Of a stretch of 64,000 nt of DNA, positions 1 to 64,000 are shown in pieces. The notes below the pieces were generated by a model. That model ran no database searches, had not been told where the DNA came from, and was given only the letters and a program-made list of their open reading frames with translations. Position 1 is the stretch's first letter; the number at the start of each line of letters is the position of its first letter. This DNA is from Enterobacter sp. JUb54 (GTDB lineage Bacteria > Pseudomonadota > Gammaproteobacteria > Enterobacterales > Enterobacteriaceae), in NCBI RefSeq assembly GCF_014298075.1, contig NZ_CP060418.1:5208001-5272000 (forward strand), read 5' to 3'. Position numbers and translations under genes: made by a program.

Positions 1-17
1 CAACATTGTGCTCAGGT

Positions 18-545
18 TCACTGCGCACGTCGGTTCCATGGCATCACAGCCAGCAGACGCGCCATCCCGCAAAATCCGGTTAGGCCGGCCAGGGTTAGCC
101 CGGCTCCGACGAACGCGCTGAGCAGGAAAAATCCGCTACTCACGCTATATCCTAGCACTACCCCCAGCAAAATGAGTCCGCCAGCGGCGATTTGCACCTG
201 ACGCATCAGCGGCAGAGGCTGCGTTTTGTCCTCTATGACCGGCAGACCTGCCGCTTTCCACGCCTGAATACCGCCGCTCATCAGCTTCACCTGCGCGGGG
301 GCCGCGGCGGCGACCAGTCGAATGGCGTTATTTTGCGTCCGCGAGCCCGCCTGGCAATGGAAGATAACCGTGTCGTCCGCCGTGGTACGCAGCGTGGCGC
401 CGTTGGTGAGCGTCGCCAGCGGTACCAGTTCGGCATCAGGAATATGCTCGCGGGCATATTCATCGGCATCGCGAATATCGATTAATCTGGCGCCTTGTGC
501 AATCTGAGCCCGGACGTCTTCGGGGGAAAGGGTGGCGATAGTCAT
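18..545 (-). CDS. ygaP: YgaP-type membrane rhodanese (thiosulfate sulfurtransferase)
   Basis: 175 residues, close to the usual length of YgaP. Residues 1-105 form a rhodanese domain with the persulfide loop CQAGSR, putting the catalytic cysteine at residue 64. It is followed by two hydrophobic segments (about 118-135 and 138-160) that anchor the domain to the inner membrane. The family moves sulfane sulfur from thiosulfate or similar donors onto the active cysteine. The gene starts 9 bases after the ygaV stop, so the two are co-transcribed as in E. coli. The ArsR-family repressor encoded upstream presumably controls it. No defect is seen. Identity is firm; the physiological sulfur acceptor is not evident from sequence. 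Confidence 0.93.
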
Positions 546-554
546 GATTGTTCC

Positions 555-854
555 TTAAGGGCAATAGAGGGTCTTCAGCGTGGAGATAATTTGCTGAACC
601 GCAGGATGAGTGATGAAGTAATGGATACGCTGCGCCTCGCGCTCGCAGCCGATGAGGCCTTCTTCACGCATGCGTGCCAGATGTTGCGAAGTGGCAGAAG
701 GACTCAGGCCGGTGATGCGGGCCAGTTCGCCGGCGCTGGCGCGCGGCGTTTCGCAGAGCATGCAGAGGATCACCAGCCGCTTGGGGTGGCTCATCGCTTT
801 GAGCAGAGCGGCGGCCTCGCCGGCGGCTGACTGTAACTGTTCGGGTGTATTCAT
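555..854 (-). CDS. ygaV: YgaV, ArsR-family sulfide/persulfide-responsive repressor
   Basis: 99 residues, typical for a small ArsR/SmtB winged-helix repressor. The helix-turn-helix lies around residues 40-65 (ITGLSPSATSQHLARMREEG). Two cysteines near residues 31-34 (CMLC) and others further on are candidate sensing residues. In E. coli YgaV represses itself and ygaP and reacts to reactive sulfur species and some organotins; that role is taken from the family. It is first in the ygaVP operon. A symmetric AT-rich dyad immediately upstream of its start codon (858-891) is the obvious operator. Confidence 0.92.
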   Translation of the reverse strand: MNTPEQLQSAAGEAAALLKAMSHPKRLVILCMLCETPRASAGELARITGLSPSATSQHLARMREEGLIGCEREAQRIHYFITHPAVQQIISTLKTLYCP

Positions 855-857
855 CTA

Positions 858-891
858 TTTTAGCTTTTTCTAAATTTAGATAATTCTAAAA
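858..891. promoter_or_regulatory. Symmetric operator for YgaV
   Basis: The arrangement is TTTTAG, 6 bases, CTAAATTTAG, 6 bases, CTAAAA. The two outer half-sites are exact inverted copies placed symmetrically around a perfect 10-base palindrome. It ends only a few bases before the ygaV start codon, as expected for autorepression of the ygaVP operon. Assignment to YgaV is inferred from position. Confidence 0.7.
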
Positions 892-952
892 TAAACAAAC
901 GCATGACGCCAGTGAGAAAGTGCGGTCGCGGGGCAGCCCGCCCCGCAGCGGG

Positions 953-2764
953 TTAATTTTTTCCGTGACGCGCCGCGCGGCGATAGAGCGTGCTGCGGGC
1001 AACGCCCAGCGCCTGCGCCGCTTTACTGACGTTACCGTTGAAGGTGCTCAGCGTCTGGGCGATCAGCTGGGCATCGTGCTGCTGAAGCCCACGCGATGGC
1101 AGCGGCGGCGGTGCAGTCTGGTACTCGGCGGGCAGATCCGCCACCGTCAGCTCATCTCCCTCGTCAGCCAGCGCCAGCAACACTTTCATCAGGCTTTGCA
1201 ACTGGCGGACGTTACCCGGCCAGGGGAGGCTCGCCAGATGCGTCAGCAACGGCGGTGAGAGTTGCACATGGCGGGCCGTGGCGCCGAGGTCGTGCCAGAG
1301 CTGCTGGATAAAGGCCGGCAGCGTCGTCCACTCGCGCAAAGGGGGGATGGTGAGGGCAAATTCACGCAGGCGATACAGCAGGTCTTCGCGGAAAGTCCCT
1401 TCGGTCACGTGCTGCGCCAGGTTGCGGTGGGTGGCGCAAATCACCGCAAAGCTGACCGCCGCGCTCCGGCTGGCGCCGAGCGGAGTCACCTCTTTTTCTT
1501 GCAGCACCCGCAGCAGGCGGGTCTGGAGCAGCATCGGCATATCGCCAATCTCATCGAGGAACAGCACCCCGCCGTCGGCCTCGCGGATTTTACCGATATA
1601 GCCGTTTTTACTGGCGCCGGTAAAGGCCCCCGGCTGGTAGCCAAACAGTTCAGATTCAATCAGCGATTCGGGAATGGCGGCGCAGTTGATGGCGACGAAT
1701 TTACCGTTGCGCCAGCGGCTATGCTGGTGCAGCGTCCGGCTGACAAACTCTTTCCCGCATCCTGTTTCCCCTTCAATGCATAACGCAATACCGGCATTCA
1801 GCAGACGTAACAGCTTTTCCCCTTCCTGCGGGCTGGTGAATGGCAGATGGAGAGGTTCAGGCTCAGGTGCCGGGGGCGGGGCCACCACCGCCACGCCGCT
1901 GCGGGCCGGGGCGCGTAAACGGTAATAACAGGTGTGCTGCTGGAGGGTGACCGGCAGCGGGATGCTCACGGCGGTTTGCGTCAGCTGCGGGAACAGCTGC
2001 TGGAAGGTGACCTGGCCGAACTGCTCGGGATCGAGGCCCAGATCGCGCATCGCCAGGCGATTGCCGGCGGTCAGCACGTTATCGGAGAAGACCAGCAGCA
2101 GCTCTTCGACACTATCGAGCTTGTGGGGATCGGCATGCAGGCTCATCAGCCACTGCTGCGGGTGCAGACTCTGCTTAACCCACAGGTACTCAATCTGTTT
2201 GGCCGCCGCTTTCACCCACGCCAGGGTATGCGGATGCGGCACCTGCGCCGGGCCGGAAATATCCAGCACTCCGGCTATTTTTCCGTCGGGGCTCTGCACC
2301 GGCATGGCGGCACAATAGAGGTCCTGGTTGCTGGTGAGAAAGTGCTGGCGACCATCGATTTCACAACTGTCGTCGATGGCCAGCGCGGTGCCGATGGCGT
2401 TAGTCCCGCGACCGCTTTCACTCCACAAATTTCCCGGCGCAAGGGCGAAGCTCTGCGCTTTCTCCATGGCGTGCAGGTTGCCGAAGGTTTGCAGCACCAG
2501 GCCGCTGGCGTCAGAGAGGATCACCACCGACTGCAGGTCAGCCACTTTTCGCGACAGCGTGTTCACCACCGGCTGAGTGAGCTGCTGTAGCCGGGTATGG
2601 CTGGCCAGCACATCCGCCAGCTCGTTGGATCGCAGGCGCGGAAAATCATCCGTCGTCGGCTCCAGACCATACTGCTGGCTACGAAACCAGGAATCGCTGA
2701 GCAACGGGTTGGTTTTCGCCTCGGGGTCGAGGGTAAACGAATTGCCTTGCACGGAGCACCTCAT
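953..2764 (-). CDS. AcoR-like sigma-54-dependent activator
   Basis: 603 residues with the order GAF sensor (about 60-190), a linker, AAA+ domain (about 310-540) and a C-terminal Fis-type helix-turn-helix (about 565-600). Visible motifs are Walker A EGETGCGK at 331-338, the sigma-54 contact loop GAFTGA at 379-384, and Walker B LFLDEI at 401-406. The GAF domain should bind a small ligand, possibly an aldehyde or acetoin-like compound as in AcoR. The gene is divergent from an aldehyde dehydrogenase whose upstream region has a -24/-12 promoter and inverted repeats, so this protein is very probably its activator. The ATG at 2764 has only a weak ribosome-binding site. The exact inducer is unknown. 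Confidence 0.9.
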   Translation of the reverse strand: MRCSVQGNSFTLDPEAKTNPLLSDSWFRSQQYGLEPTTDDFPRLRSNELADVLASHTRLQQLTQPVVNTLSRKVADLQSVVILSDASGLVLQTFGNLHAMEKAQSFALAPGNLWSESGRGTNAIGTALAIDDSCEIDGRQHFLTSNQDLYCAAMPVQSPDGKIAGVLDISGPAQVPHPHTLAWVKAAAKQIEYLWVKQSLHPQQWLMSLHADPHKLDSVEELLLVFSDNVLTAGNRLAMRDLGLDPEQFGQVTFQQLFPQLTQTAVSIPLPVTLQQHTCYYRLRAPARSGVAVVAPPPAPEPEPLHLPFTSPQEGEKLLRLLNAGIALCIEGETGCGKEFVSRTLHQHSRWRNGKFVAINCAAIPESLIESELFGYQPGAFTGASKNGYIGKIREADGGVLFLDEIGDMPMLLQTRLLRVLQEKEVTPLGASRSAAVSFAVICATHRNLAQHVTEGTFREDLLYRLREFALTIPPLREWTTLPAFIQQLWHDLGATARHVQLSPPLLTHLASLPWPGNVRQLQSLMKVLLALADEGDELTVADLPAEYQTAPPPLPSRGLQQHDAQLIAQTLSTFNGNVSKAAQALGVARSTLYRRAARHGKN

Positions 2765-2776
2765 GGCCGCTTAAGT

Positions 2777-2852
2777 AATGTTGCAACATTGTAGCTTTAT
2801 GGTTTCTCATGTGTTGCGATTTGCGACACAGAAGCAGAAATCAGTGCGACAC
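2777..2852. promoter_or_regulatory. Upstream activator sites for the sigma-54 activator
   Basis: Three related elements lie here. 2777-2790 is a perfect palindrome AATGTTGCAACATT. 2810-2830 is an imperfect palindrome with arms TGTGTTGC and GCGACACA. 2842-2852 is a lone half-site GTGCGACAC. They sit about 60-140 bases upstream of the -24/-12 promoter, the usual place for enhancer binding of AcoR-type activators. Confidence 0.65.
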
Positions 2853-2912
2853 CCGCCAAAGGTATTCGTGTAACTCAATGAATAACATGATGATTTCATA
2901 GTCATAAAACTC

Positions 2913-2928
2913 TGGCATAACCCCTGCA
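2913..2928 (+). promoter_or_regulatory. Sigma-54 (-24/-12) promoter of the aldehyde dehydrogenase
   Basis: The sequence TGGCATAACCCCTGCA has the invariant GG and GC dinucleotides with exactly 10 bases between them, matching the RpoN consensus. It points toward the dehydrogenase at 3003, and the divergent gene encodes a sigma-54 activator. Confidence 0.8.
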
Positions 2929-3002
2929 TTACTCCTCATGCAGCAGGCAACAGCACAAAACCAATACGCCGCTGCGCCTCAACCCTACAGAAGGAGATTG
3001 CA

Positions 3003-4523
3003 ATGCGTTATGCACATCCTGGCAAGCCGGGCGCCTTAGTGTCATTTAAGTCCGCTTACGGTAACTATATAGACGGCAAATTTGTCGAGCCGATCGGCGG
3101 CGAATTCTTTATGAATACCTCGCCGGTGGACGGGAGCGACATTGCACAATTCCCCCGCTCGGATGCCAAAGATATCGACTTTGCACTCGATGCCGCGCAC
3201 CGCGCCGCAGAAGCCTGGGGCAAAACCTCGGTCCAGCAGCGTTCGAATCTGCTGCTGCAGGTGGCCGATCGCATCCAGCAAAACCTCGAGTATCTGGCGA
3301 TTGCCGAGAGCTGGGACAACGGTAAGCCGGTGCGTGAAACGCTGAATGCCGACCTGCCGCTGGCGGTCGACCACTTCCGCTATTTTGCTGGCTGCCTGCG
3401 CGCGCAGGAAGGGAGCACCGCGGAGATCGATGAAACGACCGTGGCCTACCATTTCCATGAGCCGCTGGGGGTGGTCGGGCAAATTATTCCGTGGAACTTC
3501 CCGCTGCTGATGGCGGCGTGGAAGCTGGCGCCGGCGCTGGCGGCCGGTAACTGCGTGGTCCTCAAACCGGCAGAGCAAACGCCGCTGAGCATCACCCTGC
3601 TGATGGAGCTGATTGGCGATATCTTCCCGGCGGGCGTGCTGAACGTGGTGCAGGGCTTCGGTAAAGAAGCCGGTGAAGCGCTGGCGACCAGCAAGCGCAT
3701 TGCCAAGATCGCCTTTACCGGCTCCACTCCGGTCGGGCGGCATATTCTGGCCTGCGCGGCGGAGAATATTATTCCGTGTACCGTTGAACTGGGCGGCAAG
3801 TCGCCGAATATCTACTTCGCCGACGTGATGGATGGCGAAGAAGAGTTTATTGAGAAGGCGGTGGAAGGGCTGGTTCTGGGCTTCTTTAACCAGGGCGAAG
3901 TCTGTACCTGTCCGTCGCGGGCGCTGATCCATGAATCGATCTACGAGCCGTTCATGGAGCGGGTGATGGCCAAAGTGGCGCAGATCCGTCGCGGCGACCC
4001 CTTTGACACCGATACAATGATTGGCGCGCAGGCGTCTCGTCAGCAGTTCGATAAGATCCTGTCGTACATCAAGATTGCCCGTGACGAGGGCGGCCAGATC
4101 CTGACCGGTGGCGAGCGCGCCAGCATTGCCGCCGAGCTGGACAATGGCTACTACATCCAGCCGACCCTGATTAAGGGGCGCAATGAGATGCGCAGCTTCC
4201 AGGAAGAAATTTTTGGCCCGGTGATTGGCGTGACCACCTTTAAAGATGAAGCGGAAGCGCTGGCCATCGCTAACCAGACCCAGTTTGGCCTCGGCGCCGG
4301 CGTCTGGACCCGGGACACCAACCTGGCTTACCGCATGGGGCGCGGGATCAAGGCCGGTCGCGTCTGGACCAACTGCTATCACGTCTATCCGGCGCATGCG
4401 GCGTTCGGCGGGTACAAGCAGTCAGGGGTTGGCCGCGAAACTCACAAAATGGCGCTTGAAGCCTATCAGCAGACCAAAAACCTGCTGGTCAGCTACGGTA
4501 CCGCGCCGTTAGGACTGTTTTAA
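3003..4523 (+). CDS. NAD(P)-dependent aldehyde dehydrogenase (AldB/ExaC type)
   Basis: 506 residues, normal for the family. It oxidises aldehydes such as acetaldehyde to the acid in the cytoplasm. Residues seen include the PWNFP cofactor segment (163-167), FTGSTPVG (239-245 region), the general base in ELGGKSPN (Glu263 region), and the nucleophile in NQGEVCTC (Cys301). This cysteine context is typical of AldB-like enzymes. The start follows AGAAGGAG 8 bases upstream. It is divergent from an AcoR-like activator and has its own sigma-54 promoter, so expression is probably induced by an aldehyde or its precursor. A strong terminator follows. The long antisense reading frame across this gene is a codon-bias shadow. 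Confidence 0.92.
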
Positions 4524-4565
4524 TTGAGAATTTAACCGCGCATTTACCCACCTGATGTTCGATAC

Positions 4566-4601
4566 AACCCGTCACCGGCGTTTGCCGTGGCGGGTTTTTT
4601 T
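4566..4601 (+). terminator. Rho-independent terminator after the aldehyde dehydrogenase
   Basis: A GC-rich stem with outer arms AACCCG/CGGGTT and inner CACCGGC/GCCGTGG, a short TTT-containing loop, and a run of seven T. Confidence 0.9.
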
Positions 4602-5264
4602 ATCGGGAGACGCCGTTTTTCTTTATTTCACGGCGCTTGAGAATTAAGCACACTGAAATAATATCAAGGCTAATGAATGAGATTTATTCAGTTTGAAGTT
4701 TCATATGAAATATAAGGCTTCAGGATAGTTATAACAGGTATTTATTAGTGCAATTATGATTGCCAATGTGACAAATATGAGAAGGTGACTGTAACTAAGA
4801 ATAATCTTAAAACAGCGATTGTCTCCTGCGGGTTCACAGAAATAACGCAGCAAAACAGGGCCTCTTTTTGTTGATGTTGTTAACTGACGCGGCAAGTTGT
4901 TGCATTGTCCTGTTATGCTGTTGGGTTTTTTGGGTTCTAAAATTAACAATCCTGATGAGCTATAGGATTTTTATTTCATTGGTAAAATAAAACATCATTT
5001 CATTAACATAACAAAATATTGCGTTTTATTTATCGCAAGAATAGTATTTCTCTTAATATTAAATGCCTGGTTTTATTTTTCCTGTTTGCGGTCTATTTCG
5101 CCATTCTGGTGCAATAAATCGAACGGGACCTGTTGTCGAGCGTTTAATATCCCGCTGATGGAACGCGCATATTCTTAACATGGAGAAACGGAAAGCAGAG
5201 TTGCTCAAACATACTGTTTCTGAGCTGTATCTGTCATAAAGATCTGTTAGCAATGAGATAAAAA
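4602..5264. other. AT-rich intergenic region before fimbrial operon 1
   Basis: About 660 bases with no convincing gene. It holds the promoter region of the first fimbrial operon. I looked for paired inverted repeats of the fim phase-switch type and for recombinase genes and found neither. A short minus-strand frame near 4701-4949 has no ribosome-binding site or recognisable product. Confidence 0.6.
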
Positions 5265-5861
5265 ATGAAAACCAAATTTTGTATTATGGCAACGATGGTT
5301 GGTGCTCTGGTATCCGGCGTTGTAATGGCAAGTCCCGCACAGCCTGCACGTTCCGCAGTGACCGTCAATCCGGGCTCAAATAGCGGTACGCAAGGTACGG
5401 GTGGTCAGGTCGAGTTCACCGGCTCCATTACCGACACCTCCTGTAATATTGAGAGCACCAGCGCCAATCAGGTCGTCGACCTGGGCAAGTGGGCGAGCAG
5501 TTACTTTGCTGGCGCCGGCTCTGAAACCACCAAAACCGCCTTCCATATTAAAGTCAAAGATTGCCCGACCTCGGTCACCAAAGTCTCGGTGCTGTTCGAT
5601 GGCACCCGGGATACCAACAACAGCGACCTGCTGGCGGTGAACGGCGGCGCGCAGGGTGTAGCGATCAAACTGTACGAAGATGACAAATCCACGCCGATTA
5701 ATCTCGGCACCGTCTCTCGTGACCAGAACGTGGTTGCCGGGACCAGCGGCGCCAGCACCGGTACGGCCGATCTGGAATTCTTTGCCGATTATATCTCCAC
5801 CAGTGCGGTGACCGCCGGTGCGGCAAACGGAACCGCTAACTTCAATATGGTGTACAACTAA
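5265..5861 (+). CDS. Type 1-like major fimbrial subunit
   Basis: 198 residues. A Sec signal peptide ends near residue 22 (VVMA). The mature protein has the paired cysteines of the pilin fold (TSCNI near 59 and KDCP near 99) and the C-terminal beta-strand ending FNMVYN, the donor-strand motif of FimA-family subunits. An unusually long Gly/Ser/Asn stretch (about 30-48) precedes the first strand and may be a flexible N-terminal donor extension. It should be exported, capped by the chaperone encoded next, and polymerised through the usher. A hairpin terminator follows immediately, so this subunit can be made in excess of the assembly proteins. Confidence 0.9.
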   Translation: MKTKFCIMATMVGALVSGVVMASPAQPARSAVTVNPGSNSGTQGTGGQVEFTGSITDTSCNIESTSANQVVDLGKWASSYFAGAGSETTKTAFHIKVKDCPTSVTKVSVLFDGTRDTNNSDLLAVNGGAQGVAIKLYEDDKSTPINLGTVSRDQNVVAGTSGASTGTADLEFFADYISTSAVTAGAANGTANFNMVYN

Positions 5862-5867
5862 GAAAGC

Positions 5868-5899
5868 AATGAGCAGGAATACCTGCTCATTTTCTTTTT
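5868..5899 (+). terminator. Leaky terminator between subunit and chaperone
   Basis: A perfect 10-base stem (AATGAGCAGG / CCTGCTCATT) with an AATA loop, followed by TTCTTTTT. Its position just after the major subunit fits partial termination that raises subunit over chaperone and usher levels. Confidence 0.85.
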
Positions 5900-5961
5900 G
5901 TATTTTGGCTGTTTGTTGTGTTTTGCGGTTGTATTTAAACCGTTATTTGATGATTGTGATG

Positions 5962-6627
5962 ATGAAATATACTCTGGCTGGCATCACCGCTGCTTTTATT
6001 CTGTTGGTCTCCACCACGGCTCAGGCCGGTATTGTGATGGGAGGGACGCGGGTTATTTATCCAGAAGGAAAGCGCGAAGCCTCACTGTCCGTGACGAATG
6101 CTGATACCCATTCACCTTATCTGGTGCAATCGTGGGTGGAAAACTATGCGGCAAAAGATACCAGCCCGGTGCCTTTTATCGTGACGCCGCCATTATTTCG
6201 CCTCGACCCTGAACAAGAAAACGTATTGCGAATTAATTTCATTGGCAAAACGCTGCCCCGCGATCGCGAATCGGTATTTTGGTTAAATGTGAAAAGTATT
6301 TCCCCGACGCAGCAAGGGGACAGCAATAAATTACAGGTCAATATTAAGTCGAAGTTTAAAATTTTCTATCGACCAAATGGCCTGGTGGGCGATCCGGCCA
6401 AAGCCTGGCAATCGTTGATTTTTAAAGTGATCGGTAACCGACTGGTGGCGCAGAACCCGACGCCATACTTTGTCTCCTTTTTTACGATTTCGGTGGGTGG
6501 CAAAGAGATCGAAGAACCGGGAATGATTGCCCCGTTAGCCAGCAAAACGTGGCCGGTTAGCGGTTCCGGAGTCGTGAAATGGCGCGCCATTAATGATTTT
6601 GGCGGGATTACGGATTACGCCCAGTAG
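5962..6627 (+). CDS. Periplasmic fimbrial chaperone (PapD/FimC family)
   Basis: About 221 residues with a signal peptide ending STTAQA. Family hallmarks are the N-terminal GGTRVIYPEG strand, the usual PPLFRLDPEQEN region and the RDRESVFWLNV segment, and NPTPYFVSF near residue 160. It binds pilin subunits in the periplasm by donor-strand complementation and delivers them to the usher. In-frame ATGs at 5950, 5959 and 5962 are all possible with no good Shine-Dalgarno. I chose 5962 because it gives the most normal signal peptide (MKYTLAG). It is the second gene of the operon. Confidence 0.9.
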   Translation: MKYTLAGITAAFILLVSTTAQAGIVMGGTRVIYPEGKREASLSVTNADTHSPYLVQSWVENYAAKDTSPVPFIVTPPLFRLDPEQENVLRINFIGKTLPRDRESVFWLNVKSISPTQQGDSNKLQVNIKSKFKIFYRPNGLVGDPAKAWQSLIFKVIGNRLVAQNPTPYFVSFFTISVGGKEIEEPGMIAPLASKTWPVSGSGVVKWRAINDFGGITDYAQ

Positions 6628-6662
6628 TCATTTTTGCGCTTAGCATCGCCAGGTCAGCTATT

Positions 6663-9200
6663 GTGAAAAAAAAATCCTTTGTTACCGTTCACGGCGATGC
6701 TGTGAAGGCGTCCCCGTGTGGGGATGCCCGGTTCATCGCCAGCGTGCCGCCGCTGCTGTGTTTGTTGTGCCACAGCGCGGTGGTTTGGGCCGATGATTAT
6801 TTCGACCCCGCGGCCCTCGAGTTTGCCAATCCGCAGCAAAAAATGGCGGACTTACACTATTTCGCCAAATCCGGCGGGCAGCAGCCCGGAACCTATCCGG
6901 TGAGTATCTGGGTCAACAATCAGGAAATCGGCCAGGGGTCGGTCACCTTTGTTGAAGACCACGGGGCCTTGCAACCGGTATTGACCCCGGCGCAGCTGGC
7001 AGATTTCGGGGTCAACGTCAGCGCTTTCTCATCCTTTAACACCTTGCATGAAGGTGAGACCTTCACCCGGATTGAACACTACATTCCGAATGCCAGCAGC
7101 CAGTTTGATTTTGCCACCCAGCGGCTGAATTTAAGCATTCCGCAGGCGGCGATGAACACCCAGAGTCGCGGCTATGTCGACCCGTCACGTTGGGATGAGG
7201 GCGTGCCGGCGGCGTTCGTCAACTATAACCTGACCGGGGCGCAGACCCGGCAGTCTGAAGAACAAAGCCGCTCCAGCTATCTGAATTTACGCAGCGGGGC
7301 TAATTTTGGCGCCTGGCGACTGCGCAATATCTCCTCAATGCAGTATGACCAGCATTACCGCTGGCATTCACAAAGTACCTATGTGCAGCGCGACGTGGCG
7401 CCGCTCAAAAGCCTGCTGCGCATGGGCGATACCTTCACGACCGGCGAAGTCTTCGATAGCGTGCCGTTTCGTGGCGTGCAACTGATGTCCGATGACGAAA
7501 TGTTGCCGGACAGCCAGCGCGGCTTTGCCCCGGTGATCCGCGGGATGGCGCACAGCAACGCCAAAGTGACGGTATTGCAGCATGGTTATGTGATCTACGA
7601 AACCTTCGTCTCGCCGGGGGCCTTTGCGATTAAAGATCTCTACCCGACGGCACAAAGCGGCGACCTTGAAGTGCAGGTGAAAGAGAGCGATGGCTCGGTG
7701 CGCTCGTTTACCCAACCCTATTCCGCGGTGCCGTTTATGCTGCGTGAAGGGCGGGCCAAATTCAGCCTCAGCGGCGGGCGCTATCACTCCGACCAGAACG
7801 ACGTTCGCTCACCGGAGTTTATTCAGGGCACGTTGTTCTATGGGCTGCCCGCGTCGGTCACCCTGTACGGCGGCACGCAGCTGGCGCAGGATTATCAGGC
7901 CTGGGCGATGGGTATCGGGCGCGGCTTTGGCGAACTGGGATCGCTCGGCGGCGACCTGACCTGGGCCAACACCGCCACGCCGTCGGATAAACATTTTGCC
8001 GGCCATTCGTTCCGCGTGCAGTACCAGAAAGATTTTGCCCGCACCGGAACCTCGTTCAGCCTCGCCAGCTATCGTTACTCTTCGAGCGGCTATTACGACT
8101 TCAGCGAAGCGAATGCGCTCGAAAGCCAGAGCCAGATGGTCGATAACAAACGCAGCCGGGAAGAGCTCTCGATTGCCCAGTCCTTTGGTACCGCCAGCAG
8201 TCTGGCGTTGTCCGCCTATTCGCAGGATTACTGGCACAGCAACAGCCGCGATGAAACGATACATCTCGGTTTCTATAGCGCCTGGAAAGGCATCTCCTGG
8301 GGCGTCGGCTACTACTACACCCAATCTTCCGACCGGGAGCGCGCGGACCGCTCCTGGTCATTAAACCTGAATATTCCACTCAGCGGCTGGCTGGCGGAAA
8401 GTTCGGTGAGCTACAGCACCACCTCCGACAACAATGGTCACTCCTCGCAGCAGGTTTCGATGTACGGCGTGATGCCGCACAGTCAGAACCTCTATTACTC
8501 GGTGCAGCAAGGCTACGCCAACGCCGGGCAGGGGAGTAACAGCAGCGCCGCGCTGGATTACCACGGCGGCTACGGCAGCGCCCAGCTGGGCTATCGCCAT
8601 GACAGTGAAAGCAATCAGCTGACCTGGGGCGCTTCCGGTTCTATCGTGGCGCACCCCCATGGCGTCACGTTGGGGCAACCCGTCGGCGACAGCTTTGCCA
8701 TCGTGCGGGCACCTGGCGCTGCGGATGTGGCGATTCAGAACGGCAGCAACGTCCATACCGACGGGCGTGGTTATGCGGTCGTGCCGACGTTAACGGTCTA
8801 TCGCAAAAACACCATCACCCTGGATACCGAATCGATGACCAACGACACCGATGTCGAATTACAGGGACAGACGGTGATCCCCGGCGGTGGCGCGGTGGTG
8901 ATGGCGAACTACCAGACGCACATCGGCAATCGCGTGCTGTTCACCCTGCGCAATCACGACGGGGCGATCCCGTTTGGCGCCAGCGTCCAGCTGCGCCAGG
9001 AGCAGGACGACACGGGCGCGGCGCCGCAGGGGATGGTCGCCGATAGCGGCCAGGTGTACCTCAGCGGTATCCCGGATGAAGGCACGCTTGAGGCGAGCTG
9101 GACCCAGGACAACCTCGCGCGGAAATGCACCCTGCATTTCCATCTTTCCAGTGAGCAACAGCAGAACAGCGTAAAAACCTTCAGCGGTTTTTGCCAGTGA
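6663..9200 (+). CDS. Outer-membrane fimbrial usher (FimD/PapC family)
   Basis: 845 residues starting with GTG at 6663. A signal sequence precedes DDYFDPAALEF, the typical mature usher N-terminus, which binds chaperone-subunit complexes. The middle region carries conserved usher segments (LRSGANFGAWRLR, MLPDSQRGFAPVIRG), forming the 24-strand barrel with plug. The C-terminal domains end in a cysteine pair (KC near 821 and FC near 844). It exports and polymerises the subunits. It lies 35 bases after the chaperone and 17 before the adhesin. Frame and length are intact. Confidence 0.93.
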   Translation: MKKKSFVTVHGDAVKASPCGDARFIASVPPLLCLLCHSAVVWADDYFDPAALEFANPQQKMADLHYFAKSGGQQPGTYPVSIWVNNQEIGQGSVTFVEDHGALQPVLTPAQLADFGVNVSAFSSFNTLHEGETFTRIEHYIPNASSQFDFATQRLNLSIPQAAMNTQSRGYVDPSRWDEGVPAAFVNYNLTGAQTRQSEEQSRSSYLNLRSGANFGAWRLRNISSMQYDQHYRWHSQSTYVQRDVAPLKSLLRMGDTFTTGEVFDSVPFRGVQLMSDDEMLPDSQRGFAPVIRGMAHSNAKVTVLQHGYVIYETFVSPGAFAIKDLYPTAQSGDLEVQVKESDGSVRSFTQPYSAVPFMLREGRAKFSLSGGRYHSDQNDVRSPEFIQGTLFYGLPASVTLYGGTQLAQDYQAWAMGIGRGFGELGSLGGDLTWANTATPSDKHFAGHSFRVQYQKDFARTGTSFSLASYRYSSSGYYDFSEANALESQSQMVDNKRSREELSIAQSFGTASSLALSAYSQDYWHSNSRDETIHLGFYSAWKGISWGVGYYYTQSSDRERADRSWSLNLNIPLSGWLAESSVSYSTTSDNNGHSSQQVSMYGVMPHSQNLYYSVQQGYANAGQGSNSSAALDYHGGYGSAQLGYRHDSESNQLTWGASGSIVAHPHGVTLGQPVGDSFAIVRAPGAADVAIQNGSNVHTDGRGYAVVPTLTVYRKNTITLDTESMTNDTDVELQGQTVIPGGGAVVMANYQTHIGNRVLFTLRNHDGAIPFGASVQLRQEQDDTGAAPQGMVADSGQVYLSGIPDEGTLEASWTQDNLARKCTLHFHLSSEQQQNSVKTFSGFCQ

Positions 9201-9217
9201 GTTGAGGAGTAGCAGCC

Positions 9218-10321
9218 ATGCATCGCGGCCTTCGAATAATGCAGTTTGTGTTCCTGCTGATGGCGGGGATTTACAGCCACTATGGCTGGAGTGAGAGCTG
9301 CAGCGGCAGCGTCGGGCAGATGACCATTAACGTGCCGAATATTCGCTATCTGCCCACTATGCCCGCCAACACGCAGATGACCAACGCCATGGCGGATAAC
9401 GGTAGCGGCATTCATTTTGTCTGCGATCTGCAACTGCCCACCGCGGTCTGGAAACAGATTGTCTATCGGCAAAACAGCACCGGGACGCCGCTGGTGATTA
9501 ACGGCCAGCATGTCTATCCCACGGCGCTCAGCGGTATCGGTTATTCGCTGGGATTCCAGTGCAGCGGCGGCCCGGTGCGCTACATCGACGGCAGCAATGC
9601 GCCAGCCGGCAGCGAGTCCATGACGGTCTGCGACAGTTCACAACTGTCGGCGTTGCTGAACCAACGCGAAACCGTGGTCAAAGCCTATATTACTTTTTAC
9701 AAAACCGGCGATGTGGCGCTGGTGAGCGGCAACCATGCCAGCGTCCCGGCGCAGCCGCAGGTCGGTAATTTAACCATCGAGAAGCAGGACGTCAGCGGCG
9801 GGAGCCACACCGCCAGCGCGCCGGTGAGTATCGACCTTGGCGCGCTCAACGTTGACATTGGCTCCAGCGGCAGCTGCCAGGTGACCCGCCCGACCATCAA
9901 CGTGAATCTGGGGACCGTGAATAAAGCGGCGTTCAAAGGCCAGACCACCACCGCCGGAACGGCGCAGACCTTCAGTATTCCGGTCTATTGCACCACCCCG
10001 ACCGATATCCGCATTGGCTTTTTTGGCGTCACCGCCGACCCCAGTCTCAACGATACCCTGGCGCTGGCAAAGGTTGACGGGGCTGCCAGCGGCGTCGGCA
10101 TCAAACTGAGCTACGGCAATAATCCGGCGCCGGCGCCCTCTGCCGGGACCGCGGTAAAAATCAATGAGTCCAGCAACCTGCCGGTGCTCAAACATATGCC
10201 TGCCAGCAATGCCGCCGGCGCGGAGAACATCAATTACACCGCCCAGTACGTGCAGACCAGCACTGTCGTCACCCCCGGACGGGCGAACGGCCAGGTCACT
10301 TTCGCGATCGAATATAACTAA
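9218..10321 (+). CDS. Two-domain fimbrial tip adhesin (FimH-like)
   Basis: 367 residues with a good ribosome-binding site (GAGGAG). After the signal peptide, residues about 25-185 form a lectin-like domain with disulfide cysteines, and residues about 205-367 form a pilin domain ending TFAIEYN, the pattern of FimH-type tip adhesins. It should cap the fimbria and determine the receptor, which cannot be predicted here. As the last gene of the operon it completes a subunit-chaperone-usher-adhesin set, so operon 1 appears functional. Confidence 0.88.
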   Translation: MHRGLRIMQFVFLLMAGIYSHYGWSESCSGSVGQMTINVPNIRYLPTMPANTQMTNAMADNGSGIHFVCDLQLPTAVWKQIVYRQNSTGTPLVINGQHVYPTALSGIGYSLGFQCSGGPVRYIDGSNAPAGSESMTVCDSSQLSALLNQRETVVKAYITFYKTGDVALVSGNHASVPAQPQVGNLTIEKQDVSGGSHTASAPVSIDLGALNVDIGSSGSCQVTRPTINVNLGTVNKAAFKGQTTTAGTAQTFSIPVYCTTPTDIRIGFFGVTADPSLNDTLALAKVDGAASGVGIKLSYGNNPAPAPSAGTAVKINESSNLPVLKHMPASNAAGAENINYTAQYVQTSTVVTPGRANGQVTFAIEYN

Positions 10322-11389
10322 ATAATGTCATGGTCAATCCAGTGTCAGTCCTTGCAGCTGAGGGGACATTGCTACAGACCAGTACGGAGGTGCACGCAGG
10401 CTTGAAAAAACTTCGGTCAGACGCTTTGTCGTAAATATCGAAAAAGAGTATGCAATAGTTCTATTTTTCTCAGGTAGGGATGGTTTTCTCGGACTTATTC
10501 TTAGGTAACCATTTCTGCGCATCTTATTTCGAAATGGCAATAATAAATATGATTGAATTGTCCAGCCAGTTATTCAGTCAGGAGACGGCCATCACTCTAA
10601 AAAGATGGACAGTACAAAGCAACTTCGCACCATTCGCACCCCAGCCGCACTTTGAATTTCCATCAGAAAATTTTCCAGCAGATTCTGTATCTGCAGCAAG
10701 AACTTTAGTCAGAACACATCCGTCACCTGCAACGGTATGAAGCTCTTTAACTTATCTTCGGTTGGTCAAATGAAGAAAAGCGCGTGTATGGTAGTTTCTG
10801 GCATCCACCATAAGACATCAGAGAATGTATCCCAATGACATGCCTGACCTTTTTTAAACTGGCTACAGTAGTACCCGGCCGACATAACTAATGTCAGCAG
10901 CTTGTAGTCCGTACCGAACTGAATATGCACTTTTGTCTACCGAACGATAATGTATAGCTGACATCGCCATCCCCGCTTTCACTGATATTTCAGGATGTTA
11001 TGTTGAATATGAAAACATCGTCCTGTGTTGATATAGCAGGCTATTTAAACGCGCACTTGCTCACTAATTTTTGATTCGTTTTCTTAAACGACGATGTTCA
11101 CCTAAACCTGGCTACGGAGATAAGGAAGAAGTCGCTGTTCTTCTAAAAAATGAAACGCTCAATGATATAATTTCTTTAAATATCAATTTGTTACTTTGTG
11201 TTGTCGGGTTTTTGTATCCGAGGCTACTGATTTTTTGTGAACTAATACACAAATATAAACAACTACTATTGCGTGGTTGACGTTGCCGGATTAACGTTTG
11301 AGCAGGTTGAACATAGTTGTACATAGACAAGTATACCTGTCATTGTTCTGAACTCTGAAACAATGATCGTCATTATGAGGCCAAGCGAT
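10322..11389. other. Unassigned region between fimbrial operon 1 and the PTS locus
   Basis: More than 1 kb without a supportable gene. Short frames (for example 10480-10740 +, 10334-10540 -) have no ribosome-binding site and no family resemblance I recognise. Base composition falls from GC-rich to AT-rich toward 11.3 kb, consistent with a junction of acquired DNA. The right end holds a probable operator for the PTS operon. Confidence 0.5.
11315..11338. promoter_or_regulatory. Probable GntR operator upstream of the PTS operon
   Basis: Contains TTGTACATA, 5 bases, then GTATAC. A closely related element (TTGTTCATA, 3 bases, GTATAC) lies upstream of the GntR/UTRA gene at 16359-16382. The shared pattern suggests one repressor controls both transcription units. 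Confidence 0.6.
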
Positions 11390-11854
11390 ATGTCTTTAAA
11401 TTCCAGACTTGAACCCGAGCTCATCATCCTGAATGAGCCCCCCCAGGACAGAAACAACCTGTTCGGATTTGTTAGTAACATATTGCTTTCAAATGGGTTT
11501 GTTGAGTCAAGCTATCCGGGCGCATTGATTGCCAGGGAAGAGGATCATCCGACGGCAATGCAACTGGAAAGGATGGGGGTCGCTATCCCTCATGTCGATA
11601 CCGAGCATATTAGGGAAGAGAAACTGGTGGTAGTCACGTGCCCTGAGGGGATCGTGTTTAATCAGGCAGAGGACCCGGACTCTACCATGAAGGTGAATGT
11701 TATTTTCTTTTTACTGCTGAAGGAAAAAGATGCACATCTCGAATTCCTGATGAAGCTAATTTCGCTTTTTCAGCGCAGCAATGAAATGGATCAGATCCTT
11801 TGGGCGAAATCAAAGGATGATGTTATGGAGCTTCTGGCAAAAAATCTGTATTAA
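11390..11854 (+). CDS. PTS EIIA component, galactitol/fructose type (GatA-like)
   Basis: 154 residues from the ATG at 11390, preferred because GAGG lies 8 bases upstream; an earlier in-frame ATG at 11363 has no ribosome-binding site. The active histidine is in GVAIPHVDTEH (His68). It receives phosphate from HPr and passes it to the EIIB encoded next. It opens a sugar or polyol uptake operon that also contains its own HPr. A likely GntR operator lies about 55-75 bases upstream. Confidence 0.9.
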   Translation: MSLNSRLEPELIILNEPPQDRNNLFGFVSNILLSNGFVESSYPGALIAREEDHPTAMQLERMGVAIPHVDTEHIREEKLVVVTCPEGIVFNQAEDPDSTMKVNVIFFLLLKEKDAHLEFLMKLISLFQRSNEMDQILWAKSKDDVMELLAKNLY

Positions 11855-11915
11855 ATCGTCTTAATCATTTGTTCTTATTACCTCGTTATTCTTATTACTA
11901 TATCTGGAGTCTGAA

Positions 11916-12197
11916 ATGAACAAGAAAATTATCTTCGCCTGTACCAGCGGTATTGCGACATCTGCGGTAGCAACTGAAAAAGTGGTTCAGTACTGCAAAA
12001 GCCAGGGCATTAACGTTGAACCCATACAGTCCAATATTGGCACCATTGGCAAACAAGATGGTATGGCTGATTTAATTATCGTGACATCAGCAGTTAAGAC
12101 GGAACTGAAGACCCCGGTCCTGAATGGCCTTCCTTTGCTGACCGGATTTGGCGAAGAAGAATTACTGGAAAAAATCGTAGCCATCCTTAAACAGTAA
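11916..12197 (+). CDS. PTS EIIB component (GatB-like)
   Basis: 93 residues, the normal size. The phosphocysteine loop ACTSGIATS gives Cys9 as the phosphoryl acceptor. It carries phosphate from EIIA to the sugar bound at EIIC. Good Shine-Dalgarno (TGGAG). It stops 8 bases before the EIIC start. Confidence 0.92.
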   Translation: MNKKIIFACTSGIATSAVATEKVVQYCKSQGINVEPIQSNIGTIGKQDGMADLIIVTSAVKTELKTPVLNGLPLLTGFGEEELLEKIVAILKQ

Positions 12198-12205
12198 AGG
12201 TGAGC

Positions 12206-13600
12206 ATGATGGATAAAGTATTTTCCGCCGTCCAGTATATTCTGGGGCTTGGTCCGACAGTCATGTTGCCAATAATTATATTTATCATGGCAATGTGTCT
12301 TCAGACCGGTTTTAGCCGGGCATTACGCTCGGCGCTGACCATCGGCATGGGCTTCATCGGTATTTTTCTGGTTTTCGGATTACTGGTCGACAGTCTGGGG
12401 CCGGCAGCCAAAGAAATGGTCAGCCACACCGGGATCGATTTACCGGTTGTTGACCTGGGCTGGACTCCGTTGGCAGCGATCGCATGGGCTTCTCAGGTTG
12501 CACCATTCGTTGTACCAATGACTATTGGTATTAACGTTTTGATGCTGACCCTGAACTGGACCAAAACGGTCGATATCGATGTCTGGAACTTTTGGCATTT
12601 CTCGATGGTTGGCGCGATGGTTTATGGGGTGACCGGTAGCTTCTTCTTTGGCCTGCTTATTGCCGGCGTCACAGCAGCTATTACGTTCGTGATGGCTGAC
12701 TGGTGTGCACCGATGATTCAGAAGTATTTTAATTTGCCGGGCATTTCACTACCAACACTGTCATCGGTGATTTTCTTTCCGATTGGCGTGCTGGGGAATA
12801 TGGTGCTCGATAAAATCCCGGGTATTAACAAACTTAACGCCGATCCGGATCAGATCCAGAAACGCTTTGGCGTCTTTGGCGAGCCGATGATGTTAGGGGT
12901 GATTCTGGGGGCAGGTATTGGCCTGCTGGCAGAATATGATGTAAAAGGTGTCCTTAATCTGGCAATGAGCCTCGGTGCAGTAATGTTGATTATGCCCCGT
13001 ATGGTTAAGTTGCTTATGGAAGGCCTGCTACCGTTGTCAGATGCAGTGCGTAGTTTTCTTAAGAAACGTTACCCTGACCGTCATGACTTGTATATCGGGC
13101 TTGATATTGCAGTGGCCGTCGGGCATCCGTCAGTACTCTCAACCGCGCTGCTGCTGATTCCGGTAGGGGTATTGCTGGCGGTAGTTCTACCGGGTAACCG
13201 ATTGTTGCCACTGGGTGACCTCGCGAATATTTGGGTACCGATTTCTATGGTGGTGCTAGCCTGTCGCGGGAATATTGTCAGGGCGTTTATTATTGGCATC
13301 CCATGCCTGGCGGTAAACCTGTATGTTGCATCGGCAGCCGCGCCAATCCTGACCAAAATTGCCCGGGATATGAATTTCCCGATGAAAACGGATGGTGAAA
13401 TCTCCAGTCTGCTGGATGGCGGTAACCCATATCGTTTCTGGGCGGTCAAAATCTTCGAAGGGAATACCATTGCCTTGGTACTCATTCCCGTTATTTTCCT
13501 GCTGTGCTTGTGGTTATATCGTGTTACTAAAAAACAGCTGAAAGCAGAGGAAGTGGCAGAAAATGAAGCATCTTCTGACGGCATTCCGGTAACAAAATAA
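12206..13600 (+). CDS. PTS EIIC permease (GatC-like)
   Basis: About 464 residues and strongly hydrophobic, with around ten to twelve membrane segments, matching galactitol-family EIIC. It forms the inner-membrane channel that transports and phosphorylates the polyol or sugar. AGGTGA precedes the ATGs at 12206 and 12209; a GTG at 12200 lies inside that ribosome-binding site and is less likely. The C-terminus ends in a charged tail. A 12-base-pair hairpin lies between this gene and the kinase. Confidence 0.9.
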   Translation: MMDKVFSAVQYILGLGPTVMLPIIIFIMAMCLQTGFSRALRSALTIGMGFIGIFLVFGLLVDSLGPAAKEMVSHTGIDLPVVDLGWTPLAAIAWASQVAPFVVPMTIGINVLMLTLNWTKTVDIDVWNFWHFSMVGAMVYGVTGSFFFGLLIAGVTAAITFVMADWCAPMIQKYFNLPGISLPTLSSVIFFPIGVLGNMVLDKIPGINKLNADPDQIQKRFGVFGEPMMLGVILGAGIGLLAEYDVKGVLNLAMSLGAVMLIMPRMVKLLMEGLLPLSDAVRSFLKKRYPDRHDLYIGLDIAVAVGHPSVLSTALLLIPVGVLLAVVLPGNRLLPLGDLANIWVPISMVVLACRGNIVRAFIIGIPCLAVNLYVASAAAPILTKIARDMNFPMKTDGEISSLLDGGNPYRFWAVKIFEGNTIALVLIPVIFLLCLWLYRVTKKQLKAEEVAENEASSDGIPVTK

Positions 13601-13608
13601 ACCTGCCT

Positions 13609-13639
13609 ATTCTGAAGCAGAGGGAACCTGCTTCAGAAT
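13609..13639 (+). terminator. Hairpin between EIIC and kinase genes
   Basis: A perfect 12-base stem (ATTCTGAAGCAG / CTGCTTCAGAAT) with a 7-base loop but no T run. It is more likely an mRNA-processing or stability element, or a partial attenuator, than a full terminator. Confidence 0.6.
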
Positions 13640-13679
13640 GAAAACAAACGATGTCCCTTGCAAATAAAAGGGGAGAGTG

Positions 13680-15191
13680 ATGTATACGATCGGAATCGAT
13701 GTTGGTACGACAAATTGTAAGGTGTGTTTGTTTCAAATTCCTTCTCTCGAATTAGTTAATCAGTACAGTTTCAGAACACCAAAAATTGTTGATGGAGAAA
13801 ATACTGATTTTGATGTTCGTCTTATCTGGGAAGGTGTATTACACGGCCTTAAAACAATAACAAACACCCTGAATACAACAGAAGAGATCAGTGCAGTTGC
13901 GGTTGCCAGTGTAGGTGAGGCAGGCGTGTTGCTTGATGAAAGTGACAATGTAGTTGGGCCTACATTAACCTGGTATGACACCCGGCCAAAACGGCAACTG
14001 GAAAAAATTATTTCAGCAATGGATATTGAACATATCTATGAAATAACTGGTATTCCTGCACATTCAAATTACAGTATCAATAAGATTAAGTGGCTGCAGG
14101 ATAATGTCAGCAGTGCCCTGGACGGTCGTAAATGGCTATGCCTGGCGGAATATATTGCCTTCAAATTATCAGGTGTGAAACGTTCGGAATATTCCCTGGC
14201 ATCAAGAACGATGGCATTAAATATCTCCGAGATGAACTGGGATGAACAGCTCATTAATGCAGCTGAACTTTCATCTTCTTTATTCAGTCCGCTAGTCCAT
14301 GCCGGGGTGGCAATTGGCACGGTCACGTCTGAGGTTTCTGATCTGATTGGGTTGTCGACGAAAACCCGTGTAGCCATCGCCGGGCATGATCATATGTGTG
14401 GTTCCGTGGCTGTCGGTTTAACCAGTGAAGACCAGATTCTGAATTCCACAGGAACGACAGAGGGATTACTGGTTGTGACCGAAGCGGTCAATAACACCGG
14501 CCGTTTCTTCCGTGCCCGGGTGTCTAATGGTGTGCATGTGCTTCCGGGGCTTCATTCCCTGTATGCCTCACTACCTTCTGCCGGATATGCCATTGAATGG
14601 TTCAAAAACCTCTTCGAACTCGATATGCCTGCCTTCCTGAGAATGGTGGAAACGCTACGCAACGAGCAGGACATGGCTATGGCTGGCGCACTTGACGGTA
14701 TTTTTATTCCTCATTTGCGTGGCAGCGGTCCTCCGGACAGAAACACCTGGTCTCGGGCATTAATTTACGGTCTTGATGATAAATCACGACCTGAAGATGT
14801 GCTGCGTTTTGTGTTTCAGGGGCTGTGTTTTGAACTCCGAAACCTGCTCGATCTATACGAAACTCTGACCGGAAAAAATTATCACGTCGTGAATGTTATT
14901 GGGGCTGCCTGCAAGAATCCATACTGGTTGCAGCTTAAGGCTAACATTCTTAACCGGGAAATTGTGGCCTGTAATGTCAATGAGGCCGTCAGTAAAGGGG
15001 CGGCCATACTGGCAGCTAAAGCTGCAGGTGTGGAAGTGGAGTGCCTGTCATGGGCTGGTGAGGAACAGGCCCGACGTTATCTGCCGGAAAGTGATGCGGT
15101 GGCCCACTATCAGACAATTTACACCCAGGTTTACAAGCCGCTTTATGAATCCAAGATGCTTACTGAGCGTCTCTGTAATGGAGTTAACTAA
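13680..15191 (+). CDS. FGGY-family carbohydrate kinase
   Basis: 503 residues. The N-terminal ATPase-fold motif is GIDVGTTNCK. The FGGY signature region contains AGHDHMCGS (putative catalytic Asp in this loop) and the phosphate loop STGTTEG. The C-terminal half has the conserved GAACKNPYWLQLKANIL segment. The family phosphorylates ketoses or polyols such as xylulose, fuculose or glycerol. In this operon a kinase after a PTS suggests either that a second phosphate is added before aldol cleavage or that a dephosphorylated intermediate is rephosphorylated. ATG 13680 is preferred over the GTG three bases earlier. Its stop overlaps the start of the dehydrogenase by one base. Confidence 0.88.
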   Translation: MYTIGIDVGTTNCKVCLFQIPSLELVNQYSFRTPKIVDGENTDFDVRLIWEGVLHGLKTITNTLNTTEEISAVAVASVGEAGVLLDESDNVVGPTLTWYDTRPKRQLEKIISAMDIEHIYEITGIPAHSNYSINKIKWLQDNVSSALDGRKWLCLAEYIAFKLSGVKRSEYSLASRTMALNISEMNWDEQLINAAELSSSLFSPLVHAGVAIGTVTSEVSDLIGLSTKTRVAIAGHDHMCGSVAVGLTSEDQILNSTGTTEGLLVVTEAVNNTGRFFRARVSNGVHVLPGLHSLYASLPSAGYAIEWFKNLFELDMPAFLRMVETLRNEQDMAMAGALDGIFIPHLRGSGPPDRNTWSRALIYGLDDKSRPEDVLRFVFQGLCFELRNLLDLYETLTGKNYHVVNVIGAACKNPYWLQLKANILNREIVACNVNEAVSKGAAILAAKAAGVEVECLSWAGEEQARRYLPESDAVAHYQTIYTQVYKPLYESKMLTERLCNGVN

Positions 15192-16225
15192 TGAAAGCCA
15201 GCGTTTACTACAGTAAAAATGATATCCGATATGAAGATGTCGATGTACCAGAAATTGGTGACGGCGATATGCTCATTAAAATGCATTCCTGCGGCCTGTG
15301 TGGAACAGACATTCATAAAGCGCAACACCAGACAGTTACCGGCCCGGTGATCCTCGGTCATGAAGTATCGGGTGAAGTGGTGAAAGTTGGCAAAGATGTC
15401 ACACGCTACCGCGTTGGAGAGCGCGTGGTGACCGCTATTCATGTTCCCTGCTTTAACTGTCATTACTGTGACAGGGGCTTTTTTACACTGTGCGACCAGT
15501 TCAAGAAAACGAATCTGGAACCCGGTGGATTCAGCGAGTTTATTCGTATTCCGCGCCAACACGTTGAACACCTGACTCACCGGATTATCGACAGTCTTGA
15601 CTGGGATCGTGCGGCGATGATTGAGCCTGTCGCGTGCTGTTTGCATGGGCTGAAATCTTCCAATATCCATCCAAAAGATACTGTTCTGGTTTTGGGCTCA
15701 GGCACGATAGGCCTTGTCAGCGCACAACTGGCAGCGTTGAAAGGCGCCTCTACCGTCATTGTTTCCGACCTTTCTCGTTTCAAACGTGAACTGGCGCTAA
15801 AGGTGGGGGTAACTCATGCGATCGACCCGGCAAACGAAGATGTTGAAGCCCGTGTGGCAGAAATTACTCAGGGAAAAGGTCCGGATGTGGTGATCATCGC
15901 TGCTGGGGTGTCTTCTCTGGTTTCTCAGGCAGTCGATGTAGTACGCCGTGGGGGAAGAATTGTCGTGTTCTCACCATTTGATAAGAATCCGGTCGTCGAG
16001 ATTGATGCCGGCAGGTTGTTCCGGGATGAAATTTCAATCGTTGGTACCTATTCGCTGACACCTTACGACATGAAAGAAGCGATTGAGATTGTGGAAAAAG
16101 ACAAAATCAATACGAAGGATATGATCACCCATACCTGGCCGCTTTCACGTATACCTGAAGCGATTGAGTTTGCTTCCAATCCTAATAATGACGTGCTGAA
16201 AGTCATTATTAAAGCAGACGCATGA
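15191..16225 (+). CDS. Zinc-dependent polyol dehydrogenase (MDR family)
   Basis: 344 residues. The catalytic zinc site is formed by CGLCGTD and GHEVSGEV, and the structural zinc site by the CX2CX2CX7C cysteines around residues 92-106 (CFNCHYCDRG). The NAD-binding turn is GSGTIG (about 172-177). It belongs with sorbitol, xylitol or galactitol-phosphate dehydrogenases and should oxidise the imported polyol phosphate to a ketose phosphate. It overlaps the kinase stop by one base (TAATG), so translation is coupled. A second, more GatD-like enzyme is encoded at 19259. Confidence 0.9.
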   Translation: MKASVYYSKNDIRYEDVDVPEIGDGDMLIKMHSCGLCGTDIHKAQHQTVTGPVILGHEVSGEVVKVGKDVTRYRVGERVVTAIHVPCFNCHYCDRGFFTLCDQFKKTNLEPGGFSEFIRIPRQHVEHLTHRIIDSLDWDRAAMIEPVACCLHGLKSSNIHPKDTVLVLGSGTIGLVSAQLAALKGASTVIVSDLSRFKRELALKVGVTHAIDPANEDVEARVAEITQGKGPDVVIIAAGVSSLVSQAVDVVRRGGRIVVFSPFDKNPVVEIDAGRLFRDEISIVGTYSLTPYDMKEAIEIVEKDKINTKDMITHTWPLSRIPEAIEFASNPNNDVLKVIIKADA

Positions 16226-16230
16226 CAGGT

Positions 16231-16258
16231 GTGCCCCCGCGATCATATGCGGGGGCAC
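16231..16258 (+). terminator. Hairpin after the first dehydrogenase
   Basis: A perfect 10-base GC stem (GTGCCCCCGC / GCGGGGGCAC) around GATCATAT. No T run follows, so it may act as a weak terminator or 3' stabiliser at the end of the EIIA-to-dehydrogenase unit. Confidence 0.6.
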
Positions 16259-16358
16259 CCATAGAATGGGAGGCATAGTCGTACCAGTATATTTATGTTG
16301 GGTTGAAACTGTGAAGTCGGTCATGTAGTTAAATTTTAAAAAACGCTGTATTATCAGT

Positions 16359-16382
16359 AGTTGTTCATACTTGTATACAGAC
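16359..16382. promoter_or_regulatory. Probable GntR operator upstream of the repressor gene
   Basis: Contains TTGTTCATA then GTATAC, matching the element at 11315-11338. It ends about 24 bases before the gntR start codon, fitting autoregulation of the repressor-aldolase-HPr-phosphatase unit. Confidence 0.6.
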
Positions 16383-16405
16383 GATCTACACAGGAGAAAC
16401 ACCAC

Positions 16406-17149
16406 ATGAGTACCATACTGCAAGACTCTGAAATTCCATTGTATATGCAGGTTTCTGAATGGATCCGCGGAAAAATTTATAAGGGTGAGCTGGGTAAGGG
16501 GGATCGGATCCCATCCGAAAATCAGATCATGGAAATACTTCAGGTCAGTCGGGGCACGGTAAAGAAAGGTGTCACTATGCTGGTAAATGAAGGTTTACTG
16601 GTTCAGGTACAGGGAAAGGGGACATTCGTTAAGAAAGAAAATATCTCCTACTCTCTGGGCGAAGGATTGCTCTCGTTCGCAGAATCGCTCGAAAGCCAAC
16701 ATTTATCTTTTACAACCGAGGTCATTGACTCGTACATAGAGAAGGCCTCAAAAGGCGTGGCAGCTAAACTACAAATAGAGCCAGGTACCCCTATTTTCTA
16801 TCTTAAACGGATCCGTAGCGTGGATGGGGAAAGGGTTATGTTAATTGAAAACAGGATCAATATTTCGCTGTGCCCAGCAATAACTGATGTTGATTTCAAT
16901 AAACAAAACCTGTTTGAGACTGTCGAGGCTATGACGGGCCGAAAAATTGAATATTCTGAAAGTCGCTACGCAGCAAAAATAGTGGGTAGCGAAAGAGGAC
17001 ACTATCTGGAAGTGAATGAAGAAGCACCAGTTCTTCATCTGGAACAGCTTGTTTTCCTTGATAATCACATGCCATTTGATTTCGGAAATGTCTGGTTAAA
17101 ATCAGATAAATATTATTTAGGTACTGTACTTCAACGAAGAAAGAGGTAA
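16406..17149 (+). CDS. GntR/HutC-family repressor with UTRA domain
   Basis: 247 residues from the ATG at 16406 (AGGAGA upstream). The winged helix (about 10-75) contains the GntR signature IPSENQIMEILQVSRGTVKK. The UTRA ligand-binding domain (about 90-245) includes FYLKRIRS and ending segments typical of HutC-type regulators. UTRA proteins usually bind a phosphorylated sugar intermediate, here probably the PTS product. It lies between the transport/oxidation genes and the aldolase/HPr/phosphatase genes, with matching operator sequences before each unit. Confidence 0.9.
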   Translation: MSTILQDSEIPLYMQVSEWIRGKIYKGELGKGDRIPSENQIMEILQVSRGTVKKGVTMLVNEGLLVQVQGKGTFVKKENISYSLGEGLLSFAESLESQHLSFTTEVIDSYIEKASKGVAAKLQIEPGTPIFYLKRIRSVDGERVMLIENRINISLCPAITDVDFNKQNLFETVEAMTGRKIEYSESRYAAKIVGSERGHYLEVNEEAPVLHLEQLVFLDNHMPFDFGNVWLKSDKYYLGTVLQRRKR

Positions 17150-17154
17150 ATATC

Positions 17155-17994
17155 ATGCCATTAGTAAACGGTAATATCCTGCTCGATCGTATCCGTGAAA
17201 AGCGTATCCTGGCGGGTGCATTCAATACCACCAACCTGGAAACCACCATTTCCATCCTGGACGCAATTGAGCGTTCAGGGTTACCTAACTTTATTCAGAT
17301 TGCACCGACAAACGCAAAATTGTCGGGCTATGACTATATCTATGAAATCGTGAGAAAACGGGCTGCGACCATGGATGTACCGGTTAGTCTTCACCTTGAC
17401 CATGGTAAAGAGCTGAATGATGTTAAGCAGGCCGTCCGCGCAGGCTTTACCTCCGTGATGATTGACGGGGCGGAACTGCCGTATGAAGACAATATTGCGT
17501 TTACTAAAGAAGCCGTGGATTTCTGTAAATCTTTTGGCGTACCTGTTGAAGCGGAACTCGGCGCGATTCTGGGTAAAGAAGATGACCACGTCAGTGAAGC
17601 AGACTGCAAGACGGATGTTAATCAGGTTGTTCGCTTTGTAGAAGAAACCGGATGCAGCATGCTGGCAGTTTCAGTCGGTAACGTTCATGGTCTGGAAGAT
17701 ATTCCGCGTATCGATATTCCACTGCTACAACAAATTGCCGCAGTTTGCCCGTGTCCACTGGTTATTCATGGTGGTTCTGGGATTGATGAAGATATCATCC
17801 GTAGTTTTGTAAAATATAATGTTGTTAAGTTGAATATTGCTAGCGATTTGCGTAAGGCATTTATTACTACCGTGGGTCAGGCCTGGACGCAAAATAATAA
17901 CGAAGCGAATCTTGCTAAAGTGATGTCAGGGGCTAAAGTAGCTGTAGAAGCTGATGTTTATAGCAAAATACTGATGATGAATCGTGCTTCCTGA
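17155..17994 (+). CDS. Class II ketose-bisphosphate aldolase (GatY/KbaY-like)
   Basis: 279 residues. Zinc and catalytic residues align with KbaY: Asp82-His83 in HLDHG, His178 in GNVHG, and His205 in HGGSG. The family splits fructose-, tagatose- or related ketose bisphosphates (some members ketose-1-phosphates) into DHAP plus an aldehyde. It starts 5 bases after gntR with GAAAGAGG as ribosome-binding site. No GatZ/KbaZ partner is encoded nearby, unlike in tagatose-bisphosphate pathways, which argues for a different substrate or a self-sufficient enzyme. Confidence 0.9.
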   Translation: MPLVNGNILLDRIREKRILAGAFNTTNLETTISILDAIERSGLPNFIQIAPTNAKLSGYDYIYEIVRKRAATMDVPVSLHLDHGKELNDVKQAVRAGFTSVMIDGAELPYEDNIAFTKEAVDFCKSFGVPVEAELGAILGKEDDHVSEADCKTDVNQVVRFVEETGCSMLAVSVGNVHGLEDIPRIDIPLLQQIAAVCPCPLVIHGGSGIDEDIIRSFVKYNVVKLNIASDLRKAFITTVGQAWTQNNNEANLAKVMSGAKVAVEADVYSKILMMNRAS

Positions 17995-18038
17995 TAAATA
18001 ATTATTCTGAATTTAGCTAGCAGAGTTGGAAGTAAATC

Positions 18039-18311
18039 ATGATCAGAGAAAATATTCGTGTTGTTAACAGCACGGGCCTACACGCACGTCCGGCAGCGAC
18101 CATTGTCAAAACACTGAAGAAATATGAGTCTTCAGTGACTCTGGTAAATAACGGAAAGGAAACGGCTATCAAAGGGCTCATGAGCGTATTAGGTGCGGGT
18201 GTGAAAGGTAAATCCAGCATCGAGATAATCTGTGAAGGACCTGATGAGCAGGCTCTGATGGATGAAATTAAAGGATTATTTGCCAGCGGATTTGGCGAGA
18301 AAGAAGAGTAA
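18039..18311 (+). CDS. HPr-family phosphocarrier dedicated to this PTS
   Basis: 90 residues with the phosphorylated histidine in NSTGLHARPA (His15). The position of regulatory Ser46 in classical HPr is glycine here (KGLMSVLG), so serine-phosphorylation control is absent. It should take phosphate from Enzyme I and feed the operon's EIIA. Encoding its own HPr inside a sugar operon is unusual for a galactitol-type system and suggests insulation from general PTS regulation or transfer from a different host. Confidence 0.9.
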   Translation: MIRENIRVVNSTGLHARPAATIVKTLKKYESSVTLVNNGKETAIKGLMSVLGAGVKGKSSIEIICEGPDEQALMDEIKGLFASGFGEKEE

Positions 18312-18383
18312 TATATTTTATTCCCGGGGAAGTTTTTATATCCCAGACTGATCTCTATTTATCCCTGAATGGGAGGTAATGCT

Positions 18384-19178
18384 GTGGCTCAAAAATGCTT
18401 ACAACGTATCTTACTTGTCAATGATGACGGTATTGATGCGCCGGGAATTAAATTGCTTGAAGGTGTGGCAGAACAGTTTGCGGATGAAGTCTGGGTCGTG
18501 GCGCCTGCAACCGATAAAAGCGGTGTGGCTAACTCTGTCAGTCTGAGGGAGCCTGTCCGAGTAGAGCAACGTGGAGAGCACCGGTTTGCCGTACATGGTA
18601 CTCCGGCTGATTGTGTCACGGTGGCTGTCCGGCAGTTGATGAAAGAACAGCCTCCGCAACTGTTGCTATCAGGTATTAACAATGGCTCCAATATCGGTTT
18701 TGAAACCGTACTTTCCGGCACGGTCGGTGCGGCCACTACAGGCCTTCTGTTCGGCGTTCCGTCGATCGCATTAAGTCAGGACAAACGACCTGAGGATGTT
18801 ATTAACTGGCGTACTGCAGCTGCCTTTTGTTTCCCTGTTCTGGAAACGTTACTTAGCCGGGGATTGCCAGCGGACTGTTTCCTGAGCATTAATTTCCCAG
18901 ACCTGCCTGCGGAAAAGGTCAGGGGAATTAAAGCCACACGCCAGGGTATCGGCAAAGTGAAAGGATTACAGGTTGTTCCCACGACAGATCCACACGGAGA
19001 AAATTACTTCTGGATCCGGGTAGAGCATGGACTCACAGCATTTCCCTCGTACAGTGAGGCTGGGGCGGTTTCTGAAGGATATATCTCTGTCACGCCTTTA
19101 ATGTTTGAAAGAACGGCCACGGAAAGCTGGCACCAGCTTTCCGTGATCCTGAATTCGCCACACGAGTCTTTGACATAG
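18384..19178 (+). CDS. SurE-like nucleotidase/phosphatase in a sugar operon
   Basis: 264 residues from GTG 18384, chosen because GGGAGG at 18371-18376 sits 7 bases upstream; the ATG at 18369 lies inside that site. SurE hallmarks are clear: the metal-binding LLVNDDGI, VAPATDKSG, GTPADCV, and SGINNGSNIG followed by SGTVGAA. Classical SurE removes phosphate from nucleotides in stationary phase. This copy is a PTS-operon paralogue, not next to pcm/nlpD, and may dephosphorylate a sugar-phosphate intermediate or dead-end product. A strong terminator follows. Confidence 0.88.
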   Translation: MAQKCLQRILLVNDDGIDAPGIKLLEGVAEQFADEVWVVAPATDKSGVANSVSLREPVRVEQRGEHRFAVHGTPADCVTVAVRQLMKEQPPQLLLSGINNGSNIGFETVLSGTVGAATTGLLFGVPSIALSQDKRPEDVINWRTAAAFCFPVLETLLSRGLPADCFLSINFPDLPAEKVRGIKATRQGIGKVKGLQVVPTTDPHGENYFWIRVEHGLTAFPSYSEAGAVSEGYISVTPLMFERTATESWHQLSVILNSPHESLT

Positions 19179-19189
19179 TAGATACGGTT

Positions 19190-19216
19190 GTCGCCCTTGT
19201 GAGGGCGGCATTTTTT
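19190..19216 (+). terminator. Rho-independent terminator after the SurE-like gene
   Basis: An 8-base stem (GTCGCCCT / AGGGCGGC, one G-U pair), TGTG loop, then A and six T. It separates the phosphatase from the second dehydrogenase. Confidence 0.85.
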
Positions 19217-19258
19217 AGATTTACGTGTTTTACCCTTAGACCAATGAGTGAGGTCATG

Positions 19259-20302
19259 ATGAAGGCATTGAATTTGTATGGTGTACAGGATGTCCGCTAT
19301 GAAGACGTGCGGAAACCTGAAATTGAAAACACCACTGATGTTCTGATTAAGGTGCATACGGCAGGTATATGTGGTTCTGATATATCGCGCTTTGGTAAAA
19401 TAGGGTCATATAATCCTGGCCTGACTTGGGGGCATGAGTTTTCCGGTGTCGTGGAGAGCATTGGGAGTGATGTGACATGGCTTAGGAAAGGCGACCGCGT
19501 CACAGCCTGTAACTGCTTTCCCTGCTTCCACTGTGATTACTGCCAACAGGGGAATTATGCCCGGTGCACGGACCTTAAGGTGTTGGGCGGCCATGTCAGT
19601 GGCGCTTTTGCTGAATATATTCGGATTCCGGCTGAGAACGTCCTCAAATTACCCGACTCGATGGACCTCGCGACTGCAAGTTTTATTGAGCCATCGAGTG
19701 TAGTTGTACATGGAATGCGGCAGGTCGATATCAAACCTGGTTGCAGTGTGGCCATTGTTGGGTGCGGCACGATTGGCTTGCTTGCTGTTCAATGGGCAAA
19801 AATCTGCGGTGCGGGAAATGTATTCGCATTTGATACCGATGAATTGAAACTCGAAGTTGCTGCGAAAACAGGGGCAACGACAACGTTCTGTGTCAATGAT
19901 GAAAACTATTTATCACGGTTCCTGGACGTCACTCATAACGCCGGTGTTGATATCGTCTTTGAGTCATCCGGGAATGCTGCTGGGATAGGTTCGTCACTGC
20001 TTCTGGCGGCAAAAGGCGGAACAGTGGTACTACTAGGTATTCCTTATGGCGACGTTGCTTTACCTCGGTTGAATTTTGAAAAAATTGTGCGTAATGAACT
20101 GAAAGTCGTTGGTTCATGGAACTCTATCTCTGCACCTTTTCCGGGAAAAGAGTGGCAGACATCTATTCATTACCTCAGCACCGGACAGATTGATGTATCC
20201 CCATTAATTACTAAGCAAGTGCGACTTGAAGATGTGCCGTCGGTATTGCCGGGGCTTTACAATCGAGAAGCATTTTTCGTTAAAATTCTTATCAATCTAT
20301 AG
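19259..20302 (+). CDS. GatD-like zinc polyol-phosphate dehydrogenase
   Basis: About 347 residues. Catalytic zinc motif GICGSD, then GHEFSG, structural cysteines in CFPCFHCDYCQQG, NAD turn GCGTIG, and the C-terminal VVGSWNSISAPFPGKEW segment that closely resembles galactitol-1-phosphate 5-dehydrogenase GatD. GTGAGG lies 6-7 bases before the ATGs at 19256/19259; a longer frame starting further upstream lies within the terminator and is not supported. With the first dehydrogenase it gives this locus two redox steps on polyol carbons. Confidence 0.88.
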   Translation: MKALNLYGVQDVRYEDVRKPEIENTTDVLIKVHTAGICGSDISRFGKIGSYNPGLTWGHEFSGVVESIGSDVTWLRKGDRVTACNCFPCFHCDYCQQGNYARCTDLKVLGGHVSGAFAEYIRIPAENVLKLPDSMDLATASFIEPSSVVVHGMRQVDIKPGCSVAIVGCGTIGLLAVQWAKICGAGNVFAFDTDELKLEVAAKTGATTTFCVNDENYLSRFLDVTHNAGVDIVFESSGNAAGIGSSLLLAAKGGTVVLLGIPYGDVALPRLNFEKIVRNELKVVGSWNSISAPFPGKEWQTSIHYLSTGQIDVSPLITKQVRLEDVPSVLPGLYNREAFFVKILINL

Positions 20303-20369
20303 GCGTTATCCTGAAGAACGTGTGGAAGATTGTATTTCTCATTATACTCATGTCTTACATGGGAGGACC

Positions 20370-20699
20370 ATGAAATCGTTGCATGAGCTTATTGTTCTGA
20401 ATAATTTTTATTACTGCTTTCTTCTGGCGATTAAACTTAGAAAATATAACCTTCCCTCTATAAATGATATCAATAAAAAAAGGTTTATGAAGCAATGGCT
20501 TTTTACTGCACAGAAAAAAAAGCTTTTTGATAAATTGGTCTATGATGAAATTCAGTGGTTGATTGAAAGTATCTCTAATAAAGACATGAACATTCAGGTA
20601 TTCGAGTTTAATATTGAACTGATTTACTATCTCTCTTCCGAAATGGTTAAGGAAAAGAAAGTGTTATTCATATCCTGTGCTGATGCGGAGTCGACTTGA
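20370..20699 (+). CDS. Small protein of unknown function ending the PTS locus
   Basis: 109 residues starting at ATG 20370 with GGGAGGA ribosome-binding site. It is rich in Lys, Leu and Tyr with alternating helical segments, has no signal peptide and no motif I recognise. The AT content is higher than in its neighbours. Position directly after the GatD-like gene suggests co-transcription and perhaps a regulatory or accessory role, but nothing in the sequence fixes it. Confidence 0.5.
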   Translation: MKSLHELIVLNNFYYCFLLAIKLRKYNLPSINDINKKRFMKQWLFTAQKKKLFDKLVYDEIQWLIESISNKDMNIQVFEFNIELIYYLSSEMVKEKKVLFISCADAEST

Positions 20700-20702
20700 T
20701 TT

Positions 20703-20732
20703 ATCGATGGACTCCAGGAGAACTCCATCGAT
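20703..20732 (+). terminator. Hairpin closing the PTS locus
   Basis: A perfect 9-base stem (ATCGATGGA / TCCATCGAT) just after the unknown gene's stop, with an inner CTCC/GGAG pairing. There is no clear T run, so it is probably a terminator or 3' end structure of moderate strength. Confidence 0.5.
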
Positions 20733-21109
20733 ATCTATCGGCGTGATGGCGCTTTTATTGAAGCCAAGGAGACATCGCACTGATCTATAAGATTAATGTC
20801 ATTTATGGGTTTTATTATTTATCACGAAAAATACGCAGTATTGTATCATTCTGGTACAGCCTAACCTCCGTAATATTGAGAAAAACTCTTTTCCGCATGC
20901 CCTCAGGTGTCTCATTTTGTGAAAGCAGTAACACTGTATTGAGAAGTAAGTGTTCATCGTGAACATGCGCGGCGCTTCCTGGTTGTGTGTCACAAAAATA
21001 AAACATACCATTAACAAATGATCGGAGTTGCCCCCGGCAATCAAGCCATAAAACGCGGTGTAATAACGCGGAAAAGTACCCTAACGAACGCATTGAAAAG
21101 GATGATGGT
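20733..21109. other. Junction region with possible gene remnant
   Basis: Around 375 bases in transition from AT-rich to GC-rich DNA. Minus-strand frames near 20815-21093 are open but lack a ribosome-binding site and resemble no family I know. It could be the decayed end of a gene disrupted when the PTS locus was gained. Confidence 0.4.
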
Positions 21110-21871
21110 ATGAACCTGAAGGTCTGTCTTGCCTGTGTGCTGGTGAGCGTTGCCGGTAGCAGCCAGGCGCGCGATATGTCGACGATCCAACAGAGCGGCG
21201 AGCTGAAAGTTGGTGTGCCGGGAGATTACGCCCCGCTGGCATTTCATAACGAAGCGGGTGAGCTGCGCGGATACGACGTCGATATGGCGAAGGATCTCGG
21301 TCAGAAACTGGGGCTAAAAGTGACCTTCGTGCTGACCAGCTGGCCGACGCTCTCCAGTGACCTGAAAGCCGACAAATTTGATATTGCGATGGGCGGCGTG
21401 ACCGAGACCCCGGAGCGGGCGAAGGATTTTGCCCTTAGCCATCCGGTGGTGGCGAACGGCAAGATTGCCCTGGCGAACTGTGCCGCGGCCCCGGCGCTCG
21501 GTAGCCTGGAGAAGATAGACCAGCCGACGGTCAAAGTGATCGTTAATCCGGGCGGCACCAACCAGAGCTACGTCGATGCGCATATCAAACACGCGCAGAT
21601 CATCCGGGTCAAAAATAACGTCGATAACCTGGAGGCGCTGCGCCAGAAAACCGCCGATATGATGGTTACCGACCTGATCGAAGGGTTTTATTACCAGAGT
21701 AAAGAGCCCGGCGTCTTTTGTGTCGCCACCGATAAGCCGTTCCCGGGTACCGCCAGCTTTAAAGTCTACATGATGAACAAAGACAATCAGCCGCTGCTGG
21801 AGAAGGTCAATCAGTGGCTGGACCGCCAGGATAAAAATGTCCTCAAGCAAAAATGGAAGATCCACGAGTAG
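21110..21871 (+). CDS. Periplasmic binding protein / cyclohexadienyl dehydratase-like (PheC family)
   Basis: 253 residues with a signal peptide ending SSQARD. The type II solute-binding fold begins KVGVPGDYAPLAF. The segments TSWPTL, DIAMGGVTETPERAKDF and VIVNPGGTNQSYV resemble the PheC branch (periplasmic arogenate/prephenate dehydratase) more than ordinary amino-acid receptors. It may be an enzyme or a receptor; sequence alone does not decide. No permease gene adjoins it. It converges with the LysR gene at 21907. Confidence 0.75.
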   Translation: MNLKVCLACVLVSVAGSSQARDMSTIQQSGELKVGVPGDYAPLAFHNEAGELRGYDVDMAKDLGQKLGLKVTFVLTSWPTLSSDLKADKFDIAMGGVTETPERAKDFALSHPVVANGKIALANCAAAPALGSLEKIDQPTVKVIVNPGGTNQSYVDAHIKHAQIIRVKNNVDNLEALRQKTADMMVTDLIEGFYYQSKEPGVFCVATDKPFPGTASFKVYMMNKDNQPLLEKVNQWLDRQDKNVLKQKWKIHE

Positions 21872-21906
21872 GGACTGCGACACACGCCTTGCCTGACGGC
21901 CGGGCG

Positions 21907-22809
21907 CTAACGTTTCCGCGCTTTAATCTCGGCGCGGACGTTGTCGCGTATCGCGCGAATTAAGGTCTCTTTGCTGCGACCGCGGCGAAAAATCAGCGAG
22001 AAAGGTGCCTGGTAGCCGTACTCCGTCGGCAGCAGGGCGCGCAGCCGTTGCGATTGTACCCACGGCAAGGCGTAGTGCTCCGGCAAATAGCCGACGTATT
22101 TCCCGGACAGAATCAGCATCAGCTGGGCTTCCATGCTCTCCGCACTCGCCACGCTCTGCTTAAATCCTTTGCGCCCCAAATCGCTGCTGCTCCAGTAGCT
22201 GCGGGTCACCATCCGCATCTGTGAAATCAGCGCTTCGGTGGGATGTTTCACCGTAAACAGCGGATGGTTGTCGGCGCAGTAGAGCCAGTTTTGCTCGCGA
22301 TAGAGCGGGTGCGAGACCACGCTGTTGGCCTGAATCGAGAAGGTGCCGATCGCCAGATCCAGCTCGTTATTCAACACTCCCTGCAGCAGGGCGTTCGGGC
22401 TTCTGACCTGCAGGTTGATATGCACCAGCGGGTAGCGCTCGCTGAAGCTGGCGATGATTTTGCTCATCGGCAGCATCGGGTCGGTTATCGTGGAATCGAT
22501 CACCCCAAGATTAAAAATCCCGCTTTGCTCACCGCGCAGCATGGCGGTGCTGCGCTCAAAATGCTCCATCGAATCGAGCAGGTCGATGCTCTGCTGCAGC
22601 ACGGTTTCGCCTTTTTCAGTCAGCGAAAAACCGCCTCTGCCCCGGCGGCACAGGGTGATGCCGAGCTTCTCTTCAAGCTCGCTCATATAGTTGCTGATGG
22701 CTGAGACCGTCAGGTTAAGTTCCTGCTGCGCATTGGCGTAGCCCTGATATTTTGCCACCGTCATAAAAACCTGCAGCAGGCGCAGATTCGGAAATTTGCC
22801 AACTGACAT
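21907..22809 (-). CDS. LysR-family regulator of the first ureohydrolase module
   Basis: 300 residues. The N-terminal winged helix (about 8-65) includes LTVSAISNYMSELEEKLG, followed by the effector-binding domain. It is clearly paralogous to the regulator at 32722: both share the block CRRGRGGFSLTEKG / CQRGRGGFALTEKG, the SYWSSSDLGRKGF / SYWNTSDLRRRGF region and LSGKYVGYLPEHYA. It is divergent from the ureohydrolase at 22944, the usual arrangement for a LysR activator and its target. The inducer is presumably a guanidino or amino acid. Confidence 0.9.
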   Translation of the reverse strand: MSVGKFPNLRLLQVFMTVAKYQGYANAQQELNLTVSAISNYMSELEEKLGITLCRRGRGGFSLTEKGETVLQQSIDLLDSMEHFERSTAMLRGEQSGIFNLGVIDSTITDPMLPMSKIIASFSERYPLVHINLQVRSPNALLQGVLNNELDLAIGTFSIQANSVVSHPLYREQNWLYCADNHPLFTVKHPTEALISQMRMVTRSYWSSSDLGRKGFKQSVASAESMEAQLMLILSGKYVGYLPEHYALPWVQSQRLRALLPTEYGYQAPFSLIFRRGRSKETLIRAIRDNVRAEIKARKR

Positions 22810-22943
22810 AAGGGGATGCTCCGCTGTAAGCCCCGGGAATTGTTTTTATTTTTCTAAACTAATTTTTTAGCTTTGACTATTTTTTCTCAGCATCCCGTTG
22901 CGCAGTATCTCTGCATCGACCCGAAAAGCATGGAGATACCGCA

Positions 22944-23915
22944 ATGACATCTGCCTCTGAACAGGCCTATCCGCAACCGCAGGATGGCGACATCCCGCGT
23001 TTTAGCGGACTACCGACTTTTTTCCGTCTTCCCTTTGCGCCGCAGGCCGCCGATCTGGACATCGGCGTGGTGGGCGTGCCGTGGGATGGCGGGACCACCA
23101 ACCGCGCGGGAACCCGCCACGGGCCACGCGAGCTGCGCAATGCCTCGAGCCTGGTGCGCCGGGTGCACCCGGTCTCGCGCCGCTCCCCCTATGATTGTGC
23201 GCGGGTGGGGGACCTGGGCGACGTGCGCATTAACCCGATGGATGTGCAGGACAGCATGGCGCGCATTGAAGCCTGGTATCGCGACCTCACTCAGCAGGGG
23301 GTAATGCCGTTAACGGCCGGGGGCGACCATCTCACCACCTTGCCGGTATTGCGGGCGCTGGGGCGGGAGAAGCCGCTGGGGATGATCCATTTCGATGCCC
23401 ACTCGGACACCAACGACAGCTACTTTGGCGGCGAGCGTTTTACCCACGGCACGCCGTTTCGTCGCGCGGTGGAAGAGGGAGTGCTCGACCCCCGGCGAAC
23501 GGTGCAAATCGGCATTCGCGGCGCGTTGTTCTCTGAAGACGAACACTGCTGGGCGGAGGAAAACGGCATCACCATTTTCCGTATGGAACAGGTGAACGAG
23601 CTGGGTATCGACGCGGTGATGCGGCAGGCCCGTGAGATCGTGGGCGATCGGCCGACCTACATCAGCTTTGATATTGACGTGCTGGATCCGGTATACGCGC
23701 CGGGCACCGGGACCCCGGAAATTGGCGGCATGACCACGATCCAGGGACAGCGCTGCATTCGCCAGCTTGCCGGACTGAACCTGATCGGCGCGGATCTGGT
23801 CGAGGTGTCGCCGCCGTTTGATCAGGGCAACCTCACCAGCCTGACCGGCGCGACCCTGATGTTTGAACTGCTGTGCCAGCTTGCCGATGCCCACCATCGG
23901 CGTATCGCTTCCTGA
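22944..23915 (+). CDS. Ureohydrolase, guanidino-acid hydrolase (GpuA/GbuA type)
   Basis: 323 residues. All binuclear manganese-site motifs are present: GGDHLTT (His), DAHSDTND (Asp-His-Asp) and SFDIDVLDP (Asp-Asp). The motifs around GVPWDGGTTNRAGTRHGPRE and VEVSPPFD closely resemble guanidinopropionase/guanidinobutyrase rather than arginase. The enzyme hydrolyses a guanidino acid to urea and an amino acid. It is followed by a periplasmic binding protein 14 bases downstream and preceded by a divergent LysR gene, so uptake and hydrolysis are linked. The exact substrate (guanidinopropionate, guanidinobutyrate or other) is not determined. Confidence 0.88.
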   Translation: MTSASEQAYPQPQDGDIPRFSGLPTFFRLPFAPQAADLDIGVVGVPWDGGTTNRAGTRHGPRELRNASSLVRRVHPVSRRSPYDCARVGDLGDVRINPMDVQDSMARIEAWYRDLTQQGVMPLTAGGDHLTTLPVLRALGREKPLGMIHFDAHSDTNDSYFGGERFTHGTPFRRAVEEGVLDPRRTVQIGIRGALFSEDEHCWAEENGITIFRMEQVNELGIDAVMRQAREIVGDRPTYISFDIDVLDPVYAPGTGTPEIGGMTTIQGQRCIRQLAGLNLIGADLVEVSPPFDQGNLTSLTGATLMFELLCQLADAHHRRIAS

Positions 23916-23929
23916 ACGGAGTCCGACAG

Positions 23930-24745
23930 ATGAAACAATCTTTTGCAGTACGTACGCTCGCCAGCGCGCTGGTGCTGGCGTTGGGGCTGGCGTCGTCGGC
24001 TCAGGCCGCGCAGACGCTGCTTGCGCCGGGGAAAATAAAAGTCGCCATGGAGGTGGCCTATCCGCCGTTTGAGTCCTGGCAGGATGACAAGATCGTCGGT
24101 TTTGATGCCGAACTGGCGGCGCTGCTCAGTGAGAAAATGGGCCTGACGCTGCAGCTGGTGGATACCAAATTCAGCAGCCTGATCCTCGGCCTTAACGGCG
24201 GGCGCCAGGATGCGGTGATCTCCGCGCTCTATATCACCCCGGAGCGTGTCCGCCAGGCGGATGCGATCCCCTATGCCAACACCGGGGCCTATATCATGGT
24301 GCGCAGCGACAGCCAGGTGATGCCGAAAACGGAAAACGATCTGTGCGGCTTAAGCGTTGGCCTGCAGCAGGGTACGTCGTGGGTGAAAAAATTACAGGAG
24401 CTCTCCGCCGGGTATTGCCAGCAGCAGGGCAAAGGGGCTATCGAGATAAAAGAGTTCCCGACCTCGCCGGAGACCCTGCAGGCGCTGCAGTCCGGCAATA
24501 TTCAGGCTCAGGTGGATATCGCCGGGGTGGTCAGCCTGTTTACCCAGCGCAGCAAAGGGCGCCTGAAGGTCAGCTCGCCGCAGACTATTTATCCGCAAAC
24601 GCTGGGAATTTATGTCGGCAAGGGCAACCAGGCGCTGGCGCAGCAGTTCGCGGCGGCGTTGCAAACGCTGCGTGACAATGGGCAATATCAGGCGTTGTTG
24701 CAGAAGTATGCCGCCTACGGCATTACGGATGACAGGGCGCAGTAG
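23930..24745 (+). CDS. Periplasmic polar amino-acid/guanidino-acid binding protein
   Basis: 271 residues from ATG 23930, with GGAG upstream. The signal peptide ends SSAQA. The fold starts KVAMEVAYPPFESW and keeps the LDTKFSSLILGL and SALYITPERVRQADAIPY segments of the family. It is strongly similar to the receptor at 28898, so the two are paralogues. It probably delivers the guanidino acid hydrolysed by the enzyme encoded upstream. No permease is encoded beside it, and it may share the fused transporter at 27346. Confidence 0.88.
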   Translation: MKQSFAVRTLASALVLALGLASSAQAAQTLLAPGKIKVAMEVAYPPFESWQDDKIVGFDAELAALLSEKMGLTLQLVDTKFSSLILGLNGGRQDAVISALYITPERVRQADAIPYANTGAYIMVRSDSQVMPKTENDLCGLSVGLQQGTSWVKKLQELSAGYCQQQGKGAIEIKEFPTSPETLQALQSGNIQAQVDIAGVVSLFTQRSKGRLKVSSPQTIYPQTLGIYVGKGNQALAQQFAAALQTLRDNGQYQALLQKYAAYGITDDRAQ

Positions 24746-24761
24746 TCATCGAAGGATAACC

Positions 24762-24789
24762 CGCCCGGCCGCGACAGTGCGGACGGGCG
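24762..24789. terminator. Bidirectional hairpin between convergent genes
   Basis: A GC stem (CGCCCG-G-CCGC / GCGG-A-CGGGCG) between the convergent ends of the receptor and SDR genes. There is no long T run on either side, so the strength is uncertain. Confidence 0.45.
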
Positions 24790-24797
24790 CAACGCCG

Positions 24798-25592
24798 TCA
24801 GATAATATCGTCCACCACGCCGCCGTCAACGCGCAGCGCCGCGCCGGAAGTGGCGGAAGCCTGGGTCGAACAGACGTACACCACCATGTTTGCCACCTCC
24901 TCAACCGAGGCCGCCCGCTGGATCACCGAACTCGGGCGATGGGTCATCACAAAATCTTTCGCGAGCTGGTCCAGCGGCTGGCCGGTTCTTGCGACCTCTT
25001 CTTTTAACATCTCGGCGAAACCGTCGGAGATCGTCGGGCCGGGCAGCACGCTGTTGACCGTGACGCCGCTACCGGCGACAAATTTCGCCAGCCCGCGGGC
25101 CAGCGACAGCTGGGCGGTTTTGGTGACGCCGTAATGAATCATGTCCGCCGGAATATTGCGCGCCGACTCGGAGGAGATAAAGACCACCCGGCCCCAGCCT
25201 TTCTGGACCATCGCCGGTAGAAGGGCGCGCGACAGCCGCACGCCGGACATGACGTTGGTCTGCCAGTAGTTTTCCCAGGTGGCATCATCGGTGGCGTAAA
25301 AATCCTGCGGCCCGTAAATCCCGGCGTTATTAACCAGAATATCCACGCCGGTAACCGCCTGAAGCAATTGCGCGGCGCCGTCGGCGTCGCTGAGGTCGGC
25401 GACCGCGGCGCGCGGGCGCGCGCCAGGGACGTCATTTTGCAGGCGGGCGATGGCTTCACTGACGCTGCGCTCGCTCCGCCCGTTAACGATCACCTCCGCG
25501 CCGCTGGCGGCCAGCCCTTTGGCAATCGCGTAGCCAATGCCGGCCGTTGACGCGGTCACCAGCGCCACTTTCCCCGATAGATCAATGTGCAT
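24798..25592 (-). CDS. Short-chain dehydrogenase/reductase
   Basis: 264 residues of classical SDR type. The cofactor motif is TASTAGIG (a variant of TGxxxGIG), NNAG is present, the catalytic Ser is in ISSESAR and the catalytic pair in HYGVTK (Tyr, Lys). The C-terminal GAALRVDGGVVDDII matches classical members. It should oxidise or reduce a hydroxyl/keto group with NAD(P). It lies at the downstream end of the leftward catabolic genes; the 86-base gap leaves open whether it is in the same transcript. Confidence 0.88.
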   Translation of the reverse strand: MHIDLSGKVALVTASTAGIGYAIAKGLAASGAEVIVNGRSERSVSEAIARLQNDVPGARPRAAVADLSDADGAAQLLQAVTGVDILVNNAGIYGPQDFYATDDATWENYWQTNVMSGVRLSRALLPAMVQKGWGRVVFISSESARNIPADMIHYGVTKTAQLSLARGLAKFVAGSGVTVNSVLPGPTISDGFAEMLKEEVARTGQPLDQLAKDFVMTHRPSSVIQRAASVEEVANMVVYVCSTQASATSGAALRVDGGVVDDII

Positions 25593-25678
25593 AATGTAGG
25601 CCTTATGGTGGATGAAACAGACCCTTAAGCGTAGCAGTTGCTCATTGTGCAGACCGGGGATTGCCCGGCAAAAAAAGA

Positions 25679-26611
25679 TTAATAACCGCTCTGTTTATTG
25701 ACCAGATTTTTCAGCGGCAGGGCCTGCTGCTGGCGCTGAATATTGTCCAGCAGCTGGCGGGCAATCACCTCGACCGGGGCGATGGAGGCCATATGCGGCG
25801 TGACCACCACCAGTGGATGGCCCCACAGCGGATCGTCTTGCGGCAGCGGTTCGACCGGGAATACATCCAGCACCGCCCCTGCCAGCTGGCCGCGATCCAG
25901 CGCCTGCACCACATCGTCATTGACCATATGCTCGCCGCGCCCGCAGTTGATCAGCACCGCGCCTGGCGGGAGCTGGTCGAACAACGGCTGGGCGAGGATC
26001 CCGCGGGTCTGCTCGGTGAGCGGCAAAATGTTGATTAGCGCGTCCAGCTGGCCCAAAAAGGCCCCGGCCTGCGCCTCGCCGTGATAGCACTGGACGCCAG
26101 CAAGCTGCTTCTCGCTGCGCGCCCAGCCGGAAACACGATAACCGAGTGCGGCGAGATGGCTGGCAATGTAGCCGCCGATCTCCCCCAGCCCCATAACCCC
26201 GACGTGATAATCGGCGGCGGCGCGTTGGGGATCGATCTTCCAGACCCGCTGGCGTTGATGCGCCAGGGCGCGGTCAAAATGACGCTGGAACCACAGCACG
26301 CCCCACAGCGCGTACTCGAACATGCCGTGGCGAAAATCTTCATCGACAACCCGGCACAACGGCACGTCGCTGGCGAAAACCGCCTCCGGGAGATGGTCCA
26401 CACCTGCCGAGGCGGCCTGGATCAGCTGCAATTCTGGCGAACGGGTCAGCAGTTCCGGGTTGGGGAACCAGCAGCTGGCATACTGCGCGTCGCTGGCGGC
26501 CGGATGATCGGGCAGCACCGCTGTGACCTCGGGAAAACGCTGCAACGCGTCGCAAATCTCGCGGGCATAGCTCTGGTCGTTGCAATCGACGACGATAGTC
26601 AGGTTTGGCAT
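25679..26611 (-). CDS. D-2-hydroxyacid dehydrogenase (GhrA-like)
   Basis: About 310 residues. The NAD(P) fold has GVMGLGEIGGYIASHL, the arginine in NCGRGEH and the histidine in VVTPHMAS, typical of glyoxylate/hydroxypyruvate reductases. The start MPNLTIVVD at 26611 is preferred over an upstream in-frame methionine that lies inside the previous gene. It begins 5 bases after the class II aldolase stop. It would reduce a 2-oxoacid released by the pathway, or run in reverse. Confidence 0.86.
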   Translation of the reverse strand: MPNLTIVVDCNDQSYAREICDALQRFPEVTAVLPDHPAASDAQYASCWFPNPELLTRSPELQLIQAASAGVDHLPEAVFASDVPLCRVVDEDFRHGMFEYALWGVLWFQRHFDRALAHQRQRVWKIDPQRAAADYHVGVMGLGEIGGYIASHLAALGYRVSGWARSEKQLAGVQCYHGEAQAGAFLGQLDALINILPLTEQTRGILAQPLFDQLPPGAVLINCGRGEHMVNDDVVQALDRGQLAGAVLDVFPVEPLPQDDPLWGHPLVVVTPHMASIAPVEVIARQLLDNIQRQQQALPLKNLVNKQSGY

Positions 26612-26616
26612 AGGCT

Positions 26617-27345
26617 TTAGTCTTTGTAAGAAGTGTCGAGACGGTCGAGGCGGCGCAACCACGCCTGCCAGACCTGCTGGCGCTCATGCTCCACGCCCAT
26701 TAGCTGCTCGCAGGCGTGCTGGCTCAGGTGGGGCGGAATGGTGTGGATCGGGCTGAGCGGGGCGAGCTGCGCGGTCGCCATCTGAATTTCGCAGGCGCGA
26801 TTGAGGTAGTACATGATGTAAAACGCATCGGCAACGGTGCGCCCCACCGACAGCAGCCCGTGGCTCTGTAAGATCATGGCGATGTTGTTGCCCAGCGAGC
26901 GCTGAATACGCGCGCGCTCGTCGAGGTCAAATGCTACGCCTTCATACGGGTGATAGCCGACACGCTGATAAAACTCGGTGCTGATCTGGTTAAGCTGCAG
27001 TAAGCCATCCTGACAGGCGGCGACCGCCATTCCCGGCAGCGTATGGGTGTGGATGACGCAATGCGCATCTTCCCGCGCCATATGCACCGCGCTATGGATG
27101 GTAAACCCGGCGGAGTTCGCCGGGGCGTGGCCGGCCACCACTTTCCCCTGCATATCGACGACGATCAGATTGCTGGCGGTCACCTCATCGAACATCATGC
27201 CGAACGGGTTAATCAGAAAACGCGGTTCACCGTCGCCGGGCAGGCGCACTGAGAAGTGGGTGTAGAGCGTATCTTCCCAGCCAAACAGCGCCGCAAGGCG
27301 GTAGGCGGCAGCCAGATCCTGGCGTAGTTGACGTTCAGTCATCAT
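26617..27345 (-). CDS. Class II aldolase/adducin-family protein
   Basis: 242 residues. Metal ligands are visible in HTHTLPG and SHGLLSVG, as in the fuculose/ribulose-phosphate aldolase superfamily; the family also includes decarboxylases and epimerases. It abuts the transporter stop with no gap (27346), so it is in the same leftward operon. It could cleave a hydroxy-oxo acid produced by the oxygenase/isomerase steps. Substrate not predictable. Confidence 0.85.
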   Translation of the reverse strand: MMTERQLRQDLAAAYRLAALFGWEDTLYTHFSVRLPGDGEPRFLINPFGMMFDEVTASNLIVVDMQGKVVAGHAPANSAGFTIHSAVHMAREDAHCVIHTHTLPGMAVAACQDGLLQLNQISTEFYQRVGYHPYEGVAFDLDERARIQRSLGNNIAMILQSHGLLSVGRTVADAFYIMYYLNRACEIQMATAQLAPLSPIHTIPPHLSQHACEQLMGVEHERQQVWQAWLRRLDRLDTSYKD

Positions 27346-28866
27346 TTATTGCACTCCCATAAATTCACGTATGCGGTCGAGCGCCGGGGCGTCCGCGTTA
27401 TCACGGATGCGCTGCGGGTGGACATCGCTGACCACGACGCCGTTTTCCATCATCACCACCCGGTCAGAAATCGATAACGCGAAGTCCATCTCATGGGTGA
27501 CGATCAGCATCGTCATCCCTTCGCGGGCGAGGGACTGAATCACCTTCAGCACTTCGCCAACCAGCTCCGGATCCAGCGCCGAGGTCGGTTCGTCAAACAG
27601 CATGATGTCCGGTTTTAAGGCCAGCGCCCTGGCGATGGCGACGCGTTGTTGCTGGCCGCCGGAGAGCTGCCATGGGTATTTTTCGGCATGGGCCAGCAGC
27701 CCGACGCGGTCCAGCAGATAGAGGGCCTGCGCTTTGCCGACTTCACGGTCAACCAGCTTGTGATACAGCGGGGCGAGCATCACGTTGTCGAGCACTGTGC
27801 GATGGGGGAACAGGTTAAAGCCCTGGAATACCATGCCGATACGCCGCACGCCGGCACGCATCTGCGGCTTATCGACGATTGCCGCCCCTTTGAGGTAGTC
27901 TTCGCCGTACAGCACGATCTCCCCGGCATCAATGCTTTCAAGGGCGTTGATGGTGCGGATAAGGGTGGTTTTACCGGAGCCGGATGGCCCGATAATGCTG
28001 ATGACCTGGCCGTTTTCGACTTTCAGGTCGATGCCTTTCAGCACCTGATGCTGGCCCCAGGATTTTTCGATAGCCCGCAGGTCGAGCGCCGGCGGCATGC
28101 CGCTGGTGGCTTCGGCTTTGACGGTCTGCTGCGGCGCCTTCAGGCTGCTGCGCAGGGCATCACACTCGGCGTCGTTGTAGGTTTGCGGGCGTTTTTGCTG
28201 AATATCCAGCATGTTTTCCAGCGCCCGGAACAGCCAGGTAAAGATGGTCACCACCATCACGTAGTAGACCGCGACCGCCAGCAGCGTCTCCATCACGAGG
28301 AAGTTCTGCGCATACAGCCGTTGGCCGGTGAGCAGCAGTTCCGGTAATGAAATGACCGACAGAATCGAGCTGAGCTTAATAATGGTGATGTATTCGTTAA
28401 TCAACGTGGGTAACGAAATCCGAAACGCCTGCGGAATAATAATTAAGCGTTGGATCCCGATAAAGCTGAAGCTTAATGCGTGACCGGCTTCGCCTTGCCC
28501 TTTCGCCACCGACAGTAATCCGCCGCGATGGATCTCCGCCATATAGGCCGCTTCGGTGACGGTCATCGACACTAATCCGGCAATAAACGGAATACCAAGC
28601 AGCGGCTGGGTTACCGGGAAGAGCTGCGGCAGGTTATAGACGAATACCAGCAGCACCATTAACGGCACGCTACGGAAAAACCAAATATAGAGTTCGACGG
28701 GAACCTTCAGCCAGCGCGGGCCGGAGAGCTTGGCGCAGGCTAAAAGGAAACCCAGTATCAGGCCAATAAACCAGGACAATGAACTGACGACTACCACCGT
28801 GACACACGCCTGCCAGAATGCCCCAACGCTAAATAATGAGAAAAAGTATCCCCAATCGAACTCCAT
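27346..28866 (-). CDS. Fused amino-acid ABC permease and ATPase
   Basis: 506 residues carrying two normally separate proteins. Residues 1-225 are a HisM/GlnP-type permease with an EAA loop near 126-148. A linker of about 35 residues follows. Residues about 262-506 form the GlnQ-type ATPase, with Walker A GPSGSGKT at 293-300, signature LSGGQQQR and Walker B LMLFDEP-like [10 protein letters not shown]. It energises uptake of a polar amino or guanidino acid brought by the adjacent receptor. The fusion fixes 1:1 stoichiometry of permease and ATPase. It lies between the receptor and the aldolase genes in one leftward operon. Confidence 0.92.
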
Positions 28867-28897
28867 ACCGACTCCTGTTTCTTATGGCTTTATTGTA

Positions 28898-29704
28898 TTA
28901 ATCGATGCGTTCTAAATTGTATTTCTTGATGATGGCGTCATATTTGCCGTTGGCTTTTAAGGTGGCCAGCGCCGATTTAATGGCGGTCACCAGTTCGCTA
29001 TTGCCTTTGGCGACATAAATTCCCAGCGGTAATGGATACACCAGTCGCGTGGAGCTGATGGCCAGGCGGCCACGGCTTTTATCGACGATGATCTGCGCCG
29101 CCGGGGCGATTTCGACCTGCGCGCTGATATTTTTCGACAGCAGGGCCTGGGAGACTTCCGGCGAGGTCGGGAACTCCGAAATGCTAATCGCTGGTTTGCC
29201 GTTTTTCAGGCAGTACTCATCAGAGTGGGTTTTCAGGCTGGTCACCCACGAGGTTCCCTGCTGCAGGCCCACCTTCACGCCACACAAATCATCTTCCGTT
29301 TTTGGCTGCACATCGCCGCTCTTGAGGGCAATGATTGCCGCGCCGGAGAGGGCATACGGGATTGCATCGGCCTGTTTCAGGCGTTCCGGGGTGATGTACA
29401 TCCCGGAGATCACCGCGTCGTACTTCTTACCAATACCTAAAATCAGGCTGGTGAATTTGGTATCGATCAGCTGCGGTTTGGCTTTCAGCTGCTCGGCAAT
29501 CAGCGCGGCAAAATCCGGGTCGAGGCCAACGATGTTGTTGTTGCTGTCGTAAGATTCAAACGGCGGATAGGTAACCTCCATGCCCACTTTAAAGACGCCA
29601 TCGGTCAGCAGCTCTGCGGCCTGGGTCAGCGGGGAAAAACAGGCGGTGACGGCGATAGCTAAAGCCACACGGCGCGAGAACTTCTTAAGCGTTTTTTTCA
29701 TCAT
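28898..29704 (-). CDS. Periplasmic receptor for the fused ABC transporter
   Basis: 268 residues. Signal peptide MKKTLKKFSRR...TQAAE, then KVGMEVTYPPFESYDSN, DTKFTSLILGIGKKYD, SGMYITPERLKQADAIPY, all shared with the receptor at 23930. It lies 31 bases upstream of the transporter gene and just after the oxygenase gene, so it is the cognate receptor. Ligand class inferred as a cationic or guanidino amino acid from the surrounding ureohydrolases. Confidence 0.9.
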   Translation of the reverse strand: MMKKTLKKFSRRVALAIAVTACFSPLTQAAELLTDGVFKVGMEVTYPPFESYDSNNNIVGLDPDFAALIAEQLKAKPQLIDTKFTSLILGIGKKYDAVISGMYITPERLKQADAIPYALSGAAIIALKSGDVQPKTEDDLCGVKVGLQQGTSWVTSLKTHSDEYCLKNGKPAISISEFPTSPEVSQALLSKNISAQVEIAPAAQIIVDKSRGRLAISSTRLVYPLPLGIYVAKGNSELVTAIKSALATLKANGKYDAIIKKYNLERID

Positions 29705-29710
29705 TTATCC

Positions 29711-30787
29711 TCACGGGTTATTAACGGTTTTTTGCTGTGCTTGTTTTTTCAGGTGACCAAAGGTGTTGGTGCCGCGGGCGCGCTCCGGCAGCTGCAGTTC
29801 GCCTTTAGTGACTTTCTCGCGCAGGTAGCGATAGGTTTGCAGCGCCTGGCTCCACATATGTTCGCCGATGCTTAATTCCTGGTATTCGCCGGCTTCCCCG
29901 GCGGCCAAAAAGGTCGGCAGCGGGCGGATCAGCGTGTGGTAATCGCAGGCGAAAAACAGCGGGAAGGAGTAGCGTTCCTGCGGCACCTTGCGAACCCGGT
30001 GTGCTGTAGCAACAAATGTGCCAGCGCTCAGTACTTCCAGCATGTCGCCGATATTGATCACGAACGCCTCTTCTTCTGCGGCGTTCTTCTGCGGCGGCGC
30101 ATCGATCCAGACGCTATCTTCATTCAGCACTTCAAGGCCCGGCTGGTCAGCGAGCAGCAGGGTGAAGCATTCGTAATCGGTGTGTGCACCAATACCGGGA
30201 ACATCTTCGGCACTGGCATCAAAGGGATAGTGGATCAGGCGCAGCTTTGCCGGCGGGCAGGTGACCATCTCTTTGAAGTAGCCTTCCGGCAGACCCAGGG
30301 CGAGGGCAAAGGCGTCAAACAGGCGATGACCAAGGGCGAATACCGCCTCGTAATAGGCCAGCACCCGCGACTGAAACTCGGCCAGCTCCGGCCACTCGTT
30401 GGCGCCAATCAGCGGCGTACCGGCCAGCACGAACGGATGGTCGGCGGCGGCCTGAAAACCAATATCAAAGGCCTCTTTATGGTCCGGTTTGCCGGAGCCA
30501 TAGATCTCTTCCCCTTCCGGAACATAGCCTTTGTGGCTGGCTGAACGGCCGATGTAGTACTGCATTTTTTGATCCATCGGCAGGGCGAACAGCTCTTTGG
30601 CGGCGCTGCGGACCCCGGCGATCAGCTCCGGGGCAATGCCGTGGCCGGTAATATAGAAAAAGCCAACTTCACGCGCGGCCTGGCCTATTTCATCCGCTAC
30701 GGTCTGGCGCTCGGCAAGATCGTCGCTAAGAAGAGCGCTGATATTAATGGTCGGTAATTCAGTGAAAGAACTTTTTGCAACGCTCAT
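29711..30787 (-). CDS. 2-oxoglutarate/Fe(II) oxygenase, isopenicillin-N-synthase family
   Basis: 358 residues from ATG 30787, which has AAGGAGC upstream; the longer frame starts inside the neighbouring gene. The iron triad is His202-Asp204 (GAHTDYE) and His263 (TAHRVRKV), and the 2-oxoglutarate site is RYSFP (Arg272, Ser274). The N-terminal DIOX_N domain includes GFFYITGHGI. The family includes hydroxylases, desaturases and the ethylene-forming enzyme. Among guanidino-acid genes, a role in hydroxylating a guanidino or arginine-like compound is plausible but inferred. Confidence 0.85.
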   Translation of the reverse strand: MSVAKSSFTELPTINISALLSDDLAERQTVADEIGQAAREVGFFYITGHGIAPELIAGVRSAAKELFALPMDQKMQYYIGRSASHKGYVPEGEEIYGSGKPDHKEAFDIGFQAAADHPFVLAGTPLIGANEWPELAEFQSRVLAYYEAVFALGHRLFDAFALALGLPEGYFKEMVTCPPAKLRLIHYPFDASAEDVPGIGAHTDYECFTLLLADQPGLEVLNEDSVWIDAPPQKNAAEEEAFVINIGDMLEVLSAGTFVATAHRVRKVPQERYSFPLFFACDYHTLIRPLPTFLAAGEAGEYQELSIGEHMWSQALQTYRYLREKVTKGELQLPERARGTNTFGHLKKQAQQKTVNNP

Positions 30788-30789
30788 CT

Positions 30790-31647
30790 CTAAAGCTCCT
30801 TGTCGGTGAGGGATAAAAAGTCGGCAAACTGCTGTTGTTGCCGGGTTGCCATCCACGCGTTCAGCGACCACAGGTCGGCGACCGGGACGTTGGTGAACGG
30901 CAGATGATGGAGATAGCCATCGGGGCCAAACTCAGGGGTCAGCGTGGTGTGCTGATAGCCGCGCTGGCGCTGCGAGTGCCAGATTTGCAGCCAGATGCGC
31001 TGCTGGAAATCCAGCGCGGCGCGATATTCCGGCGCCGCCGGGTGAGGCACCTGCGGCCCCTGGTCATAACCGGCGCGAGCCTGGGTGTGGTGCACGCGGT
31101 CGATAAAAGCGCTGAAATCATCGCAAGGGTCATCCAGCAGACGTTCGCTGACCACAATCCAGTGGCTGATGTCGGCGGTAAATCGCAGCTGTGGCAACTG
31201 GGCAATAATCTCGAGGGTCAGCCACGGGCTGTACAACGAGGTGGCGCGGTGGGTTTCGAAGCTGCAGGTCAGCTCGTATGTCGCCGCCAGCTCGTGGGCT
31301 TTGCCGAGAAAATCCACCTGCTGCGCCAGCGGCCAGCGGTCGTTGCCGGCCAGCAGATTGACGAAGCGCGGGGTCAGCGACTTTGCCTCATCAAAGCGGC
31401 TTTTTAAGCGCTCGAGATGCTGCTGCGGCGTTTCGGCCTGGGCCGGGATCACGCCGCCGCCGCTGAAGACGATGGCGATGTACTCCAGCGCAGACTCGTG
31501 CAACTGTTGGGCCAGCGTCTGGCGTGCGTCGCTGGTTAGCGGGACGCGAGCCTCGATGCCGCAGCAGCCGACCGCTTTCAGTTCGCTGAGCGTTTGTTGC
31601 CACGGGGCGGTGACACCCCAGAGCGTGCGAAAAACCTTGAGTTGCAT
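30790..31647 (-). CDS. TIM-barrel sugar-phosphate isomerase/epimerase family protein
   Basis: 285 residues of the AP-endonuclease-2/xylose isomerase-like superfamily. Probable metal ligands occur in the SFETHRA, TADISHW and LTPEFGPDG segments. It stops 2 bases before the oxygenase start, so the two are tightly coupled. It might isomerise or epimerise the hydroxylated product, or act on an oxo-acid. No substrate-specific feature is recognised. Confidence 0.82.
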   Translation of the reverse strand: MQLKVFRTLWGVTAPWQQTLSELKAVGCCGIEARVPLTSDARQTLAQQLHESALEYIAIVFSGGGVIPAQAETPQQHLERLKSRFDEAKSLTPRFVNLLAGNDRWPLAQQVDFLGKAHELAATYELTCSFETHRATSLYSPWLTLEIIAQLPQLRFTADISHWIVVSERLLDDPCDDFSAFIDRVHHTQARAGYDQGPQVPHPAAPEYRAALDFQQRIWLQIWHSQRQRGYQHTTLTPEFGPDGYLHHLPFTNVPVADLWSLNAWMATRQQQQFADFLSLTDKEL

Positions 31648-31658
31648 GGTCTGGCTCC

Positions 31659-32609
31659 TTATGGGTATTTCACGCCGGGCAGCACGCAGAGCATTTCGTA
31701 CAGCAGGTTAGCGGCCAGTTGCGAGGTATTGCCGCTGACGTCGTAGGGCGGCGAGACTTCAACCAGATCGCAGCCAATCAGGTTAAGGCCGCGGCAGCCG
31801 CGGACGATTTCCAGCGCCTGAATGGAGGTCAGACCGCCGACTTCCGGCGTTCCGGTACCGGGCGCCCAGATCGGATCGAGGCTGTCGATATCAAAGCTCA
31901 GATAGACCGGGCCATCGCCCATCTGCTCACGCACTTCGGCCATCAGCGGGGCCAGGGATTTGTGCCAGCACTGTTCCGCCTGCACCAGACGGAAGCCCTG
32001 GTCGACGCCCCACTGGAAGTCGCCGGCGGCATAGCCCTGGGCGCGCTGACCAATCTGCACTACCCGTTTGAGGTCCAGCAGACCCTCTTCCACCGCGCGG
32101 CGGAAGGTGGTGCCGTGGGCGATTTTTTCCCCGAACATCTCATCGTTGGTGTCGGTATGGGCATCCACATGAATCAATCCGACCGGGCCGTGTTTCTTGG
32201 TCAGGGCGCGCAGAATCGGCAGGGTGATGGTGTGGTCGCCGCCGAGGGTCAGCGGGATCATCGGGAAACTATTTAATCCCGTGTAGTAATCCTCGATAAT
32301 CTGCACCGATTTCAGCAGGCTGTAGGTGTTGATCGGCACGTCACCGATATCGGCAACCGATAAGGATTCAAAAGGCGCCGCGCCGGTCGCCATGTTGTAG
32401 GGGCGAATCATCACCGATTCGGTACGGATATAGCGCGGCCCGTAGCGGGTTCCGGCGCGCTGGGAGGTACCGATATCCAACGGGATGCCCACGAATGCCG
32501 CATCAAGTCCCTGTAAATCTTCAATAAACGGCAGGCGCATCATGGTTGCGCGGCCGCCAAAACGTGGCATCTCGTTGCCACCCTGTGGTTGATGAAAGAC
32601 GTTATCCAT
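31659..32609 (-). CDS. Second ureohydrolase (guanidino-acid hydrolase family)
   Basis: 316 residues from ATG 32609 with AGGAG upstream; a longer frame is not supported. The metal motifs are intact: GGDHTIT, DAHTDTND and SFDIDSLDP, plus AGTRYGPR and VEVSPPYD. It is a diverged paralogue of the enzyme at 22944. The substrate-side loops differ (for example MIRPYNMATGAAPFE versus VRRVHPVSRR), so it likely takes another guanidino compound. It heads the leftward operon with isomerase, oxygenase, receptor and transporter, and is divergent from a LysR gene. Confidence 0.88.
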   Translation of the reverse strand: MDNVFHQPQGGNEMPRFGGRATMMRLPFIEDLQGLDAAFVGIPLDIGTSQRAGTRYGPRYIRTESVMIRPYNMATGAAPFESLSVADIGDVPINTYSLLKSVQIIEDYYTGLNSFPMIPLTLGGDHTITLPILRALTKKHGPVGLIHVDAHTDTNDEMFGEKIAHGTTFRRAVEEGLLDLKRVVQIGQRAQGYAAGDFQWGVDQGFRLVQAEQCWHKSLAPLMAEVREQMGDGPVYLSFDIDSLDPIWAPGTGTPEVGGLTSIQALEIVRGCRGLNLIGCDLVEVSPPYDVSGNTSQLAANLLYEMLCVLPGVKYP

Positions 32610-32695
32610 TTCAGCTCCTGGATCTGATACACAAATGCTCGACAGGGAGATAGTGCGAAAGATGGGCTGGACTTTAAATCGTCTGCTGTAAATAC

Positions 32696-32719
32696 TTAGT
32701 TCATTTATTGGTGAACTAA
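32696..32719. promoter_or_regulatory. LysR operator at the divergent promoters
   Basis: A perfect inverted repeat TTAGTTCA, 8 bases, TGAACTAA. It ends two bases before the LysR start codon, overlapping its ribosome-binding region, so the regulator may repress itself while activating the divergent ureohydrolase operon. Confidence 0.6.
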
Positions 32720-32721
32720 AT

Positions 32722-33633
32722 ATGCTTAACGACGGCAGCCTTAACATTCGACAACTACAGGTTTTTGAGGCGGTGGCCCGCCTTGAGAGCTACAGCCGGG
32801 CCCAGCAGGAGTTGGGGATTTCGGTATCGGCGATCAGCAACGCCATGTCCCAGCTGGAGACGCAGCTCGGGTTCAGCCTGTGTCAGCGCGGGCGCGGGGG
32901 CTTTGCCCTGACCGAGAAAGGTCAGCAGTTTTTACAGCAGGCGATTCGGGTGCTCAGCGAGCTGAACGAGCTGGAGCGCCAGTCGTCGCTGCTGAAGGGC
33001 GAACACAGCGGCACCATTTGCATCTCGACGCTGGACTCGATCGAAACCGAAACCGCGCTGTCGCTGCCGGTGGTGCTGCGCAGCTTCAGCGATAAGTTTC
33101 CCCATGTGCATATCAAGCTGATTATCCGCACTCCGGCGGAGCAGCTGAACGGCGTGCTGAACAACCATATTGATTTGGCGATCGGCAGTTATAACTCCCA
33201 GGTGCATAACATCATCAGCGAACCGCTGTACCGCGAGCAGCACTGGCTCTACTGCAGCGACCTGCATCCGATGTTCTTCAGCCGCCAGCTCGATAAAGAC
33301 CAGATCAGCCAGTGTCCGCTGGTGACCCGCAGCTACTGGAATACCAGCGACCTGCGCCGCCGTGGCTTTAGTAAAGGCAGCGCCACCGTCGAAACCGTCG
33401 ACGCACAACTGCTGCTGATCCTGTCGGGGAAATATATCGGTTATCTTCCCGAGCACTATGCCTGGCCGTGGATCAAAGAGAACCGGCTGCGGGTGCTGCT
33501 GCCCAACGAGTTTGGCTTCCAGTCGCCGTTCTCGGCAATCTGCAAGCGCGGGCGCAGCAACGAGCCGTATCTGAAAGAGTTTCGTAATTTACTGAAGAAG
33601 AACACGGTGGCCAGGCCGAAGTGGAACTACTAG
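32722..33633 (+). CDS. LysR-family regulator of the second ureohydrolase operon
   Basis: 303 residues. The helix-turn-helix region contains LGISVSAISNAMSQLETQLG. It is highly similar along its length to the regulator at 21907, indicating duplication of a LysR/ureohydrolase/receptor module. It is divergent from the operon at 32609-24798. The ATG at 32722 is two bases downstream of a perfect inverted repeat. Confidence 0.9.
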   Translation: MLNDGSLNIRQLQVFEAVARLESYSRAQQELGISVSAISNAMSQLETQLGFSLCQRGRGGFALTEKGQQFLQQAIRVLSELNELERQSSLLKGEHSGTICISTLDSIETETALSLPVVLRSFSDKFPHVHIKLIIRTPAEQLNGVLNNHIDLAIGSYNSQVHNIISEPLYREQHWLYCSDLHPMFFSRQLDKDQISQCPLVTRSYWNTSDLRRRGFSKGSATVETVDAQLLLILSGKYIGYLPEHYAWPWIKENRLRVLLPNEFGFQSPFSAICKRGRSNEPYLKEFRNLLKKNTVARPKWNY

Positions 33634-33696
33634 GCGGCGGTGACCACGGGGCTTTTTCAGCGGCAATCCGAGGGATAAACGCCACCGGAACGAGAT

Positions 33697-33730
33697 AATG
33701 CTGGTCACTTAAGGTGGCCAGCATTTTTTA
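33697..33730 (+). terminator. Rho-independent terminator after the LysR gene
   Basis: Stem AATGCTGG-T-CAC / GTG-G-CCAGCATT with TTAAG loop and six T. Confidence 0.85.
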
Positions 33731-33734
33731 TGGT

Positions 33735-34182
33735 TTATCGCGGATCTGGGTTATGCCGGGTTCCTATGCTTTCATTTTGCCACTGAAAAAGCCCCCAGCC
33801 ATGATACCGCGACGGGACAGCCTCGGGATGGCAGCGCGGGGTTAGGCGCATCAAGAAAACGGGCGGGAACGCAGGCGCGCATCCAGGACTGACGGCCTGG
33901 ATGGCCGTCAGAGGGCAGGTCGAGACAGGGATGTCGAGTCCGGCCCGGTCCGCCAGATGAAGCCGGAGTGGAGCATACCGCGTAGCGGCCGTTTTCAGCG
34001 CAATGCCGGGGGTCATGGGGGGCGAGCGAAACGCCCCCCATGCCGTTCACCCGCGGAGGGGGTGAGAAAAGTACTGGATTCACCGTGAACGGAGCATTCC
34101 ACGAAAGTGAACGGACTACTCCACGTAACCCACAGCATTACCCCAGAATGAGGGCATTTTATTTAAGGCATAACGCGATGAG
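33735..34182. other. GC-rich structured noncoding region
   Basis: This region has no gene I can defend but is full of secondary structure: a perfect 9-base hairpin at 33889-33911 (CTGACGGCC / GGCCGTCAG), a perfect 11-base hairpin at 34014-34042 (CATGGGGGGCG / CGCCCCCCATG), and tandem 22-base repeats at 34085-34128. Short minus-strand frames are proline/arginine-rich and unconvincing. It may encode a structured RNA or be a decayed mobile or phage segment. Confidence 0.5.
34085..34128. repeat. Tandem 22-base repeat, two copies
   Basis: Two adjacent units both begin GTGAACGGA and contain CTCCAC or TTCCAC; 18 of 22 positions agree. It is the end of the structured region described above. Confidence 0.6.
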
Positions 34183-34365
34183 CTATTCATTCCTTGCAGA
34201 GCGGCTACGCCATTTTTTATACAGCAGCAATACCACAAACAGTATCGCGATGCTGCCGATGGGGATCGGGATATGGTTCAGGGCAAAAATAAGTTCGATC
34301 AGGGCCACTGAACCCCAGGTGATTAAGAAACGGCTGAGACGAGACGATGGCATGTTCATGTTCAT
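34183..34365 (-). CDS. Possible small membrane protein
   Basis: 60 residues with two hydrophobic stretches (about 12-31 and 35-52) and a basic end (YKKWRSRSARNE). This is typical of small inner-membrane proteins, but the ribosome-binding site is weak and I recognise no family. The 300 bases between it and the phosphatase gene at 34664 hold nothing further that I can identify. Confidence 0.35.
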   Translation of the reverse strand: MNMNMPSSRLSRFLITWGSVALIELIFALNHIPIPIGSIAILFVVLLLYKKWRSRSARNE

Positions 34366-34663
34366 GATCGTGAGGCGAGTGATGCACCCGTCCGTTTTCG
34401 AGCGGCGTTGGTGACGGTCAGGCAGTTGTGGGATATGAACGCTATCCCAGAAAGCACGAGCATGTTGGCAGTAGTCTTCATCTGTATCTTTAGTGAGCGA
34501 AGTGAGCTGTCAGCATCTTACGAGGTGAGCCCCATAATATTGATGGCAATCAGCTTGGGTCACGCTACCGGCAGGCGTTTGTGAGTGGTTTATGCTCGGT
34601 TGAGGTTAGTGGTGAGGGGAGAATGCCAGCCGCAGGGGCTGGCATGTAGGCTATGCGGAAAGC

Positions 34664-35659
34664 TTATTTCGTCGGGCACTGCGCCGGGTCGAAGACCGTT
34701 TTCCAGTCCTGTTTCATATCGACCACCGTCCAGCCTTTGGCTTTGGCTTCCGGCAGGGCCTCCACCAGCTTGCCGCTGGCGGGCGGATGGCTGTCGTAGG
34801 CGTACTCGCGCGCCGCATCGGTGTGGTGCACCAGCAGGCCGAAGGCTTTGTAATCCGGATTGGCGGCGGCGTATTGCAGCATCTGCAGGTCGCCATCGCT
34901 GTTACCGAAGGCGGCGACCGGGCGATGCCCCATAAACAGATGGATCGCCACCGGCTTGTTGGCCTTATCGTCATTAAAGGCACCCTGCATGGTCTTGCGG
35001 ATTTGCGTGCCGTCAGCGCTCAGGGAAAATTCGCCCAGCGCAAATGAACCGACCACCTGCTCAGGCGGGATCCCGTACATCTTCTGCGACATCACGCGCA
35101 TAAAGTCGATACCGCCGCCGGAAATGATCCAGGTTTTAAAGCCATTCTCGCGCAGATAATCAAGCAGCTGGCGCATTGGCTGATAGCCCATCTGATCGTA
35201 GCGGCAGCCAAAACGCTTATCTTTATGCGTCTCCAGCCAGGTGGCGACCCGGCGATCGAATTCGTCGGTGGTGATCCCGCTGTGGGTTAACGCCAGCAGC
35301 TTCATCAGCCCTTTATCGCCGGCTTTCACTACGGTTTTGAGATCGTTGGTCAGCACGGCGTTGATCAGCGGGTCCTTTTTCCACTCCGGGTGCTCGGGAG
35401 CCTGACGGACAATTTCATCGAGAATGAACTGGATCTGGAAGGTCAGCGGCGCCTCTGGCCACAGCGTGCCGTCGTTATCAAATACCACGTAGCGTTTGTC
35501 TGCCGGGATAAAATCCGGGCTACCCTGTTGCGTGGCATGCTGCACCCATTGCTCTATCGACTGTTTTGCCGCGGTGTCATTCCAGGCGGAAAGAGGGTCG
35601 GCATGGGCGGCGGTCGCGCATCCCAGCAGCAAGGCACAGGCCAGTAGGTTTTTTTTCAT
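34664..35659 (-). CDS. Periplasmic HAD-family phosphatase
   Basis: 331 residues. Signal peptide MKKNLLACAL...AAHA. The HAD nucleophile motif is VVFDNDGTLWPE (Asp61, Asp63), followed by ISGGGID and FGNSDGDLQML (motifs II and IV). The family dephosphorylates small molecules and some members act on phosphoserine-like substrates. The gene overlaps the previous one by 4 bases and is last in the sulfatase/MoxR operon. The link to sulfate-ester use is by context only. Confidence 0.85.
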   Translation of the reverse strand: MKKNLLACALLLGCATAAHADPLSAWNDTAAKQSIEQWVQHATQQGSPDFIPADKRYVVFDNDGTLWPEAPLTFQIQFILDEIVRQAPEHPEWKKDPLINAVLTNDLKTVVKAGDKGLMKLLALTHSGITTDEFDRRVATWLETHKDKRFGCRYDQMGYQPMRQLLDYLRENGFKTWIISGGGIDFMRVMSQKMYGIPPEQVVGSFALGEFSLSADGTQIRKTMQGAFNDDKANKPVAIHLFMGHRPVAAFGNSDGDLQMLQYAAANPDYKAFGLLVHHTDAAREYAYDSHPPASGKLVEALPEAKAKGWTVVDMKQDWKTVFDPAQCPTK

Positions 35660-36684
35660 TGTTTTCTCCTGTTCATAGGGGCTAATTCAGGGAGCGACAC
35701 CGGGGACCAGAAGCGCTGCCAGCGGTGCAGCAACCAGACCAGGCTTTGGCGCAGCGGTCGACGGGCAAACCAGCCTGCGGCGGCCAGCACTATCAGTGTG
35801 AGCACAATCAGGGCTATCTGCCATTTTTCGCCGTCGCGACGTCCTTCGAGGGCCGACTCTTTCCCGGCGGCACGCGCGCTATCGACTTTCAGAGTCTGGC
35901 CCGGCAGGGTCGCCAGCTGCCACTGCTGCTGATCGGTATCCCACCAGCGCAGCTTCACCGGCGGTAGCGTCAGGGTGCCGGCATCAGTCGGCAGATAGCG
36001 CAGCCGTTCGACGCGTATCGCGCCGTTAATTCCGCCCCGTCCGTCTTTGTCAAAGCGGTTCTCCGGCGCCAGCCGCTGGCTGCCGTCTCCGGGGATGGCA
36101 TACAGGATCTGCGGGATCTGCGCCGGGAGTACGTCTTCGGCCTGGAGCGTCACCACCCGTTCGACGGCATCGCCGGCCCGCAGGGTTTTATCGTTCCCCG
36201 CATGGAACTGGGTGATGCTCTGGCTGAGAGTCAGATGACGCGCGGGCAAAAAGCGGTCAGGCTGCTCAACGCCCGGCGGCCAGGCCACAGGTTGCTCCAG
36301 CGCATCGAGATGGACGGTCACCGGCGGCTGACCGGCGGAAGTGAGCGTCAGATCCACCGCGGGCAGCCGCAGCGTACTCTGATCCCACGTCATCACCTGG
36401 CGTTCAAGGCGAATGCCGCTCCAGCTGATGCCATCTTTCTGGCGGGTAAGCAGCTGATTGGGGAGCGGAGTATTGAGCAGCGCACCATTCTGCACCGCAA
36501 AATCTGGCCATTGCGGCGGGGGATTGAACCAGCTGTCGGTCCAGAAGGTCACGGCGACCGTGATGGGCTGGCCGGGAGCGACATGGCTGGGGGCGACAAT
36601 TTCACGGCTGATATCCATCACCGCCCGGGCGGGGGATATCGCCAGCAGCAGTGCCGGGAGCAGCAGGGCTGACAGGTATCTCAT
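35656..36684 (-). CDS. BatD-like membrane protein
   Basis: 342 residues with a signal peptide, a long periplasmic region of beta-rich segments (about 25-260) and one C-terminal membrane helix (about 280-305), then a short basic cytoplasmic tail. This matches BatD ('oxygen tolerance') proteins found with MoxR/VWA genes. It overlaps both neighbours by 4 bases. It probably forms part of a membrane complex with the VWA proteins encoded upstream. Confidence 0.75.
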   Translation of the reverse strand: MRYLSALLLPALLLAISPARAVMDISREIVAPSHVAPGQPITVAVTFWTDSWFNPPPQWPDFAVQNGALLNTPLPNQLLTRQKDGISWSGIRLERQVMTWDQSTLRLPAVDLTLTSAGQPPVTVHLDALEQPVAWPPGVEQPDRFLPARHLTLSQSITQFHAGNDKTLRAGDAVERVVTLQAEDVLPAQIPQILYAIPGDGSQRLAPENRFDKDGRGGINGAIRVERLRYLPTDAGTLTLPPVKLRWWDTDQQQWQLATLPGQTLKVDSARAAGKESALEGRRDGEKWQIALIVLTLIVLAAAGWFARRPLRQSLVWLLHRWQRFWSPVSLPELAPMNRRKQ

Positions 36685-38198
36685 GGTGTCGTCTCCTGCG
36701 CGCCGTTGCGGTACAGACTTTCCAGCAGGCCGGAAGGGGAGACCTGAAGATTCTCAAACCACTGATTGAGCTGTGGCGCTGCGCTGTCGACGGCGCCGAT
36801 ATCTTTCTGCTTCACGCCTTCGCCTTTTTTCAGGTCTTTCACCACTTTATCCGGCCCGTCGTCCATATCATCGCCTTGCTCCTGCTCTCTCTCGCGCTCT
36901 TTCTGGCGCAGTTGCATAACGATCTGCGCGATTTTTTCGCGGTTATCGTGCGCCATCTTCCAGTCCGGTCGCAGGCTCAGCGCCTGGTCGTAGGTATCCA
37001 GCGCCGCCTGCCACTGCTTCTGCTGCGCCAGCGCGTTGCCGGTCCACAGCAGCGTCTCGGGGGTTTGCGGCGCGCGGCGAAATGCGCCTGTCGCGGCAGG
37101 GTAGTTTCCGGCCTGATACCAGGCTATTCCCTGCCACAGCGGGTCACGGAAATGTTCCGCCGCCTTCTGGTACTCGCCCTTTTCGAAGGCATGCTGCCCC
37201 TGAACATCCGGGCTGACCCAGGCGTCGAGCCATGCGGCTTCGCCTTGCGGAGACCAGAACAGCATCGGCAGGGTAAACAGCAGGCAGATAAGCTGGCGTC
37301 GCCAGAAAAACAGCAGCGCCAGCATCGGTATCGCCAGCCACCAGCCGCTGTTTTTCCAGTGTAGGTCGTGGCGGGTATTATTCTGCTGGGTTATCGATTG
37401 CTGGATATGACTCTGCACCACCTGCAAATCACGGTCGTCGCTGCTGACCAGGGTCACCGGAATACCGGCATCGCGAAGATCGCTGAAACGCGCGACGTTC
37501 AGGCGGGTATCGATGCCGCGGCTGGCGTAGCGCTCCGGCAGTGGGCCGCCGGCGGCGGTGCCGGGTACCCAGATTTGCAGTGGCGCAGGGCTTTTCTTCA
37601 GCCATTCGGCGTCGGCGGCGGAGAGGGTATCGGCGACCAGAATCAGGCTACGCGGCGAGGCCGGCATATTTTTTTGCGCCAGGGCGACGGCCTGCTGCAA
37701 CCCTGAGCCTGGCCCTTCGGGCATCAGTGAGGGTTCCTGCGCATGTAAAAACAGCGAGAAGAACGGTGGATCCTGGGTCAGGGGCGTGGTGACAAACGCC
37801 TGATTGCTGTAGACCACCATGCCATAGCGCGCGCCGGGCGAGTTCTCCATCAGCTGGCTGATTTTGCTCTGCATCCGCGCATTGCGGCTGGGGGCCAGGT
37901 CCTGGGCATACATCGCCAGGTCCTGCTGGAGGATCACCATCACGTTGCTTTCCGGGGTCAGCGCCGCCGGGTATTCACGCTGCCAGGTGGGACCGGCCAG
38001 CGCGATAACCCCCAGGGCAAACAGCCATGGCAGTACCTGGGTCAGGCGTTTCTGACGCCCGACGATCAGCGCCTGGGCGAAGGGCTTTTCCATGATCCGC
38101 TGCCAGGCGCTGGTTTGCCCCCAGGGAATAAACCACAGCCCGGCCGCGAGGATCAGTCCAAGGAGCCGCCAGGGATAGATAAAATGAAAGTCGCTCAT
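36681..38198 (-). CDS. BatB/BatC-like VWA-TPR membrane protein with degenerate MIDAS
   Basis: 505 residues. There are two N-terminal membrane helices, a von Willebrand A domain (about 85-280), another membrane helix (about 305-335) and TPR repeats (about 350-440), then a charged Glu/Asp/Lys tail. The metal site, normally DxSxS, reads ILQQDLAM at residues 89-96, so Asp and both Ser are replaced (Gln91, Asp93, Ala95). The following AQDLAPSRNARM is still recognisably BatB. It likely serves as a scaffold rather than a metal-dependent binder. It overlaps its neighbours by 4 bases. Confidence 0.82.
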   Translation of the reverse strand: MSDFHFIYPWRLLGLILAAGLWFIPWGQTSAWQRIMEKPFAQALIVGRQKRLTQVLPWLFALGVIALAGPTWQREYPAALTPESNVMVILQQDLAMYAQDLAPSRNARMQSKISQLMENSPGARYGMVVYSNQAFVTTPLTQDPPFFSLFLHAQEPSLMPEGPGSGLQQAVALAQKNMPASPRSLILVADTLSAADAEWLKKSPAPLQIWVPGTAAGGPLPERYASRGIDTRLNVARFSDLRDAGIPVTLVSSDDRDLQVVQSHIQQSITQQNNTRHDLHWKNSGWWLAIPMLALLFFWRRQLICLLFTLPMLFWSPQGEAAWLDAWVSPDVQGQHAFEKGEYQKAAEHFRDPLWQGIAWYQAGNYPAATGAFRRAPQTPETLLWTGNALAQQKQWQAALDTYDQALSLRPDWKMAHDNREKIAQIVMQLRQKEREREQEQGDDMDDGPDKVVKDLKKGEGVKQKDIGAVDSAAPQLNQWFENLQVSPSGLLESLYRNGAQETTP

Positions 38199-39172
38199 CG
38201 GCGTTTCTCCGCAATCAGTCGGCCCACTGCCAGCCCCAGCAGAATCAACATCGCCAGCCCCATCGGCCAGGCAAACAGCGGCAGATGCCAGGACCAGCCG
38301 ATGCTTTTCACCTGCACCGGCGTGATGGCGTCAATTTCCGACCAGACGCTGTCGAGGGCGGCGCCGGAGTTCGCGGCGGTCCAGGATTTGCCGCCGGTGG
38401 TGCTGGCGATGGTTTGCAGCAGCGGCAGATCGACTTTGTCGTCACCCTGGCTTTGCAGGTCGCCGAAGGCGATCGTGTGCACCTGCACATGGTGCGCTGC
38501 TGCCAGTTGGGCGGCGAGGGCAGGAGAGAGCTGCGAGGCGGTGTCGTTGCCATCGGTCAGCAGGATGGCCAGCTTGCTGGCCTCTTTATTCTGGCTTTGA
38601 TCGAGCATCTTAACCGCCACGCCCAGCGCGTCGCCGATGGCGGTCTGCTGACCAATCATGCCCGGTGCCAGCTGGTTGATACGCATATTCAGCGCCTGTT
38701 TATCTTCACTCACTGGCGCAAACGGCCAGGCGGAGCTGGCGAAAATCACCATCCCGATACGGTCGGACTGACGCGCGGCGACAAACTTGCGCACCGATGC
38801 CTGCACCGCCTGCAAACGGGTTATTCCGCCCGCCACGTCGTTCTTTTCCATCGAGCCGGAGACGTCGAGGATCAGCACCATATCGCGCATCGGTTTTTGA
38901 ATATGCTGCGGCGGAGCAAGGTATTCCGGGCGCGCCAGCGCACAGACCAGCAGCGCCCACGTCAGCCAGAACAACGCGCCGCGCAGCCAGCCTTCGCGCA
39001 CCGGCTGGCTGTCGAGCTGCAGATCGTTGATAAGCTCTGGCAGGAACGGGACGCGCACGTGGGATTTTTGCGGCTTTTCCTGCGGCATCAGGTAGCGGCT
39101 AAGCAGCGGCAGCAATAGCAGCAGCCATGCCCAGGGCCAGGCAAAATCGATCCGTGATAGTAATTCAGACAT
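38195..39172 (-). CDS. BatA-like VWA membrane protein
   Basis: 325 residues. Two N-terminal membrane helices flank a short loop, then a VWA domain with an intact MIDAS (LDVSGSM near 97-103, LLTDGNDTAS further on) and a C-terminal membrane helix. VWA proteins of this class work with MoxR ATPases in assembling or maturing other proteins. It overlaps its neighbours in the operon. Confidence 0.88.
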   Translation of the reverse strand: MSELLSRIDFAWPWAWLLLLLPLLSRYLMPQEKPQKSHVRVPFLPELINDLQLDSQPVREGWLRGALFWLTWALLVCALARPEYLAPPQHIQKPMRDMVLILDVSGSMEKNDVAGGITRLQAVQASVRKFVAARQSDRIGMVIFASSAWPFAPVSEDKQALNMRINQLAPGMIGQQTAIGDALGVAVKMLDQSQNKEASKLAILLTDGNDTASQLSPALAAQLAAAHHVQVHTIAFGDLQSQGDDKVDLPLLQTIASTTGGKSWTAANSGAALDSVWSEIDAITPVQVKSIGWSWHLPLFAWPMGLAMLILLGLAVGRLIAEKRR

Positions 39173-39605
39173 CAGGCAACTCCTTCAGCCAGCGGGTCAG
39201 TTGCTGGCGTAATCGCGATGCCTGTTCGCTCTCGAGACGGTTATCGCGCTGGCAGTACTTCAGGCACAGGGTCTGTTGCAGATCCGCTTCGAGCGGCAGC
39301 TGATCCAGCAGTGATTCCGGGGTCAGGCTGTGGCTCACCACGTTACGCGGCTGATGTACCAGCTGGATCTGTTTGATCAACGCCATCCAGCCGTCAACGG
39401 AGTGGGGGAGAGCAAACGCGGCGAGCGCTTCACGCCGCCAGCGGTTACGGCGCCAGCGCGCGAGGCGAAAAAAGAGGTAAATGGCCAGCGCCGCCAGCAG
39501 CAGTGCGCCCAGCACCAGCCAGCCCGGCGGCAGTGGAAACCAGGAGACCGACGGGGGCAGCGCCGGATGTAACAGCGCGGGCACGGTAAAACCTTTCTCG
39601 AGCAT
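39165..39605 (-). CDS. DUF4381-family membrane protein
   Basis: 146 residues with one membrane helix (about 28-48) followed by a basic RLARWRRNRWRRE segment and a helical cytoplasmic domain. Proteins of this size between DUF58 and BatA genes belong to DUF4381. It overlaps BatA by 8 bases and abuts the DUF58 gene. Function unknown beyond its membership of MoxR-VWA complexes. Confidence 0.8.
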   Translation of the reverse strand: MLEKGFTVPALLHPALPPSVSWFPLPPGWLVLGALLLAALAIYLFFRLARWRRNRWRREALAAFALPHSVDGWMALIKQIQLVHQPRNVVSHSLTPESLLDQLPLEADLQQTLCLKYCQRDNRLESEQASRLRQQLTRWLKELPDV

Positions 39606-40514
39606 CTAGATACCCTTTTGTAACTGCTTTATCAGGTCCTGCGTCACCACCAGATGATTCACCTTAATGCCCAGACGCGTCAGGCGGCTTTGCTGACGGG
39701 CCAGGCGGGCGGTGATGCTCTGTTCAATGTCTGCTTTCATGCCAGGGGAGAGCGTAAAGGCCGCCTCATTTCCCTGATAGCTCGCGGCCAGCGAGCCAGA
39801 TGCGGGCAGATGCAGGTGCAGATCGTCGAGGATCACAAAGGCGCTGACTTCGCAGCGGCGGCGCAGTCCCGCCAGCAGCGCATCGCAGTTTTTATTCAGA
39901 TCGTGAAAATCGCTCAGTACCGCCACCCATGCGCCGTTGGGGATCGCCGTACTGGCGCGCTGCAGGGCATCGGCGAGGGACACCGTCGCCACAGGCTCGG
40001 TGGGATACTGCGCCGGCAGAAGCTGGTTGTAATGCAGGAGATCGTCGAGGATCGCATTCAGCGTGGTGCGCGGCGAGCGGCATTTCTGTAACGCTATCGC
40101 GGTATCGTTGAAGGTCAGGCTGCCGATGCGATCGCCATCATGAAAGCTGCGCCAGGCGAGCAGCGCCGCGGTTTTGGCGGCAACGACGGATTTGGTCTGC
40201 CCGCGGGTGGCGAAATACATGTCGAGCCGCTGATCGACCAGCAAAAAGACCGGGCGCTCGCGCTCTTCGTTATAGAGACGTATCCACGGGGAACGCAGAC
40301 GGGCCGTGGCCTGCCAGTCAATCAGCCGCACGTCGTCTCCCGGCTGGTAGCGTCGCAGGCTGTCGAAATTAAGCCCGCGCCCCTGCTGTTTTGAGGTGCG
40401 CTCGCCCGCCAGCGCACCGGGCGGGATCTGCCCCGGCGGGTTGGCGATCAGCCGTGCGTCGTTGATCAGCGCGAGCAGCGTCTGCCGATCGACGCTGAGA
40501 GGCGTGTTCATCAC
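39606..40514 (-). CDS. DUF58-family protein
   Basis: 302 residues with the DUF58 hallmark GLNFDSLRRYQPGDDVRLIDWQATARLRSPWIRLYNEERE. A VWA-like fold follows with a metal-like VFLLVDQRLDMYF (again altered from DxSxS). It is the usual partner of MoxR, lying immediately downstream of it with a 4-base overlap. Confidence 0.9.
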   Translation of the reverse strand: MMNTPLSVDRQTLLALINDARLIANPPGQIPPGALAGERTSKQQGRGLNFDSLRRYQPGDDVRLIDWQATARLRSPWIRLYNEERERPVFLLVDQRLDMYFATRGQTKSVVAAKTAALLAWRSFHDGDRIGSLTFNDTAIALQKCRSPRTTLNAILDDLLHYNQLLPAQYPTEPVATVSLADALQRASTAIPNGAWVAVLSDFHDLNKNCDALLAGLRRRCEVSAFVILDDLHLHLPASGSLAASYQGNEAAFTLSPGMKADIEQSITARLARQQSRLTRLGIKVNHLVVTQDLIKQLQKGI

Positions 40515-41509
40515 GCCACCACTGCATCAAGCAGCATCGTCACCACGTCGTCGGCGCTGCGGTTATCGGCGTTCGCCTGATAGCTCAGCATCAGACGATG
40601 GCGGATCACCGCCGGGGCGATCCGGCGGATATCCTCCGGCTGTACCGCATCCCGGCCTTCCAGCCACGCGTGGGCACGGCCGCAACGCTCCAGCGCCAGC
40701 GTCCCGCGCGGGCTGACGCCAATATTGATGTAGCTCGCCAGGGTTTCGCTGATGTTCTGCGGATGGCGGGTGGCATCAATCAGATTGACGATGTACTCCT
40801 CCACGGTGGGCGCGACGTACACGGTGGAAATCTCCTGCCAGCTGGTGGCGATCTCCTGCTGCGACAGGGTCAGGGTTGCTTCAGCGCTGGCGCTGTCCTG
40901 GTGAGTCAGGGCCTGATATTTGGCCTGCTGTTCGGCACGCACCAGCTGCATGACCTGTTGCTCCTGGGCTTTAGAAGGGTAGTCGACCAGAATTTTCATC
41001 AGGAAGCGGTCAAGCTGGGCTTCCGGCAGCGGCCAGGTGCCTTCCTGATCCACCGGGTTTTGTGTCGCGAGCACCATAAACACGCCGGGAAGATCCCAGC
41101 TTTTGCCGGCGACGGTGACGTGGCGCTCTTCCATGGCCTCCAGCAGGGCTGACTGGACGCGGGCGGAGGCGCGGTTAATCTCATCGGCGAGGATAATGTT
41201 GCCAAACACCGGGCCGGGGCGGAAGCGGAACTGGTCCTCTTCGCGGGTGGCATTTTGCTGGTAGATCTCACTGCCGGTGATGTCCGACGGCAGCAGGTCC
41301 GGGGTGAACTGAATGCGGCGAAATTCCCCTTCCACGTGGCGCGCCAGCTCACGTACCGCTCGGGTTTTCGCGAGGCCGGGCAGCCCTTCCAGCAGGACGT
41401 GACCGTCGCAGAGCAGGGCGATCAGCAGCATGCGTACCAGCTCTTCCTGGCCCAGTACCTGAGTGTTCATGCGCTGTTCAAGCTGAAGCAGTTTGTCTCT
41501 GCTGTTCAT
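40511..41509 (-). CDS. MoxR-family AAA+ ATPase
   Basis: 332 residues. Walker A is GLPGLAKT, Walker B ILADEINRA, sensor ATQNPVDQEGT, and the lid domain has SPRGTLALERCGRAHAW. MoxR proteins remodel or mature metalloenzymes and complexes with VWA partners. Here the operon also encodes a sulfatase and its maturase, so the sulfatase or its receptors are plausible clients. It overlaps both neighbours by 4 bases. Confidence 0.92.
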   Translation of the reverse strand: MNSRDKLLQLEQRMNTQVLGQEELVRMLLIALLCDGHVLLEGLPGLAKTRAVRELARHVEGEFRRIQFTPDLLPSDITGSEIYQQNATREEDQFRFRPGPVFGNIILADEINRASARVQSALLEAMEERHVTVAGKSWDLPGVFMVLATQNPVDQEGTWPLPEAQLDRFLMKILVDYPSKAQEQQVMQLVRAEQQAKYQALTHQDSASAEATLTLSQQEIATSWQEISTVYVAPTVEEYIVNLIDATRHPQNISETLASYINIGVSPRGTLALERCGRAHAWLEGRDAVQPEDIRRIAPAVIRHRLMLSYQANADNRSADDVVTMLLDAVVA

Positions 41510-42801
41510 TTTTTCACTCCCGTAAAATCACGTTTCAGCAGCGTGGCGATGCCGACCAGAATCGGTTCTGCATAGTTAAAGAAGGCTTTGATCCCCGGAC
41601 AGAGGTAGTTCAGGCCCAGTTCACCGTCGGGGGTGCGGACCAGGCGGTTTTTCGGGCATTCGCCCCAGCACAGCTTGAGGTAAGGGCACTCTTTGCAGTA
41701 TTTCGGCAGGGTGTCTTTTTTCCCCATACCAAAGGCCTGCTGACGCTCAGAAAACGCCAGGTGCGCCAGCTTGCTGTTCTCGATATTGCCAATCTGGTAT
41801 TCCGGGTAGACGTAGTGGTCGCAGGAGAAGATGTCACCATTTTTCTCAATCGCCAGCCCCTTGCCGCAGAACTCGGAGGCGGTGCAGATTTGCGCCGGCA
41901 TCCCCATGGTCTGGGCGACGGCGGTCTCGAACAGATTGACCTGTACGCGGCCTAAATCGTTGTTAACCCACTCTTCAAAGGTGGCAATCAGGAATTTACC
42001 CCAGTCTTCCGGGTCGACGGACCAGTCGGTGACGATGGAGTCAAGATCCCCCGGACGCGCGCGGCGGCTGCCGGTTACCGGGATCGAGTCATCCTGCCAG
42101 AATTGCGGCGCGGTACTTTTAAAATCGACGCCTTCAACGCAAGGGTTGTACTGGACGTAGGTGGCACCCAGTTCACGGGTCATAAAGCGGTAGACTTCCA
42201 GCGGGAAGCGGGCGTTGGTGCGGTTGACGGTCACCAGCGCGTTAAACGGTACGCCGTGGCGTTTGAGGGCCGCGACACCTTCCATCACTTTATCGAAGGT
42301 GGGCTTGCCGCTGCGGGTGATGCGATAGCGGTCGTGCAGTTCTCGTGGGCCATCAATCGAGATACCCACCAGAAACTTATGTTCTTTAAGAAATTCCGCC
42401 CATTTATCGTTGAGCAATACGCCGTTGGTCTGCAGATCGTTTTCGATGCGTTGATCCGGCTTCTTATATTGCTTCTGGAATTTCACGACTTTCTGGAAAA
42501 ATTCGAGTCCCATCAGGGTCGGTTCACCGCCCTGCCAGGAGAAGACCACCTGCTCGCCATCCTGGCCGTCGATGTACTGACGAATAAACTGTTCGAGCAC
42601 CTCGTCGCTCATCCCGGTGTGGCGGTCCTGATGGAGTAATTGCTCTTTTGACAGGTAGAAACAGTAGGTACAGTCGAGGTTACAGGTGGAGCCGGATGGC
42701 TTGGCCATCACGTGGAAGCGGCGTTTATATTCTGGCCCTTTGCCGTCATATTTTTCAGCAGACGGTAGTGCTTTGGCGGGCAATGTGGTGCTGTACTTCA
42801 T
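41506..42801 (-). CDS. Anaerobic sulfatase-maturating enzyme (radical SAM)
   Basis: 431 residues. The radical-SAM cluster motif is CNLDCTYC (CX3CX2C), followed by GGEPTLM. The C-terminal SPASM-type cysteines include CGKGLAIEKNGDIFSCDHYVYP and CKECPYLKLCWGECP, which bind auxiliary clusters. The enzyme turns an active-site Ser or Cys of a sulfatase into formylglycine. Its target is almost certainly the sulfatase encoded next, whose motif has Ser. It is separated from the sulfatase gene by 121 bases holding a strong hairpin. Confidence 0.93.
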   Translation of the reverse strand: MKYSTTLPAKALPSAEKYDGKGPEYKRRFHVMAKPSGSTCNLDCTYCFYLSKEQLLHQDRHTGMSDEVLEQFIRQYIDGQDGEQVVFSWQGGEPTLMGLEFFQKVVKFQKQYKKPDQRIENDLQTNGVLLNDKWAEFLKEHKFLVGISIDGPRELHDRYRITRSGKPTFDKVMEGVAALKRHGVPFNALVTVNRTNARFPLEVYRFMTRELGATYVQYNPCVEGVDFKSTAPQFWQDDSIPVTGSRRARPGDLDSIVTDWSVDPEDWGKFLIATFEEWVNNDLGRVQVNLFETAVAQTMGMPAQICTASEFCGKGLAIEKNGDIFSCDHYVYPEYQIGNIENSKLAHLAFSERQQAFGMGKKDTLPKYCKECPYLKLCWGECPKNRLVRTPDGELGLNYLCPGIKAFFNYAEPILVGIATLLKRDFTGVKK

Positions 42802-42859
42802 AGCAAACCCCTAGGCTAAATGGCTGACAAAGCGCACATCAATTGTATTTTTTGTAATG

Positions 42860-42889
42860 CAGAGCGGATTGCTGGTGCAATCCGCTCTG
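42860..42889 (-). terminator. Hairpin between sulfatase and maturase genes
   Basis: A perfect 13-base stem (CAGAGCGGATTGC / GCAATCCGCTCTG) with a 4-base loop. On the transcribed strand it is followed by an A-rich rather than U-rich stretch, so it should stabilise the sulfatase mRNA end or attenuate, not fully terminate. Confidence 0.65.
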
Positions 42890-42922
42890 TTAATGAGGTT
42901 AGTGCCTCATGTTAACGACAAA

Positions 42923-44506
42923 TTATTTGTTACCGCTTGCACTGTTCTCCAGCATGGCTGAAGCGTCAGACACGGTGAATGAACCTGGTTTCTGGCGCGG
43001 TGGGAACTCTTTGAAGGTTTCCAGCATTTTCTTCGCTTCAGCAGCTGCGCCGCCCATCAGGAACATACGATCGTAGAACCAGGACTGGTAGCCCATCCCT
43101 TTGTCGGCTTTCTCGAGTGGATCAACATCCAGATCGAAAATCAACGGCGCACGCAGTTTGGTGAACGGATAACGCCATAGATCCAGACCTTCATGTTCCT
43201 GGATCATGAAGTGGATTTTCCAGCGACCCATACGCATCGCCAGCAGATCGCCGTCATCACTCCAGTAGAAGAATTCGTTACGCTGATCTTTGCCTTTACC
43301 CATCAGGTAATCGAGCTGGTTGTAACCATCCAGGTGAACCTTGTAGGTGATGGATGGGGTTTTGTAGCCTTTCAGCAGTTCCTGCTTGATGTTCGGCTCA
43401 CCCGCGGCGGCAACCAGCGTTGGGAACCAGTCATTGGAACCGAACATGCCGTTAATCACGGTGCCTGGTTTGATATGGCCCGGCCAGCGAACCATTGCCG
43501 GTACGCGGAAGCCGCCTTCCCAGCCGGTGTTCTTCTCGCCGCGGAATGGCGTTTCACCGGCATCAGGCCAGGTGGCGGTCATCGGGCCGTTATCGGTGGT
43601 GTAAACGACGATGGTGTTGTCTTCAATGCCGAGATCTTTAATCTTCTGCAGCACTTCACCGACCATCTTATCGTGCTCAACCATGCCGTCGGCGTATGTC
43701 CCCAGACCGGTCACGCCGATGCTGGCGTCTTTCAGGTGGGTTTTGTTGTGCATACGGGTGGTGTTGAACCAGGTAAAGAACGGTTTACCCGCTTTCACCT
43801 GACGTTCCATAAAGTCGTTGTTGGCCGCCAGAGTCTCTTCGTCGACGGTACCCATACGCTTAATAGTCAACGGACCGGTATCTTCAATCTTGCCGTCCGC
43901 GGTGCTCTTAATGACGCCGCGCGGGCCAAATTGCTTACGGAAGGCCGGGTCTTTCGGATAATCCGGGTTCTCTGGCTCTTCTTCAGCGTTCAGGTGATAC
44001 AGGTTGCCGAGGAACTCATCGAAACCGTGGGCGGTAGGCAGGAACTCATCGCGGTCACCGAGGTGGTTTTTACCAAACTGACCGGTGGCATAACCCAGTT
44101 GCTTCAGGATGTTAGCAATCGTCGGGTCTTCTTTCTGCAGGCCCTGTGGCGCACCAGGCATACCGACTTTACTCATCCCGGTACGGAACGGCATCTGCCC
44201 GGTAATGAAGGAAGAACGGCCAGCAGTAGAACTCTGCTCAGCGTAGTAAGAGGTGAATTTTGCACCTTCAGAGGCCAGCTTATCGATGTTTGGGGTTTGA
44301 TACCCCATCGTGCCGCCGTTATAGGTACTGATGTTCCAGTAACCGATGTCATCGCCAAAAATCACGACGATGTTGGGCTTGGCGTTATCTTGTTTTTGGG
44401 GGGCGGTTGCCGGCGCTGCATAGGCAGACGTTACGGCACCTGAAGCTAGCGTAAGCATACTGGCCAGCATCGTGCGTTTAAACGGGACATTTTTTGGCAT
44501 TGGCAA
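42923..44506 (-). CDS. Exported arylsulfatase-type sulfatase (serine type)
   Basis: 527 residues. The signal peptide ends SAYA near residue 30. The sulfatase fold starts NIVVIFGDDIGYWN, with metal ligands in GDD. The maturation motif is SSTAGRS, so Ser93 would become formylglycine (S-x-A-x-R), the Klebsiella AtsA type matured by the adjacent radical-SAM enzyme. Further ligands appear in TTDNGP. It should hydrolyse organic sulfate esters in the periplasm; the substrate is unknown. The first gene of the operon, it faces a divergent regulator gene across 376 bases. Confidence 0.92.
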   Translation of the reverse strand: MPMPKNVPFKRTMLASMLTLASGAVTSAYAAPATAPQKQDNAKPNIVVIFGDDIGYWNISTYNGGTMGYQTPNIDKLASEGAKFTSYYAEQSSTAGRSSFITGQMPFRTGMSKVGMPGAPQGLQKEDPTIANILKQLGYATGQFGKNHLGDRDEFLPTAHGFDEFLGNLYHLNAEEEPENPDYPKDPAFRKQFGPRGVIKSTADGKIEDTGPLTIKRMGTVDEETLAANNDFMERQVKAGKPFFTWFNTTRMHNKTHLKDASIGVTGLGTYADGMVEHDKMVGEVLQKIKDLGIEDNTIVVYTTDNGPMTATWPDAGETPFRGEKNTGWEGGFRVPAMVRWPGHIKPGTVINGMFGSNDWFPTLVAAAGEPNIKQELLKGYKTPSITYKVHLDGYNQLDYLMGKGKDQRNEFFYWSDDGDLLAMRMGRWKIHFMIQEHEGLDLWRYPFTKLRAPLIFDLDVDPLEKADKGMGYQSWFYDRMFLMGGAAAEAKKMLETFKEFPPRQKPGSFTVSDASAMLENSASGNK

Positions 44507-44882
44507 GGTTCCTTCGACGGTAAAACAGATGACGTATAGAAAACGGCTTGTAGTATTTGATGTTACAAATGTAAGGATTTAGTTACATTACATATAGACT
44601 ATCAATGAGTTACCCACCACTCATCCGATCATGAATTTTTTACAATGTGATGCGAATTCGAAATTTCATTGTGGGTGATGCAATTTGCAGAATTGCGTAA
44701 ATGCAATCAGAACATGAAAGTGTGAAGCAGACTCTAGTGCGAAGAGATGATTTTAACCAGACGACAGTCCGTTTACGGATTCAGTATTTATTTTGGAGTT
44801 GTGGGATCGCGCCAGCGCTGCGCTTTCAATAGAGGAAAAGTGATGTTAACCTGCGGAGAGTGTATATAAGAGGCGCCGAAAA
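44507..44882. promoter_or_regulatory. Divergent promoter region, sulfatase / regulator
   Basis: 376 AT-rich bases between the divergently transcribed sulfatase operon and the CRP-like gene. It must hold both promoters. I could not fix an operator. Confidence 0.5.
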
Positions 44883-45566
44883 ATGAAAATAAAGTACTCT
44901 GCTATTATTTCTGAGTATAAAAAAATTATTACTCAGGATGAGTCGATTATTAAATCTGTCGCGACGCCTGATAATACCCGGATAATTAAAAGCGGCGAGA
45001 TTTTCAGAATTGAAAACGGCGAGATTATTGTCGTACTGAGCGGGGTGCTGGCGATCAACATGCAGCAACCTACGTTCCCGGAGCATGAGAGCATCACGGT
45101 GGCTCATGAAGAACCTTTCCGCGTCGGGAAAGCCGTGCGGGGCATGGTTCTCGGGCTGGTGGAGTCGTTTGGTTCATCCGTCTCTCTGCAGTACGTCGCC
45201 AAGCAGGACAGCAAAATTGCGACCCTGCACTATGATGATTTTGTCGAGAGGTTTACCCAAAAAGCGCAGTTTAGCTATCTGATTAAAATGACCGGATTTA
45301 CCCTGGTGATGCTGCTGGATTCTTATAATGAGCGAAATTTTAGCAATCGTTATAATGTGATTCGTTCCATGATCTACCGCTATCAAATTCAACAGGATGA
45401 AGGCATCTTACATGACGACAGCCTGGCGGGGTTTATTCTGAAACGCACCAAAATATCGCGCAGCTATTTATTCCAGATTCTCGCTGACTTAAAAGATGGC
45501 GGCTATATTGACGTGCGCAACGGAAAGCTGGATTCGATTTTAAAAGAGTTGCCTGAAAAATACTGA
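44883..45566 (+). CDS. CRP/IprA-like winged-helix regulator
   Basis: 227 residues. An N-terminal cyclic-nucleotide-like beta-barrel (about 20-125) and a C-terminal winged helix (about 170-220; LKRTKISRSYLFQILADLKDGGYI) match the YaiV/IprA group, which lacks the usual cAMP-binding residues. It is divergent from the sulfatase operon and upstream of fimbrial operon 2; it could regulate either. Members of this group in enterobacteria are linked to stress resistance and fimbriae. Confidence 0.82.
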   Translation: MKIKYSAIISEYKKIITQDESIIKSVATPDNTRIIKSGEIFRIENGEIIVVLSGVLAINMQQPTFPEHESITVAHEEPFRVGKAVRGMVLGLVESFGSSVSLQYVAKQDSKIATLHYDDFVERFTQKAQFSYLIKMTGFTLVMLLDSYNERNFSNRYNVIRSMIYRYQIQQDEGILHDDSLAGFILKRTKISRSYLFQILADLKDGGYIDVRNGKLDSILKELPEKY

Positions 45567-46288
45567 CGCCTACGGGCTCAGCACCGTAATTGCTGAGGGG
45601 GACAGCGGTTTTTCCTGTTCTTTCGGCTGTTTAATTCGTTTTTTAAGGTGTAGTTGTAATGTAAACGTCGTGCTTCTGTGCCACCGCAACCAACCCTATC
45701 CCATTCATATTTGAAATGTTTTCCTGCGTCGGGTGGGTAACGTTTCCTGTCCTTTAATACCGTAAACGCATCGTTGTGCCTGGCCGCCCGGGTCGCGCGG
45801 CGAAACTGCTGCGCAGACTGTACTGGTCTTTCTTCTTAACAAAATGTGGAACGCAGTGAAGGGAATTACCGGGAACAGAAGTGCCGGGAATAACCGTGCG
45901 CTGCTGGGATATCACAGACAAAGTCTGATAAATGGCTGAATAATCCGCCATTGGAAATGTGCCAGTCGTCGGCTTAAACAAAAGCAAATTGCCATAATGG
46001 GTTTTTGTATGTTGGCTTAGCCTGCGGCTCTGCTTCATATTGCATCTTTTTCAGCGTAGGTAAAATAATGTATGGAACCGTCACTGAGTTTGTTTGATGA
46101 TGTTATTTTCTTTAAATATCAACAAGATGTGATTTAATATTGCTGTAAATAAGATAACTTAAGAAGTGGTTTAAATAATATCGTGGATTTTAATAAAAAT
46201 AAAAAAGATAAATTCAGTGTTCAACGCCGGTGCGAAATCATAGTGATATCGAGGGCGTGACCCTCAATTATTAGCAAGGGAAAATAAA
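45567..46288. other. Leader region of fimbrial operon 2
   Basis: About 720 bases, AT-rich near its right end. A short hairpin (CTCAGCA / TGCTGAG, 45577-45597) follows the regulator gene. There is no defensible gene; a minus-strand frame at 45754-46038 has no recognisable product. The promoter for fimbrial operon 2 must lie here. Confidence 0.5.
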
Positions 46289-46813
46289 ATGAAAAAATTA
46301 AGTATTATTGCAGCGGCGATTATTGCGGGGTCTTTATCTGCATCTGCGCTGGCTTATGACGGATAAATTCAATTTAGAGGTAAAATTACGGGTGAGTCCT
46401 GCACCGTAACCAATAATACCACTAACCCTCTGACTGTGACGTTGGGGGAGGTCGCGGTATCCACATTCGGTGGAACAAAAGGCGCGCAGTCATCCATCTC
46501 ACCTTTTAAGATTAACCTGACCAGCTGCCCGGCCAGCGCCAAAACGGTCAAGGTGAAGTTCGAGAATGCCCCTCATCCAGACGATGCTAGTCTTCTGGCT
46601 CCGAATGCTGTGGCGGGAGTGGCGACCGGTGTCGGCATTTTGATTGCTGATGCTAATAACACGATCGTTCGGCCGAGAGCCACATCAGCAGCATATACCC
46701 TGGCTGTGGGTACGAACGATCTCGAGTTTAATGCTCGTTACCAGTCCACAAGCGCTACCGTCACCGCCGGCCCGGCAGATACCTCCACTAATTTCACCCT
46801 CATCTACAACTAA
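46289..46813 (+). pseudogene. Major fimbrial subunit broken by an in-frame stop
   Basis: The frame begins ATG at 46289 (AAGG upstream) with signal peptide MKKLSIIAAAIIAG...SALA, then YDG followed by TAA at 46364-46366 and straight on in the same frame with IQFRGKITGESCTV to the C-terminal FTLIYN. Read through, it is a normal 174-codon FimA-like subunit with the two pilin cysteines (ESC and TSC). The stop at codon 26 removes all mature protein beyond three residues. No good internal start exists. The remaining operon genes look intact, so the lesion may be recent, a phase-like off state, or a sequencing error. Confidence 0.85.
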
Positions 46814-46820
46814 TCCCCGT

Positions 46821-46878
46821 CTCGTGGACCCTGTCTGGTCCGCGAGCGTGGTGCTGTGGACCGGCGTCCGTCGGTCCA
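46821..46878 (+). terminator. Paired hairpins between subunit and chaperone genes
   Basis: Two stems: 46821-46846 (CTCG-T-GGACC / GGTCC-G-CGAG) and 46857-46878 (TGGACCG / CGGTCCA). They share GGACC/GGTCC and could also pair with each other. Their location matches the attenuator after the subunit gene of operon 1. Confidence 0.6.
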
Positions 46879-46909
46879 TCTTCTGCTAAGCAACGGAGTC
46901 CCCGACGTT

Positions 46910-47587
46910 ATGAATATCTGGATTAAAGCTCTGGCGCTTTCTGCCGTATTGGGCGGGCAGCTGGCGTCGGCTGGTGGCATTACCGTGGGCGGCACGCGTG
47001 TGATTTATGACGGCAGCCGCAAAGAGGCCTCGCTGAGCGTCACCAGCTCTTCCCCTGAACCCTATCTGGTGCAGTCCTGGGCGGATGTCCGGGAAGACAG
47101 CGCCGAAAAGGCGCCGTTTATCATTACCCCGCCGCTGTTTCGCCTCGACGGTAACCAGCAGAGCGTCCTGCGTATCGTCCGCGCCGGCGGCAGCCTGGCG
47201 GAAGACCGGGAGTCCCTCTACTGGCTCAACGTCAAAGCCATTCCCCGGGGAACGCAGCAGGACAACGTCAACACCCTGCAGATTGCCGTCAAAAACCGCA
47301 TCAAGCTGATTTACCGCCCGGCGGCGCTGTCCGGCGTGCCTGAAGAACAGACCAGCCAGCTGCGCTGGCGCGTTGCCGGCAACAAAGTGACCGTCACTAA
47401 CCCGACGCCGTTTGTGATGAATTTCTATGAGATCAGGCTCGGCGGGCGTGACCTGGCGGATGTCACCTACGTGCTGCCGATGAGCGAGGCGACCTTTACC
47501 GCCCCGTCGGGCGCCGCCGGGAGCGTGAGCTGGAAGCTGATCAATGACTACGGCAGCATCGGGCCGGAGCACACCGCACCGCATTAA
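46910..47587 (+). CDS. Periplasmic fimbrial chaperone, operon 2
   Basis: 225 residues from ATG 46910. The signal peptide ends LASA. It has the GGTRVIYDGSRKEASLSV N-terminus, IITPPLFRLDGNQQSVLRI and EDRESLYWLNVKAIP segments, and NPTPFVMNF, as in FimC/PapD. It is similar to, but clearly distinct from, the chaperone of operon 1. Frame intact. Confidence 0.9.
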   Translation: MNIWIKALALSAVLGGQLASAGGITVGGTRVIYDGSRKEASLSVTSSSPEPYLVQSWADVREDSAEKAPFIITPPLFRLDGNQQSVLRIVRAGGSLAEDRESLYWLNVKAIPRGTQQDNVNTLQIAVKNRIKLIYRPAALSGVPEEQTSQLRWRVAGNKVTVTNPTPFVMNFYEIRLGGRDLADVTYVLPMSEATFTAPSGAAGSVSWKLINDYGSIGPEHTAPH

Positions 47588-47628
47588 CCGGCGCCGCTCG
47601 TTTGTCGGTCACATGGAGGAGACAGGGG

Positions 47629-50238
47629 ATGGATAACTACAAGAACAACAAAAACAACAAGAACAATCAGCACCTCAGAACCACATTTACCCAGGGGGCG
47701 GTGTGTGTCGCCGCGGCGCTGCTTCTGCAGGCCGGCATTATTCCGGATGCCGCTGCCCGGGACTATTTTAACCCGGCGCTGCTGGAGCGTGGGTCCACAG
47801 GCCAGGAGGCTGTCGACCTGTCGGTGTTTGCCGATGAAGGCGGCCAGACCCCGGGAGACTACCGGGTCGATATCTTTCTCAACAATCAAAAAATGGACAC
47901 CCGGACGGTGGAGTTCCGCGCCGGTAGCGCGCCGGACGGCCACAGCAAACTGCTCCCCTGTATCCCGCTGGACGACCTCGCAAAGTGGGGCGTGCTGGTC
48001 GGCAAGTTCCCGGCGCTGGGCGCGGGGGATGCAGAGTGCGCTCTGATGTCGGCCATACCGCAGGCCAGCAGTGAATTTCGCTTCACGAAACAGCAGCTGC
48101 TGCTGAGTTTTCCCCAGTCAGCGGTCAGCAACGCCGCCCGTGGCTGGGTGGACCCGCGCTTATGGGACGACGGCATTCCTGCCGCGCTGCTCAACTACAG
48201 CCTCAGCGGGGCCAGCAACTCCCCCCGCAACGGCCAGGGACGGGACAGCAACAGCCAGTATGTCAACCTGCGTCCGGGGCTGAACATCGGCCCGTGGCGC
48301 CTGCGCAACTACTCCACCTGGTCGCGCAGCAGCCAGCAGGGCGGCAGCACGAGCAACAAGTGGGACACGGTCTATACCTATCTGCAGCGTGATATCCAGG
48401 CGCTGGGCGGCCAGCTGCTGCTCGGGGACAGCACCAGCCCGTCCGATGTGTTCGACGGCGTGCCGTTTCGCGGCGGGCAGCTGGCCTCGGATGATGAGAT
48501 GCTGCCGGAAAGCCTGCGCGGCTATGCGCCGTCGATCCGGGGGATCGCCCGGAGCAATGCCCAGGTCACCGTCCGCCAGAACGGCCACACCATTTATCAG
48601 ACCTACGTCTCTCCCGGCAGCTTTGAAATCAGCGATATGTACCCGACCGGTGCCGGCGGTGATTTGCAGGTGACGATCAAAGAGTCTGACGGCAGCGAGC
48701 AGAACATGGTGATCCCCTATGCTTCTCTGCCGGTGCTGCAGCGCGAGGGGCGCCTGAAATACAGCCTGACCTCCGGCGTCTACCGGGCCTATGACAGCCA
48801 GGTCGACAAAACCCCCTTCACCCAGGGCACGCTGATCTACGGGCTGCCGGCCGGGTTTACCGCCTATGGCGGCGGGCAGTTTTCCTCAGTTTATCAGTCG
48901 CTGGCGCTGGGGACCGGGAAGAACCTCGGGTCGCTGGGGGCGGTGTCCGTTGACGTCACCCAGGCCTGGTCAAAGCGCCAGAACCAGCCCAAAGAGAACG
49001 GGCGCTCCTTCCGGGCCCGTTACAGCAAGAATGTGTTGAGCACCGGAACCAACTTTACGATAGCCGGCTACCGCTACGCGACCAACGGCTACTGGAGCCT
49101 GGCGGAAGTGATGGACACCCAACGCGAGGGATACAGCTGGCAGGTGCAGGAGCGGCGGCGCAACCGGGCAGAAGTCAGCCTCAACCAGAGCCTGGGCTCA
49201 ACCCTGGGCAGCCTGGGGCTGAGCGCGGTTCGTGAGGATTACTGGAGCACCAGCAGACGACTGGAATCCCTCGGGGCAGGCTACAACAGCTCCTGGGAAG
49301 GGATCAGTTACGGGCTGAGCTACACCTACAGCCGCAATTCAGGCCTCGATGGCTACAGCAGCCGCCACGCGGGCAGTACCGACCACCTGTTCTCGTTCAA
49401 CATCAGCGCCCCGCTGGACCGGCTGTTCAGCCGCGATTACCGCCGTTCGCTGTATGCCAGCTACATGGTCAACAGCAGCAAAAAAGGGAGCACCACCCAC
49501 AGCCTGGGCCTGAACGGCACGGCGCTGGAGGGCGGCAACCTGAGCTGGGGCGTGCAGCAGGGCTACGGCACAAAAGGCCAGGGCTACAGCGGCAGCCTGA
49601 ATGCCGACTGGCGGGCGACCTATGGCGAAGTGAACGGCGGCTACAGCTATGACAAATACAGCCGTCGTCTGAACTACGGCCTGCAGGGCGGGATTGTCGC
49701 CCACGGCGAGGGCATTACCTTGTCCCAGCCGCTGGGGGAAACCGTGGTGCTGGTGGCGGCGCCGGGGGCCAGCGGCGTGGCGGTGAACAGCCAGACCGGC
49801 GTGAAGACCGACTTCCGCGGCTATACGGTGGTGTCGTACGGCAGCCCGTATCGCCGGAATACGGTGACCCTGGATCCGCAGACGCTGGGGGACGATACCG
49901 AGGTGGCAATCATGTCGCAGACGGTGATCCCGACCCGCGGGGCGGTGGTGAAGGCGAACTACCAGACCAGCGTCGGGATCAGGGCGCTGATGGTGCTGAG
50001 CCGCGCCGGTGGTCAGACGGTGCCGTTCGGGGCCACGGTGACCCGGACAGGAGAGACTGCCGACCAGGGGTATATCGTGGGCGACGGCGGTCAGGTCTAT
50101 CTGACGGGGCTGGCGCAGCAGGGCGAGCTGGATGTCCGCTGGGGCAAAGGGGCAGGGCAGCAGTGCCGCGCGGCATACCAGGTATCTGATGAGGCGGTGG
50201 CTTCGGGAATACGCAGCCTGACGGCGCAGTGTTTATAA
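47629..50238 (+). CDS. Outer-membrane usher, operon 2
   Basis: 869 residues from ATG 47629, which has GGAGG 8 bases upstream; an earlier TTG is not needed. The N-terminus carries an unusual Asn/Lys tract (KNNKNNKNN) before the signal helix, then RDYFNPALLERG begins the mature usher. Conserved blocks include LRPGLNIGPWRLRN, MLPESLRGYAPSIRG and the C-terminal cysteine pair (QQC, QC). Full length and frame intact, although the major subunit gene upstream is broken. Confidence 0.92.
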   Translation: MDNYKNNKNNKNNQHLRTTFTQGAVCVAAALLLQAGIIPDAAARDYFNPALLERGSTGQEAVDLSVFADEGGQTPGDYRVDIFLNNQKMDTRTVEFRAGSAPDGHSKLLPCIPLDDLAKWGVLVGKFPALGAGDAECALMSAIPQASSEFRFTKQQLLLSFPQSAVSNAARGWVDPRLWDDGIPAALLNYSLSGASNSPRNGQGRDSNSQYVNLRPGLNIGPWRLRNYSTWSRSSQQGGSTSNKWDTVYTYLQRDIQALGGQLLLGDSTSPSDVFDGVPFRGGQLASDDEMLPESLRGYAPSIRGIARSNAQVTVRQNGHTIYQTYVSPGSFEISDMYPTGAGGDLQVTIKESDGSEQNMVIPYASLPVLQREGRLKYSLTSGVYRAYDSQVDKTPFTQGTLIYGLPAGFTAYGGGQFSSVYQSLALGTGKNLGSLGAVSVDVTQAWSKRQNQPKENGRSFRARYSKNVLSTGTNFTIAGYRYATNGYWSLAEVMDTQREGYSWQVQERRRNRAEVSLNQSLGSTLGSLGLSAVREDYWSTSRRLESLGAGYNSSWEGISYGLSYTYSRNSGLDGYSSRHAGSTDHLFSFNISAPLDRLFSRDYRRSLYASYMVNSSKKGSTTHSLGLNGTALEGGNLSWGVQQGYGTKGQGYSGSLNADWRATYGEVNGGYSYDKYSRRLNYGLQGGIVAHGEGITLSQPLGETVVLVAAPGASGVAVNSQTGVKTDFRGYTVVSYGSPYRRNTVTLDPQTLGDDTEVAIMSQTVIPTRGAVVKANYQTSVGIRALMVLSRAGGQTVPFGATVTRTGETADQGYIVGDGGQVYLTGLAQQGELDVRWGKGAGQQCRAAYQVSDEAVASGIRSLTAQCL

Positions 50239-50250
50239 TTTAAGGATCTT

Positions 50251-51246
50251 ATGATGCGTATAATTAAATGGATAGCGTTGTTGTTTTTATTGGCACCGGG
50301 GGTGTCTTTGGCTGCGTTGTGTGCTCCTCCTTTTTATTCGTACTCTGTAACCGTTGCTACGGGGGGGATTACCGTGCCAAGAACGGCAGAGCCAGGCACC
50401 CCCATTAGTGAAGTCTTCGGGCCATTTTATACTGGGAATATAAACGGTTATCAGTGCAATTATGTGTCGCAGGTATATATAAATCTAAATACTGTATTGA
50501 CACCTTCATCTTATTCTGATGTATACGAGACAAATGTGCCTGGGGTAGGGTTTAAATTGTTTAAGAGTGTGGGGGGGAGTCAGTATGGGGTCTCCCCGTC
50601 GCCCTTTATTACAGTTGATTTTCCTGTTTGCTATACAACAGGTTGCTATATAGATGGCGTGTTACCAAATCTATATATGCAGTTTTATGCGACAAGTAAT
50701 AACGTCGGACAAGGTGTTCTCTCGCTGCCAAAACCACTGGCTATTATTGCAACACATAGTAATAGCGATAGGAATATAAATATATTCAGACATCTTTCAA
50801 TTAGTAATACCATCACAATCACCCCAGAAAAAGGCTGCTCGGTAACCAATCCCAACCAGACCGTGACATTATTAGATGTCAAAACATCAGCGTTAAAAAG
50901 CAATGCCGGCAGGTATCCGGGTGGCAAAGACTTTAATATCGGCCTCAGCTGCACGCCGCAGACCAAAGTCTCGATGAAGTTTGAAGGCACCACCATGACC
51001 GGTCGTAACGACGTGCTGGCCAATCAGAGCACCGGCACCGACTCCGCCGGCAGTTCGGTCGGCATACAGATGATGTATGGCAATAATCCCGTCACCCTCG
51101 GGCAGACTTTCCTGGTGGTTAATGATGCCAAAGAGACGGAGACCTTGCCCTTCAAGGCCCACTATTACTATAACGGTGGCGATCTACAGCTACAACAAGG
51201 GGGCGATGTCGCTGCTTCCGCCACGTTCAGCTTTACCTACCAGTAA
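50251..51246 (+). CDS. Tip adhesin, operon 2, of mosaic composition
   Basis: 331 residues. The signal peptide ends VSLAA. An N-terminal lectin-like domain (about 22-190) with cysteines is followed by a pilin domain from about 200 to the terminal SATFSFTYQ. The first two thirds (to about 50870) are strikingly AT-rich with rare codons, while the pilin part is GC-rich like the usher gene. This indicates that the receptor-binding domain was exchanged. There is no close resemblance of the lectin part to FimH. The receptor is unknown. Confidence 0.85.
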   Translation: MMRIIKWIALLFLLAPGVSLAALCAPPFYSYSVTVATGGITVPRTAEPGTPISEVFGPFYTGNINGYQCNYVSQVYINLNTVLTPSSYSDVYETNVPGVGFKLFKSVGGSQYGVSPSPFITVDFPVCYTTGCYIDGVLPNLYMQFYATSNNVGQGVLSLPKPLAIIATHSNSDRNINIFRHLSISNTITITPEKGCSVTNPNQTVTLLDVKTSALKSNAGRYPGGKDFNIGLSCTPQTKVSMKFEGTTMTGRNDVLANQSTGTDSAGSSVGIQMMYGNNPVTLGQTFLVVNDAKETETLPFKAHYYYNGGDLQLQQGGDVAASATFSFTYQ

Positions 51247-51339
51247 GCGCTGTCAGAGTATCCGTGCCCCGATGGCGCGTCGGGATACGGGACCTCTGGC
51301 AGGGTAAAAGAACAAAGTCATTGTGCTGGGAAGAAAAAC

Positions 51340-51819
51340 TCAACTAAAGGTCTTACAATAAAAAACGGGCATCATCTGCATGTAGATAACGGGGGTGTTG
51401 AATTTATCCCGCTCGATTTTAACCAGCGTATCTTTGCCCGTTTCATAGAAAAAAGCCGGGAAATGAGCGTTAACACTGCTTTCATCACTCTCGTCACCGC
51501 TCAATGATTCGAGCCGCTGAGAGTGTAATATATAAACGCCACTGTTTTTAGCATAGCTAAAGCTAACTATCCGGCGTATTTGGGCGTGTTGATTATTTTC
51601 AGTAGCAACGCCATGGATCGTCAACTCCCCCTGGTGATTGCCGAATGTAAAACCATAGTTGACATCAAGCGTTAAGTTGTCATGAATCAGAGTATGGCGA
51701 CTCTGACATGACATTTCTTTAGTAAATGCAAACGCTGGTTTTATCTGAGTGTAAGCATAGATTGAAACGACGATACCGGCGGTGATTGCCAAAGCAAGAT
51801 AACAAGATTTGTTTTTCAT
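51340..51819 (-). CDS. FidL-like membrane protein
   Basis: 159 residues with one N-terminal membrane helix (about 5-25) and a periplasmic domain with two cysteines (MSCQS and FYCKT). It overlaps the stop of the upstream ToxR-like gene by 4 bases. Small periplasmic partners of this kind accompany transmembrane winged-helix regulators and modulate their periplasmic domain. The FidL-type assignment is from size, topology and context. Confidence 0.65.
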   Translation of the reverse strand: MKNKSCYLALAITAGIVVSIYAYTQIKPAFAFTKEMSCQSRHTLIHDNLTLDVNYGFTFGNHQGELTIHGVATENNQHAQIRRIVSFSYAKNSGVYILHSQRLESLSGDESDESSVNAHFPAFFYETGKDTLVKIERDKFNTPVIYMQMMPVFYCKTFS

Positions 51820-52673
51820 CGCGCACCCTTAATTTTTCCTATCAGCGTCACCGAACGGCAGTTCTGCTGATTTTTATCGTATACGGTACAGTAAATGAAG
51901 TTTAACCGGCTTTGCATCGGCGATGCGGTAAAAAACACGGTTTCCTTATTAAGGCATTGCAACCCGGCTTTATCCATTAGCCCTTTTATTTCAGTAGCCG
52001 AGAACCTGTTGTCGGTGGCAAAAATGGTACATTTATCCGATGCCAGCTTTATATACTTATCATTGATGTCATCAGTAGAGTGCAGATGCATAAAGATCAG
52101 CGGCAATGCCACTGCGAATACACCGGCGATAATGGCAAGCGCCAGTTTTTTACCTGAACCAGTGTTTTTTTCTTCTGCAGTACTGGCAAAGTATCCATCA
52201 TTGCTCTCTTCCTGTACCGGGATTTTTGTGCTGACTAAGTGATAAGCAGGCTTGTTTTCATCATCAGATTCTCTGGCATAATTTCCGAATGTCGGTTTTT
52301 CCTTCTCTTCTGTAATAGTATTAAAAATTATCTCAGCATTATGGTTAAACATAATGCCATGCCGCGGAACAGTTTCAATCACATTATCCAGGCCAACCAG
52401 TGCGAGATTTTTGCGTAGGTGTAATATGCACTGATAATACGTATTGGAACTTACCGCAGTATTTTTCTCACCCCAACCACAAAGAATAAGCGTATCCTGA
52501 GGAACGACACTCCCTTGATTACTTAATAATCGCTCAAAGCACAAGCTCGCCGGGACATGCAGTTTTAATTTTTTATTGGTTTTTGTGTTTTTTAAAATCC
52601 GATTGTATGGGGTAAACTCTACACACCCACCAATGAGAATGCATTGCATACTTCTCTCAGTAAAATTATTCAT
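51816..52673 (-). CDS. ToxR/CadC-like transmembrane winged-helix regulator
   Basis: 285 residues. An OmpR-type winged helix (about 12-110; CILHLRKNLALVGLDNVIETVPRHGI), a linker, a membrane helix (about 177-197) and a periplasmic domain with three or more cysteines. It binds DNA from the membrane in response to a periplasmic signal. AAAGG precedes the ATG at 52673. Convergent with fimbrial operon 2, it is a candidate regulator for it. Confidence 0.82.
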   Translation of the reverse strand: MNNFTERSMQCILIGGCVEFTPYNRILKNTKTNKKLKLHVPASLCFERLLSNQGSVVPQDTLILCGWGEKNTAVSSNTYYQCILHLRKNLALVGLDNVIETVPRHGIMFNHNAEIIFNTITEEKEKPTFGNYARESDDENKPAYHLVSTKIPVQEESNDGYFASTAEEKNTGSGKKLALAIIAGVFAVALPLIFMHLHSTDDINDKYIKLASDKCTIFATDNRFSATEIKGLMDKAGLQCLNKETVFFTASPMQSRLNFIYCTVYDKNQQNCRSVTLIGKIKGAR

Positions 52674-53174
52674 ATAACAACCTTTAAAAATTTATCGCAT
52701 AGATAATTCCAAACAAAAAGAACGTTTGCGGGGCTGGTTAAAATTTCATTAATTGCATCCAGAGTAACATAGTTATCTACAGAATAAACTGACGGTACCG
52801 ACATTAGCCTAAAATTAGGAATATGCACGTTGTATAAATGAAAACGGCATGTTAATGAAATGAATCGCCGTGACCATACGTAGGGAATTAATGCAAAAAT
52901 ATTAGGGGTAGTGCGGGGGATTTCCGCTATACCATTTCAGATAAGGATTAGTTGGTTAATGGATGGTGGTGGTAGAGGGGGGGCGGTGTTAATGTTGCTT
53001 AGGTAAATGATTTGTCTGTCGGCAAAATAAACTCGCGGCGATATATTAGTAATGTTTTTATATGTATATATATATGGGGCTGAGTCTAACCGGGGACAAG
53101 ATCATTTGTCAGAGCGTAATAATGTACATAAATTTGTACGCGTCTTTATCGCCTGCACCAGTAGAATGCTACCG
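52674..53174. other. AT-rich intergenic region
   Basis: 500 bases upstream of the ToxR-like gene without a recognisable gene. It includes its promoter region and a low-complexity TATATATATA stretch near 53060-53080. Confidence 0.4.
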
Positions 53175-53343
53175 ATGAGAATAAAAATTCACCACGGGCG
53201 AAAGCTGGGACAGCTGGTTTGATGGTGGAAGTGTAACGTCTGATTTTATGCTCACCCGCGAACAAACCGGTGACCAGGACAGGGAAGAGTTCTGTTTCCG
53301 AATAGTGCAGGATTTCGGGTCAGGGTCAGGCGGTCTGTATTAG
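53175..53343 (+). pseudogene. Remnant of a VapB antitoxin gene
   Basis: Read from 53191 the frame gives TTGESWDSWFDGGSVTSD followed by FMLTREQTGDQDREEF. This matches the C-terminal half of VapB/MvpA antitoxins (their consensus has GETWDEWFDG, DFM, REQ and QERE). Upstream, MRIKI at 53175 continues the VapB sequence in another frame, so there is a one-base frameshift. The N-terminus is missing and no VapC toxin follows. It is a dead trace of a type II toxin-antitoxin locus. Confidence 0.7.
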
Positions 53344-53822
53344 ATTTTTCCATGCTGGTTTGCTTACCTTTAATTTAAACAAGCCAAAATTCTGCACCAA
53401 AGATGATGCAAAATGCCATCGTTTTGTTGTGGGTTTAAATGCCGATAAGATCTGAATGGTTTAGTGGGTAATAGCCATCTTAGGGTGGGTGTTCTTTTTT
53501 TTGTGCTCTATGAGTATTAATCAATAATAGAGCAGCAAGACTATGCTTATAAAAAACTTATAAAAACTGATGGTTGTGTTATGGAGCTATAGGTTAAATA
53601 AACTGACCGTTGCAAGTTAGAAAGTATCGGTTTCTGACTTGTATTCTGTCATGCAGTGTATGTGGCATTGTATTTATATTGTAATTGTATTGTTATTCAT
53701 AATTTTATTGCGTGCTTATGGAACGTGATTAACTATTTTATATTGACCCAGATCACCACTTTACAAATTATTTGGATTTACATTAATTTACAGTGTAGGT
53801 AATTCCTTAGGTGTTAATAAAA
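53344..53822. other. AT-rich intergenic region before the lipoprotein gene
   Basis: About 480 bases with no supported gene. It contains the promoter region of the small lipoprotein gene. Confidence 0.4.
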
Positions 53823-54134
53823 ATGAATGTTAAGTTATTGATGATAGCTGCAGTTTCTTTAGGTGTACTCAGTGGTTGTACAAATGACCCCAATAGCATG
53901 TGGAACAGTCGTTATGCTTTTAAGTCAGTTGGTCAGGTAATGGCAATGTGTGATAGTGGGGATAAGGCGGCTTGTTACGCCGCCGCTGATATGCAGGGGC
54001 TTACTAGTGGATTGAATGCGGCTAATGCGCAAATGCAGCAGCAACAAGCAGTTCAACAGCAATCAGCAGCACCAACTATGACTACGACGACCTGTAACCC
54101 TATGGGGAATGGCGTTGTGTGTAACACCTATTGA
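53823..54134 (+). CDS. Small predicted lipoprotein
   Basis: 103 residues from ATG 53823 (AGGTG upstream). The lipobox LSGC at residues 16-19 gives a lipidated cysteine. The mature protein has two internal cysteines (MCDSGDKAACY), a Gln/Ala-rich linker and a final TCNPMGNGVVCNTY. It sits alone next to the left end of the mobile element. No family recognised. Confidence 0.72.
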   Translation: MNVKLLMIAAVSLGVLSGCTNDPNSMWNSRYAFKSVGQVMAMCDSGDKAACYAAADMQGLTSGLNAANAQMQQQQAVQQQSAAPTMTTTTCNPMGNGVVCNTY

Positions 54135-54334
54135 TTTGTACTCCATTTAATAATATCAATGCCACCCCATAGACATTTCCTGTGGGGTTTCTCCGGTTTC
54201 GCTTCTTCTCAAAAAACTCTCTTTTACAGCGTCCTGTTCTTCACTGCGGTGGCTGAAAAGCCCGATTGATTTTTCTGCCCGTATGACAGCATGATTATGC
54301 GGGATACTTACATGCCATTGCGGGTTTCCATAGT

Positions 54335-54389
54335 TTTAGGCACCTCAAAAATAATAAAGCTTAACGAGGAGCCTAACAAGGTGCCTAAA
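54335..54389. repeat. Inverted repeat, possible integrase arm sites
   Basis: Perfect 11-base arms TTTAGGCACCT and AGGTGCCTAAA with about 33 bases between them. A further AGCCTAAC copy lies inside. Clustered short repeats of this kind resemble arm sites of P4-type integrases and lie near the left edge of the island. Confidence 0.45.
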
Positions 54390-54441
54390 GGTTCGGATTT
54401 AATTAGTTGGCATTAGACTTCGCAGGACAAATTCAAGGCAC

Positions 54442-54474
54442 AAAAAAGCCCGCCAGGCTTACGCCGTGCGGGCT
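54442..54474 (-). terminator. Rho-independent terminator on the minus strand
   Basis: Stem AGCCCGC / GCGGGCT with an inner GGC-GTAA-GCC pairing and six T on the minus strand. No gene is left upstream of it in this orientation, so it may be a remnant of a tRNA, integrase or other gene at the element boundary. Confidence 0.75.
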
Positions 54475-55042
54475 CTCAGGACTTCATCGGATGACTCTGG
54501 TGATCACCGATGGAGAATTTTGGTGGGCTGGCGTCCCTGTGCTTTATATCTTAATGATATGATTTTTATTGTTATTTTTGTGCCTTGATTCATTAAGGGT
54601 TCAATAAAGGGTCCTAAGAAACGTCAGCACAGATTTTACTTATTCCAGAGCCAAAATCTTAGATACTACTAACGTTGAGGAGTTGAACTCACGAAACATA
54701 GCCTTTCTGTTCCGGAGGCTATTTCCCATATGCAAGATCTTACCTCTAACTTAGTCTTCTCAAAGTGCTAAACAAGAATTATAAAGGGGGATAGTACGGA
54801 ATTAAATCATAAATAAATTAACTAATTGATAATTAAGTATTTATTAAAAAATTTTACATAGGCCAAAAAAATAGCACTTTTTGCAAAAGACCTCCTAAGC
54901 CTATGCTGGCTTGCTTTCAAAACACCCTTCATAGATCTGACTAAAAAAGCACCATCTCTTGAACAATTCGTGCTTTTTGATAGTTGATCGCCATAAGCGA
55001 TCTGAGGATACTGCATCCATCAAAACAACAATGGAGAAATGT
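54475..55042. other. Left boundary region of the mobile element
   Basis: About 570 bases of increasing AT content leading to the AlpA gene. No gene supported. The attachment core should be within or near this segment but cannot be fixed without the right end. Confidence 0.4.
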
Positions 55043-55246
55043 ATGACAGAAAGAAAAAGATTTATCCGTATGCCTGAAGTGTTGGAAAGAACCGGATTTT
55101 GTAAAGCTTGGATTTATCGATTGATTAGTCGTGGTCAATTCCCTGCACCTATAAAACTAGGTGATCGAGCAATAAGGTTCGTAGAAAGCGAAGTCGATGA
55201 ATGGATCGACCAAATGATTTACGCATCTCGTAATAAAGCAGCATGA
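55043..55246 (+). CDS. AlpA-family DNA-binding regulator
   Basis: 67 residues from ATG 55043 (GGAG upstream). The MerR-like helix-turn-helix spans FIRMPEVLERTGFCKAWIYR, with the WIDQMI end typical of AlpA/Cox-type excisionase-regulators. AlpA proteins activate integrase expression in P4-like elements. It is the first gene at the left end of the island and fits with the P4-type integrase at the right end. Confidence 0.88.
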   Translation: MTERKRFIRMPEVLERTGFCKAWIYRLISRGQFPAPIKLGDRAIRFVESEVDEWIDQMIYASRNKAA

Positions 55247-55378
55247 TAATATTTTTATAAATGAAGTTAGGAGGCTATAAGTAATAAAAATATAGACCTG
55301 TGTTTAAAAATAACGATCCCTTTAATAATACATGAAAGTGTAGGGGGATATTTACTTAAAAAATAAATAAGGAAAAAA

Positions 55379-55612
55379 ATGAAAAAAGAAAATAAACATG
55401 CAAGTCAAACTTCAGCGGATTTAGCTGCATTACTGGAATATTCTCGTTTTACGAAGAGAACTCTAACAAAGCCTTCCAGCGAAGTTTTTGATTTATTTAC
55501 TGATAAATATTATATGGAAACAGTTTATGATGACATTATTAAAAAACAAAGAAGAGTATTGATAAAAGCCAACATAAGTACATTGATTTTGAAAAAGTTA
55601 GAATGGATATAA
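55379..55612 (+). CDS. Hypothetical small protein of the island
   Basis: 77 residues with AAGGA ribosome-binding site. Helical and basic, no signal peptide, no motif recognised. The AT-rich codon use matches the island. A strong palindromic hairpin follows about 110 bases downstream. Confidence 0.6.
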   Translation: MKKENKHASQTSADLAALLEYSRFTKRTLTKPSSEVFDLFTDKYYMETVYDDIIKKQRRVLIKANISTLILKKLEWI

Positions 55613-55723
55613 TGTGCATGCACACACAAGTTATTATGATTTCCTATATGTAAAATAAGGCAGCTCGATTTGATTTGTGGGGCGTTTAGGGCCATTTATG
55701 AAAAATGAGTTCATATCAAACTA

Positions 55724-55903
55724 AAGGTCAGATATATATCTGGCCTTCATTTATTTCAGAATCAATAATGATTGTGTAAAATATTTTTATATTTCTATTG
55801 ACTAATTAGATAGAAGATCTATAACAAGAAAAGATACAAAAAAAGCCAGATGTTAAATCTGACTTTTAAAGGACTTAAAAAGTTTTCGCTGACTTTTTTA
55901 AGT
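55724..55903. terminator. Three successive hairpins
   Basis: 55724-55747: stem AAGGTCAGATAT / ATATCTGGCCTT. 55841-55867: AGCCAGAT / ATCTGACT flanked by A and T runs, a bidirectional terminator. 55872-55903: perfect 12-base stem GACTTAAAAAGT / ACTTTTTAAGTC. The first two share the CAGAT core. They should block read-through into the downstream noncoding region. Confidence 0.7.
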
Positions 55904-56545
55904 CTTGTAATCAGTTATACGAGAACGTGATTACAAATATAAATAAAGTATTATCTAATCAACTTATATTTGTCAAATCTAAATCCCAACTTTTTACAAG
56001 TCTTTTAAATACCCTTTCCAGAATCCTTTTTAATCCTCAAAAGCAATAACGTTAAAACCTGTTGTATCAGGTATAAGAATACGAAGGTCCCTCAAGTGAT
56101 GGTGAATCTTATAGTTATTGCGACAGCGGTTAACCGGGAGCGATGCTGTCAGCCTGAATCGCCTTACCTAAAATTTATAAAGCGTTATAGCTTCTTTAGT
56201 AAAACGAGAAGTGCTTAAAAGATCATGGTAGGGTTTGCGCGGGTCGCGGGGGGGAGTATCAGATTGGAAACGGTCTAAATACTTTTTGAGTAATCAAAGC
56301 GCAATGAGCATTCTTTTTTCCTTTCTCTATCTCTTTAGCGATTTTCATTTTTCGCACGGGGGGAGGGGGGGGAATGCTCCAAGAAAAACTAAGTTTTACT
56401 AACGGAAAACTACTACGACTGAAAGTCGCCATCTAAAACCCGAAAACTTTAAAATTTAAATTTCTAGTACTACTGTACGAAAAATATTAAAATGTTATTT
56501 CTTATATGATAAAGTTAATTAAAGTTATTTTTTAAGGATTCAAAG
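55904..56545. other. Noncoding region with G-quadruplex motifs
   Basis: 640 bases, mostly AT-rich, with no gene. Two G-run clusters stand out: 56231-56254 (GGG, 7 bases, GGG, 4 bases, seven G) and 56358-56372 (six G, A, eight G). A GACAGC / GCTGTC inverted repeat around GGTTAACC lies near 56120. It could be a replication, transfer or regulatory segment. Confidence 0.5.
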
Positions 56546-57595
56546 ATGGCAGGAAAAAGACAGCATTTTATCCCTAGATTCTTACAGCGTGGATTTTCAT
56601 TAGAGAAAGAAGGAAAGTTTTTTTCTTGCTTATGTAAAAAAGAGTTTATAAAAGAAAATATAGTAATTGAAAACATTGGATTGGAAAATAAATTTTATAC
56701 TCTCGATGGCGATTCGTCAATTGATGACAAAATAACTGAAAAGGAAACTTATATCTATTCAAAAATCGTGCGCGAGTTAGTTAATGGTACATTTAACATG
56801 GATGATATAGGAAGTTTGTCTGACTTTGTCTTTCATATGGAAATCAGAACTAAAAATTTACGTTCTAACTTTACCAGTACTGCATCTCATCTAATAGACC
56901 AGATGCGAATAAGGCTTTTAAGCAAAGATGCTTTGTATAGATATTTAAATAAAAATGTCATTTCTGATCCATCAAAATTTGATAGGTTGATTAATGAACA
57001 GCTTAATGAGTTAAATGTTCCACAAGTTTTGTACCCACATATTAAGGGTGTTTTGATTAATAACGTTCATGCTTGGCTTCCCGACATAGCAAATAAACTT
57101 TCATTGCAACTTATTCCTTTATTTGGAAATATGGTTTTATCCGGTATTCCTGAGGCCGCTAAAAAAGGACATTTAAAAGGACTTGAGTTGAATGAAAGTT
57201 TGAAAATTGAAGAGTATAAGAAGCTAACTTATAAAGTAATAAATGTTGAGCAATCATTGATATTAGGGGATTGTCTCGTGATTTTTGAAGTTGATGGGGA
57301 TCGTAGATTTAAACCATTCCATGAAAAAGATGATGATTTAAAAGCAGTATATATGCCAATTAATTCACATTCTATATTGTATGGCGCAAAATATCTTGAT
57401 GACAACCCAAATATTGAAAATATAAACGATATAGTAGCACAATGTTCAACTGATTTTTTTATTTGCAAGGAGCCTATTCATAATATGAATGAACTTCAAA
57501 AAATCATTGGTGTTAATTCTTACCTTTTGTCTGATGAATTTATTGATGAAATGTTGAGTGATTTAATTGGTGATAATATTTTGTTAAGTCATTAA
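56546..57595 (+). CDS. DUF4238-family protein
   Basis: 349 residues. The N-terminal RQHFIPRFLQRGFS is the family signature (residues 5-18). A central helical region and a C-terminal segment with acidic residues follow. No membrane helix. The family's activity is unknown, but members are common in accessory islands near defence genes. Shine-Dalgarno AAGGA. The preceding hairpins and the following AT-rich gap suggest its own transcript. Confidence 0.82.
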   Translation: MAGKRQHFIPRFLQRGFSLEKEGKFFSCLCKKEFIKENIVIENIGLENKFYTLDGDSSIDDKITEKETYIYSKIVRELVNGTFNMDDIGSLSDFVFHMEIRTKNLRSNFTSTASHLIDQMRIRLLSKDALYRYLNKNVISDPSKFDRLINEQLNELNVPQVLYPHIKGVLINNVHAWLPDIANKLSLQLIPLFGNMVLSGIPEAAKKGHLKGLELNESLKIEEYKKLTYKVINVEQSLILGDCLVIFEVDGDRRFKPFHEKDDDLKAVYMPINSHSILYGAKYLDDNPNIENINDIVAQCSTDFFICKEPIHNMNELQKIIGVNSYLLSDEFIDEMLSDLIGDNILLSH

Positions 57596-57943
57596 AAAGT
57601 ATAAAATTGATGTTTAATTTATAATGTATCCATAGAGCCATATAAATATAAAAAGCGATATTTATCATAAAATTAAAAATACGTCATTCTAAATTTCACT
57701 TCAAAATAATGATCGATAAAAAAGATCAATATATAGATATTGATAGTTTATATCGATTGATATGGCTTTATCGATCGGCATTTAATTGTTTTTGACGATC
57801 GATTAATTAATTATGATGGTTTTAACCTATCGTGTGTTTTTTTTCGATCGGTACAAACGATGTGACGAACTATGAAAATAATTGAATTCTAAGATGTTTA
57901 CAGGCCAAGCGGTGGTCTGTGTCTCATCAGTGAAGGAAAAGGT
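57596..57943. other. AT-rich region with clustered GATC/CGATCG sites
   Basis: About 350 bases without a gene. Between 57711 and 57852 there are five GATC sites, several as CGATCG, and ATCGAT repeats in a very AT-rich stretch, resembling an origin-like or methylation-sensitive region. It precedes the lipoprotein gene. Confidence 0.5.
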
Positions 57944-58231
57944 ATGCGTAAACTTATGATGGTGGCAGGTTTGGTGACGCTATTGTCTGGTTGTGGTGAT
58001 GATGGTATCTATGGCGGCTACGTTAATCAGCAATACGGTGTCAGGCTTGATGTTCAGAAAGATGTGATCAAGTTCAGAAATGGCGTTTTTACTGTTAAAA
58101 GCTGGGATGAAAGCAAGAAACCCATCTATATAGCCAAAACGCAAAACAAAGATCTTGGCTCTTGGACTTTTAAAATCGAAAAGGTCAAAGATGGCGTCGT
58201 TTACCAAGGTGCGGTTTTTAAGAAGGATTAA
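57944..58231 (+). CDS. Small lipoprotein of the island
   Basis: 95 residues. The lipobox LLSGC ends at residue 17, and the mature part DDGIYGGYVNQQYGVRLDVQK is beta-rich. GAAGGAAAAGG upstream. It lies 3 bases before the zinc-ribbon protein gene, so they form a pair. Possibly a surface-exclusion or entry-blocking function by analogy with mobile-element lipoproteins, but no family match is recognised. Confidence 0.75.
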   Translation: MRKLMMVAGLVTLLSGCGDDGIYGGYVNQQYGVRLDVQKDVIKFRNGVFTVKSWDESKKPIYIAKTQNKDLGSWTFKIEKVKDGVVYQGAVFKKD

Positions 58232-58234
58232 GTG

Positions 58235-58510
58235 ATGGAACAAAATATTATTCAGTGTCCTTTTTGTTATAAAGAAAGTCAAAAAGGTGTTCATGTATGC
58301 ACCGGATGTCAGGCATCCGTGCTATATGGAACATATCCCGGTTGGTATGCGGCGGTGATCATCCTGTTAGCTTTTGGTCTGTCAGTGCTGATTGGAATGT
58401 CTACTGGCATGGCAGGAGCTACAATTAGCTTACCAATAATAGCTATTGTCGGTTTTGTCGCGGGTAAGGCAATTTTCTCAGACAACATTATCTTCAGAAG
58501 AAGAATGTAA
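58235..58510 (+). CDS. Zinc-ribbon membrane protein
   Basis: 91 residues from ATG 58235 (GAAGGA upstream; a GTG three bases earlier is possible). The N-terminal CPFC and CTGC pairs form a zinc ribbon (about 8-27), then two hydrophobic segments (about 38-58 and 62-82). It is coupled to the lipoprotein gene. Directly downstream are the phage-origin-like hairpins. Function unknown. Confidence 0.75.
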   Translation: MEQNIIQCPFCYKESQKGVHVCTGCQASVLYGTYPGWYAAVIILLAFGLSVLIGMSTGMAGATISLPIIAIVGFVAGKAIFSDNIIFRRRM

Positions 58511-58527
58511 ATCAGTCTCGTTTTTCA

Positions 58528-58641
58528 GGGTGATGCTCCACTACGTGAACCATCACCCATATAAATTTTATTTCCTCCCCCTATGTCATCAAGCACTAAA
58601 TCGGAACCCGTAAACGGGACCCCACGATTTAGCACTTGACG
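58528..58641. other. Filamentous-phage (f1/M13)-like origin hairpins
   Basis: 58528-58558 is a perfect hairpin GGGTGATG / CATCACCC whose right part CTACGTGAACCATCACCC is identical to the f1/M13 intergenic region as I remember it. 58596-58632 is a nested hairpin, outer arms CTAAATCG / CGATTTAG and inner CCCG-TAAA-CGGG, preceded by AAGCA and followed by CTTGACG, matching the f1 complementary-strand origin hairpin with a few differences. Order and orientation agree with the complement of the f1 viral strand, though the spacer between them and the gene-II nick site are not conserved. Confidence 0.8.
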
Positions 58642-58832
58642 ATTTGTCCCCGCAGCTACGCATAGCTACCAGAAAGACAATATATTATTTACCCTATCTT
58701 TTATTTGCTTTTTATTCGTCGTGCAGTGTATTTATTATGTAGCCGCTATTGACAAGTATTTTATATCGGTTATTTATTTAAATATAAGTGTAGTTCAGCT
58801 TTTTTTGTTTTTCGGAAACTGAGGCAAGGTGT

Positions 58833-58943
58833 AATAGCGTATCCGCTATTTACCCAATCCTTCGGATTGCTCTATCTCGCTTTGCTCGTAGGGTTGAAAA
58901 AGATCTACCCTTCCGCCTATTCCCCTTGTCAAAGGGGAGGCGG
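58833..58943. other. Candidate transfer origin (oriT)
   Basis: Three inverted repeats directly upstream of the mobilization genes: 58833-58850 (AATAGCG-TATC-CGCTATT), 58855-58869 (CAATCC-TTC-GGATTG) and 58913-58943 (CCGCCT and CCCC pairing with GGGG and AGGCGG). MOB relaxases nick next to such repeats. The exact nick cannot be placed. Confidence 0.55.
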
Positions 58944-58979
58944 TAAACCATACAGTTTAATATTATAGGAGTATTTAAA

Positions 58980-59351
58980 ATGAATGATGATTTAGGTTTT
59001 ATAAATAACATAGATGGGAAAATTTTATTTGAGTATTATCAATATTTAACTAATGCCATACTGGGTGATGATGACACAAAAAAATAATTTGTGAAATATG
59101 AACATTATGACTTGGATTATTTAAGGTATTATCTTGAAGCGAGTATCTATTTTTTAGGTGAGGCAAGAGATGAAGCAAATAGAGATGTTGAAATAAAAGA
59201 TTTAAACGAAGCAGTGGAGATAATAAATAAATTATCAAATAGGGCTAAGGTTGCTTTAGCTGAACATATTATATTGTGGTTTGAAGATATATCATTGGTA
59301 GGTTCTTATACACTATTTAGATTTTTAGGCAGGGAGAAAAGAATATTATGA
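58980..59351 (+). pseudogene. Small mobilization-operon gene interrupted by a stop
   Basis: ATG 58980 has a good AGGAG site. The frame MNDDLGFINN... runs 35 codons to TAA (59085-59087) and continues in the same frame from a GTG at 59091 for 86 more residues (MKYEHYDLDYLRYYLEA) to a stop overlapping the next ATG (ATGA). One nonsense change would explain it; alternatively these are two coupled small proteins. No family recognised. Confidence 0.5.
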
Positions 59352-59524
59352 TGATTATGTCTGTAGCAATGGTAATACTTTGTATTATGTTGGGAGGTTT
59401 TATGATCCGTAGCTGTACTCGAAAAACAAACTCTTCAAGCGAAGCAAAGCAAGCAATATCAGAAGTTAGAAAAATGATAGATAAAAAAGCATTGATTAAA
59501 TACAAAAGGAATAATAGAACATGA
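59348..59524 (+). CDS. Small membrane protein of the mobilization operon
   Basis: 58 residues. A hydrophobic N-terminal helix (about 3-18) is followed by a basic cytoplasmic part (RSCTRKTN, KKALIKYKRNN). It overlaps the previous and next genes by ATGA, typical of a compact mobilization operon. Possibly a relaxosome-anchoring accessory protein; no family recognised. Confidence 0.55.
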   Translation: MMIMSVAMVILCIMLGGFMIRSCTRKTNSSSEAKQAISEVRKMIDKKALIKYKRNNRT

Positions 59525-59810
59525 ATGTAGAAAACTTAATGAATAGTATGACTATAGAATATAAGCTCGAAATACTGGCAAGGTTTTTTATTACATAGAA
59601 CAAAACAAAGATATACCATTTAATGAAATCAATAGTGATGAGCGAGATTTTTGTTATTTTGTAGCCAATAGATACATTACAGAAAATAAAGCTGATGAGC
59701 TTATTGAAGCATTACTTATTGAAAATGATAACGACTACATAAGAGCAACAGATGATTACATTATCCAGAGGAATAAAGAATGCGAACAGACAGAAAAAGA
59801 GGGCGTATAG
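59521..59810 (+). pseudogene. Frameshifted small mobilization-operon gene
   Basis: From ATG 59521, MNVENLMNSMTIEYKLEIL runs into a stop after 25 codons. If the six-T run at 59584-59589 had seven T, the frame would continue YYIEQNKDIPFNEINSD and on to a stop at 59808-59810 overlapping the MobC start, giving about 96 acidic residues. It is a homopolymer indel, a sequencing error, or a slippage site. Confidence 0.5.
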
Positions 59811-60154
59811 AATTAAATCACGAAGAACGCAGAGATATATCTATACAGTTTAGAGTAAACAAAGCAGAGTTTGAATATTTAAAAGAACTTGTTGAGGCAT
59901 CCGGTCTTGAAAGAGGCCATTACATTAGGAAAGAGATTTTAAACTCTGAACCTATTGTTAAAAGAAAAATGCCTGAAATAAATCAAAAAACATACATGCA
60001 GCTTTCAGCAGTTGCCAATAATATAAACCAAGCAACAAAGAAACTAAATGGTAATGAGTATTTTGATAAAAATGAGGTTGATAAACTCAACTTTAATATA
60101 AAACAGGTTGGTAGAAGGATAATAGAGATAAATAAAGACTTGGGGTATATATGA
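59780..60154 (+). CDS. MobC-like relaxosome accessory protein
   Basis: 124 residues. A ribbon-helix-helix N-terminal half (RDISIQFRVNKAEFEYLKEL) and the MobC block QLSAVANNINQATKKLN. MobC proteins help the relaxase melt and nick oriT. It overlaps the relaxase gene by 4 bases (ATGA) and the frameshifted gene before it. Confidence 0.85.
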   Translation: MRTDRKRGRIELNHEERRDISIQFRVNKAEFEYLKELVEASGLERGHYIRKEILNSEPIVKRKMPEINQKTYMQLSAVANNINQATKKLNGNEYFDKNEVDKLNFNIKQVGRRIIEINKDLGYI

Positions 60155-61623
60155 AAGGGAATGTAGCTAAAACAGGGAGATCATTTAAAAATAGGGTTGA
60201 TTATATATTAAAAGATGATCACAGTTTTATTTGTAGCAATATGTCAGCAGATAAAAATAACGTTAGTGAGTTAACTGATGAGTTTAAAACTGTAAGCGGC
60301 TTTAGACAAAATATAAAAAAACCAGTCTTTCATGCATTTTTATCTCTTCCAAAAGATGAAAAATTAACAGATGAAAAATGGCAGGAGATAGCAAAAGACT
60401 ATTTGAAAGAAATGAATGTTGATATAGAAAAAAATCAATATATTTGTGTGCGTCATAAAGATACAGATCAAGACCATATTCATATTGTAGCAAACAGGAT
60501 CGGCCTTGATGGTTCTGTATGGCATGGTCAGCACTCAGCATTTAACACGATAGCAGCTTGTGAACGTTTAGAAGTAAAGCACAGCTTAACCATTACTAAA
60601 GGCTTACAGGGGCAAAAATCAGACGTATCAGCACCAACCAAGAACGAGATCGAGCTGGCATTGAGGACAGGTGAGAAACCAGCCCGTTTAGTGCTTCAAG
60701 CCTCTCTACAAGCCGCTATGGTAGGAAAACCAGACTTAGGGACGTTCGTAGAACGTCTGCAGGCCGTAGGCATTGAACCTCAGTTCAATGTTGCCAGCAC
60801 TGGCAACGTGGCGGGTTGTTCTTTCAGTGTGGGAGATGTGGCATTTAAAGGCTCACAGTTGGGTAAAAAATTTAGTTGGAACACTATAAAAAACAAGGTG
60901 AAATATGACAAAAATAGAGATGATGAACTCGTTAGAAGATTCGCAGCAAGAAAAACAGATGACGAAAATAGTATTAGACGATCATTTGTTGAACCAAATA
61001 TCAATGACGATAGAACCATTATCAGAAACGATGATGATATTATCGGAGTCAGTCAGCACAGCATTAAACCAGACACAACAGACACTAATAAGAGTGAACA
61101 ACTCATTAGAGGCAACAACAATCGCTTTAAACTCAGCGAAAAATACAATAGACCAACAAGCCCAAAAGTTAGAAGAACAACACAAAAAGCTGCACAAGTA
61201 CTCAACAGAGTTAAAAAACAATACCATAAAGAACCAATCAAAACTTATACTAAAAGTAGCTTCAATAGTAGGGGTTCTAAACTTATCAGCGGTTCTATTG
61301 GTAGGATACTTGATCATGCAGAAACAGCAAACGCAGCCACAAATAAATTTAGACTCAAGAGCGGTAGCCGTTTTAATAGTAGAGCAACTAAGCTCGAAGA
61401 GATGAGATATAGGCTGGGAATAATAAAACCAGTTATTAAGTCTAAAAATAAAGAGAAGACCATGAAAGAAGAAATAAAGAAAAAACCATCATATATGGTT
61501 GATTATGAGAATATATTTAAATACAAGATAAAGCACGATTCAAAAGGAAAACAACCCAAGGGGCAATTAACACAAATTGAAGGAGGCAGGATTTTAAAAT
61601 CTAAAGCCTTTAAACTGCGATGA
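60151..61623 (+). CDS. MOB-family relaxase (ColE1/MobA superfamily)
   Basis: 490 residues. Motif I tyrosine is probably Tyr18 in NRVDYIL. Motif III is HKDTDQDHIHIVANRI (His102, His109, His111), the metal-binding three-histidine site. The first 300 residues form the nickase; the C-terminal part is basic, low in complexity and overlaps another gene. It nicks the element's oriT and leads the single strand into a recipient via a helper conjugative system. No coupling protein or type IV secretion genes occur in the window. Confidence 0.92.
   Translation: MKGNVAKTGRSFKNRVDYILKDDHSFICSNMSADKNNVSELTDEFKTVSGFRQNIKKPVFHAFLSLPKDEKLTDEKWQEIAKDYLKEMNVDIEKNQYICVRHKDTDQDHIHIVANRIGLDGSVWHGQHSAFNTIAACERLEVKHSLTITKGLQGQKSDVSAPTKNEIELALRTGEKPARLVLQASLQAAMVGKPDLGTFVERLQAVGIEPQFNVASTGNVAGCSFSVGDVAFKGSQLGKKFSWNTIKNKVKYDKNRDDELVRRFAARKTDDENSIRRSFVEPNINDDRTIIRNDDDIIGVSQHSIKPDTTDTNKSEQLIRGNNNRFKLSEKYNRPTSPKVRRTTQKAAQVLNRVKKQYHKEPIKTYTKSSFNSRGSKLISGSIGRILDHAETANAATNKFRLKSGSRFNSRATKLEEMRYRLGIIKPVIKSKNKEKTMKEEIKKKPSYMVDYENIFKYKIKHDSKGKQPKGQLTQIEGGRILKSKAFKLR
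60905..61405 (+). CDS. MbeB-like mobilization protein nested in the relaxase gene
   Basis: 166 residues in a different frame wholly inside the relaxase gene. It has a Shine-Dalgarno (AAGGTG) 7 bases upstream of ATG. The protein has a long coiled-coil middle (about 60-105) and a C-terminal membrane helix (LILKVASIVGVLNLSAVLLV region). This repeats the ColE1 arrangement, where mbeB and mbeD lie inside mbeA. Its sequence character is protein-like, not that of a random shadow frame. Confidence 0.75.
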   Translation: MTKIEMMNSLEDSQQEKQMTKIVLDDHLLNQISMTIEPLSETMMILSESVSTALNQTQQTLIRVNNSLEATTIALNSAKNTIDQQAQKLEEQHKKLHKYSTELKNNTIKNQSKLILKVASIVGVLNLSAVLLVGYLIMQKQQTQPQINLDSRAVAVLIVEQLSSKR

Positions 61624-61742
61624 AAATGATTAATATATTATGAACTATAGGTGATTAATGATAAGTATGTGGTTTTAGCATAATATTAGACTGAGTTCAT
61701 TTTGGACGATGATCAAATCGCCCAAAGGTTTTAGCTATAGTA

Positions 61743-62861
61743 TCAAGTTTTTTCTTCATATTCAGGAATAGATACAAGTCCTTGTTCTGTGCGAATAAAC
61801 CTGTGCCGCATTGGTTTAAATGGTGATTGCTTTGCTACTTCTAATGATAAATTTGTGAGCAAACCAAAAGCTTTATGTGCATATTCTAAGCAATCATATT
61901 TACCACGATCTTGAAGAGAAATTCGCGATATTTCTTTAAAGTTTTCTATATACTTATTAAAATCACTTTTCTTACATCGTTCACTATAAAGCTTTTCGGG
62001 ATTAGCGGGTAACGGGAAACGAACTGCAGGAAGTTCTTTACCTTCAGGCATAGCGATAGGCTCATGAATTGCATATAAATTATGGCTTGCAATATTTATT
62101 GGTGCAGAGTGCATTACTAGATCTCTATAATTTCCCAACTCAAACAGCCATCCACCAATGCTCATTTCCTTTTTCAGATAAGTCTCTATTTCTGAATGAT
62201 CTTTCTTTGAGTTTAAAAATCTTAGCAGGCCTCCTGCAGTTGTAATTTCTTTTCCTTGTTGCTTACTGATCCCTCCATTTGAGAAGTTGTATACATACTC
62301 GCAAAGATTATCTCGAAGGATTCCAGAATCAAATAAAAATGAATGGAATTCTTGATAAACTAAATCGGTATATCCATCCTGAAATCGTTGCCCGCTTTTG
62401 AAACTTTCTTTTAAAACTAATGCATTTAATTGTTGTTGATAAGAAACAGCTAAGTTTTTTAACCGGTTGTTAATTGTGTTCAGTTGAAATCGGATTCTAT
62501 TTGAAAGATCATAGCTAATTCCATTTTTGTTATGAAATGATGACAGAGCTATTCCACCCCATGTCTGTATGGCATCCCAATTAGACCAAATATTCTTTTG
62601 GTTAACATAGCCTCGAAACTCTCTTGGGGACTCACCTATATATTCACTTTCATTAGAAGTAAACTCAACGCCGATAATTTTTAAGTTGATTTTATTAACT
62701 GCATAAAAGAGTTTACCGTATTGATCTATTTTTATTTGTGTTATTTTTCCATCTTTAGTTTTTGGCCAAATTAAAACTTCATCACTTAATGGTTCAATTG
62801 TAGCAATAGGACCGCCTGATAAAAATACAGTTCTTCCGCAGAATGGCCAATTATCTTTCAT
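61743..62861 (-). CDS. Candidate HEPN-domain protein, island cargo
   Basis: 372 residues with no signal peptide. Residues 240-260 include NYRDLVMHSAPI, where Arg246 and His251 fit the R-phi-x3-H signature of HEPN RNases. Around it lie helices compatible with that fold. The N-terminal 130 residues look beta-rich. It is transcribed away from the mobilization genes next to the integrase, a common cargo position for anti-phage or toxin genes. The assignment rests on one short motif and needs structure prediction. Confidence 0.5.
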   Translation of the reverse strand: MKDNWPFCGRTVFLSGGPIATIEPLSDEVLIWPKTKDGKITQIKIDQYGKLFYAVNKINLKIIGVEFTSNESEYIGESPREFRGYVNQKNIWSNWDAIQTWGGIALSSFHNKNGISYDLSNRIRFQLNTINNRLKNLAVSYQQQLNALVLKESFKSGQRFQDGYTDLVYQEFHSFLFDSGILRDNLCEYVYNFSNGGISKQQGKEITTAGGLLRFLNSKKDHSEIETYLKKEMSIGGWLFELGNYRDLVMHSAPINIASHNLYAIHEPIAMPEGKELPAVRFPLPANPEKLYSERCKKSDFNKYIENFKEISRISLQDRGKYDCLEYAHKAFGLLTNLSLEVAKQSPFKPMRHRFIRTEQGLVSIPEYEEKT

Positions 62862-62997
62862 GCTTACCTCTGTGGTTTGTTCAATGTCCTGTATGGTTAA
62901 TAAAATGAGAATCTAAATAATATTGTGCAGCAACATAAATATGTAGTCAACTTATCACTGCCATATCGTATAATGTAAAAAAGTAATGATTCATACG

Positions 62998-64000
62998 TTA
63001 TGCAGCAATAGCATTGAGTTTCTTGGCCTGAACGTAATCTCCCCACCACTGCATCAGTTCTGTTCTTTCAGCAAGATACTCTGAACGATTGTAGGCAGCT
63101 ATGATTTCGTTGTTCTTAGTATGAGCTAAGGCTGATTCAAGCACTTCTGTTCTAAATCTACCACTTTCTTCAGCAGCCGTTCTTGCTATAGAACGCATTC
63201 CGTGGGCGACCAGCTCCCCACCGAATCCCATACGGATGATTGCAGCATTAGCTGTTTGCTCATGCATGTGGTTAAGCGGGGCTTTGATACTTGGGAAAAC
63301 CCACTCTCTATGACCACTGATTGGTCTGATTAACTCAAGGATGCGCATTGCCTCTTTACTTAGCGGAATCTTGTGAGGGCGCTTCATCTTCATAAACTCA
63401 CCGGGGATATTCCAGAACCGATTATCTTCGTCTATATCACTCCAACGAGCACGGACTGCTTCTCCCGGACGAACCCACGTAAGGAGCTGCCACTCAATTA
63501 GAAGACGTGTTTCGAGCCGTATGGAAGCGTTAGATATGGCGAGCATGAACCGGGGGAGTTCATTCGGTGGTAAAGCTGGCATGTTTTGCTTCTTGGGTTT
63601 ACTGAAACGCTGACCGAGGTTATCAGCAGGATTAAACTCAATAAGTTCTTCTGTCGCAGCCCAACGGAAAATTTCATTTAGACGTGAAATGATGCGGCGC
63701 AGGGTTTCCAATACGCCTCGTTGTTCTATGGGGTCAAGGTGTTGTTTTAAGAGCTTGGGACGGATCTCTTTGATAGGAACGTTGCCTAAACCGGGGAAGA
63801 CATTTCGTTCAAGGCTCCGCCAGATGTCTTCTGCGTGGTCTGGAGAGATACCAGAGGTCTTAACCTTCTCATCTAACCATTTCCTAGCAACCGCCTGCAG
63901 CGTGTGCTCAGTAGCATCCTTAAGGGCGTTGGCTTTATCGTTGTTGTGAATCTGCGGATCGATATTATTTGCAAGCAACGACAAGTATTCATCACGTAAA
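62998..64000 (-). CDS. P4-type tyrosine integrase, partial (N-terminus beyond window)
   Basis: 328 or more residues; the frame stays open through the right edge, with LRDEY preceding the first in-window TTG. Catalytic residues: Arg in WVRPGEAVRARWSD, the HGMRS (His-x-x-Arg) motif, and the tyrosine in AAYNRSEYLAER, with the final QWWGDYV typical of P4 integrases. It recombines the element into its site, usually a tRNA gene. The missing part is the N-terminal DUF4102-like arm-binding domain. Confidence 0.92.
   Translation of the reverse strand, partial: LRDEYLSLLANNIDPQIHNNDKANALKDATEHTLQAVARKWLDEKVKTSGISPDHAEDIWRSLERNVFPGLGNVPIKEIRPKLLKQHLDPIEQRGVLETLRRIISRLNEIFRWAATEELIEFNPADNLGQRFSKPKKQNMPALPPNELPRFMLAISNASIRLETRLLIEWQLLTWVRPGEAVRARWSDIDEDNRFWNIPGEFMKMKRPHKIPLSKEAMRILELIRPISGHREWVFPSIKAPLNHMHEQTANAAIIRMGFGGELVAHGMRSIARTAAEESGRFRTEVLESALAHTKNNEIIAAYNRSEYLAERTELMQWWGDYVQAKKLNAIAA

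What the first reader, a model, noticed from the sequence alone, without database searches (positions are those of the whole stretch)
58528..58641. f1/M13-like replication-origin hairpins inside a mobilizable island
Seen: a hairpin containing CTACGTGAACCATCACCC and, about 40 bases later, a nested hairpin with CTAAATCG / CGATTTAG arms around CCCG-TAAA-CGGG, bordered by AAGCA and CTTGACG. From memory these match the filamentous phage f1 intergenic region: plus-origin hairpin D and the complementary-strand (RNA-polymerase-primed) origin. Divergence in the spacer and compensated stem changes argue against vector contamination. Inference: the element may use this to convert transferred single strands to duplex, or may be replicated or packaged by a helper inovirus. 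The strand equivalent to the phage viral strand is the minus strand here, a testable constraint on which strand relaxase transfers.
Basis: partly seen in the sequence, partly recalled or inferred. Interest (0 to 1): 0.85.

Follow-up and report, generated by a model that had tools for sequence, protein, structure and literature searches.

The report
Phage-type second-strand origin on island
A mobile DNA island in a gut-type bacterium carries the DNA signal that filamentous phages such as M13 use to start copying single-stranded DNA into double-stranded DNA, placed on the strand that the island most likely sends to other cells, which suggests a way for such islands to become double-stranded after transfer.

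Summary
Window 58516-58645 (minus strand) is a homologue of the filamentous-phage complementary-strand (minus) origin: 78% identical to f1/M13 5625-5744 (E 4e-16), 77% to PEar1, 74% to IKe. No plus origin, packaging signal, Zot or Phage_CRI gene was found. The block sits in an integrative mobilizable element (AlpA, MobC, relaxase, integrase, ssrA) between a membrane-protein gene and an oriT-like region, on the strand opposite the relaxase gene in 11 of 11 loci compared. The oriT-like geometry makes this the transferred strand. A second IME type with another relaxase family follows the same rule, and its plasmid cousin is a rolling-circle plasmid with the block. Stems are kept by compensatory changes. 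Best reading: an RNA-polymerase-primed single-strand origin that converts the transferred (or rolling-circle) strand to duplex. Fold and strand are computed; priming is inferred. Such origins in integrative elements are known (ICEBs1); the inovirus type in Gram-negative IMEs looks like a new variant. Some relatives lack the block.

The parts
58516..58645 (-). Inovirus-type complementary-strand (minus) origin, whole unit; model R1 match 125.7 bits (the window's copy is one of the 17 sequences in the model)
58586..58642 (-). First (5') hairpin of the origin on the phage-viral-equivalent strand: 18-bp stem with nested 4-bp stem
58528..58558 (-).
58813..58854 (-). oriT candidate: inverted repeat 58828-58854 followed on the minus strand by a nearly invariant stretch (CACCTTGCCTYAGTTTCCG in the 9 islands and 5 plasmids aligned)
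   Evidence: cleavage itself not shown
58232..58510 (+). mem92: 92-aa membrane protein with N-terminal Cys pairs; ends 5 nt before the origin unit; relatives in 34 of 392 genomes of the host's family
57944..58231 (+). lipo95: 95-aa putative lipoprotein; with mem92 present in all 11 type-1 loci compared that have the block and a relaxase
59780..60154 (+). MobC / NikA-like relaxosome protein (PF21983)
60151..61623 (+). MobA/VirD2-type relaxase (PF03432)
62998..64000 (-). Tyrosine integrase (427 aa in the flanking sequence, runs past the window end), next to ssrA/tmRNA just outside the window
54959..55246 (+). AlpA-type regulator/excisionase (PF05930)
61743..62861 (-). Cargo gene, 372 aa, no Pfam, PHROGs, PADLOC or NCBIfam match
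56546..57595 (+). DUF4238 protein, cargo

Best explanation
It is a single-strand (complementary-strand) origin of the filamentous-phage type carried by an integrative mobilizable element. After excision the relaxase nicks oriT (candidate 58813-58854) and the minus strand leaves (or is displaced in a rolling-circle round). The origin lies about 170 nt behind the nick on that strand, so it is among the first DNA to enter the recipient. As single strand it folds into the two hairpins, host RNA polymerase makes a short primer there, and DNA polymerase III extends it around the recircularised strand, giving the duplex needed for integration at ssrA. Shown here: homology, fold, compensated stems, position, strand relation to the relaxase gene. 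Inferred from f1/M13, Frpo and sso biology: nick position, primer synthesis, timing, need for transfer.
For: Homology to the annotated minus origin of IKe and to f1/M13. Across 27 sequences 35 pairs are 94.5% paired, 18 pairs have changes on both sides; none of 500 shuffles reaches any of the five measures and no slid control comes near. Within 11 type-1 copies alone 96.9% of cells pair, 5 pairs and 12 cells changed on both sides; shuffles reach the cell count 0/500, the pair count 15/500, the count of pair types 174/500. The block is opposite the relaxase strand in 11 of 11 loci compared (window, L002-L005, L024-L027, L050, L057) and in 16 of 16 E. coli genomes that are listed in both (4 of these 16 are L002-L005; several are near-identical). 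The oriT-like repeat has its nearly invariant flank on the 3' side of the minus strand. Second IME type L035/L036: PF03389 relaxase on the minus strand, oriT-like CATTCGAAGAATGTATAAGTGCGC on the + strand, block on +. Its plasmid cousin L068 has the same mob module and block plus a rolling-circle Rep_1. RCR plasmids L018 (Rep_1) and L007 (32% to the Rep of L068) carry the block in the direction of Rep. The Rep of L068 has no significant match in the 12-kb stretches held of L035 and L036, so there the origin seems to have outlived the Rep. [quoted passage not shown]
Against: No experiment. The nick site is inferred from recalled oriT geometry. The same mob module exists without this block: 5 of 5 plasmids inspected (L043-L047) and islands L049, L055, L056, L058 lack it. 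The 5 plasmids, L049 and L058 have a Replicase relative instead (PF03090 tested in L044, L058), but L055 and L056 show neither, and L025 has both. Orientation within one family is inherited, so the strand rule amounts to about two independent observations. Plasmid L019 has block and mobC on the same strand, against the rule; its oriT was not found.
Confidence: 0.78

Rival explanations
1. Relic: the island descends from a plasmid that used the block for its own replication, and the block now has no function.
For: The type-2 plasmid cousin is a rolling-circle plasmid with the block; type-1 relatives without the block exist.
Against: Stem pairs are kept with compensatory changes among type-1 island copies themselves (the pair count alone is reached by 15 of 500 shuffles), in hosts named as E. 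coli, Brenneria salicis, Samsonia erythrinae and Enterobacter asburiae.
Confidence: 0.1
2. Frpo-like single-stranded promoter whose main job is early gene expression from the incoming strand, not priming.
For: Frpo drives leading-region genes of F from single strand (PMC9849209 passages) and Frpo relatives are common in leading regions (PMC11541004 passages).
Against: By analogy with f1 (recalled) the transcript would run from the block towards oriT, away from mem92 and lipo95; only about 170 nt of non-coding DNA lie there before the presumed nick. The Frpo sequence itself was not compared here.
Confidence: 0.06
3. Signal for replication or packaging by a helper inovirus (satellite use).
For: The homology is to an inovirus intergenic region; prophages with Zot-like genes carry the block elsewhere (L006 annotated; L034 and L062 by eye).
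Against: No match above shuffles for plus origin or packaging region of f1 and IKe; no Zot or Phage_CRI match in the host genome. The PF05144 search rang in 1 of 14 control genomes and over its cut-off in none, so its sensitivity is unproven here.
Confidence: 0.03
4. Transcription terminator of the lipo95-mem92 operon that only looks like an origin.
For: It starts 5 nt after the mem92 stop codon; in L065 and L066 mem92 is followed by other sequence with a simple hairpin by eye and no block.
Against: A terminator does not need both phage hairpins, their order and their conserved letters; in type-2 elements the block follows unrelated genes.
Confidence: 0.03

Closest known systems
Minus-strand (complementary-strand) origin of filamentous phages f1/M13, IKe, PEar1
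   Same: Sequence (74-78%), two-hairpin fold, order of the hairpins
   Different: Stands alone: no plus origin or packaging signal found in the island; chromosomal island instead of phage
sso of rolling-circle plasmids with Rep_1 (L018, L007, L068)
   Same: Same block, in L068 together with the same mob module as IME type 2
   Different: No rolling-circle Rep matched in the window; initiation would come from the relaxase. That the block is the sso of these plasmids is itself inferred.
sso1 of ICEBs1 (PMC4595007; passages read)
   Same: Complementary-strand origin in an integrative element, used after transfer and for the circular form
   Different: Conjugative element of Bacillus; the text has no occurrence of 'M13'. 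Here a non-conjugative enterobacterial IME and an inovirus-type origin
Frpo/ssi of plasmid F (PMC9849209, PMC11541004; passages read)
   Same: Folded single-stranded DNA that recruits RNA polymerase, in the leading region
   Different: Direct sequence comparison not made; here no leading gene lies downstream of the expected primer
ROD21-like (EARL) islands (PMC6035254; passages read)
   Same: Enterobacterial integrase islands with a relaxase; mem92 relatives occur beside MobA/MobL relaxases
   Different: No block in two mem92 islands with MobA/MobL relaxases that were checked (L065, L066); whether these two are EARL islands was not tested

Membership tests
Inovirus minus-strand origin | Sequence homology over both hairpins | tested here: met
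Inovirus minus-strand origin | Two hairpins kept by selection on pairing | tested here: met
Inovirus minus-strand origin | RNA polymerase primes complementary-strand synthesis on it | not testable with these tools
   needs biochemistry
Complete filamentous-phage origin (plus origin plus packaging signal) | Viral-strand origin with gene II nick region | tested here: not met
   f1 plus probe 29 v. shuffles up to 39; IKe 24 v. up to 30; region after the minus origin of PEar1 27 v. up to 33
Complete filamentous-phage origin (plus origin plus packaging signal) | Packaging signal | tested here: not met
   20 v. up to 28 (f1), 20 v. up to 27 (IKe)
sso/ssi of a transferred element | Lies on the transferred strand in working orientation | tested here: inconclusive
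   agrees in both IME types, but the strand is inferred from oriT-like geometry (recalled rule) and no nick is mapped; L019 disagrees
sso/ssi of a transferred element | Needed for duplex conversion in the recipient | not testable with these tools
   needs mating assay
Integrative mobilizable element | Integrase, relaxase, relaxosome protein, target-site neighbour | tested here: met
Integrative mobilizable element | Defined ends (direct repeats) | tested here: inconclusive
   only an 18-nt imperfect repeat near 54442
Frpo single-stranded promoter | Sequence similarity to Frpo, -35/-10 in the fold | not tested
   no Frpo sequence was fetched

The most novel reading that the evidence does not exclude
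One inovirus-type complementary-strand origin is a portable second-strand module shared by filamentous phages, rolling-circle plasmids, the repA side of large plasmids and at least two IME types with different relaxase families; these IMEs are mobilizable plasmids that gave up Rep for an integrase but kept or gained the single-strand origin, and they use relaxase-started rolling-circle rounds plus RNA-polymerase priming to survive as circles and to establish in recipients.
Probability: 0.35. Interest if true: 0.7.

Novelty: new variant of a known kind. Interest (0 to 1): 0.55.

Why it matters
How mobilizable islands of Gram-negative bacteria turn the incoming single strand into duplex is, as far as I know, rarely addressed; a named 130-base element on a predicted strand makes it directly testable. 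It links phage, plasmid and island replication through one shared part, gives a strand prediction for oriT, and supplies a covariance model that found diverged copies (type 2, inovirus prophages) of the same origin.

Tried and rejected
Vector contamination: rejected (single chromosomal contig, conserved neighbours in relatives, 22-26% divergence from the phages). Plus origin and packaging signal: not found. Resident inovirus helper: no Zot or Phage_CRI match. Strict either/or between block and Replicase: rejected, L025 has both and L055, L056 neither. Constant tie of mem92 to the block: rejected, L065 and L066 have mem92 without it. Cargo as known defence genes: no PADLOC match in 6 proteins. 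Island left end: not settled. Literature: the listings showed no paper on an inovirus-type origin in islands; beyond the listings I saw passages only, of PMC10121019, PMC11541004, PMC4595007, PMC7948647, PMC6035254, PMC5714925 and PMC9849209; subscription papers are mostly not held. Weak R1 matches in other families (L063, L064, L067) were looked at and left; further weak matches (G445, G481, G626, G739) were not fetched.

Full report
OBSERVATION. As single-stranded DNA the minus strand of 58515-58660 folds into two hairpins at -26.5 kcal/mol, against -13.3 +/- 2.7 in 200 shuffles, none as stable; the f1 counterpart gives -27.3 against -16.1 +/- 2.6. A blastn search with 58500-58680 against 50,697 phage records matched 43 records, all at 60-80% identity: PEar1 77% (E 8e-18), f1/M13 78% (E 4e-16, phage positions 5625-5744), IKe 74% (E 8e-12). 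The lambda and Listeria entries in that tally were not looked into. In a local alignment against 54501-64000 the f1 minus origin scores 105 and that of IKe 92; 60 shuffled islands reached at most 30 and 32.

WHICH ORIGIN. The IKe record marks the matched segment (locus 901-1022) with two minus-strand-origin stem loops (913-965 and 990-1018); its viral-strand origin stems begin at 1134, beyond the match. So both hairpins in the window are minus (complementary-strand) origin. Probes from the plus-origin and packaging regions of f1 and IKe and from the region after the minus origin of PEar1 score 20-29 in the island, within the shuffled range (maxima 27-39). The host genome has no Zot (PF05707) or Phage_CRI (PF05144) match; the Zot search rang in 5 of 14 controls, the other in 1 and not over its cut-off, so that silence is weaker evidence. 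The hairpin letters B, C, D are recalled.

SETTING. Around the block lie AlpA, a DUF4238 gene, lipo95, mem92, the block, a non-coding stretch, small ORFs, a NikA-like MobC, a MobA/VirD2-type relaxase, a 372-aa cargo gene and a tyrosine integrase. The integrase is complete in the flanking sequence and lies about 110 nt from ssrA, which is outside the window. In E. coli the tmRNA locus is reported as a hotspot that can hold IMEs (PMC10121019 passage). The left end is not settled. Among the ten island ORFs scanned with Pfam none is a transfer-channel gene.

RELATIVES OF THE SAME MODULE. In 392 genomes of the host's family, model R1 (built from 17 aligned sequences) finds the block in 17, and a relaxase at 63% or more identity occurs in 7. 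Of these 7, 5 have the block in the same place; one contig ends 519 nt upstream of the relaxase (G290) and one relaxase is decayed, with no block (G318). In E. coli the relaxase is found in 24 of 5426 genomes, 20 records chromosomal and 4 plasmid. Sixteen of the 20 are among the 40 rows (of 524 records) shown, each with the block on the opposite strand to the relaxase. The other 4 I fetched: one has a block of 64 bits beside an IS1 copy (L057), three have none (L055, L056, L058). A scan of one genome for each of 84,980 species gave 7 loci: four are contigs already seen (Brenneria salicis, B. alni, Samsonia, Symbiopectobacterium), one is a distant Burkholderiaceae match; of the two new ones Pectobacterium brasiliense L049 lacks the block and Enterobacter asburiae L050 has it. 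In the 11 loci compared that have both block and relaxase, the order is lipo95, mem92, block, MobC, relaxase. L032 (G054) has mem92, block and a Replicase relative but no relaxase in the 12 kb held.

PLASMID COUSINS. The non-coding stretch 58665-58985 matches 29 plasmid records, all 80-90% identical. The five that I read carry the same MobC and relaxase (76-79%; in L043 a part at 87%) and a Replicase relative, but no block. So the mob module recombines and the block is not a fixed part of it. The pattern 'Replicase or block' holds for most but not all: L025 has both, L055 and L056 have neither by these searches.

STRAND. In the alignment of 9 islands and 5 plasmids the stretch next to an inverted repeat (window 58828-58854) is nearly invariant on one side. 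In oriTs of this broad class the nick lies 3' of the repeat on the cut strand (recalled). Read that way the cut strand is the minus strand, leaving towards the block, and the block lies about 170 nt from the nick. That is the strand on which the block equals the phage viral strand. This type shares AlpA and ssrA-integrase relatives with the window's island, so only its relaxase and transfer region are independent. Twelve plasmids share that oriT region over 80% or more at 91.7-96.5% identity. The one I read (L068) has the same mob module (pieces of 80-84% DNA identity), the block (42.7 bits) and a rolling-circle Rep_1. That Rep is not found in the 12-kb stretches of L035 and L036 (one match, E 0.68). 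Two other rolling-circle plasmids, L018 and L007, carry the block in the direction of Rep. Against the rule: plasmid L019 has block and MobC on one strand; no oriT could be placed there.

SELECTION ON THE FOLD. With the structure of the window's copy imposed on 27 sequences, 94.5% of cells pair, 18 of 35 pairs have changes on both sides (54 cells), no shuffle of 500 reaches any of the five measures, and slid controls give 30-47% pairing and 5-7 such pairs. Within 11 type-1 copies 96.9% pair and 5 pairs (12 cells) changed on both sides; 15 of 500 shuffles reach the pair count, 174 the count of pair types, none the other three measures. Related sequences can exceed shuffles without structure, and a structure taken from one of the sequences favours itself over slid versions, so neither control is complete.

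LARGE PLASMIDS. The block or part of it matches 1350 of 72,556 plasmid records, 809 of them over 80% or more of the query; some are vector-like or short partial matches. In three of those read it lies about 500-600 nt downstream of repA (L009, L015, L016), in others elsewhere (L008, L014). There it more likely serves vegetative replication.

MECHANISM AND VERDICT. The best-supported reading is a complementary-strand origin that works on the single strand sent by the island's relaxase. Homology, fold and strand relation are computed; the nick, priming by RNA polymerase, timing and benefit are inferred from f1/M13 and from Frpo and sso literature (passages read: PMC9849209, PMC11541004, PMC4595007, PMC5714925, PMC7948647). 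Sso elements in integrative elements are known from ICEBs1. I saw no report of the inovirus type in IMEs in the listings, which do not cover most subscription journals. Hence: new variant of a known kind, interest 0.55.

Noticed in passing
window 58981-59351 and 59524-59780: Two of the small ORFs between block and MobC look interrupted in this copy compared with relatives (for example the 124-aa ORF of L049 7823-8197); described only.
   Followed up: no
window 58232-58510; mem92-like membrane proteins lie near three relaxase types (type 1, MobA/MobL, and a distant group of PF03432-like relaxases where mem92 is about 31-51% identical), which suggests a general mobilization role.
   Followed up: partly
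L017 (Raoultella plasmid) 5996-10478: Three copies of the origin block with equal scores between IS26 copies, near an integron with blaIMP-26.
   Followed up: no
L009, L015, L016: In IncI/IncFII-like plasmids the block sits about 500-600 bases downstream of repA, possibly as a primer site near oriR.
   Followed up: no
L045 5001-8567: The mob and Replicase module of the small plasmids lies inside a 34.7-kb plasmid with blaKPC-2.
   Followed up: no
L063, L064, L067: Weak model matches in other families of the order: chromosomal sequences whose second hairpin resembles the phage hairpin.
   Followed up: no
L025, L035, L036: IMEs with different relaxase families share related ssrA-type integrases (97%, 88%, 85% to the window's), showing exchange of modules.
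   Followed up: partly
L060 (Klebsiella plasmid, 2772 bp): A tiny circular record with a mem92-like stretch and an integrase but no block.
   Followed up: no
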